A stretch of 32,688 nt of DNA from Thermoproteales archaeon (GTDB taxonomy: Archaea; Thermoproteota; Thermoprotei; Thermofilales; B69-G16): positions 1 to 32,688 of the forward strand of contig JAGGZW010000109.1 in assembly GCA_021161825.1 (NCBI GenBank). The letters are read 5' to 3'. Below, one piece after another: positions 1 to 32,688 of this stretch (position 1 is the first letter of the stretch; every line of letters begins with the position of its first letter). Under the pieces are notes generated by a model that ran no database searches, had not been told where the DNA came from, and worked only from the letters and a program-made list of their open reading frames with translations. The position numbers were made by a program, and so were the translations under genes.

Positions 1-10
1 AGAAATTAAC

Positions 11-27
11 AATAGTATATTACTATT
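11..27. promoter_or_regulatory. TATA-like palindrome upstream of gar1
   Basis: AATAGTA-TAT-TACTATT is a perfect 7-bp inverted repeat around a 3-nt spacer. It contains the only TATA-like run before gar1, and its centre lies about 28 nt before the GTG start, the usual distance of an archaeal TATA box from the transcription start. It could be only the core promoter, or an operator on top of it. The AT-richness makes chance symmetry plausible. Confidence 0.4.
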
Positions 28-46
28 TCATACGCCGGGGACTTTC

Positions 47-316
47 GTGGAACCTTTAGGAAAAGTGCTTCACGTATCAAAAAGCGGTAGATTAATCATT
101 AAAGCATACACTAAACCTCCTCCTGTTAATACTATCGTTTTTGATGAAAATCTGGATGAAATCGGTTTTGTCTATGATGTCATGGGACCTGTATCCTCAC
201 CTTATATTTCTGTTCAAGTTGAAAAATCTAAAATAAAGTTAGAAAATCTTGTCGGTAGAGTAGTGTTCATTAAATTGAAAAAATTTAAAAGAAGGCGACG
301 AACCCATGGAAGGTGA
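47..316 (+). CDS. gar1: H/ACA RNP protein GAR1
   Basis: GAR1 is the small beta-barrel subunit of the archaeal H/ACA ribonucleoprotein, which makes pseudouridine in rRNA with Cbf5, Nop10 and L7Ae. The 89-residue protein has the expected compact form: an opening GKVLHVSKSGRLI strand, a central region with GFVYDVMGPVSSPYISV typical of GAR1, and a basic tail (KKFKRRRRTHGR, residues 78-89). The start is GTG. No good ribosome-binding site precedes it, but a TATA-like element centred about 27 nt upstream fits a leaderless message. The end overlaps the TFB gene by 11 nt; gar1-tfb adjacency is common in archaea. Family assignment is confident from the motif and the neighbour. Confidence 0.9.
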   Translation: MEPLGKVLHVSKSGRLIIKAYTKPPPVNTIVFDENLDEIGFVYDVMGPVSSPYISVQVEKSKIKLENLVGRVVFIKLKKFKRRRRTHGR

Positions 317-1199
317 AGTTAAAAACAGCCAATGTCCGTACTGTGGAAGTTTCAGGATCATATTTGATGAAATCAGATCTGAGTATGTTTGTTTGGATTG
401 CGGCGCGGTCTTAGAGGATAGGCTGATTGAGTATCATAGGTTTGAAAAACGTATTCACTCGCCGGAAGATTGGAAAAAGCAGAGAGTAGGTCCTAAAATG
501 GATACTAGGATAGATAACCTACAGTCGACGGATATGGGCCTAATACCTTACGCTAAGGGTCTCCATAAGGCCAGTAAATACAGGAGAATAAGAAAGATTC
601 ATCAACGTTACGTTGTCGAAGAAAACAGGAATTTCAATAAAGCAAAAACGGAGATAAGCAGAATATGCGGCAACTTAGGCATATTAGCTGTAAAAAACGA
701 CGCTATATATATCTATAAAAAAGCAGCCGAGAAAAAATTGGTTAGAGGAAGATTAGTTGAGGGAATGGCTGCTGCATGCGTATATGCAGCATGCAAGCTT
801 AAAAAAATAGGAATTACCTTGAATTCTATTGAAAAAGTATCAAAAGTAAACCGGCGCGTAATAACTCGAAATTATAAGATTCTAATAAAAAACAAGGTTG
901 TAAAATTGGAGAGCCTGGATGCGCGTCACTACGTGACTAGAATAGTCGCTGAGCTAAAACTTCCTATAAGCACGGCAAAGATTGCTTTAAAAATAATCGA
1001 TAAAGCTAGAGAAAAGAGGATAGGTATCGGCGCTCGCCCTGAAGGTTTGGCAGCAGCATCGATATACGTGGCTTCAAAAATAACTAATAATCCCAGAACT
1101 CAAAGAGAAATCGCGCAAAGTTCGAATATAACTGAGGTTACCCTTAGAAACCGATATAGGGAAATATTGAAGAAATTGAACATCACTGTTTATATTTGA
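306..1199 (+). CDS. tfb: Transcription initiation factor B (TFB), divergent
   Basis: TFB bridges TBP-bound promoter DNA and RNA polymerase. The 297-residue protein has an N-terminal zinc ribbon (C10-x2-C13, C29-x2-C32), a linker at about 45-100, and two cyclin-like repeats (about 105-200 and 205-297). The repeats show the usual signatures RGRLVEGMAAACVYAACKL and RPEGLAAASIYVASKI. The C-terminal recognition helix (TEVTLRNRYREIL) contacts the BRE in known TFBs. The B-reader/linker reads KKQRVGPKMDTRIDNLQSTDMGL and lacks the EWRAF-type segment usually found there, so this may be a paralogue rather than the main TFB. The ATG overlaps the end of gar1 by 11 nt, implying coupled expression. Confidence 0.92.
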   Translation: MEGEVKNSQCPYCGSFRIIFDEIRSEYVCLDCGAVLEDRLIEYHRFEKRIHSPEDWKKQRVGPKMDTRIDNLQSTDMGLIPYAKGLHKASKYRRIRKIHQRYVVEENRNFNKAKTEISRICGNLGILAVKNDAIYIYKKAAEKKLVRGRLVEGMAAACVYAACKLKKIGITLNSIEKVSKVNRRVITRNYKILIKNKVVKLESLDARHYVTRIVAELKLPISTAKIALKIIDKAREKRIGIGARPEGLAAASIYVASKITNNPRTQREIAQSSNITEVTLRNRYREILKKLNITVYI

Positions 1200-1206
1200 G
1201 CCTCGT

Positions 1207-1248
1207 ACTATAAATTATCAGGTGCATATCTGCACGGAAGCTAGGTGG
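1207..1248 (+). promoter_or_regulatory. TFE-beta promoter with inverted repeat and SD
   Basis: A TATA-like ACTATAAATTA lies at 1207-1217. It is followed by a perfect inverted repeat GTGCA-TATC-TGCAC at 1222-1235 and an SD-like GGTGG at 1244-1248, before the TTG start at 1255. The expected transcription start is near 1238, so the repeat sits between TATA and start, where archaeal repressors commonly bind. Operator function is inferred. Confidence 0.4.
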
Positions 1249-1254
1249 TAGCAA

Positions 1255-1617
1255 TTGAGTAGCGTCCCCGAAGTGCTGGAAAGGAAGCTGTTAAAGTTGT
1301 TGAGCGAAAGCGGAAGCGAGGGAATTCTCCAAAAGGAATTATGGAAAAAACTAAACATTGACAGTCGGAAAGGTATAAAAATTGTTAGAACTCTTGAAAA
1401 GCAAGGGTTGCTTACTAGGCAAGCTATAATACACAGAGGCAGAAAAAGTTATATTGTAAGGCTTGGGCCTAAATACTTCGCAAAGAAAACAATACCTAGG
1501 TATATTTTAAGAATTCCATGCTTTTACTGCGAACTGCTAGATGGTTGCGGAGAGAAGATAAGCATAAATCCGATAAATTGTCCTAAATTAAACGCTTGGC
1601 TTGAGGAGGATCCTTGA
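1255..1617 (+). CDS. Transcription factor E subunit beta (TFE-beta, RPC39/RPC34-like)
   Basis: The 120-residue protein has an N-terminal winged helix (about 8-70: KLLKLLSES, LQKELWKKLNIDSRKGIKIVRTLEKQGLLTR) and a C-terminal four-cysteine site (C89, C92, C98, C109, with the INPINCPKLNAWL ending). This is the layout of archaeal TFE-beta and eukaryotic RPC39, where the cysteines hold a cubane Fe-S cluster. TFE-beta pairs with TFE-alpha to help promoter opening. The start is TTG with GGTGG six bases upstream. The stop codon overlaps the next gene (TGATG), so translation is probably coupled to thpR. TFE-beta is typical of TACK lineages, which helps place the organism. No TFE-alpha gene is seen here. 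Confidence 0.82.
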   Translation: MSSVPEVLERKLLKLLSESGSEGILQKELWKKLNIDSRKGIKIVRTLEKQGLLTRQAIIHRGRKSYIVRLGPKYFAKKTIPRYILRIPCFYCELLDGCGEKISINPINCPKLNAWLEEDP

Positions 1618-2180
1618 TGGAACGGATAAGATGCTTCATTGCTATAGACGTAGAAAACTCTGATATTATAGCGAAAATTAGCAAAGTAATGCAAGCATTG
1701 AATTTTTTTGGTAATAAATTAAAACTAGTAGAAACTGGAAATATTCATCTCACTCTGAGATTTTTAGGGGGATTGCCTAAGTCGATAGTGGATGAGATTA
1801 TTGAAGTTCTAGATACTGTAGATTATCATCCATTCACCATAACTCTTAAAGGTTTAGGAGTATTTCCTACTCCGTCAAGACCGAGAGTTATATGGGTTGG
1901 TATTGAGGAAGGAGTTGAAGATCTTAAAAAGCTAGTAACGCGTATTAATACAGCATTAAGAAGGCTCAGACTTCCCCCTCCGGACAAACCGTTTTCTCCA
2001 CATGTAACAATTGCTAGAGTTAAAAGGCCAGTAGACACGGGTAAGCTAATGCGAATACTAGATGCTCATGCCACGGAGTTTGGACCTATGCTTGTTGATA
2101 GAATTCGTTTAAAGAAAAGTACGTTAACTTCTCGTGGACCGATATACACTACATTATATGAAAAACTGCTATCTGGCTAA
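1617..2180 (+). CDS. thpR: RNA 2',3'-cyclic phosphodiesterase / 2'-5' RNA ligase family protein
   Basis: LigT/ThpR is a 2H phosphoesterase that opens 2',3'-cyclic phosphates; the bacterial enzyme also joins tRNA halves with a 2'-5' bond. The protein is 187 residues, normal for the family. Both catalytic tetrapeptides are present, HLTL (44-47) and HVTI (129-132), in the expected two-lobed arrangement. A TTG three bases upstream is in frame, but ATG at 1617, overlapping the preceding stop as TGATG, is the better start. It lies 4 nt before the CCA-adding enzyme gene, an association seen in other archaea and consistent with tRNA 3'-end or splicing-intermediate metabolism. The natural substrate in archaea is not settled. 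Confidence 0.9.
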   Translation: MERIRCFIAIDVENSDIIAKISKVMQALNFFGNKLKLVETGNIHLTLRFLGGLPKSIVDEIIEVLDTVDYHPFTITLKGLGVFPTPSRPRVIWVGIEEGVEDLKKLVTRINTALRRLRLPPPDKPFSPHVTIARVKRPVDTGKLMRILDAHATEFGPMLVDRIRLKKSTLTSRGPIYTTLYEKLLSG

Positions 2181-2184
2181 CATC

Positions 2185-3600
2185 ATGTACAAGGATTTCT
2201 TAGGTATTCTAGACGAAGTTTTAGGAAGAATCACGCCTACGCCTGAAGAGAGACGTTTTATATCTAAAATAGTTTCTGAAGTTATAACTGCTTTAGAATC
2301 TTTAAAAAGCGATTATAAGATTGATTATAAAGTAGAAATAGTAGGTTCTTACGCGAAAGATACATGGCTTTCTGGCGAGGCCGATATTGATATTTTTCTT
2401 TTGTTTTCTCCAGATTTGCCGCAAGAAAGCCTGGGCTATTACGGATTAACCATAGCAAAAAAAGCAGTTGAAAATTTGGGAGGTAGATGGTTTGAGCGGT
2501 ACGCAACGCATCCATATATTGAGGCTGAAGTTGAGGGTCTTACTGTAGATATAGTTCCAGCTTATGCTGTCGAGACGCCAGATAAAATAATCTCGCCAGT
2601 CGATAGAACGCCATTTCATACAAGATACGTGAAATCACGTATCGATGAAGAGATGAAGTCTCAAATAAGGCTCTTAAAAAAATTCATGAAGGGAATTGGA
2701 GTTTATGGAGCCGAAATTAAAGTTCAAGGTTTTTCCGGCTACCTAGCTGAACTATTGATTATTTATTATGGTTCTTTTATAGAGGTTATAAAAAATGCGT
2801 CCAAATGGAAACCTAGGAAGGTCTTTATAGACCTAGAAAGGTTTTATAGTGAGAGGGAGAGAAAGAAGCTATTAAAAATAATGCCCGGAGCAATGGTTGT
2901 CATAGACCCTGTTGACAAAGCTCGAAACGCGGCTTCTGCACTTTCAATACAGAAGATGTGCGAGTTTGTAGCAGCATCTAAAGCATTTTTCAAAAGCCCA
3001 AGTGTAGAATTCTTTTTTCCACCAAAACCGGAAATAGACCAAAGTAGATTGGAGAATTTGCTGAAATCGCGAGAAACCGATATTCTAGCGATAGTAACCA
3101 TAGTTCCTAAATTGGCGGAAGATATAATATGGGGACAGATCTATAAAAGTCTTGACGGTCTTGAAACTCTATTTAAAAAATATAATTTCAAAGTATTGTC
3201 AAAAGGTGCCTGGTTGTCAAAAAATAATGATTTGGTGATGCTTTACGAGTTTGAAACCGCTAAGTTACCGATAACAGAAAAACACTTAGGGCCTCCTGTG
3301 GGGTCAGAAAATGAAAACGATTTCATTTTCAAGTATGTAAATTCACCTAATACTATAGCAGGACCTTTTATTGAGGGGAGTAGGTGGATAGTATTTCGAA
3401 AAAGAAAATGTACGACTGCAAGTGAGGTAGTTAAAGTTTATTATGAAGAAGCTAGGCTAGGCAAGCATATTTACGAAAGCTTTAACATGAAAATGCAGAT
3501 TCTTCAAAATCAGGATATATTAAAATTAACTAGTATCGATGGTTTTAAGGAATTTCTTAACTCGTGGCTGGTTAAAAAACCTTTTTGGCTAAAGAAATGA
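2185..3600 (+). CDS. cca: CCA tRNA nucleotidyltransferase (class I, archaeal)
   Basis: This enzyme adds or repairs the 3'-terminal CCA of tRNAs using CTP and ATP without a template. The 471-residue length matches archaeal class I enzymes. The nucleotidyltransferase head is clear: GSYAKDTWL (54-62) followed by the metal-binding D67-x-D69, with a third acidic residue in TVDIVPAY. A longer in-frame GTG start at 2134 would lie inside thpR; ATG at 2185, just after the thpR stop, gives a normal N-terminus (FLGILDEVLGRITPT). The gene overlaps the next one by 4 nt (ATGA). The only tRNA gene in this window already encodes CCA, so the enzyme may act there mainly in repair. Confidence 0.95.
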   Translation: MYKDFLGILDEVLGRITPTPEERRFISKIVSEVITALESLKSDYKIDYKVEIVGSYAKDTWLSGEADIDIFLLFSPDLPQESLGYYGLTIAKKAVENLGGRWFERYATHPYIEAEVEGLTVDIVPAYAVETPDKIISPVDRTPFHTRYVKSRIDEEMKSQIRLLKKFMKGIGVYGAEIKVQGFSGYLAELLIIYYGSFIEVIKNASKWKPRKVFIDLERFYSERERKKLLKIMPGAMVVIDPVDKARNAASALSIQKMCEFVAASKAFFKSPSVEFFFPPKPEIDQSRLENLLKSRETDILAIVTIVPKLAEDIIWGQIYKSLDGLETLFKKYNFKVLSKGAWLSKNNDLVMLYEFETAKLPITEKHLGPPVGSENENDFIFKYVNSPNTIAGPFIEGSRWIVFRKRKCTTASEVVKVYYEEARLGKHIYESFNMKMQILQNQDILKLTSIDGFKEFLNSWLVKKPFWLKK

Positions 3601-4355
3601 ATAAAGAAGCAATAATATATCCTTACCAAGAAACAGATGTTATAAAAAGAATAATCTGTTATCCGCGTTGCGACATTTACGAGTTTGAATATCGCTTAAA
3701 ACAGCTTAAAAGACTTGGTATAGATTTTATAATTTCTTATGGTCCTACTCAAATAGGAAAAATATTTGTTCTTGGAAAGGGCTGTACGAGCATTGTAGTT
3801 AAGGCATTGCGGCATGAAATGGTGGTTGCATTAAAAATAAGGAGGACGGATGCCAATCGAAAAGACTTAGTTAGAGAAGCAGAGATATTGAAAATTGTAA
3901 ACAGATACAGTATAGGTCCCAGACTTATAGACTACACGCCGGATATTCTTGTAATGGAATATATTGAAGGGGTTGAATTTGGTGAATGGATTGAACGTGT
4001 TCAGGACGATCAAGCTATAAAAAATGTTTTAAAGAAGCTGCTTGAAAAGTTGTTCGTATTAGATTCTATTGGAATATGTCATCTTGAACTGTCAAATCCT
4101 AGAAAGCACATAGTTATTGTGGAGGAGAAGCCTGTAATACTGGATTTTGAAACTGTAAGCACTAAAACAACAAAAACTAACATTACTCAAGTTCTTAACT
4201 ACCTTATATTTAGAAAAAATAAAATCTCGGATAAGGTAACCCGTATTTTAGGATTGAGAAATATAGGTTTATTAAAAACTTTGCTAAGGAAGTATAAGAA
4301 GGAAAGAACAAGCGAAATTTTTCTAGAAGTAATTAAAACGTTAAACTTAAGCTAA
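3597..4355 (+). CDS. COG2112-type predicted Ser/Thr protein kinase
   Basis: The 252-residue protein looks like a small archaeal kinase related to the RIO/Bud32 group. Visible kinase elements are a glycine-rich loop (GKGCTS, 60-65), an ATP-anchoring lysine (VALKIRR, K80), a helix-C glutamate (about E94), a hinge (LVMEYIEG), a catalytic loop (HLELSNPRKHI, from H162), and a DFE triad in place of DFG (D183). The catalytic aspartate of the HxD motif is glutamate here; I recall HxE as usual in COG2112 but cannot check. ATG at 3597 overlaps the cca stop as ATGA and is preferred to a TTG at 3585. Substrate unknown. The operon suggests a link to tRNA metabolism, but that is inference. Confidence 0.75.
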   Translation: MNKEAIIYPYQETDVIKRIICYPRCDIYEFEYRLKQLKRLGIDFIISYGPTQIGKIFVLGKGCTSIVVKALRHEMVVALKIRRTDANRKDLVREAEILKIVNRYSIGPRLIDYTPDILVMEYIEGVEFGEWIERVQDDQAIKNVLKKLLEKLFVLDSIGICHLELSNPRKHIVIVEEKPVILDFETVSTKTTKTNITQVLNYLIFRKNKISDKVTRILGLRNIGLLKTLLRKYKKERTSEIFLEVIKTLNLS

Positions 4356-4507
4356 GTTTTATCGAAATATTGTTTGACTTAATATATTTAGGTAATTATT
4401 TTGTATCGAAAAGCTTAAAAATAGTTGAGCGTGAATAATCTCGGATTATAGGGAAAAACTGTTACAAAGAGAAAAAATCATAAAAAACATATAGAAAAGA
4501 AAATTGA
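4356..4507. other. Intergenic region before tRNA-Pro
   Basis: This AT-rich spacer shows no coding potential. It holds a TATA-like CTTAAAAAT at 4414-4422 and a perfect inverted repeat ATAATC-TCG-GATTAT at 4435-4449, close to where that TATA would start transcription (about 4445). A more A-rich stretch (CATAAAAAACATATA, from 4479) lies nearer the tRNA and could instead be its promoter. Which one is used cannot be told from sequence. Confidence 0.35.
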
Positions 4508-4586
4508 GGGGCCGTCGTCTAGCTTGGAAAAGGATGCCAGCCTGGGGCGCTGGTGATCCCGGGTTCAAATCCCGGCGGCCCCACCA
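4508..4586 (+). tRNA. tRNA-Pro (anticodon GGG), CCA encoded
   Basis: A complete cloverleaf can be folded. The acceptor stem GGGGCCG (4508-4514) pairs with CGGCCCC (4576-4582), followed by discriminator A4583 and an encoded CCA (4584-4586). The anticodon stem CCAGC/GCTGG encloses the loop CTGGGGC, giving anticodon GGG at 4544-4546, which reads CCC and CCU proline codons. The T arm is CCGGG-TTCAAAT-CCCGG. The D stem is weaker, with G-U pairs. There is no intron. The body without CCA is 76 nt. Confidence 0.95.
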
Positions 4587-4664
4587 TTATATTAATAACA
4601 TGAAGGCAATTCTAAATTTTGAGGTGTAAACATCGGTGTTATAAACTATATAGGCAAGTTTCGG

Positions 4665-4676
4665 TTTAATTAAAAG
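4665..4676 (+). promoter_or_regulatory. Putative TATA box of hel308
   Basis: TTTAATTAAAAG is centred about 33 nt before the ATG at 4704, predicting a leader of roughly seven bases. No Shine-Dalgarno sequence precedes the ATG, consistent with a near-leaderless message. Confidence 0.4.
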
Positions 4677-4703
4677 TCAAGACTTATAATCTGGTATGAA
4701 AAT

Positions 4704-6887
4704 ATGCGCGTGGAAGAGTTGAATTTGCCGGAATCTGCTATAAGATTTTTGTTAGCTAATGATATTCGCGAACTTTTTCCACCACAGGAAATAGCCGTCA
4801 AGAAGGGAGTACTGGAAAGGAGAAGTCTAGTTGTAGCTTCTCCTACGGCATCTGGAAAAACCTTAATAGCTGAACTTGCAGCTCTGAAGCATATTTTGGA
4901 ATATGGAGGTAAGGTTCTTTATCTAACACCCCTTAGAGCATTGGCTACCGAGAAATTTTATTCTTTTTCAAAATATAAAGAACTAGGCGTTAAAATTGCG
5001 CTAAGCACGGGCGATTACGATACAGACGATCCTTGGTTGGGAGAGTATGATTGGATCATAACAACAAATGAAAAAACTGATAGCTTATTGAGACATAAGG
5101 CTAAATGGCTTAAATCTATAACTCTTGTTGTTGCTGACGAAATACATTTAATTAGAGATCCTAAGAGAGGACCTACTTTAGAAATGGTTTTGGCAAGGCT
5201 AAGAAAGCTTAATTCGAAAACGCAAATGCTGGCTTTAAGCGCTACAATCCGCAATGCGAAGGAAGTCGCTAGCTGGCTTAAGGCTGGTCTTGTTAAAACG
5301 GAATGGCGACCAGTTATTCTAAAAGAGGGAGTATATTATTTAGATGAGATATATTTTAACGATGAAACAAAAACGCCGGTAACGCGAGCGTTTTCTAATC
5401 CTATAGAAAACTTAGTGGTTGATTGCTTAAGTAAGAGAGGACAAGTTTTAGTCTTTGCCAGCACTAGAGGCAGCTCTGTTAGTCTTGCTCGAAAATTATC
5501 TAACAGAACTAGGCAGTTCTTAAGCTCTGATGAAAGACGCGAACTCGCAATTTTAGCAAACAAGATTCTTTCATTAGAGAAAAACAGAATCAGCGAGATG
5601 CTAGCTGAGTATATTAGGAATGGCGCGGCTTTTCATCACGCTGGATTATCTCATAGCGTTAGAAAGCTCATTGAAGACGCGTTCAGAGAGATGAAATTAA
5701 AAGTTATATGTGCGACTCCGACCTTGGCGGCGGGGGTTAATTTGCCGGCGCGAAGGGTAATAATCGCTGATTATCGCAGATACAATCCTGAGCTTGGTTT
5801 TTTCGAGCCTATACCGGTGCTAGAGTATAAGCAAATGGCCGGAAGGGCTGGGCGTCCTCAATATGACAGGTATGGAGAAGCAGTTTTAATAGCTAGAAGT
5901 ATCGAAGAATTGGATTACCTAATGGAAAACTATGTTTTTGCTAAACCGGAGAGGATACATTCCCAACTAGCTTCCGAAAAAATTTTAAGAACTCACGTAC
6001 TGGCGAGTATAGCGTCTGATTACGCTAAGACAGAGCTTGATCTTTTAAATCTTTTAAAATTGACTTTTTATGCGTATCAATTCGAAATAGAGAATCTTCA
6101 AAGCATAATACGTCGAAATCTTGAGTATTTGTATAGTAATAATTTGATAAAGCTTTTAGACGGAATGTTCGAGTCGACGAGCTTAGGCTCGAGAGTTTCT
6201 CAATTATATATAGACACGGATACTGCAATTTTAATAATAAAAGGTTTGAAGAAGAGGCCCATAGCAACGCCTTTTGCGTATTTACACCTAATCGCATTAA
6301 CTGAAGATATTCCAAAGTTACACATAAGAAAGAGAGAAGTTGAGAAATACGAAAATATTCTAGAATTAAGAGGCGGGGAGCTTTTAATCGAAGAACCGCT
6401 AGATGAGGACGAATATTCACTTTATTTGTCAAGCATTAAGACCGCAAAGCTTCTGGAAGATTGGATAAACGAGGTTTTAGATGATCAGCTAATTATAGAG
6501 TATGATGTAGGACCAGGGGATATTTATTCTATAACGCAAACTGCTGAATGGTTGGTTTATTCAGCAAGCGAGCTTGCAAAGGAAACGGGTTTATACTCGC
6601 ATATTGCCCGTTTGCTGGAGCTTAGACAAAGGGTAAAGCATGGTGTTAAACCGGAGCTTCTCGAGCTTATAAAAATTAGGGGAATTGGCAGGGTAAGAGC
6701 TAGAATATTATATGAAAACGGCTTCAAATCTATAGAAGATTTACGTAAAGCTTCGCTGAAAGAGTTGAGTAAGCTTCCGCTTATTGGTCCAAAATTAGCT
6801 AAGAGCATTAAAGAGTATATCGATGGAGCTATTAAAGAAATTGTGATTGGGCCTACCAGCGGCGAAAGTATCGAAGATTATTTTTAG
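4704..6887 (+). CDS. hel308: ATP-dependent DNA helicase Hel308
   Basis: Hel308 is a 3'-5' superfamily 2 helicase of the Ski2-like group that acts at stalled or damaged replication forks. The 727-residue protein has all core motifs in order: Q motif (FPPQ, about 25-28), Walker A SPTASGKT (46-53), DEIH (145-148), SAT (179-181), the motif IV-V region (AAFHHAGLSHSVRKLIEDAF, ATPTLAAGVNLPARRVII) and motif VI QMAGRAGRPQYD. The C-terminal part carries the ratchet domain and a helix-hairpin-helix region (IKIRGIGRVRARILYENGF, LSKLPLIGPKLAKSI) expected in Hel308. It ends one base from the convergent mcm stop. Family assignment is firm. Confidence 0.95.
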   Translation: MRVEELNLPESAIRFLLANDIRELFPPQEIAVKKGVLERRSLVVASPTASGKTLIAELAALKHILEYGGKVLYLTPLRALATEKFYSFSKYKELGVKIALSTGDYDTDDPWLGEYDWIITTNEKTDSLLRHKAKWLKSITLVVADEIHLIRDPKRGPTLEMVLARLRKLNSKTQMLALSATIRNAKEVASWLKAGLVKTEWRPVILKEGVYYLDEIYFNDETKTPVTRAFSNPIENLVVDCLSKRGQVLVFASTRGSSVSLARKLSNRTRQFLSSDERRELAILANKILSLEKNRISEMLAEYIRNGAAFHHAGLSHSVRKLIEDAFREMKLKVICATPTLAAGVNLPARRVIIADYRRYNPELGFFEPIPVLEYKQMAGRAGRPQYDRYGEAVLIARSIEELDYLMENYVFAKPERIHSQLASEKILRTHVLASIASDYAKTELDLLNLLKLTFYAYQFEIENLQSIIRRNLEYLYSNNLIKLLDGMFESTSLGSRVSQLYIDTDTAILIIKGLKKRPIATPFAYLHLIALTEDIPKLHIRKREVEKYENILELRGGELLIEEPLDEDEYSLYLSSIKTAKLLEDWINEVLDDQLIIEYDVGPGDIYSITQTAEWLVYSASELAKETGLYSHIARLLELRQRVKHGVKPELLELIKIRGIGRVRARILYENGFKSIEDLRKASLKELSKLPLIGPKLAKSIKEYIDGAIKEIVIGPTSGESIEDYF

Positions 6888-6888
6888 T

Positions 6889-8982
6889 CTACATAATTGT
6901 TTTTAGAATGTAACCCGGTTTTGGCTCTATTAGTTCTCCACTATCCTGAAGTCTTTCGATAACTTTCTCAACAAAACTCCTTTCAAATCCCAAGGTTGTT
7001 GCTCTCTGAATAACGTCCTCTTTTCTAATAGGCTCATTATTATTTTCTTTTATCATTTCAGTTATTAAATCTATGATTTTAAGTATTCTGTCCCTCTTCG
7101 ACTTAGGCTGACCAGTCATTATAATATCGATATCGAAAGCTTGAGTTTTCACGTCCATACCTACTTTTCTTAGCATGAAAAGCATTAATTCTATAGCGGC
7201 TTCTGCATCTTTCTCTGTTACTACGGAACTTAAAGCCATTTTCGCATGGGCTTCAGCTAGTCGGACTAAGGCCTCGAGCTGCCTGGGAGTAATAGCGATT
7301 GGTGATGTGGGATCCTCGCTTCTTGCTCTCATATCTATGTAGAAATCAACTAACTTTTTCTTTGCTTCTTCGGATAATCTGGGTCTTATGTGTTGTCTAG
7401 CATAAGCAATATACTTCTTCAGCAGATCTGGATGTATCGTGTTTTCGAAAACATCCATATACTTAAATCTGTGGAAATCGAGCACGTATTCTGCTAAGTG
7501 TCTATCCTCATCTTTGTTAGGCCTATCCGTTATGACAAAAATCAGATCGAACCTAGACAGTATTGTAACTGGTAAATCTATATTTTCAACAACGGATCTT
7601 TCTGGGATATATCGACCAAATGCAGGATTGGCCGCTGCTAATATTGAAGCTCTAGCGTTTAAAGTTGCTACAATTCCAGCTTTTGCTATGCTTATAGTTT
7701 GCTGTTCCATTGCCTCGTGAATACTTACTCTATCTCTGGGATCCATCTTATCAAACTCGTCTATGCATGCAATTCCACCATCGGCTAATACTAAAGCCCC
7801 AGCTTCTAGATAAAAGTCGCCAGTTCTTTTTTCTCTTATTACTGCTGCAGTTAAGCCAGCTGCCGTGGATCCTTTTCCTGTAGTGTATATTCCGCGAGGG
7901 GCTATTGTAGAAACATAGCGTAGAAGTTGTGATTTTGCTGTACCAGGATCGCCAACTAAAAGGACGTGAATATCTCCTCTTACCCTTACCCCGTCAGGGT
8001 AAACTTTGGGTACGCCGCCAAATAGGAGAAGAGCGATTGCCTTTTTAATTTCTCTGTAACCATAAATAGATGGAGCCAACGAGTTTATTATCAAATCTCT
8101 AATATCCGGTTTTTTAGCTAATTCTAATATTTTAACTTCATCCTCTGGGGTTATTTCTATATCGATGTTTTCCTTCGTGGAAACTTCAACATGATTTGCG
8201 TTCATGTACGTGTAAAATATGGGAGGTTGATCTTTTCGTACAGCCTTATCCTCAACGACGGCAAGTATTCCGGTTACTGTTACTCTATCTCCAGGTCTTA
8301 CGGCATCTACTAAATCATCTTTTAAAATAACTTCTAAAGAACGTGGCAGCTGTCCCGGAGGCAATTCCTCGGGTTTTTCTTGTAAAATAAACTTTTGCCA
8401 GTCAATAAACTTAGAACGTTCTAGAATGAGATCAAAGGAGCTTCTTTTCCTGCCTTCTGCTTGACAGACGGGACAAGAAGAAGGCACACTTAATCCTCGT
8501 CCAACCTGCTCAACTTCGATTTCTTCCCCGCATTCTCTACATTTGAAAAGAGCTACTGTCAACTGTTGTTTTACTGGAGTCATTCTAGTGACTATTCCCT
8601 CTACTGAAATGAACTTGTTTATGTGGATGGCTCTGAGCTTTCTTAGCGGGACATGGAAGTTTTCGGGAAGATTTTTAATTCTAGCAAAGAATCTGTCAAC
8701 TAACTTGGCGTAGTTGGCGTTTTCAATTTTCATTACTTCTTTGACAGCTTTGCCAGCTTCCTCTAGCGTTTCTGCTGGGTGCTCTAGGAGGAAATTTGCA
8801 AGTTCTTCGTCAAAAGACAATAAGTCTTCAAAATCAATCTCAAGAGAAACACTCTTTTCCAGAACCATCTGGCTGATTAGCTTCCTGTATTTTAAACCCG
8901 AGGCATCCTCAAATGTTTTTAAAAATTCTATAAATCTTTCTCTCGGATCAAATTTTTCTATGATAATTGTCGATTCAACCAT
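6889..8982 (-). CDS. mcm: Replicative DNA helicase MCM
   Basis: MCM is the hexameric replicative helicase, the motor of the archaeal CMG complex. The 697-residue protein has an N-terminal OB region with a zinc site (C148, C151, C170, C173), an AAA+ core with Walker A GDPGTAKS (343-350), Walker B CIDEFDK (405-411), sensor 1 N451 and arginine finger SRFD (475-478), and a C-terminal winged helix. No intein is present. ATG at 8982 is preferred over ATG at 9000 because a GGTGA ribosome-binding site lies at the right distance and the N-terminus then matches the family. The 5' end overlaps or abuts the gins23 stop, so the two are translated as one operon. Confidence 0.97.
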   Translation of the reverse strand: MVESTIIIEKFDPRERFIEFLKTFEDASGLKYRKLISQMVLEKSVSLEIDFEDLLSFDEELANFLLEHPAETLEEAGKAVKEVMKIENANYAKLVDRFFARIKNLPENFHVPLRKLRAIHINKFISVEGIVTRMTPVKQQLTVALFKCRECGEEIEVEQVGRGLSVPSSCPVCQAEGRKRSSFDLILERSKFIDWQKFILQEKPEELPPGQLPRSLEVILKDDLVDAVRPGDRVTVTGILAVVEDKAVRKDQPPIFYTYMNANHVEVSTKENIDIEITPEDEVKILELAKKPDIRDLIINSLAPSIYGYREIKKAIALLLFGGVPKVYPDGVRVRGDIHVLLVGDPGTAKSQLLRYVSTIAPRGIYTTGKGSTAAGLTAAVIREKRTGDFYLEAGALVLADGGIACIDEFDKMDPRDRVSIHEAMEQQTISIAKAGIVATLNARASILAAANPAFGRYIPERSVVENIDLPVTILSRFDLIFVITDRPNKDEDRHLAEYVLDFHRFKYMDVFENTIHPDLLKKYIAYARQHIRPRLSEEAKKKLVDFYIDMRARSEDPTSPIAITPRQLEALVRLAEAHAKMALSSVVTEKDAEAAIELMLFMLRKVGMDVKTQAFDIDIIMTGQPKSKRDRILKIIDLITEMIKENNNEPIRKEDVIQRATTLGFERSFVEKVIERLQDSGELIEPKPGYILKTIM

Positions 8983-8983
8983 G

Positions 8984-9547
8984 CTATTCACCTGTAGCAT
9001 GCTTAATCATAGTTTCTTCCCATTCTCTCAGAACGTCGCATGTTTTTACGTAGAAATATCTTTCTTCTTTAGTCATTAGTTTCATCAAATTTCTGGAAGG
9101 GTATGGATTTGCGAGAGCCAGGTTTACAATTTTGTATATACGTCTCTTAATGATATCCACCACGATACTTTTAATGGTTCTCGATAATTTAAGTAATTTG
9201 ACATCCGTCTCCTCGCTCTTTGTGATATCCTCGTTTACCCTTTTTAATATACATTTTACCTTCACATAAAATCCTTCTTCGAGTGGTTGTAGATCTGTAG
9301 TTTTCTCCTCTTTCCAGCGGATTTTGTTAATTTCGGAAAGGGAAAAGAGGCGTTTCACATCTATTTCGGCATACCCTTTCTCCACTAGTGACTCTGCTAT
9401 TCTTAGAGGAAGGTTCAGGGTTACCCCCTCTTTTATGCTGTTAAGATCTATGAGCATACCTATTGGTATTTTGGGGATTTTTTTCTTTACCGTTACCGGA
9501 ACTTCTACATCTTTTGTTAATAATGAGATTATGTTTTCGCCATTCAT
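8984..9547 (-). CDS. gins23: GINS complex subunit Gins23
   Basis: The 187-residue protein has the small beta-rich B domain first (about 10-60: VPVTVKKKIPKIPIGMLIDL, LPLRIAESLVEKGYAEI) and the helical A domain last (about 95-187). That is the Gins23 order; the reverse order marks Gins15/51. GINS joins MCM and Cdc45/GAN in the archaeal replisome. The gene lies directly upstream of mcm with stop and start codons within a few bases of each other, the operon known from Sulfolobus. Sequence similarity within GINS is low, so the call rests on domain layout plus context. Confidence 0.85.
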   Translation of the reverse strand: MNGENIISLLTKDVEVPVTVKKKIPKIPIGMLIDLNSIKEGVTLNLPLRIAESLVEKGYAEIDVKRLFSLSEINKIRWKEEKTTDLQPLEEGFYVKVKCILKRVNEDITKSEETDVKLLKLSRTIKSIVVDIIKRRIYKIVNLALANPYPSRNLMKLMTKEERYFYVKTCDVLREWEETMIKHATGE

Positions 9548-9683
9548 TTTTTTCCCTAAGTATTAGACGCCTATATCATAGTATTCATAGTGATGCTTAT
9601 AGAGTGTTAGCTGAATGTATTCTACATAAATTTGAGAACAATACGAGTATCTTACAACGATATTATGGAATACGAAACAATTA

Positions 9684-9902
9684 TCATCTTGTCGATATCT
9701 TTCTTGCTTCTCTTTCCGTCTCTCTAAGCATGAGTATATCGCCTAGTCTGACAGGTCCTTTTACGTTTCTAGTTAATATTCTGCCCTTGTCAGGACCCGC
9801 TAAGATTCTAACTCTTACCTGAGTAATTTCGCCCGTAACGCCAGTCCTCCCTATTATCTGTATCACTTCAGCAGGAGTGGCCTCGTCTTCTCGTCTACTC
9901 AA
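9684..9902 (-). CDS. rps28e: Ribosomal protein eS28
   Basis: This is the 72-residue eS28 of the small ribosomal subunit. The sequence shows the family pattern [43 protein letters not shown] and the [11 protein letters not shown] ending. The start codon is TTG at 9902, supported by GGTGA a few bases upstream. It follows the eL8 gene by 47 nt on the same strand, a long-conserved archaeal pairing. A 136-nt spacer separates it from gins23. Confidence 0.96.
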
Positions 9903-9949
9903 CTACTTCACCTTTAAAATTTAAGGGAGACATTAATAAAAAAATATCG

Positions 9950-10345
9950 TTATTTAGATGAAACACCCGATTTGATCTTTATTTCTTCAACCTCTTTTAC
10001 TATTTCTTCTAAGAGGCTCGCTGCGTTGCCGGGTTCTATTATGCAAGCAGATGCTGCTGCAACTTCTATACCAGCCTCTTTACCAAGTCTTTGTTTTGAC
10101 GGTACATAAACGTATGGAACTTTCTTTTCTTCACATAACAAAGGCAAATGTGCTACTATTTCTGGAGGGTCGACATCTTCGGCTATTATCACTAATTTAG
10201 CCAATCCGCGTTCTATAGCTTTAGTTGTTTCATTTGTGCCTTTCTTAATTCTTCCAGTTTCGCGCGCAAGTTTTATAGCTTGATATGCCTTCTCTGCAAG
10301 TTCTTCTGGAACTACGAACTTAACGTAAAACGGTTTTTCTGACAT
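9950..10345 (-). CDS. rpl7ae: Ribosomal protein eL8 / L7Ae (kink-turn binding)
   Basis: L7Ae binds kink-turns in 23S rRNA, box C/D and H/ACA guide RNAs and archaeal RNase P. The 131-residue protein has the RNA-binding signature [17 protein letters not shown] (31-47) and the [19 protein letters not shown] core. ATG at 10345 is chosen over an upstream ATG at 10384 because a strong GAGGAGGTGA ribosome-binding site precedes it and homologues start here. A TATA box lies at 10393-10404. Its partners in RNA-guided modification, GAR1, Nop5 and fibrillarin, are all encoded in this window. Confidence 0.96.
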
Positions 10346-10392
10346 GCCATCACTCACCTCCTCGTTCATTTGGCGAAAGCTCAATTAGCTTA

Positions 10393-10404
10393 GAATATAT
10401 AAAC
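10393..10404 (-). promoter_or_regulatory. TATA box of eL8-eS28
   Basis: Read on the minus strand this is GTTTATATATTC, centred about 54 nt before the eL8 start. It predicts transcription from near 10373 with a leader of about 28 nt that contains the GGAGGTGA site. Confidence 0.55.
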
Positions 10405-10450
10405 TTTTCGTAGTCTTTTTTGCTGTTTAAATACGACGGAATAGAAATAC

Positions 10451-10458
10451 TTATAAAC
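10451..10458 (+). promoter_or_regulatory. TATA box of eL24
   Basis: TTATAAAC is centred about 35 nt upstream of the eL24 ATG, predicting a leader of about ten bases without a clear Shine-Dalgarno site. It is divergent from the eL8 promoter about 50 nt away. Confidence 0.5.
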
Positions 10459-10489
10459 TTGAAATTATGATGCATTCGGGGATACTAAA

Positions 10490-10669
10490 ATGCCGAAAGT
10501 ATACCACTGTTCCTTTTGCGGCAAAGAGATACAGCCTGGAACGGGAATGATCTACGTGAAAAATGATGGAACAATCTTAAGGTTCTGCTCAAGAAAATGC
10601 CGCGTAAGCATGTTAAAATATAAACGAAACCCAAGGAAGCTGAAATGGACAAAGGCATATTCACGTTAA
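10490..10669 (+). CDS. rpl24e: Ribosomal protein eL24
   Basis: This 59-residue ORF begins [19 protein letters not shown] and ends with [14 protein letters not shown]. It has the eL24 zinc site (C7-x2-C10 and C33-x3-C37) and the conserved [13 protein letters not shown] block. It belongs to the large ribosomal subunit, near protein L3. In many archaea the order is eL8, eS28, eL24, ndk, IF2 on one strand. Here eL8-eS28 point the other way and ndk is missing between eL24 and IF2. Confidence 0.96.
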
Positions 10670-10773
10670 TCTGCAATATTTGTAGAGAAAGCCCGGAAGT
10701 GTTTCTACTTCAAAACCTTTAGTTAAACAGAACAGTCGTATAAGTTATCCATGAAACAGCTCGTTATGGTAAT

Positions 10774-10785
10774 GTTTATTTAAAT
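10774..10785 (+). promoter_or_regulatory. TATA box of infB
   Basis: GTTTATTTAAAT is centred about 26 nt before the GTG at 10806 and 35 nt before the GTG at 10815. It fits either a leaderless message from 10806 or a roughly ten-base leader for 10815. Confidence 0.5.
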
Positions 10786-10814
10786 CGGCTTTTCAATGAG
10801 ATTAGGTGTTTATC

Positions 10815-12599
10815 GTGGCGCAAAGAAGTGTAAGATCGCCAATCGTCGTAGTACTCGGACATGTAGATGTAGGAAAGACGGCGCTTTTAGATAAAATAAG
10901 AGGAACTACTGTTATGAAACGAGAACCAGGTACCATGACGCAGCATATAGGAGCATCGTTTTTGCCATGGAACACGCTTAAAGAAATGTGTGGCGAGCTG
11001 GCGAAGGAGCTTAGAACGGACGTAATACTGCCTGGGCTTCTAGTCATAGACACGCCAGGTCATGAAGCATTTGTGAACCTTAGACAGAGGGGTGGTGGAA
11101 TAGCCGATATTGCCATATTGGTTATAGACGTAAACAGAGGATTCGAGAAACAAACGTATGAATCGCTTGAAATATTAAAGGCTAGAAAAACACCGTTTCT
11201 GATAGCAGCCAACAAAGTAGATAAAATACCTGGTTGGAAGCCCAACCCTGAACAACCATTCATATTTACTATTAAAAAACAGGATCCTGACGTGGTAGCC
11301 CGCTTAGAAGAATTACTCTATTATATAATCAGCGAAATGGCAAATCAGGGATTTAAAGCTGATAGATATGATAGAATAAGAGATTTCACCAAAGTTGTGG
11401 CTATAATTCCAACAAGCGCATTAACTGGTGAAGGGATACCAGACCTATTGTTAGTGTTAGCGGGTTTAGCGCAAAGATATATGCTCGAGCGTCTCAGAGT
11501 AAGCGAAGGACCTGGAAAAGGCGTAGTCTTAGAAGTTAGAGAAGAGAAAGGTCTGGGAACGACGATAGCGGTTATTTTGTATGACGGTGTTATAAGAAGG
11601 GGAGATATTATCGTTGTTGGTGGTAGAGATAAACCTATCGTAACAAAAGTGAGAGCATTACTAATGCCTAAACCCTTAGACGAAATGAGGTCTCCAGAAG
11701 ACAGGTTCATAAGCATGGATGAGGTCAGAGCCGCAGCGGGCGTAATGATCGTGGCTCCAGACTTAGATTATGCTCTTGCAGGTGCTCCAGTTCTAGTCGT
11801 AGAAAATGAAGAGGAGGCAGAGAAGATTATGCATGTTGTAGCTGAAGAAGTGGCTAGCGTGAAAGTTTCAAGAGAAACGGCTGGGCTGGTTGTTAAAGCA
11901 GATACGCTAGGGTCTCTTGAAGCTTTGGTCAGTTATATAGAAAACCAAGGTTTTCCTGTTAGATACGCCGATGTTGGACCTGTAGTTAAAAAAGACATTA
12001 TAGAAGCATCTTTAACGAAGAAGGATAATAAATTGCTAGCGGCAATAATAGCCTTTAATGTTAAAATTTCCGAAGAGGCTGGCGTACTAGCACGGGAGTA
12101 CGATATACCTATATTTAAAGGGAATATAATTTATAGAGTAGTTGAAGATTTTGCAAACTGGTACCATAAGACTAGAGAAGAGGAGAAACGGCAAACGTTA
12201 GAAAAGCTTATTCTACCCGGTGCTATAAAATTGCTCCCCGGATATGTGTTCAGGCGGAGCAATCCAGTCATAGTCGGTGTTGAAGTTTTAACTGGAAGAA
12301 TTAAGAAAGGTTATCCATTAATGACAGAAGAAGGGAGGAAGATTGGTGATATAATGCAAATACAAGAGCATGGTAAGAGCTTAAATGAGGCTTTAAAAGG
12401 CGCGGCAGTGGCTATATCTATAAGAGGGAAAGTTATGGTTGGAAGGCAGATAAACGAAGGCGATACACTGTATGTGGACGTTCCACTAGATCATATAGAC
12501 ATTTTACTAAGCAAATTCAAGGAGGATTTATCCGAGGACGAGATAGAGTTGCTTCGTAAAATAAGAAAAATAAAGAGAAAGCTTACACGTATCTACTAA
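10815..12599 (+). CDS. infB: Translation initiation factor IF-2 (aIF5B)
   Basis: This GTPase of the IF2/eIF5B family promotes subunit joining. The 594-residue length matches archaeal aIF5B. G motifs are G1 GHVDVGKT (15-22), a switch I region around GTMTQHIG, G3 DTPGHE, G4 NKVD and G5 TSAL, followed by a beta-barrel domain II, the alpha-beta-alpha domain III and a C-terminal barrel. GTG at 10815 has AGGTG six bases upstream. An in-frame GTG at 10806 would add MFI and cannot be excluded. There is no intein. The 3' end overlaps the convergent serA gene by 17 nt. Confidence 0.96.
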   Translation: MAQRSVRSPIVVVLGHVDVGKTALLDKIRGTTVMKREPGTMTQHIGASFLPWNTLKEMCGELAKELRTDVILPGLLVIDTPGHEAFVNLRQRGGGIADIAILVIDVNRGFEKQTYESLEILKARKTPFLIAANKVDKIPGWKPNPEQPFIFTIKKQDPDVVARLEELLYYIISEMANQGFKADRYDRIRDFTKVVAIIPTSALTGEGIPDLLLVLAGLAQRYMLERLRVSEGPGKGVVLEVREEKGLGTTIAVILYDGVIRRGDIIVVGGRDKPIVTKVRALLMPKPLDEMRSPEDRFISMDEVRAAAGVMIVAPDLDYALAGAPVLVVENEEEAEKIMHVVAEEVASVKVSRETAGLVVKADTLGSLEALVSYIENQGFPVRYADVGPVVKKDIIEASLTKKDNKLLAAIIAFNVKISEEAGVLAREYDIPIFKGNIIYRVVEDFANWYHKTREEEKRQTLEKLILPGAIKLLPGYVFRRSNPVIVGVEVLTGRIKKGYPLMTEEGRKIGDIMQIQEHGKSLNEALKGAAVAISIRGKVMVGRQINEGDTLYVDVPLDHIDILLSKFKEDLSEDEIELLRKIRKIKRKLTRIY

Positions 12600-13518
12600 A
12601 GTATTCTATGAGCTTTTTAGCTATGGTAATGCCCACCTTCTTCTGTGCCTCTTTTGTCATTGCTCCAATGTGGGGTACAGCTATAACCTTGGGATGTCTT
12701 ATGAGTTCCCATTCCCATGGTTCTTTAGGAGGCTCATTTTCAAAAACATCGAGAGCGGCTCCTGCTACTTTTCCTTTATTAAGGTTTTCCAATAAAGCCT
12801 TGCCATTTATTATCGCGCCGCGAGCTGTATTTACTAAATACACCTCGTCTTTCATTAAATCAAATTCTCGATAATCAATCATGTGTCTAGTTTCATCAGT
12901 TAATGGAACATGTAGAGTAACTATGTCACTTTCTTTAAGTAAGGAATCTAAACTCTCTGCTGGGTGAATTCCTAATTTTCTCGCTTTTTCCTCTACATTA
13001 TGCTTTTTAAATCCTATTACGCTAGCGCCTAGACATTTAAGCTTCGAAGCTACAATGCTCCCAACATTTCCTAATCCGATAACGCCAACAGTTTTTCCTG
13101 CTAATTCTATGCCCTTAAACTGACGCTTCATCCATTTCTTTTCTTTAAGTGTAACGTATGCTTGCGGGATCATTCTTAGCAACGCAAATATCAAACCTAT
13201 AGTCAGCTCTGCCACGGCGTTTGCATTACCTTCAGGAGAGTTAATTACTGCAATATTCTTTTTTTGAGCATATTCTACATCGATGTTATCTAAACCTGTG
13301 CCAGCTCGAGCTATGATTTTTAAATTTACACCAGCCTCGATAACTTCTCTAGTTACTTTTGTCGCGCTTCTTACAATGATTGCATCATATCTATTAATAA
13401 TGTTGGCCAGCTGAACCGGTGGAGGAGAGTCGGCAAAATCTAAGATAAAACCTTTATCTTTTAGAATTTTTATCGCTTCTTCGCTTAACGGGTCACAAAT
13501 TAGCACGCGTATAGTCAT
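12583..13518 (-). CDS. serA: D-3-phosphoglycerate dehydrogenase, short form
   Basis: A D-2-hydroxyacid dehydrogenase, most like the short SerA that makes phosphohydroxypyruvate in serine synthesis. The 311 residues include the Rossmann motif GLGNVG (148-153) and the catalytic triad R234, E262 and H283 ([11 protein letters not shown]). The N-terminal [11 protein letters not shown] and [10 protein letters not shown] segments are typical of phosphoglycerate dehydrogenases. There is no C-terminal ACT or regulatory domain, as in other short archaeal forms, so serine feedback through ACT is not expected. It follows the flavoprotein-like gene by 15 nt on the same strand. A relative acting on another hydroxyacid is possible. 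Confidence 0.85.
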
Positions 13519-13533
13519 CGCTAGAATAATATC

Positions 13534-14820
13534 CTATAGCTTTAATAGTTTACGCCATAAACCTCGACATGTGGCGATAAAAGGATCTGAGAGATCGGTT
13601 AGAAACGGAATGATTGTTGAAGGTTGAATGATTACATCATCTATGGACGCATTGTTGAGTAAAGTATTTAGAATATTGGTTAATCCATACGCGTAGTCCT
13701 TATCACAAATTACTTGAACGTTATATAAAATCCTTGTAACTCTATCACCAATAACCTTAATGTACACATCTGCATTGTTTTCAGATATATAGAAATGATG
13801 TCTTGCGGAAACTATACTCTTCCCGTGCTCAGCTAATATTTCGGAGCTAAAACCTAAGGAGAATACTAATTTCTCTCCTATAACTGTCTCAAATAAAGGT
13901 AGGAATCTCTTAAACTTGTAAAAGTAGCTTTTTAAGTTTAGAGCAGAAACAATACTTTCAGCTATGGATAAGTTGTCGGATAAATGGATAAAACTTATCC
14001 CAAGGTCGTGATTTATTCGCTCGGCTGCGCTACCAGCGGCATAAACTTTTTCCGAGGCTTTCATTTTTTCATCTACGATAATCCCACCGTTATCGCCTAA
14101 GGTGATGTTTTCAAGAGAAGGAACATTAGGTTTAATGTATCCTCGAACTATAATTAAATCGTCTAGTGCAATCATATCCCAGTCTAGATTTTTAATCCTT
14201 AAATTTTTAGGTAGAATTTTTGTAAGCAGGTTAAGCATGTCGCTATCGAATAATTTATAACATGTTTTATCCATGTATAAGCTTACACTGTAATCTAGCA
14301 TAGCTAATTTTGCAGCTATATCTAAACCGTAAAAATCTCCAATTACGCCGATTTTCTTGTTTTCTCGAAGAGACGACAATGTTTCAGACAAAATAATAGC
14401 ATCCTCTACTTTCTCTAATGGATAAATTTTGCTTATTTTATCTTGGAGGTTAATGGGAGGTTTTGCCGCTTTCACGCCAGAAGCCACTAATATTTTATCA
14501 TCTACTTCTAATTCGATCCTGTCTTCTTCAATCTCGATTAAGTTTTCGCGTTGTCTAACTTTATCCATGTTTTTTACTATTTTCAATTCTACTCTTTCTA
14601 CATCTTTTAGAAAAACAAGTGGAAAAATAGCAGCATACTCGGGTTTTAACTCGCCCGTTACTATATATGGCAGGAAGCTGCGGATAAATCCGGGAAAATT
14701 GGTATCAGTTATTAGCATTATTTTTGAGACTGGGTCAATTTTCCTTATCCAGTGAATGGCGGATACTGCAGCTAGGCTGCCGCCTAACACTATTATGCGC
14801 AATTTATCACCTACTTGCAT
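13534..14820 (-). CDS. FAD/NAD(P)-binding oxidoreductase-like protein, catalytic Cys absent
   Basis: About 428 residues resembling the pyridine nucleotide-disulfide oxidoreductase fold (NADH oxidase/CoA-disulfide reductase group). The N-terminal nucleotide motif is IIVLGGSLAAVSAIHWI (9-25), followed by a VASGVKA segment like the ATG motif, a second, degenerate nucleotide motif (GVIGDFYGLDIAAKL), and VYAAGSAAE where VYAAGD is normal. The redox-cysteine region reads RSFLPYIVTGEL with no cysteine. Disulfide reductase activity is therefore unlikely and FAD binding may be altered. ATG at 14820 lies about 23 nt from a TATA-like element, fitting a leaderless message. A TTG six codons later, preceded by GTAGGTGA, is an alternative. 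It is probably cotranscribed with serA. Function unknown. Confidence 0.65.
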   Translation of the reverse strand: MQVGDKLRIIVLGGSLAAVSAIHWIRKIDPVSKIMLITDTNFPGFIRSFLPYIVTGELKPEYAAIFPLVFLKDVERVELKIVKNMDKVRQRENLIEIEEDRIELEVDDKILVASGVKAAKPPINLQDKISKIYPLEKVEDAIILSETLSSLRENKKIGVIGDFYGLDIAAKLAMLDYSVSLYMDKTCYKLFDSDMLNLLTKILPKNLRIKNLDWDMIALDDLIIVRGYIKPNVPSLENITLGDNGGIIVDEKMKASEKVYAAGSAAERINHDLGISFIHLSDNLSIAESIVSALNLKSYFYKFKRFLPLFETVIGEKLVFSLGFSSEILAEHGKSIVSARHHFYISENNADVYIKVIGDRVTRILYNVQVICDKDYAYGLTNILNTLLNNASIDDVIIQPSTIIPFLTDLSDPFIATCRGLWRKLLKL

Positions 14821-14836
14821 TAATATCAAGAAACGG

Positions 14837-14873
14837 CATAAATATAACCACCACTGTATGAAAATATTTAAAC
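14837..14873. promoter_or_regulatory. Divergent promoters: oxidoreductase-like gene (-) and GTPase (+)
   Basis: GGTTATATTTATG on the minus strand (14837-14849) and AAATATTTAAAC on the plus strand (14862-14873) sit about 24 nt apart, centre to centre. Each lies about 23-35 nt from the start codon it would serve. The two transcription complexes would be nearly adjacent, so some coupling or competition is possible. Confidence 0.45.
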
Positions 14874-14901
14874 TTAGTAACATATTACTTGTAAATGGAA
14901 T

Positions 14902-16119
14902 GTGGCGATCAAGGTGACCATGCAAGCCGGCGTGGTGGGAAAACCAAATGTAGGTAAATCAACATTTTTCGCAGCAGCCACTCTTGTAGATGTCAAAATT
15001 GCCCCTTACCCATTTACAACCATAGAAGCAAACAAAGGAGTTGGATACGTTAGAATTGAATGTGTTTGTAAGGAGCTAGGCGTTCAAGATAATCCAGTAA
15101 ATTCTATATGTATAGATGGTTGGCGTTTTGTGCCAGTTGAGCTCATAGACGTGGCAGGTTTGGTTCCTGATGCTTGGCAGGGGAGAGGATTAGGAAATAG
15201 ATTTCTTGACGAATTAAGACGTGCTAATGTGCTGATACATGTTATAGACGCTGCGGGGTCTACTGACATAGAAGGTAGACCAGTAAAAATGGGAAGTCAT
15301 GATCCTCTTGAAGATGTGGCATTTTTAGAGAGAGAAATTACCATGTGGATGTATCAAATAATATCAAAAGACTGGCCTAGAACGGCTAGAAGTTTAGAAG
15401 TTACAGGAGTTAATATTGCGCGGGAACTCCACAAAAAACTTAGCGGCCTCGGGATATCGATTAAACATATTGAAGAAGCATTGCAGGAAACCAACCTTAT
15501 ATCCAAAAAGCCAACGCGATGGTCAGAAAAGGAACTATTAGATTTTGTACATGCTCTAAGGGAAAAATCAAAACCAATAATTATAGCCGCGAACAAAGCA
15601 GATCTTCCCACGGCTGAAGATAATATAAAAAGGCTAAGAAAAGAGTTAGATAAAAATTATGTAATCGTGCCAACCAGCGCTGAATCAGAACTGGCTTTAA
15701 GAAGAGCTGCGTCCAAAAATCTAATTAAGTATCTACCCGGCGATTCTGATTTTGAAATAATCGGAGAATTATCCGATAAGCAGATGAAGGTATTAGATTA
15801 CATAAAGGAGAGAGTGCTGAAGAAATGGGGATCGACGGGGGTTCAGCAAGTAATAAATATAGCATTTTTAGATGTTCTAAAACTTATAGCTGTATTCCCT
15901 GTTGAAAACGAAAACAAGTATACAGATCATCACGGCAGAGTATTACCTGATGTTTTCTTAGTCCCTTATGGAACCACTGCGCGGGAGTTAGCTTATATGA
16001 TACATACGGAGCTCGGAGACAAGTTTATAAGCGCCATAGACGCAAGAACTAGAAAGAGATTAGCTGCAGATTATAAACTTCAACATAGAATGATAGTGAA
16101 GATAGTGGCGGGTAGGTAG
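14902..16119 (+). CDS. YchF/Ygr210-type redox-regulated GTPase/ATPase
   Basis: A 405-residue OBG-family P-loop protein. G1 is GKPNVGKS, near residues 13-20. The switch II region is [18 protein letters not shown]4 is NKAD, and there is a helical insert and a C-terminal TGS domain (about 340-405: [27 protein letters not shown]). The length and divergent N-terminus fit the Ygr210-like subgroup found in archaea and fungi. YchF relatives bind ribosomes and often prefer ATP. The start is GTG at 14902; ATG at 14920 ([14 protein letters not shown]) is also possible. It lies 5 nt before the ECF transporter genes, with which it may be cotranscribed. Confidence 0.88.
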
Positions 16120-16124
16120 CTAAA

Positions 16125-16988
16125 ATGGACTACATTTACCTCAAAGACGTCACATTTACTTATAGAGGTAATAACAAGCCGGCTCTTTTAAAAATAAACC
16201 TGAAAATTAAAGAAGGCGAATTTGTCCTAATTACTGGTCCCTCAGGGTGCGGCAAAAGTACTCTGTGCAGACTTTTAAATGGTCTAATACCACATTTCTA
16301 CAGTGGAGAGCTGAGTGGAGAGGTTAAAGTTCTAGGAATTTCTGTTATTAATACTCCCACGTATGAGCTAGCGAAGTATGTGGGAATGGTTTTTCAAGAT
16401 CCCGAGAATCAGCTGTTTTTGTCAACAGTTGAGAGAGAAATAGCTTTCGGTTTAGAAAACCTTGGATTGCCTGTGAAAGAGATAAAAAAGAGAGTAGAGG
16501 CAGTGATCTCATTTATGGGTTTGGAAAGTATAAGAGATAAAGCTCCATACGAATTGAGTGGTGGACAGCAACAGAAAGTCGCTATAGCTTCTGTGCTAGC
16601 GATGCAACCCAGAATATTAGTTTTGGACGAGCCAACCGCAAATCTTGATCCTTACTCAAGTATGGAATTACTCAATATGATCGCTAGGTTGAATAGAGAG
16701 AGAAAAATGACAATAGTACTTGTTGAGCATCGTCTTGAAGCATTGCTTGACAAAGTTTCACGGTTGATAATCATGAATAATGGAAGGATAATTCTAGATG
16801 GTACACCTAGCAGAGTAATAATTGATAAGAAAGCGAAAATAGTCGGCGTTCCCAAGGTTATAGAAGTATACGAAAAACTAAAAAATTATGGTATCGATTT
16901 TGGTAACCCCCCGTTGTCTCCTGAAGAATTGGTAAATATGATCAAGAGTAGAGTTGGTGCAATTGAGCGAGGTAGTCGTAGAGGTTAA
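16125..16988 (+). CDS. ECF transporter ATP-binding protein (first EcfA)
   Basis: A 287-residue ABC ATPase of the energy-coupling factor (CbiO/EcfA) type. Visible are Walker A GPSGCGKST (38-46), Q-loop FQDPENQLF, signature LSGGQQQ, Walker B LVLDEPT and H-loop VEHR. The NGLIPHFYSGELSGEV segment after Walker A and the QDPENQLF Q-loop are typical of EcfA and not of import or export ABC systems in general. It forms an operon with a second ATPase (overlap of about 30 nt) and EcfT, and presumably heterodimerises with the second ATPase. The substrate cannot be told because no S component is present. Confidence 0.9.
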   Translation: MDYIYLKDVTFTYRGNNKPALLKINLKIKEGEFVLITGPSGCGKSTLCRLLNGLIPHFYSGELSGEVKVLGISVINTPTYELAKYVGMVFQDPENQLFLSTVEREIAFGLENLGLPVKEIKKRVEAVISFMGLESIRDKAPYELSGGQQQKVAIASVLAMQPRILVLDEPTANLDPYSSMELLNMIARLNRERKMTIVLVEHRLEALLDKVSRLIIMNNGRIILDGTPSRVIIDKKAKIVGVPKVIEVYEKLKNYGIDFGNPPLSPEELVNMIKSRVGAIERGSRRG

Positions 16989-17796
16989 AGATCTATTCTT
17001 TTCTTATAATTCCCAGTTTGTGTTAAAAGGAATAAATTTGGAAATTAGAAAAGGCGAAATGATAGCCATATTGGGTGAAAACGGTGCTGGCAAAACAACG
17101 CTTATAAAGCATTTTAATGGACTTTTGAAGCCTTCTAAAGGTTTTGTGAAAGTATTTGGCTTAGATACTAGAAAAGTTAGCGTAGCCCAGCTTGCTAGAA
17201 AGGTAGGGTTGGTTTTCCAGAATCCGGATCATCAACTATTTGCAGAGACTGTAGAAAAGGAGATAGAGTTTGCTCTTAGAAACCTTGGGTTTGAAGAAGA
17301 AGTTATAAAAAGGCGTGTAGACTGGGCACTTAATCTAATGGGTTTAGCTGAGTATAGGAATCGTTCTCCTTTTACGTTAAGTATTGGAGAGAGGAAAAGA
17401 TTGGCAATAGCGTCTGTTTTATGCTATGACCCCGAATTATTGATATTCGATGAGCCTACAGCAGGACAAGACTATTTGCAGAAAGAGCGGATTGCCGAGC
17501 TGCTGAATCTCCTTAAGACGCGAGGAAAAACTGTGATTATTGTTACTCACGATGTTGAATTTGTAGTAACCAGGTTTGAGAGAGTTATAATAATGAGCAG
17601 TGGACAAATAATCGGTGACGGCTCTACAAGAGAGATACTAACAAATTTAAACATTCTTAGTAAAGCTAGGTTACTGCCGCCACAGATAGCGAAATGCGCA
17701 TGGTTGTTGTCAGATCTTAACATACCTAGAGATTTGATATATCCTGAAGAACTGGTGGAGAAACTTAAGGATTTAATCAGTGGTGGACATGAGTAG
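16954..17796 (+). CDS. ECF transporter ATP-binding protein (second EcfA)
   Basis: A 280-residue partner ATPase: Walker A GENGAGKTT, Q-loop FQNPDHQLF, Walker B LLIFDEPTAGQD and H-loop VTHD. The signature is LSIGERKR instead of LSGGQ, so the composite site that uses it may be less active, giving an asymmetric ATPase pair. Candidate starts are TTG 16954, GTG 16957 and TTG 16963; all overlap the previous gene by about 26-35 nt, implying translational coupling. The protein probably couples ATP hydrolysis to EcfT at the membrane. Confidence 0.88.
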   Translation: MVQLSEVVVEVKDLFFSYNSQFVLKGINLEIRKGEMIAILGENGAGKTTLIKHFNGLLKPSKGFVKVFGLDTRKVSVAQLARKVGLVFQNPDHQLFAETVEKEIEFALRNLGFEEEVIKRRVDWALNLMGLAEYRNRSPFTLSIGERKRLAIASVLCYDPELLIFDEPTAGQDYLQKERIAELLNLLKTRGKTVIIVTHDVEFVVTRFERVIIMSSGQIIGDGSTREILTNLNILSKARLLPPQIAKCAWLLSDLNIPRDLIYPEELVEKLKDLISGGHE

Positions 17797-18562
17797 CTTA
17801 TTTGAAGGTTTCAAGTTCAAAAGGAAAAACACGATTATTCACAATCTAGATCCTAGGTCGAAAGCTATTTACTTATTTATCACGTTCGCTTCAGCGCTAA
17901 TATTCGTTGAACCGATTCCATTGTTGATAATATTGTCGACTTCTATTCCTTTAATAGTGCTTGCTAAATCTTTGAGAGAATGGAGTAAAAGTATGAGGGG
18001 GCTACTGCTTTTTATAGCTTTCATTTTTATTCTGAACTTACTTTCTACGCCAGTGAATAGAGTCAACTACGCCGCCTCAATGGTTTTAAGATTTTTAGCG
18101 TTAACATCAGCGTTCTCGGTTTTCTTTTTAACAACCACGCCAGATGATTTTATGGCTGCTCTTGAGAAGCTCGGGCTTCCAAAGGAATATACGCTTATGT
18201 TTACAATGTCTATTCGCTTTGTACCAACGCTAGCGAGAGATCTACAAATAATAATTGATGCTCAAAAAAGTCGAGGATTAGAGCTTGAAAAAGGCAATTT
18301 TATTCAACGTGTAAAAAACTATGTTCCGATACTTATTCCATTGATAATATACGAAATAAGAAGAAGCATAATGATAGCTGAAGCATTAGAAGCGAGAGCA
18401 TTTGGAGCATCTAAAAAAACAACACCTTACATAGTTTTAAAATTCTCGCTCTGGGATTACGTATTCTCGGCGATAGTCTTGCTGTTCTTTGGTCTGCTCA
18501 TAAGTATGAAGTTGTTAAACATGCTGCCCCCTTGGATGAATATAAAGTTACCAGATTTCTAA
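17780..18562 (+). CDS. ecfT: ECF transporter transmembrane protein EcfT
   Basis: A 260-residue membrane protein with an N-terminal NLDPRSKAIYLF motif of the CbiQ/EcfT family, about five to six hydrophobic segments, and the cytoplasmic coupling helices that end in EALEARAFGA, the Ala-Arg-Gly-type signature that docks on the ATPases. The start is uncertain: GTG 17780, GTG 17783 or ATG 17789; all overlap the preceding stop at 17796. It abuts the convergent HTH gene without any spacer. No substrate-binding S protein is adjacent, so the module probably serves one or more S components encoded elsewhere. Confidence 0.9.
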   Translation: MVDMSSLFEGFKFKRKNTIIHNLDPRSKAIYLFITFASALIFVEPIPLLIILSTSIPLIVLAKSLREWSKSMRGLLLFIAFIFILNLLSTPVNRVNYAASMVLRFLALTSAFSVFFLTTTPDDFMAALEKLGLPKEYTLMFTMSIRFVPTLARDLQIIIDAQKSRGLELEKGNFIQRVKNYVPILIPLIIYEIRRSIMIAEALEARAFGASKKTTPYIVLKFSLWDYVFSAIVLLFFGLLISMKLLNMLPPWMNIKLPDF

Positions 18563-19174
18563 TCACGTTTCTTTTCCACGACTTCTAAGGACGGTAAGCC
18601 AGGGATTGCCTTGGACAAAGGAAGGAACTATACTTTCGGTAAAATCACCGTCTTCGATACTGGCTTTTTCCATTTTATCGCCTGTATCCATGTTGGATAT
18701 TGTTATCGTCAGTTTTTCTATGCTTTGAGATAATTTTTCTATTTTTTGCTCAAGTTTGTTTAATGCTTCGATTAAAACCTTATCGTGTATAAACTGTAGA
18801 TTTTGCTGATATGGATAAATTCCAAACATGCTAGATAAAGTTTCTTTAACAACTTTGCGTATTTCTTCCATTAGTGCTTCTTTTAAAAATATACTTTCAG
18901 TAGCTCTCGAATCAAGCAGCGAGCTTTTTTCTGTTTTTCTATTGCTTACACTTTCAGCATTCTCAGATACCGCATCTAAGGTGAGCCCCAGCGCTTTCAG
19001 ATTTAGTCTATATTTATATAATGCCTTGTATACAGTTCTCGGAGATACTCCAAGAGCTTGGGCGATATCCTTAGCTCTTCTTCGTTTCTCTAAGTATGCT
19101 AGAACTATTTTTCTTTCAGTATTAGTCAATTTCACCTTTGGGCCTTCAAGTAATCTGTAAGCGATTTTCGCCAT
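18563..19174 (-). CDS. HTH / coiled-coil protein of unknown function
   Basis: I do not recognise this family. The 203-residue protein has a helix-turn-helix at about 16-58 (LTNTERKIVLAYLEKRRRAKDIAQALGV, then SPRTVYKALYKY), a polar linker, a helix near 95-115, a likely coiled coil at about 130-158 (LIEALNKLEQKIEKLSQSIEKL), and a short tail with NPWLTVLRSR (190-199) that looks like a conserved docking motif. A DNA-binding dimer or oligomer is the obvious inference. Its promoter holds a palindrome and a repeated half-site at the predicted transcription start, suggesting autoregulation. ATG at 19174 has GGTG upstream. It diverges from eS30 and meets ecfT tail to tail. Confidence 0.6.
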   Translation of the reverse strand: MAKIAYRLLEGPKVKLTNTERKIVLAYLEKRRRAKDIAQALGVSPRTVYKALYKYRLNLKALGLTLDAVSENAESVSNRKTEKSSLLDSRATESIFLKEALMEEIRKVVKETLSSMFGIYPYQQNLQFIHDKVLIEALNKLEQKIEKLSQSIEKLTITISNMDTGDKMEKASIEDGDFTESIVPSFVQGNPWLTVLRSRGKET

Positions 19175-19186
19175 CGAATTACACCG

Positions 19187-19230
19187 GATAAATTTATCTA
19201 AGAATTTATCTCAGTACTCCTATAAATCTT
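19187..19230 (-). promoter_or_regulatory. Promoter and candidate operator of the HTH gene
   Basis: On the minus strand a TATA-like AAGATTTATAGG (19219-19230) predicts a start near 19198. The 12-bp perfect palindrome GATAAATTTATC occupies 19187-19198. The half-site AATTTATCT occurs at 19191-19199 and again at 19203-19211, a 12-bp period that places both on similar faces of the helix. The block lies between TATA and start codon, where bound protein would block transcription. Confidence 0.5.
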
Positions 19231-19256
19231 TTAGCGTGTAAATCGTTAATAATGAT

Positions 19257-19268
19257 TCCGCTAGCGGA
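19257..19268. promoter_or_regulatory. 12-bp GC-rich palindrome upstream of eS30
   Basis: TCCGCTAGCGGA is a perfect palindrome in an otherwise AT-rich divergent spacer. It lies just upstream of the eS30 TATA-like element (19277-19288), where archaeal activators bind. Its role is unknown. Confidence 0.35.
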
Positions 19269-19276
19269 TGGTTAAA

Positions 19277-19288
19277 ACTTAAATATTA
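19277..19288 (+). promoter_or_regulatory. TATA box of eS30
   Basis: AACTTAAATATT predicts transcription from near 19309, giving a leader of about 20 nt that includes GGTGA at 19319-19323, five bases before the ATG. Confidence 0.5.
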
Positions 19289-19327
19289 GAGGTTCGATGG
19301 ATAAAGTAGTTAGTTTACGGTGAGAAT

Positions 19328-19480
19328 ATGCCATCACACGGGTCGTTGACTAAAGCTGGAAAGGTAAGAGCTGCCACGCCAAAAATACCTAAGCAGCCTA
19401 AAAAGAATTTACATCCTAGAAGGCGTAATTACAGGAATTATAAGAAGAGAATATTATATGCTTCTGCGTCAAGATTCTAG
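19328..19480 (+). CDS. rps30e: Ribosomal protein eS30
   Basis: A 50-residue, very basic ORF: it begins MPSHGSLTKAGKVRAATPKI and ends with RRRNYRNYKKRILYASASRF. The HGSLTKAGKVR block is the eS30 signature. A GGTGA ribosome-binding site lies just upstream. eS30 occurs in TACK and Asgard archaea and eukaryotes but not in Euryarchaeota, so it helps place the organism. The gene is followed by a short T-run (TTTTT at 19484-19488) that may end transcription before gatD. Confidence 0.94.
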   Translation: MPSHGSLTKAGKVRAATPKIPKQPKKNLHPRRRNYRNYKKRILYASASRF

Positions 19481-19553
19481 TGGTTTTTCTAAATACTTCA
19501 ACTAATAAAAAGGCTTAATTTATTGTCTTCTCCTTATTATTAAGTGATTTCAA

Positions 19554-20906
19554 ATGGTCGAGAGCCACTATTCTCCTAAAGTAAGGGAGTTAATGAAAAA
19601 GTATGGCGTTGAAATTTTTGACAGAGTAAATATAATTCTTGGAGATGGCAGAGCTTATACAGGGATTATCTTACCCCGTCCTAGGCATGGCGACCCAAAC
19701 TCAATTATCCTCAAACTTGACAATGGTTATAATGTAGGATTCTCTGTCAATGAGCGGACAAAAATTGAATTGATAGAAAAAATGCCGGAACCTAAATTGG
19801 CAGAAGTCATTAAGCCAAAAATTTCGCCTGGTTTACCTATGATAATGATGCTGGGTACTGGTGGAACTATAGCTTCTAGAATTGATTATAGATCCGGCGC
19901 TGTATACTCGTTTTTCACCGCGGAAGAAATTTATTCTATGATTCCAGAATTGATAGAGATAGCTAATGTAGATACCGAGACCGTGTTTAGCATATTTAGC
20001 GAAGATATGACGCCCCAGAACTGGACGGTTATCGCTGAAAAAGTATACCGACATCTTAAAAAGGGAGATTATACAGGAATAGTTATAGCTCATGGAACAG
20101 ATACTATGGGGTACACGGCCGCGGCTCTTAGTTTTGCTGTAAGAAATCTTCCTTATCCCGTTATACTTGTTGGGGCTCAAAGATCGTCCGATAGACCGTC
20201 AACGGACACCATAGAAAACGTAATAGCCGCAGTGACTACGGCTGCCTACGCGCCTTTCGCTGAAGTGGCTGTGGTCATGCATGGGAGTATGAGCGATGAT
20301 TTTTGCCTAGCTCATCGGGGCACAAAAGTTAGGAAATGTCATACAAGTAGGCGAGATGCTTTTAGAACGATAAATGGCGATCCTCTTGCGATCATAAGAC
20401 GTAGACAGATAAAAATGTTGACCGATGATTATCTGCCTAGAGATCCTGACAGGACTCCAGTATTGGAAAACTCTTTCGAGGATAAAGTCATTTTGTTAAA
20501 GTTTTATCCTGGAATGAAGGAGGAAATAATTGAATTACTTGTCGACGCTGGATACCGAGGTATAGTGTTAGAGGGAACTGGCTTAGGACATGTTAGAAAC
20601 GAGCTAATTTCGGTAATTTCTAAAGCTGTAAAAGATGGAGTGGCTTTCGTTATGACGTCGCAATGCATTTGGGGGAGGATTAATATGAACGTTTATAGTA
20701 CCGGTGTAGATCTTTTAAAAGCAGGTGTTATTCCAGGCGAGGATATGTTACCGGAAACGGCTTTTGTAAAATTAAGCTGGATTCTAGCCAAAACAGATGA
20801 TTTGGACGAAGTTCGTAAGCTCATGCTGACGAACATCGCTGGCGAAATAAACTATCATTCTAATGCAAAATATTATCCGGAGGTTTATCCGCATGGAAGG
20901 ACGTAG
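19554..20906 (+). CDS. gatD: Glutamyl-tRNA(Gln) amidotransferase subunit D
   Basis: GatD is the asparaginase-like subunit that releases ammonia from glutamine for the archaeal GatDE conversion of Glu-tRNA(Gln) to Gln-tRNA(Gln). The 450-residue protein has an N-terminal beta domain (about 20-80) and an asparaginase domain with GTGGTIASR (101-109), VDTETVFSIFSEDMTP and AHGTDTMGYTA. These supply the threonine, aspartate and lysine catalytic set of the family. A TATA-like GCTTAATTTATT at 19513-19523 predicts a leader of about ten bases. It overlaps gatE by 14 nt. Confidence 0.97.
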   Translation: MVESHYSPKVRELMKKYGVEIFDRVNIILGDGRAYTGIILPRPRHGDPNSIILKLDNGYNVGFSVNERTKIELIEKMPEPKLAEVIKPKISPGLPMIMMLGTGGTIASRIDYRSGAVYSFFTAEEIYSMIPELIEIANVDTETVFSIFSEDMTPQNWTVIAEKVYRHLKKGDYTGIVIAHGTDTMGYTAAALSFAVRNLPYPVILVGAQRSSDRPSTDTIENVIAAVTTAAYAPFAEVAVVMHGSMSDDFCLAHRGTKVRKCHTSRRDAFRTINGDPLAIIRRRQIKMLTDDYLPRDPDRTPVLENSFEDKVILLKFYPGMKEEIIELLVDAGYRGIVLEGTGLGHVRNELISVISKAVKDGVAFVMTSQCIWGRINMNVYSTGVDLLKAGVIPGEDMLPETAFVKLSWILAKTDDLDEVRKLMLTNIAGEINYHSNAKYYPEVYPHGRT

Positions 20907-22812
20907 GGTAAAAATAAGATGCGGTATCGAATTTCATCAAATGCTAAATACCAAAAACAAATTATTCTGCAATTGTCCAACTATATTGAGAAAGGACGAT
21001 CCTGATATTATTTTTAAAAGAAAACTTAGGCCAACAAGGAGCGAACTAGGCGAAGTAGATCCGGCTGCACTATTTGAATTTAAAAAGGGATATACATATG
21101 TATACGAAGCGTATAGCGATACGACATGTCTAGTTGAGATGGATGAGGAACCCCCACATGATCTGAATCATGAAGCTCTCGAAATTTCTCTCATGATAGC
21201 TTTAATGCTTAATTCTAGACCCGTAGACGAAGTATTCGTAATGAGGAAAATAGTCATTGACGGTTCGAACACTACTGGCTTCCAGAGAACAGCTTTGATT
21301 TCAACAGGGGGTCAGATATCGGTTGATGGGAAGACAATTCGCATACAAACCATATGTCTTGAAGAAGATGCAGCAAGAAAAATATCTGAAAATGCCAAGA
21401 CAAAAGAGATAATTTATAGATTAGATAGGCTTGGAATACCCCTCATAGAAATTGTGACTGCTCCCGATATAGAATCTCCCGAAGAAGCTGAAAAGGTAGC
21501 ATATAAAATTGGACAATTACTGCGGATAACGGGTAGAGTAAAGAGGGGGCTTGGAACTATAAGACAGGATCTGAATATCTCAGTTGAAGGGGGAGCGAGG
21601 GTCGAAATTAAAGGAGTTCAGAAAATCGAGTTAATCAAGCTGGTAATAGCTAATGAAATTCAGAGGCAATTAAACCTATTAAAAATCAGGGACGAGTTAG
21701 AGAAAAGAGGGTTAAAGTTGGAGGAAATAAGAAATGAATTTGTAGACGTTACTGAAGTTTTCACCAATACGAGCTCGAAAATGATTAAAAAGGCTTTAAG
21801 CCGCGGTGGTAAAGTATTAGCTTTAAAGCTACCTAAATTCAAGGGCTTAATCGGGAGAGAAATACAGCCTGGTAGAAGATTGGGAACAGAATTCGCAGAT
21901 AGGGCTAGATACTGGGGGGGCGTGGGAGGAATAATACATAGCGATGAACTACCTGGGTATGGAATTGGAGAATCTACTGTGCAAAGAATTAGAGAAATAT
22001 TGAATTGCAAGGATTTAGACGCTTTTGTAATAGTTGCTGATAGCAAAGATAAATGTATAGCTGCCTTAGAAGCTGTTGCTGAAAGAGCTCGAGAAGCAGT
22101 AGAAGGAGTGCCTAACGAAACCAGAGCAGCAAACCCGGATGGTACGACTAGATATTCTAGACCTATGCCTGGTAAAGCTAGAATGTACCCGGAAACGGAT
22201 ATTCGACCAATTAGACTGTCTCCAGAGTTTTTGGATAAAGTGAGAAGAAATTTACCTGAGATGCCGGAGCAAAAACTGGATAAATTTATCCGTATCTATG
22301 GACTCAATGAAACTTTAGCTAAACAAATGCTCAATTCTTATCACCTAGACATTTTCGAGTATATTGTAGAGAAAATTGGCGTTTCGGCAACCCTTGTAGC
22401 TAATACCCTCGAAAATATAATGAAAAGTTTAAGACGTGAAGGTTATCCTATCGAAAACATAAAAGATGAAAAAATAATAGAACTGTTTAAACACATAAAA
22501 TCTGAGAATATAGCTAAGGAAGCAATACCTGAGATACTTGCATTTCTATCTCAGAATCCTGATGCAAGTATTGAAGAAGCTTTAGACAAGCTGGGTTTAA
22601 GAGGATTAAGTCCAGAGGAGTTAGAAAAAATAGTAGAGGAGGTGCTTCAGAATAATAAACAGTTAATTGCCAGCAAAGGAGAAAGAGCTATGGGAGCGAT
22701 AATGGGCGATGTTATGAAGATTGTGAGAGGGAAGATCGACGGTAGAACCGTGAGTGAAGTTGTTAGGGTAAAATTAAAATCGTTTTTGGATGATATTGAA
22801 GCTACTTCCTAA
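20893..22812 (+). CDS. gatE: Glutamyl-tRNA(Gln) amidotransferase subunit E
   Basis: GatE is the tRNA-binding, kinase-like subunit of archaeal GatDE. The 639-residue protein opens with KIRCGIEFHQMLNTKNKLFCNC, the GatB/GatE cradle motif. Later come GLGTIRQDLNISVEGGARVEIKGVQ, an AspRS-like insert (about 270-410) that distinguishes GatE from GatB, TRYSRPMPGKARMYPETDI, and a C-terminal helical YqeY-like domain. ATG at 20893 is chosen because GGAGG lies nine bases before it. A further upstream ATG at 20863 lies deeper within gatD. The 3' end overlaps convergent SRP19 by 11 nt. Confidence 0.97.
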   Translation: MEGRRVKIRCGIEFHQMLNTKNKLFCNCPTILRKDDPDIIFKRKLRPTRSELGEVDPAALFEFKKGYTYVYEAYSDTTCLVEMDEEPPHDLNHEALEISLMIALMLNSRPVDEVFVMRKIVIDGSNTTGFQRTALISTGGQISVDGKTIRIQTICLEEDAARKISENAKTKEIIYRLDRLGIPLIEIVTAPDIESPEEAEKVAYKIGQLLRITGRVKRGLGTIRQDLNISVEGGARVEIKGVQKIELIKLVIANEIQRQLNLLKIRDELEKRGLKLEEIRNEFVDVTEVFTNTSSKMIKKALSRGGKVLALKLPKFKGLIGREIQPGRRLGTEFADRARYWGGVGGIIHSDELPGYGIGESTVQRIREILNCKDLDAFVIVADSKDKCIAALEAVAERAREAVEGVPNETRAANPDGTTRYSRPMPGKARMYPETDIRPIRLSPEFLDKVRRNLPEMPEQKLDKFIRIYGLNETLAKQMLNSYHLDIFEYIVEKIGVSATLVANTLENIMKSLRREGYPIENIKDEKIIELFKHIKSENIAKEAIPEILAFLSQNPDASIEEALDKLGLRGLSPEELEKIVEEVLQNNKQLIASKGERAMGAIMGDVMKIVRGKIDGRTVSEVVRVKLKSFLDDIEATS

Positions 22813-23098
22813 ATTTGAGCTGTTTAAGCTTTAAAGCTACTTCCTTTAACAAGATCCCTTTCTTTTTATCAGTAAAAACGAGGATTCTACCTGTGCTGTC
22901 AAACCATGAAGCTGGATATTTTTTTGTTTCTTCGATCGCATAATTGTATTTCAGCGACTTCAATGCTGCTTCCAGGTCTTTCAGCGATGGTTTCTCGACG
23001 GATAAACTAATGGGGAGTTTTCGGCCGTAGCGTCTGCTTTTGTTTTTATCAAAATATACAGTCCACAAGACCACAAATCTTTTGTCACTTTTCTTCAT
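22802..23098 (-). CDS. srp19: Signal recognition particle protein SRP19
   Basis: SRP19 binds the tips of SRP RNA helices 6 and 8 and prepares the RNA for SRP54. The 98-residue protein shows the family pattern VVLWTVYFDKNKSRRYGRKLP near the N-terminus and KKYPASWFDSTGRILV in the second half, with a lysine-rich end. It lies 17 nt after eS8 on the same strand, an arrangement known in Crenarchaeota. Assignment rests on these motifs and context. Confidence 0.92.
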   Translation of the reverse strand: MKKSDKRFVVLWTVYFDKNKSRRYGRKLPISLSVEKPSLKDLEAALKSLKYNYAIEETKKYPASWFDSTGRILVFTDKKKGILLKEVALKLKQLKFRK

Positions 23099-23115
23099 TT
23101 TAAATAACCGCTGAA

Positions 23116-23505
23116 TTATTCTTCGATGAGAACCGCGTTAACGACGCCATCTTGTCCTGGTCTAGAAACAACACGAGCCATTCCAAGCTCAGTTTCTATG
23201 ATTGCGCCTCTTGTTATTACGCCTCTTCTAGTGTAGTCTCTGCTTGCCGGATTAGAAACTATCTTTAAAATCTTAACTTTTTTCGTGGTTTTTTCCGAAG
23301 GAATAACAACGTTAGCGACTGCAGCTTTCTTAAGTTTCACTTTTATTCCTCCACCCTTGGTTTTAACTATTTTAGCTACAGGTTCCGAGCCTAGCGTCGT
23401 CTCTACTGGAAAGCGACCCATATGTGTCTTTAGTTTTACCTTACGATGCGGACGTTTACGCCCTCCTGTTATTTTTCTCAAATCTCCTCCATGATACACG
23501 CTCAT
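23116..23505 (-). CDS. rps8e: Ribosomal protein eS8
   Basis: The 129-residue small-subunit protein begins with MSVYHGGDLRKITGGRKRPH, close to the eS8 consensus, followed by SNPASRDYTRRGVITRGAIIET and a VVSRPGQDGVVNAVLI end. Two purine-rich SD-like runs (AAGGAGGT and AAGGAGGA) precede the ATG. It probably leads the eS8-SRP19 transcript. Confidence 0.96.
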   Translation of the reverse strand: MSVYHGGDLRKITGGRKRPHRKVKLKTHMGRFPVETTLGSEPVAKIVKTKGGGIKVKLKKAAVANVVIPSEKTTKKVKILKIVSNPASRDYTRRGVITRGAIIETELGMARVVSRPGQDGVVNAVLIEE

Positions 23506-23722
23506 GAAACATTTCCTCCTTCTAACCTCCTTATCTACTTTATCAATAGCTTAAATATTTTTCTTTAGTGTTGCGTCGTTATTTTTTCGAATTTGGCCAA
23601 GTATTTGTGATGAACTTACTATACTTACCTCAATTAAAACAGAATACTGTTTAAACCATAAAATAAATTCATAAATAACTAAGTTGTTAATAATGTGAAA
23701 ATAAAAAGAGGCTGAGTAATGG
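23506..23722. other. Divergent intergenic spacer eS8 / nop5
   Basis: This 217-nt AT-rich spacer holds the eS8 TATA box on the minus side and a weaker TATA-like TTCATAAATAAC (about 23669-23680) before nop5 on the plus side, with GAGG at 23708-23711 ahead of the nop5 ATG. No RNA gene or short protein gene could be supported. Confidence 0.4.
23549..23560 (-). promoter_or_regulatory. TATA box of eS8-SRP19
   Basis: AAATATTTAAGC on the minus strand is centred about 50 nt before the eS8 start. It predicts a leader of about 24 nt that carries the tandem GGAGG sites. Confidence 0.5.
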
Positions 23723-24946
23723 ATGATGGCATATATACTTGAGAACGTTATTGGGGTTCTTGCCCTAAACGAAAAGGGGGAGATAATAGCGTATAAGCTA
23801 TTTGATAGAAAAGTTGAAAAAATAGCAGAAAATATTCTAAAACTCGAAAAGGGACAGTTAATTGATCAAATTTCTCAGTTAGTCGAAGAATTAAGAAACA
23901 AAAAATATTCTACAATTGTAGTGGAAGATGAAAACCTTGCAAGAAGCATAGCGGCAGCTAATGAAGGTATTGAGGTTTTAGTAAAACCTGGAAACAAGAT
24001 CGCTTGCAAATTTAGGGAGGAAAAGGAAACATACGCGTCGATACTCGGAGTTGGCAAGGAAGAATATAGGCGATTAACCTATTTAGTTGCATTGGAAGTT
24101 ACGAGGAGGAAGGTGAGAAAAGCCGCTGAAAAACGAGATTTATTCATTGCGCAGGCAATTTCTGCCGTTGATGAAGTTACTAAAACAATTAACTTGTTTG
24201 CTTCGAGAATAAGAGAATGGTATGGATTACACTTTCCTGAAATGGATGATATTATTGAAGACCATGAAACGTATGTGCGGCTAGTATATGAAATAGGTAA
24301 GAGAGAAAACTACACGAAGGAAAATCTTAAAGAGTTTGACCTGCCTGAAGGCGTTAAACGTAGATTAATCGAAGTTGCAGGCAAGAGCATGGGTGCAAGT
24401 ATAACGGAGTTCGATCTACAAGCTATGAGGTCTCTAGCAAGATTAACGCTAGATCTGATAGAGGTTAAGGCGTCCCTCCATGAGTACATCGACGAGGCTA
24501 TGAAAGAAGTTGCGCCAAATATTAGAGGTTTGGTGGGACCCTTGCTTGGTGCTAGGCTTATAGCATTGGCCGGAGGCTTATCTAAGCTAGCAACTCTTCC
24601 TGCTAGCACTATACAAGTGTTGGGAGCTGAAAAGGCGCTTTTTAGAGCGTTAAGAACTGGAGGAAAACCTCCAAAGCATGGCGTTATATTCCAGCATCCA
24701 GAGATACATCGAGCTCCAAGATGGCAAAGAGGTAAAATAGCGCGTGCGTTGGCAGCAAAGCTGGCTATAGCAGCCAGGATCGATGCTTTTACTGGAGAAT
24801 ATAAGGCAGAAGAATTAAAAGAAGAACTGGAGAAAAGAATTAAAGAAATAAAAACACTATATGCTAAACCTCCGGTTAGAAAAGCGCCTACTCCATCAAA
24901 ACCTAGGAAAAAATATCGTAAAAAGAAAAAGAAGAGGAGGAGGTGA
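23723..24946 (+). CDS. nop5: Nop5 (Nop56/58-like) box C/D RNP core protein
   Basis: Nop5 links L7Ae-bound C/D guide RNA to fibrillarin for 2'-O-methylation of rRNA and tRNA. The 407-residue protein has an N-terminal fibrillarin-binding domain (about 1-120), a long coiled coil (about 130-240: [34 protein letters not shown]) and the Nop domain with [21 protein letters not shown] and [20 protein letters not shown] Lys/Arg tail (about 385-407) closes it. The start is ATG 23723 or 23726. Its A/G-rich tail DNA supplies the ribosome-binding site of the next gene, flpA. Confidence 0.97.
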
Positions 24947-24951
24947 AAGAG

Positions 24952-25653
24952 TTGATAAGAGCGATAAAAGTATATCCTCATGAGAAATTCTTTGGAATTT
25001 ATTGGATCGAGTTCGAGGATGGTAGTAGAAAAATTGCAACTAGGAATTTGGCACCAGGAGTAAAGGTCTATGGGGAGCAGTTAGTTAAATTTGGTGATAA
25101 AGAATACAGAGTTTGGAATCCTTATAGAAGCAAATTAGCGGCTGCAATTTATAAGGGCCTAAAAGATGTTCCACTGAAAGATGGGTCTAAGGTGTTATAT
25201 TTAGGAGCTGCTTCGGGCACCACACCTAGCCATGTTTCCGATATTGTTGGAGATGCTGGTGTTGTCTACAGCGTGGAGTTTTCTCCAAGAGTAATGAGAG
25301 AATTTATCGAGAAATGTGCGGTACATCGCAAAAACTTAATACCTATATTATCTGATGCGCGTTTTCCCGCTAGATATAGAATGTTTGTTGAAACGGTGGA
25401 TGTTGTTTATGCTGACATAGCTCAACCTTTCCAAAGCAAAATAGTAGCAGATAACGCGGAGGTATACTTGAAAACTGGTGGCTGGATACTACAAGCTATT
25501 AAGGCAATGAGTATAGATGTGACACGTGAACCATCTGAAACATATAGGCTTGAAATAAGTCATTTAGAGGATAGGGGGTTTGAGATAGTAGACGTGGTGC
25601 ATCTCGAGCCTTACGATACGGCTCATGCCTTCGTGCTTGCGAGGAAAAAATAA
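24952..25653 (+). CDS. flpA: Fibrillarin-like rRNA/tRNA 2'-O-methyltransferase
   Basis: FlpA is the SAM-dependent catalytic subunit of the C/D RNP. The 233-residue protein has a fibrillarin N-terminal domain, then [20 protein letters not shown] (SAM motif I), [13 protein letters not shown] and [13 protein letters not shown] around the catalytic aspartate, with a lysine later (AIKAMSID). A GTG at 24943 lies within the SD; TTG at 24952, with GGAGGTG ending seven bases upstream, is preferred and gives a usual N-terminus. The nop5-flpA order is standard in archaea. Confidence 0.96.
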
Positions 25654-25687
25654 AACTGTAAATTGTTGCATGTAATCTTAGGGAATG

Positions 25688-25699
25688 TTTATAAAATAT
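25688..25699 (+). promoter_or_regulatory. TATA box of the COG1395 gene
   Basis: TTTATAAAATAT is centred about 30 nt before ATG 25724, so the message is predicted to have almost no leader. Confidence 0.5.
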
Positions 25700-25723
25700 G
25701 TAAGATGATTATAAGATGTGATA

Positions 25724-26662
25724 ATGAAAAAAGCCAGCGAACGCATAGAAGCTATAGGTGAAATATTAGAAAAGAAGAACTATGATATAATAACTGATTA
25801 TGGCAGTGGTAATTACTGTTTTGATATCATAGCGAGTAAGAAGGACGATAAAAAAAGATTGATAATACATACAGCTGAAGATATTCAACAGTGCAGTAGG
25901 AACATCGCACAGGATATGAAAAAATTAGCAATGACTGTTGATGGGGTACCTCTTCTAGTCGGCTCTAAAATGGGTAAAAGAGAATTAGAGACGGGCGTGC
26001 TTTATAAGAAACATGGAATTCTCGCTATTGACCTGGATACTTTAGAGATATTTCTTGCTGAAAAACAACATCCTTTGATATATGCTGATAAAGGTGGATT
26101 ATACGTGAAGATTAATCCGAAAAAATTGAAATTAGCAAGATTAGAGAAAGGCTTTTCCCTAGGAGAACTCGCGCAAAAAATAGGTGTTTCAAGGAAGGCA
26201 GTCTACGAGTATGAGAGAGGAAATATGGATGTAACCTTGGATGTAGCTATAAAGCTGGAAGAAGTATTAGATGCGGATTTAATTGAGCCCATAGGCAAGC
26301 TCGAAGATATTATTAAATGGAACATTGAAAAAGAGAAAACCGAGCTTAACGACCAAACAATAGCATCTCTATACAGGATATTATCTAAGGCAGGGTTCAA
26401 AGTTTTACTATTTCGTAAAACTCCATTCGATATTGCGGCTCGTAAAGAAGAAATTGGAAAAAGGATCATTGTTAAAAATGCTAGAAAGCGTATTGAGGAA
26501 AAAGAGATATCACTACTCTCCGACATAGCGGAGTTAATAAAAGCATTAGTTCTGCTTGTAGTGAAACATGGTCATAATAAGTTTTTATTTGAGAAAAGCG
26601 AAAAATTACAGGTAATTAATGAGCGATTTATAAGGAAGATAGAAGAAATCTTGATTGTTTAA
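25724..26662 (+). CDS. Putative HTH-type transcriptional regulator, COG1395 family
   Basis: A 312-residue archaeal protein with an N-terminal alpha/beta domain (about 1-125, rather like a nuclease-fold domain: DIITDYGSGNYCFDIIASKK), a Cro/C1-type HTH at about 133-185 (LKLARLEKGFSLGELAQKIG, VSRKAVYEYERG), and a C-terminal domain (about 215-312) that again shows FDIAARKEEIGKRIIVK. The repeated FDI-A pattern suggests two related domains around the HTH. This is the long-conserved, uncharacterised archaeal HTH family COG1395. Start ATG 25724 fits a near-leaderless message. It is probably cotranscribed with trm1, 18 nt downstream. Target genes are unknown. Confidence 0.8.
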   Translation: MKKASERIEAIGEILEKKNYDIITDYGSGNYCFDIIASKKDDKKRLIIHTAEDIQQCSRNIAQDMKKLAMTVDGVPLLVGSKMGKRELETGVLYKKHGILAIDLDTLEIFLAEKQHPLIYADKGGLYVKINPKKLKLARLEKGFSLGELAQKIGVSRKAVYEYERGNMDVTLDVAIKLEEVLDADLIEPIGKLEDIIKWNIEKEKTELNDQTIASLYRILSKAGFKVLLFRKTPFDIAARKEEIGKRIIVKNARKRIEEKEISLLSDIAELIKALVLLVVKHGHNKFLFEKSEKLQVINERFIRKIEEILIV

Positions 26663-26680
26663 AATTTGGAGAGTAAACTA

Positions 26681-27886
26681 ATGAGGATGATTAACGACGA
26701 TCTTTTTATTGAGATAAATGAAGGCAACGTTGTAATTCTCGGCCCCAATCTTGAACGTTTCTCTGATTCTGGTCGTATCGAACCTTGTTGGGCGCCCGTT
26801 TTTTATAATCCAGCAATGAAGATGGATAGGGACATAAGCATTTGTGTACTATCAGCTTTTCAGAAACTTATAGGTAAGAGATTAAAAATTTGCGAAGCTC
26901 TTAGCGCTACTGGAGTAAGAGGATTAAGATATGCAAAAGAAGTAGGCAATGTAGAGAAGATTTTCTTGAATGACGTAAATAGCTTAGCTTATAACTTGAT
27001 AAAAATAAATGTTTTAAAAAACGGATTGTCGGAAAAAGTTACTGTTTTTCATACAGACGCTAATGTGCTCTTAGCCTATTTCGCGCGCAGAGGGAGGAGG
27101 TTTAATGTTGTTGATATAGATCCTTTCGGCTCTCCCGTGCCTTTTCTTGATAACGCGATAAGAGCCGTAGAAAATAAGGGGCTTTTATGCGTAACGGCAA
27201 CAGATCTAGCACCCTTGATGGGCGTATACAAGAAAGCATGCCTTAGAAAATACGGTGCATATTCTATAAAAACAGAATTTTCGCAGGAGATTGGGTTAAG
27301 AATATTGATAGGCTACATAGCGCGTACGGCAGCTAAATACGGTGTAGGTATAACACCTTTGTTCTCTTACTATAGAAGGCATTACATGAGAGTTTTTGCC
27401 CAGGTGAGAATAGGAAAGAAACTCGCCGATAAAAACTTATCTGAAATAGGATATCTAGCTTTCTGTCCTAAATGTGGTCGTATCATTGTACAAAAAAGCA
27501 TGTTTTTTAAAAAAGACATTTGCGAAAAATGTGAAAAGGAGATGGAAATTATAGGACCATTATGGCTCGGAAAGACAGGAATCAGGGAGTTTATAAAAGA
27601 TGTTATAAACTTCTATCAAACTCGAAAAAATATTCTTGAAAAGAAGGGGTTAATTTTGCTGAGCAGGATCTTAGAAGAAATCGAGCTCCCTCCCTATTTC
27701 TATACAACAAGCTATATAACACGCAAGTACAATTTTAAAAGAGAGCCGTCGTTGCCAGCATTAGTTAACGAATTGAAGATGAGAGGATTCAAAGCGTCGC
27801 TAACACATTTTTCTAGTAAAGGCTTTAAAACTAATGCTAGTATCAGCGATATTGTAGAGATTTTTAAGCTACTTCAAAATATATAA
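26681..27886 (+). CDS. trm1: tRNA (guanine(26)-N2)-dimethyltransferase Trm1
   Basis: Trm1 methylates G26 of many tRNAs to m2,2G using SAM. The 401-residue protein has FYNPAMKMDRDISICVL, the SAM-binding LKICEALSATGVRGLRYAKE, the catalytic DIDPFGSPVPFLDNAI (the DPFG motif of this family), and a zinc-binding pair of CxxC motifs (CPKCGR and CEKCEK). A TTG at 26666 is in frame, but ATG at 26681 has GGAGAG seven bases upstream and is preferred. The 3' end overlaps the convergent Gfo/Idh/MocA gene by 23 nt. Confidence 0.95.
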   Translation: MRMINDDLFIEINEGNVVILGPNLERFSDSGRIEPCWAPVFYNPAMKMDRDISICVLSAFQKLIGKRLKICEALSATGVRGLRYAKEVGNVEKIFLNDVNSLAYNLIKINVLKNGLSEKVTVFHTDANVLLAYFARRGRRFNVVDIDPFGSPVPFLDNAIRAVENKGLLCVTATDLAPLMGVYKKACLRKYGAYSIKTEFSQEIGLRILIGYIARTAAKYGVGITPLFSYYRRHYMRVFAQVRIGKKLADKNLSEIGYLAFCPKCGRIIVQKSMFFKKDICEKCEKEMEIIGPLWLGKTGIREFIKDVINFYQTRKNILEKKGLILLSRILEEIELPPYFYTTSYITRKYNFKREPSLPALVNELKMRGFKASLTHFSSKGFKTNASISDIVEIFKLLQNI

Positions 27887-28928
27887 AAGGTTCATCCCAT
27901 TCTATCTCTAGCCATCGTTTTTCTCTATAAGCTTTTAAAGCCATTAAAACGTTTTTTAAAGCTATATACCCCTCAACCGCGCTAACTAAAGGTTTTATCC
28001 TTTTCTTAACGCAGTTTATGAAATGTAAATCTTCAAGTAAAAGTGGTTCGCTAGAATCACCACTATAAACAACATATTCTTGTTTTTCTCTACTTTTATA
28101 CGCAGCTAAAAGCCCATAATAATCAACAGCCATGCTATGCTCCATTAAGCCTTTTTCAATTGTAAGAGACTGGAGAATATAATCTATCGTTATAACTGTA
28201 TCATGCGCGTGTATAGTCAATGTTCGCTTTTTAAATGTTGGACTGCTTCTCCAGCTTGCTCTAAGAAAAACTTGAATATCGGAAGGAAATATAAACATTG
28301 AATTTAGTTCAGTTGCAAAGGCATAATTTTCGCTTTTTACGCCCCACGCCGTTACTCGCGTTGGGAGGGTGCCCAGTAAAGAAACTACTATATCAATATC
28401 GTGAACCATGAGGTCATGAGCAACGCTTAGATAGGTCTCGGATTTCGAAGAGGGAGGCCCTGGACCTATTCTTTCTCCATTAATGAAGGTGATATTTCCT
28501 TGTTTAATTATTTTCAATAGATTTTCCTTTAAAGCCGTTATAGCGGGGTTAAATCGTTCAATGTGACCAACAGCTACAATTCTATTTTCCTTCTCAGCAA
28601 TTTCAACAATTTCCTTGGCTTCATTTAATGTGGAGGAGATAGGTTTCTCGATAAGCAAATCCATAGAATCCAAAAGAACTCTTGCAATTTTATAATGAAG
28701 AATTGTTGGTACAGCTATGATAGCAGCATCAGGTTTTTCTCGGTTTTTCATTTCTATGACATCGGTGTAGTACTTTTCTATTCCATATTGTTTAGAAACT
28801 CTTTTCAAAATTTCTAGGTTTGGATCTACTAACACTAGCTCGTCAATAGTATTTTTTTCCATGATTCTCTTAAGTACTCTTACGTGGTTTCTTCCCCACC
28901 GTCCTGTTCCAACTATAGCAATTTTCAA
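27864..28928 (-). CDS. Gfo/Idh/MocA family oxidoreductase
   Basis: A 354-residue NAD(P)-dependent sugar-type dehydrogenase. The N-terminal Rossmann fold begins with KIAIVGTGRWGRNHVRVL. EKPIS carries the lysine typical of the family. GHIERFNPA and the C-terminal MVHDIDIVVSLLG segment place it near UDP-N-acetylglucosamine 3-dehydrogenase-like proteins used in nucleotide-sugar pathways, but the substrate is not certain. TTG at 28928 has GAGG six bases before it. An upstream ATG at 28961 would need transcription to start inside the TATA region. It is the only sugar-related gene here. Confidence 0.82.
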   Translation of the reverse strand: MKIAIVGTGRWGRNHVRVLKRIMEKNTIDELVLVDPNLEILKRVSKQYGIEKYYTDVIEMKNREKPDAAIIAVPTILHYKIARVLLDSMDLLIEKPISSTLNEAKEIVEIAEKENRIVAVGHIERFNPAITALKENLLKIIKQGNITFINGERIGPGPPSSKSETYLSVAHDLMVHDIDIVVSLLGTLPTRVTAWGVKSENYAFATELNSMFIFPSDIQVFLRASWRSSPTFKKRTLTIHAHDTVITIDYILQSLTIEKGLMEHSMAVDYYGLLAAYKSREKQEYVVYSGDSSEPLLLEDLHFINCVKKRIKPLVSAVEGYIALKNVLMALKAYREKRWLEIEWDEPFIYFEVA

Positions 28929-28958
28929 GGTTATCCTCTTTATTTTGCTGGACAGTAG

Positions 28959-28972
28959 CATTAATATTTTCC
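28959..28972. promoter_or_regulatory. Shared TATA-like element of two divergent genes
   Basis: An AT block reads AAAATATTAATG on the minus strand and TTAATATTTT on the plus strand. It lies about 37 nt from each of two opposite start codons (28928 and 29003). It is the only good TATA candidate in this 74-nt spacer and might serve both directions. Confidence 0.35.
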
Positions 28973-29002
28973 GTCTAAATTACATAACGAGGATGAGTTG
29001 CT

Positions 29003-29560
29003 ATGAACAGTGTAAGGCTTATTTTGCTAACTGGTATGCCTGGCGCTGGAAAATCTCTAGTAAGTAAAGGAGCTGAGCTATTGGAAATTCCCGTTCTGAC
29101 GATGGGTGATATAGTTAGAGAAGAAACTGAGAAAAGGAAGCTTAAACCAACCCCGGAGAATACAGGCCTGGTAGCTAAAAAATTAAGAGAAGAATATGGA
29201 AAAGATGTTATTGCAAAGCTTATCTTTAAGAAGATTCTCAACCAAAAATATGAAGTAGTTTTGATTGATGGACTTAGAAGCCTCTACGAGCTAGATTTTT
29301 TTAAGAAATCAGCGAAGGATATAACTTTAATTGCTATTCATGCATCGCCTAAAACTAGATTTCAGCGTTTAAGAAATCGTAATAGAGAGGATGATCCTAA
29401 AACATGGGAAGAATTTTGCAACCGTGATAGGCGCGAACTGGAATTTGGTATAGGAAGTGTCATAGCACTGGCCGATATTATGATTGTAAATGAAAATATC
29501 TCAAAAAATGAGTTATTGGAAAAAGTTTGCAAGATTTTGAAAGAGGTGGCTAGAAAATGA
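29003..29560 (+). CDS. UPF0200 P-loop kinase-like protein
   Basis: A 185-residue nucleotide kinase fold: Walker A GMPGAGKS (11-18), VVLIDGLRS as a Walker B-like segment, and an arginine-rich lid (RFQRLRNRNREDDP). It matches the archaeal UPF0200 family, sometimes listed as dephospho-CoA kinase-like, but the reaction is not established. It overlaps the next gene by 4 nt (ATGA). In some archaea the two are fused as UPF0200/UPF0201, so a joint role is likely. Confidence 0.82.
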   Translation: MNSVRLILLTGMPGAGKSLVSKGAELLEIPVLTMGDIVREETEKRKLKPTPENTGLVAKKLREEYGKDVIAKLIFKKILNQKYEVVLIDGLRSLYELDFFKKSAKDITLIAIHASPKTRFQRLRNRNREDDPKTWEEFCNRDRRELEFGIGSVIALADIMIVNENISKNELLEKVCKILKEVARK

Positions 29561-29997
29561 AAATAACTGTTCGAGTAGAAGTAAGACCGACTGAAAACAT
29601 AGAAAAAGTGCGAAAAGCATTGTACAACGTCTTTGAACCAGAAAAACTTGAGGAAAAAATTGAAGAGGATTATAGAGTATTGATAGCTGAAGGTAATTGT
29701 TATAAGAGCTTGTTAAAGCTTCATAGCTTATTGAGAACACAATTTATACTCGATGCGGCTCGTGAATATTTAAAACGTGGAATGTATGATAAGGGCTTAG
29801 TTTTCTATCTCAATAAGCAGGCTGCATATGTGGGTGTAGTTTCTTTCTGTAGTTTTGAATATGGAGAAAGCCCTTTAGGAGCTATAGTGTTCCATGTGGA
29901 AACCGAGAATCCACGAAGATTGATAGATTGGTTAGCTCCGCGGACTATAAACGGAAGGCCGATAAGAGAAATTGAGCCACCCAGCGAAGATCCTTAA
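29557..29997 (+). CDS. UPF0201 protein (COG1325, predicted RNA-binding)
   Basis: A 146-residue archaeal protein with ITVRVEVRPTENIEKVRKAL at the N-terminus, a helical middle (KLHSLLRTQFILDAAREYL) and a conserved end (SPLGAIVFHVETENPRRLIDWLAPRT). COG1325 has been predicted to be exosome-related or RNA-binding; this is not proven. It is translationally coupled to UPF0200 and ends one base from the convergent RNase Z gene. Confidence 0.82.
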   Translation: MKITVRVEVRPTENIEKVRKALYNVFEPEKLEEKIEEDYRVLIAEGNCYKSLLKLHSLLRTQFILDAAREYLKRGMYDKGLVFYLNKQAAYVGVVSFCSFEYGESPLGAIVFHVETENPRRLIDWLAPRTINGRPIREIEPPSEDP

Positions 29998-29998
29998 T

Positions 29999-30943
29999 CT
30001 AGAATTCTCTAAAAGAGAGACTTATGTAATGTTCAGTCTTTTTAATGTCGACAATTAGTTTGTCTCTAGAAAGAAATGTTCTAGGGAAAACGCTTCTAGC
30101 CTCCTTTAGCATGTTTGTCAGATTTTCATTATACCTGGAGCTATAATGAAATAAAAATAAGAATTTTGCTCTAGAAAGTCTAGCTATTTTCGCGGCTTGT
30201 ACTGACGTAGAATGTCCAGACTCGGCAGCGTCCTTTTCTAGTTTTTCTTCGAAGGTTGCGTCGTGGATGAGCAGGTCGGCATTAACAGCAAAAGAAACTA
30301 AACTTTCGTCGTATCTAGTATCTCCTGTATAGACGACTTTTATTCCTTCGCGAGGTGGGCCTAAAACATCTTCTGGTTTAACTATTAAACCTGATGGTGT
30401 TTTTATAGTAAAGCCGAGCTGAAGTTTTTTCCATAAACGTCCCCTAGGTATACCCAGCTCTTCAGCTTTTTCTCTATTGAATCTTCCAGGTTTGGGTTTT
30501 TCGATAAAAGCGAAAGCAAAGTTGGGAATCGTATGCTGAGTTAGTTTAGCAACGATTTGATATTCATGAGTATTTACGAGTACTCTATTTTCTATTGCTA
30601 GGTAATGTACTTCATAACCTATCCTTGTTTTTGTTTCTTCAAACAAAAAATCGAGTAATTTTTTCAGGAGAGGGGGTCCATAAATATAAAGCGGTTTAGT
30701 TCTACCTAAAAGCGAGAATGTTTGAATTAAACCAGGCAAGCCAAGATAGTGATCGCCATGCATATGTGATATAAATATTCTCATGTCTTTATTTACTCCT
30801 AAGCCACTTCGAAGAAAGCGATACTGCGTTCCTTCGCCACAATCAAACATAAATAACTCTCCTTTACGTCTAATCACGATACTCGGTAAAAATCTGTATC
30901 TATGTGGCGTGCTAGCATTAGTTCCCAGGAAAAATACTTCCAT
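29999..30943 (-). CDS. rnz: Ribonuclease Z (tRNA 3' endonuclease)
   Basis: RNase Z cuts pre-tRNA 3' trailers. The 314-residue metallo-beta-lactamase protein has MEVFFLGTNASTP at the start, the metal motif HMHGDH (60-65), VVYTGDTRYD, IHDATFE, and a late FLFHYSSRY histidine. The short, single-domain length fits RNase Z(S). ATG at 30943 has GGTGG upstream and is preferred to ATG 30949, which overlaps the SD. It follows the Trm-G10 gene directly (stop and start within six bases). For a tRNA whose CCA is encoded, as in this window, cleavage must spare CCA. Confidence 0.93.
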   Translation of the reverse strand: MEVFFLGTNASTPHRYRFLPSIVIRRKGELFMFDCGEGTQYRFLRSGLGVNKDMRIFISHMHGDHYLGLPGLIQTFSLLGRTKPLYIYGPPLLKKLLDFLFEETKTRIGYEVHYLAIENRVLVNTHEYQIVAKLTQHTIPNFAFAFIEKPKPGRFNREKAEELGIPRGRLWKKLQLGFTIKTPSGLIVKPEDVLGPPREGIKVVYTGDTRYDESLVSFAVNADLLIHDATFEEKLEKDAAESGHSTSVQAAKIARLSRAKFLFLFHYSSRYNENLTNMLKEARSVFPRTFLSRDKLIVDIKKTEHYISLSFREF

Positions 30944-30945
30944 GA

Positions 30946-32022
30946 TCATTCCACCTTTCTAGCTTTAACTAATACTCTGACGAGGCCTTTATGAACCCTA
31001 ATTAAATACTTTTCTTCTATAGAAAATCGGAGTGCTATTAATTTTTCTAATTCGCTCAGGTGGCTAGGATATAACATGGTTAAAACAGACTTGTTTTTGA
31101 GAATTCTGGCAGCCTCATCTATAAAATTTGAGTATATGATTTTTAAATCTCTACCAAGTGTTGTAGAAGAGCGTCCATAAGGTGGATCTGTTACGATAGC
31201 GCTAACACAGTTATCTCTTAATGGGAGAGCTAGGGAATCACATTGTATAACTCCCATAATTTTTTCATCATTCACGTAATGCTTTAAATTAGTGAGGCAT
31301 CCTTTCGCAATGTAAGGCTTTACGTCTATACCTACTACATCACAACCTATTTTCCCTGCGTCTATTAGAATCCCACCCGTACCCGCAAAGGGGTCCAATA
31401 TTACAGAATTTTTTCTACTTTCTGATAAATTGAGCATTATCCGTGAAGTGAACACGTCCAGAGCGCTTGACATAAAGAAAGGTCTTTTTCTCGGACTCCA
31501 TTTTAACAAATAGCCGCGTTTAATTTCCTTTAATAATATGCCAAGGACAAATATGTCGTCGTGCGCTATCCCTGCTAAAACTACATCAGAATTTCCAAAA
31601 CTTACTTTAGTGTGTTCGGTTTTTTTAATTATGCAAGCTCCGATAGCCGCTTCTAGTTCTGGCGTTTTAATAGCGGATAATATGCTATGTTTCTTAAATA
31701 TTCTCACGTAGAATTTTTTGCGATTTAAGAATTTGAAATTTATCTCTTTAATTTTATCCAGCAAATCTTGAAAATTACTGATTTTTAAGTAGGAGATTTC
31801 CTCTATGATGAGTTTAGACATCGAGAGGCGCTCAGCAGCTCTTTTAACTATACCTCCTAAATTATTATTGAGAATTTTTGCCCTTACTATGAAGCTGGAA
31901 CTTGGCAGTATCTTGAAATTTACGTTTTCAGCGTTTAGAACTGAGATGACTTCGCTTCTTGAAAGTTCGTAATTCCTGCCTGTTAAAAGAAAAACAAGTA
32001 CTCTACTTTTCTTCTGCTTCAT
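30946..32022 (-). CDS. tRNA (guanine(10)-N2)-dimethyltransferase Trm-G10
   Basis: A 358-residue THUMP-plus-methyltransferase protein. An N-terminal THUMP-like region (about 1-165) is followed by RPFFMSSALDVFTSRIMLNL, SAM motif DPFAGTGGILIDA and catalytic TDPPYGRSST, the N2-guanine methyltransferase pattern of archaeal Trm-G10/Trm11. It methylates G10 of tRNAs. GAGG lies six bases before the ATG. The gene overlaps the upstream DUF373 gene by 20 nt and leads into RNase Z, so methylation and 3' processing are probably made from one transcript. Confidence 0.92.
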   Translation of the reverse strand: MKQKKSRVLVFLLTGRNYELSRSEVISVLNAENVNFKILPSSSFIVRAKILNNNLGGIVKRAAERLSMSKLIIEEISYLKISNFQDLLDKIKEINFKFLNRKKFYVRIFKKHSILSAIKTPELEAAIGACIIKKTEHTKVSFGNSDVVLAGIAHDDIFVLGILLKEIKRGYLLKWSPRKRPFFMSSALDVFTSRIMLNLSESRKNSVILDPFAGTGGILIDAGKIGCDVVGIDVKPYIAKGCLTNLKHYVNDEKIMGVIQCDSLALPLRDNCVSAIVTDPPYGRSSTTLGRDLKIIYSNFIDEAARILKNKSVLTMLYPSHLSELEKLIALRFSIEEKYLIRVHKGLVRVLVKARKVE

Positions 32023-32688
32023 AATTTTCCTCTATAGGTTCTCTTGCGCCGGTTGATGTTTCGAGTTTTTTCTTAGTAACAAAGAAGCTTGCAGATAAAA
32101 CAGCTACCATAAGTGAGAAAACGGTCCAGTATATTACCGCCTCTATATTTTCCTCTCCTTTTAGCAAGCGGGCTACTTCCACTAAAACCTGTCTAAATAG
32201 GATGGTAAAAATCAATAAAACATACTCGCTCCATCGACTGGCTCGATTAGATATTAAATTATCTGCTATATGTCCAGCTATAATTAATGAAGCGGCGATG
32301 ACTAATAGATCTACTACGTATACTTGCCCGCCGACAGTTGCTAGTAAAAACCAACCTATTGCCTCGGTGATGCTTTCTATATTGCTGTTAATAACTGTGT
32401 TCACGCCTAGTGCTGATGCTATTGATATTAGAGCAAGACCAGCTATAAAAGATAAAAACATTATAGGGCTATGAGCATATAGATGCTTTATTTTTTCATC
32501 TAAAGCAAAGCCCTTTATGGATAAAATACCTCCTAACGTCGTTATAATCAGTGGCCAAATATATTGTGGAACAGTGTACGACATTATCGTAATTAAAATT
32601 ATCAAAAGCCCAGGCAATCCTAACGAATACTTTCTATACTTTTCTTCTTTTACCAGTTTTTCTAAATATCTAAGTATAAGAACGAATG
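32003..32688 (-). CDS. DUF373-like archaeal membrane protein (5' part outside window)
   Basis: The reading frame is open to the window edge, giving at least 227 residues. The first ATG/TTG-type codon in view (32617) is not a convincing start because coding continues upstream (VLILRYLEKLVKEEKYRKYSL). The visible part has six or seven hydrophobic segments separated by short loops and an acidic tail (EPIEENYEAEEK). This fits the C-terminal membrane half of DUF373 (COG2237), an uncharacterised archaeal membrane family that usually also has an N-terminal soluble part. It overlaps the Trm-G10 gene by 20 nt. Confidence 0.65.
   Translation of the reverse strand, partial: FVLILRYLEKLVKEEKYRKYSLGLPGLLIILITIMSYTVPQYIWPLIITTLGGILSIKGFALDEKIKHLYAHSPIMFLSFIAGLALISIASALGVNTVINSNIESITEAIGWFLLATVGGQVYVVDLLVIAASLIIAGHIADNLISNRASRWSEYVLLIFTILFRQVLVEVARLLKGEENIEAVIYWTVFSLMVAVLSASFFVTKKKLETSTGAREPIEENYEAEEK

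Follow-up and report, generated by a model that had tools for sequence, protein, structure and literature searches.

The DNA at 18563-19230 encodes a protein that couples a helix-turn-helix (HTH) domain to a coiled coil and a short C-terminal motif, and it raises the question of whether that motif docks on a partner protein, and on which, or whether the gene simply encodes a repressor that controls its own promoter. The window, i.e., the whole 32,688-nt stretch analyzed, is contig C109 of a Thermoproteales archaeon whose genome (G000) comprises 1.67 Mb in 132 contigs. The gene, the parts of its product and its neighbors are as follows:

14902-16119, plus strand: YchF-like GTPase, a neighbor of the HTH gene
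16125-16988 and 16954-17796, plus strand: two ECF-type ATPases, neighbors of the HTH gene
17780-18562, plus strand: EcfT-like protein, a neighbor of the HTH gene
18563-19174, minus strand: 203-aa ORF with HTH, coiled coil and crenactin-type docking tail, one row of a 38-row alignment (A5)
18575-18628, minus strand: C-terminal tail VPSFVQGNPWLTVLRSRG, residues 183-200, a homologue of the tail by which arcadin-2 binds crenactin
18683-18910, minus strand: helices of residues 89-117 and 130-164 in an AlphaFold2 model, taken as a coiled coil
18989-19135, minus strand: HTH DNA-binding domain, residues 14-62, of the sigma-70 region 4/HTH_23 type by Pfam and AlphaFold2

The names YchF-like, ECF-type and EcfT-like were assigned from the translations and are presumed here. 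The HTH gene is convergent to the EcfT-like gene and the two abut. It shares a fetched stretch with YchF and/or ECF genes in 10 of the 13 loci examined by tblastn, which supports the orthology of the HTH genes. Pfam recognized the N-terminal domain as HTH_23 (E 1.8e-6; 28.1 bits against a cut-off of 24.6) and HTH_28 (E 8.7e-6; 26.2 bits against a cut-off of 25), and an AlphaFold2 model built on the 38-row alignment (mean pLDDT 79.3) placed its three helices at residues 18-30, 34-41 and 45-62. A Foldseek search with the HTH model returned sigma region 4, GerE-type and KorA domains among its top rows, with none at E ≤ 0.001. The coiled coil and tail matched no Pfam or NCBIfam family above its cut-off. 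In the model, the tail forms a separate helix (residues 191-200; block pLDDT 84) that follows a low-confidence linker. The earlier note had thus read the protein correctly in its HTH, its coiled coil and its NPWLTVLRSR end, which occupies residues 190-199; the span that it gave, 18563-19230, comprises the gene and 56 bp of promoter.

A search with the window protein gave matches in 52 of the 61 related genomes and none in the other nine, namely G002, G017, G022, G023, G029, G032, G035, G038 and G040, among which G002 (80% complete) belongs to the same genus as the window. ORFs were taken from 39 loci by the HTH motif TVYK[AV], and 38 loci yielded one; the remaining locus (L009) misses the HTH pattern yet terminates in DNPWLEVLKSRK. 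All 38 HTH proteins, the window's included, carry an N-x-W-[VLIM]-x-[VIL]-[VIL] tail within their last 40 residues, so that the C-terminal motif is conserved among orthologues. Fourteen of the 38 had been retrieved through a match limited to residues 2-82, which makes their tails non-circular; the tails of L076, L077, L081 and L083 are circular, since these were retrieved by tail search, and the remaining HTH matches spanned most of the protein. Twelve alignment columns are invariant, nine in the HTH (T19, E20, A38, T47, V48, Y49, K50, A51 and R56) and three in the tail (P184, N190 and W192). HTH proteins of the Thermoproteaceae, which we take family f9 to be (f3 being taken as Thermofilaceae), end in NVWISIIRNKAT, NIWISLLRSKAV or NVWISLLRSRAT, with NEW, NVW or NIW where others have NPW; the Pyrobaculum calidifontis orthologue ends in NVWISIIRNKAT.

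A tail of this kind has a characterized counterpart in arcadin-2. The last 17 residues of arcadin-2 are reported to occupy a hydrophobic groove of crenactin, with a Kd of 31 nM for arcadin-2 (Izore 2016, PMC5173319), and the complex of the P. calidifontis peptide R187-R203 with crenactin is PDB entry 5LY3 (PMC5173319). The same report places ParR in the equivalent groove of ParM (PMC5173319), and it describes depolymerization of crenactin filaments in vitro by arcadin-2 and by its tail peptide (PMC5173319, section 7). Within a filament, the crenactin groove is occupied by the D-loop that the next subunit contributes. When named genomes were scanned with a narrower tail alignment rich in arcadin-2-type rows (A2), 44 loci were found, consisting of 38 of the REase-like (arcadin-2) type, three of the HTH type and three others; the labels "REase-like" and "actin" in these loci (L120-L163) were given first by eye and later checked. 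In 35 of the 38 loci, the arcadin-2-type gene has an archaeal actin gene as its same-strand neighbor: a full frame in 34 (abutting or overlapping that of the tail in 27 and within 36 nt of it in 7) and a contig-edge fragment in one (L148). The three loci without an adjoining actin (L130, L132, L140) are from Calditenuaceae. The arcadin-2-type gene and crenactin are far apart or on different contigs in G140, G041, G046, G052, G055 and G059. In the window genome, crenactin lies at G000:C113:35291-36559 (E 2.8e-213 with the crenactin profile; E 1.7e-110 against the PDB crenactin entries 4cj7, 5ly3 and 5mw1) and is abutted by the genome's own arcadin-2 orthologue (L226 3543-4265, minus strand).

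Because the adjoining actin is crenactin, the tail gene beside it is arcadin-2, and the core profile match agrees: in hhalign, eight Thermoproteaceae arcadin-2 sequences matched 21 other arcadin-2-type sequences over the core (99%, E 2.8e-18). The HTH family aligned with those 21 non-Thermoproteaceae sequences in the tail alone (98.5%, E 2.2e-15), and its tail aligned with the C-terminus RGGIGENEWVKILRSKR of the eight Thermoproteaceae sequences (69.5%, E 4.2e-5). The gene after crenactin in G031 (L220) ends in RGGIGENEWVKILRSKR, 17 residues that run from R to R. G031 is taken to be P. calidifontis, and to judge by its letters this C-terminus fits the 5LY3 peptide R187-R203. The P. calidifontis arcadin-2 peptide alone matched an HTH-tail profile weakly (E 1.2, with 5,761 ORFs searched), so the link between the HTH tail and arcadin-2 is drawn from orthologues, profiles and gene order. 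The tail profile gave two PDB matches (E 0.54 and 0.84) that were taken as chance; the library searched omits chains of fewer than 20 residues and hence the 17-residue arcadin-2 peptide. Full-length P. calidifontis arcadin-2 returned four cytochrome rows from the PDB, all at E ≥ 0.3. The earlier note's proposal of a docking motif for a partner protein, by comparison with segregation factors, is thus well supported: the tail is present in all 38 proteins and is homologous to one that binds crenactin.

The window protein and arcadin-2 (P. calidifontis WP_011850311.1, arcade cluster) share a post-linker tail, N-x-W-[VL]-x-[VI]-L-R-S-[RK], that is predicted to be helical in both. Their likeness ends there: the window protein has an HTH, whereas arcadin-2 has a predicted PD-(D/E)XK-like core, and the window gene sits beside YchF and ECF genes on C109, whereas arcadin-2 mostly adjoins crenactin. 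By core and by gene order, then, the window protein is not arcadin-2. The AlphaFold2 model of the window-genome arcadin-2 core has the look of a PD-(D/E)XK nuclease; its top Foldseek row was XisH (E 1.5e-3), EndoMS and a Holliday resolvase were also returned, and no row reached E ≤ 0.001. On the strength of this model, arcadin-2 itself might contact DNA. In G061, an arcadin-2-type tail with H in place of the conserved N (YLKDHPWVEVLRKR) adjoins crenactin (L234 3565-4344, minus strand).

Weak matches of the window-protein search exposed further proteins that share the tail but have other N-termini. Ten of these were scanned against Pfam, and three had a DNA-binding type domain over the cut-off, namely a ribbon-helix-helix (RHH) in L115 (RHH_1, E 4e-9) and a C2H2 finger in two proteins (E 4.8e-6 and 1e-6). 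Sub-threshold matches among the ten were MazE/AbrB-like (E 0.0065), CopG-like (E 0.0015) and MerR-like, and the remaining proteins had either an arcadin-2 core or no meaningful Pfam match. Tail-positive genomes of the class carry one to five tail matches on differing N-terminal domains. Thermofilum pendens has five: one protein carries two of these in tandem, and another lies on plasmid pTPEN01. The tandem tails, LPSFARDNPWLRILSS and LPSFARDNPWLDFLSRR, belong to an arcadin-2 (L101, G009:C2, ORF 1038-1796, minus strand) that could possibly bind two crenactin subunits. The plasmid protein (pTPEN01 NC_008696.1, L252, 8668-9066; TPEN_RS09445/WP_011751374.1), annotated as a "hypothetical protein", is among those with no meaningful Pfam match; its tail scored E 1 in the plasmid search and was accepted because the tail profile recovers this position (in G009:C1) with an E-value of 2.5e-9. 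From its sequence, this protein is a candidate plasmid partition adaptor. The window genome has three tail matches, in the HTH gene, in a 252-aa frame on C113 and in a small frame on C79; a fourth (E 1.79, 32-aa frame) was discarded as chance. The C79 match (G000:C79:22300-22350; L230 ~3130-3363) is a frame of ~80 aa that has a good tail but no ATG start, situated by eye among ribosomal-protein genes. Viral contigs gave seven pattern matches to the tail, none of them confirmed, and phage records gave none at E ≤ 10 with a 21-aa query, which is a weak test.

Taken together, we consider it likely that the window protein is an adaptor from DNA to crenactin that resembles ParR in principle. The HTH is predicted to bind DNA and the coiled coil to oligomerize, which would yield an oligomer with two or more tails. 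The flexible linker would display an amphipathic C-terminal helix, N-P-W-L-x-V-L-x-x-R, that, from its homology, would bind crenactin, with the tail tryptophan entering the hydrophobic groove as the arcadin-2 tail and the D-loop of the filament do. A DNA-bound tail would reach free crenactin monomers or the terminal subunit that a filament exposes, and only these, because the D-loop fills the groove within filaments. Chromosomal DNA would thereby be coupled to the crenactin cytoskeleton, much as plasmid DNA is coupled to ParM through ParR, and the hub in the window genome would be the crenactin of C113, beside the arcadin-2 orthologue. The location of the HTH gene on C109, outside the crenactin operon on C113, speaks against such an adaptor.

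Three models of what the adaptor does are workable: ParR-like tethering of filament ends in segregation, local depolymerization as in nucleoid occlusion, and a regulator that senses free crenactin. We lean, tentatively, toward segregation or nucleoid anchoring as the most likely cellular purpose, because arcadin-2 has been reported between segregated nucleoids (PMC5840170 and PMC9723716, both citing Ettema 2011) and because a protein with the tail is borne on a plasmid. More tentatively still, crenactin may be a DNA-moving or nucleoid-organizing actin with chromosomal and plasmid ParR-like adaptors, in which HTH, RHH, zinc finger, AbrB-like domains and possibly the arcadin-2 core are each fused to an arcadin-2-type tail; the window protein, matched in 52 of 61 related genomes, would then be one of this set.

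By analogy with the arcadin-2 tail, which depolymerizes filaments in vitro, a DNA-bound tail might dismantle filaments rather than pull on them. SlmA acts on FtsZ in nucleoid occlusion, and a DNA-bound protein that sequesters or caps crenactin near the nucleoid would similarly confine the formation or survival of filaments to regions away from DNA. The depolymerizing activity of arcadin-2 and its peptide (PMC5173319) is consistent with this possibility, as is the reported placement of arcadin-2 between segregated nucleoids (PMC5840170, PMC9723716), and one to five tails per class genome on different N-termini could spread over the nucleoid. The tail on a plasmid protein, however, suits tethering equally or better, and we regard occlusion as unlikely.

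Somewhat less probable is a transcription factor that senses actin, in which a crenactin monomer on the tail would alter the regulation of target genes, as G-actin regulates MRTF via RPEL motifs. The HTH is of the transcription-factor type, and the tail would be expected on monomers, as is that of arcadin-2 (PMC5173319). Against this, no operator proved to be conserved, the candidate self-operator included (see below), and a single dedicated sensor would less readily account for a tail common to several unrelated N-terminal domains.

The co-occurrence of tail and crenactin was also examined, and 397 genomes of the phylum were scored with a tail profile (A1, E ≤ 1e-3) and a crenactin profile (A3, E ≤ 1e-20); the A1 seed was chosen by a pattern containing N-x-W, so that invariance within A1 is partly built in. 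The tail was found in 88 genomes and crenactin in 100, with crenactin in 85 of the 88 tail-positive genomes and in 15 of the 309 tail-negative ones (Fisher's test, 1.4e-66, shared ancestry uncorrected). The tail-positive genomes without a crenactin match were G020 (90% complete), G241 (98% complete) and G380; the G380 match, an 18-aa frame, is taken as spurious. In G241, neither crenactin nor histone was matched, and the contig with the tail is suggested to be misbinned or a mobile element. That 5.9-kb contig (G241:C4; L239, L168) holds an 86-aa tail frame, VLPDFVTGNPWISVIRGRG, beside what appears by eye to be an AAA-type ATPase. The 15 tail-negative genomes with crenactin were 12 Thermoproteaceae plus G139, G194 and G233. 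The crenactin loci of eight of the 12 and of G139 and G194 all proved to have an N-x-W tail missed by A1 (10 of 10), and the crenactin of G233 is cut by a contig edge. Among 48 genomes at least 85% complete, 42 have both the HTH protein and crenactin, one (G020) has the HTH protein only, one (G017) has crenactin only and four have neither; as these four belong to two families, the independent losses are few.

Convergence offers another account of the tail, in which it docks on a chromatin protein or other nucleoid factor rather than on crenactin and came to resemble the arcadin-2 tail independently. Within a class set of 44 genomes, histone did occur in 26 of the 29 genomes with a tail match at E ≤ 1e-4 and in none of the 15 others; this pattern, however, arises because A1 is insensitive to the tails of the Thermoproteaceae, whose HTH proteins and arcadin-2 carry the tail after all. 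Across the 397 genomes histone discriminates poorly, being present in 82 of the 88 tail-positive and 197 of the 309 tail-negative genomes (Fisher's test, 1.1e-8, shared ancestry uncorrected), whereas crenactin discriminates well, and histone was rejected as the docking partner on these grounds. Histones of 18 tail-positive and 20 tail-negative genomes, compared by eye, had no obvious tail-specific surface. ScpA was absent from all 44 class genomes and present in 9 of 14 control genomes, and SMC-ScpAB was rejected as the tail's partner. With histone and ScpA as the other partners surveyed, we regard one different from crenactin as quite improbable.

The upstream region bears on the remaining alternative, and contains the following features:

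19187-19198: perfect palindrome GATAAATTTATC in the 5' region of the HTH gene, at chance level and not conserved
19191-19214: two tandem 12-bp near-repeats, AATTTATCTAAG and AATTTATCTCAG
19220-19232, minus strand: AAAAGATTTATAG, a candidate BRE/TATA element for the HTH gene, identified by eye

The earlier note had placed a perfect 12-bp palindrome at the predicted start; the palindrome is perfect and of that length, but it lies upstream of the ATG (19174), at a distance of 13-24 nt. The repeat described with it is present, as AATTTATCT at 19191 and again 12 bp away at 19203. The BRE/TATA candidate was judged against the archaeal consensus, and a similar sequence, AAAGTTTTATA, is found upstream of the same-genus orthologue L002. 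Perfect 12-bp palindromes number 12 in the window, against 12.5 ± 3.8 expected under a first-order Markov model, and an intergenic stretch of like length and composition would hold at least one in 10.6% of cases. A second copy of GATAAATTTATC lies at 22279, within a coding ORF. Yet another perfect 12-bp palindrome, TCCGCTAGCGGA, occurs at 19257-19268, in the same intergenic stretch, which separates the HTH gene from an S30e-like ORF (~19328). Upstream regions were scored for the palindrome at 38 loci including the window, L009 having given no ORF, and with at most one mismatch it was absent from all 37 orthologous regions and present in the window's own alone. The nearest matches among the orthologues (L013 and L083) had two mismatches each, a level also reached by 51 of 2000 random windows of 120 nt, and the best match at L002 had four mismatches. 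As the palindrome count is at chance level and the sequence is not conserved, a self-operator is unsupported and was rejected, and the earlier proposal of an oligomeric autoregulator is likewise unsupported. Absence of the repeats upstream of orthologues is one of the two outcomes that the earlier note had named as refuting, the other being no binding to this DNA.

The tandem repeats were also sought at three other HTH loci, and a tandem 12-bp pair was found only in L247 (G004), with none so spaced in L248 or in L243, which is of the same genus as the window. The L247 pair, TTATCTTCTCTA and TTTTCTTCTCTA, is at 3364-3387, ~400 bp upstream of the HTH gene; its spacing is that of the window pair but its sequence is different, and it is possibly due to chance, as two-copy repeat families often arise in this way. 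The four loci scanned (the window, L243, L247 and L248) revealed no conserved centromere-like array. An ordinary autoregulated HTH repressor, with the palindrome as its operator and the tail as a structural detail, would account for the palindrome and the direct repeat in the promoter but is highly improbable given that such palindromes occur at chance level, that the second copy is in coding sequence, that none lies upstream of 37 of 37 orthologues and that the tail residues are no less invariant than those of the HTH.

We return, then, to the window protein as an adaptor between DNA and crenactin. Its N-terminal domain resembles sigma-70 region 4, HTH_23 and HTH_28 in fold and sequence class. 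As a DNA-associated protein predicted to bind a cytoskeletal subunit, it is comparable to SlmA and to MRTF with its RPEL motifs, whose folds and partners differ from its own. The closer parallel is ParR, which likewise joins a DNA-binding domain to a C-terminal tail and whose tail is reported to enter the hydrophobic pocket of an actin-like protein (PMC5016525, PMC5173319), as the sequence of the window protein suggests that its own would. ParR differs in being an RHH protein, whereas the window protein is an HTH protein by Pfam and AlphaFold2, and in sharing an operon with its actin and a tandem-repeat centromere, whereas the window gene is chromosomal and on a contig other than that of crenactin. 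The window protein is thus not ParR by fold or operon, but by analogy it would work like ParR. In the passages of open-access papers that were covered, we found no published description of a DNA-binding HTH partner of crenactin.

As a conserved protein that is predicted to bind DNA and ends in a crenactin-type tail, the window protein would add DNA to the partners of crenactin, and the tail provides a searchable signature for more of them. Existing P. calidifontis materials, namely crenactin, the arcadin-2 peptide and crystals (PMC5173319), make the question testable. If the adaptor reading is true, archaea would possess, in this HTH protein and crenactin, a counterpart of ParR-ParM that acts on chromosomes through a groove shared with the regulators of eukaryotic actin, and the pair could show how heat-loving archaea handle their chromosomes.
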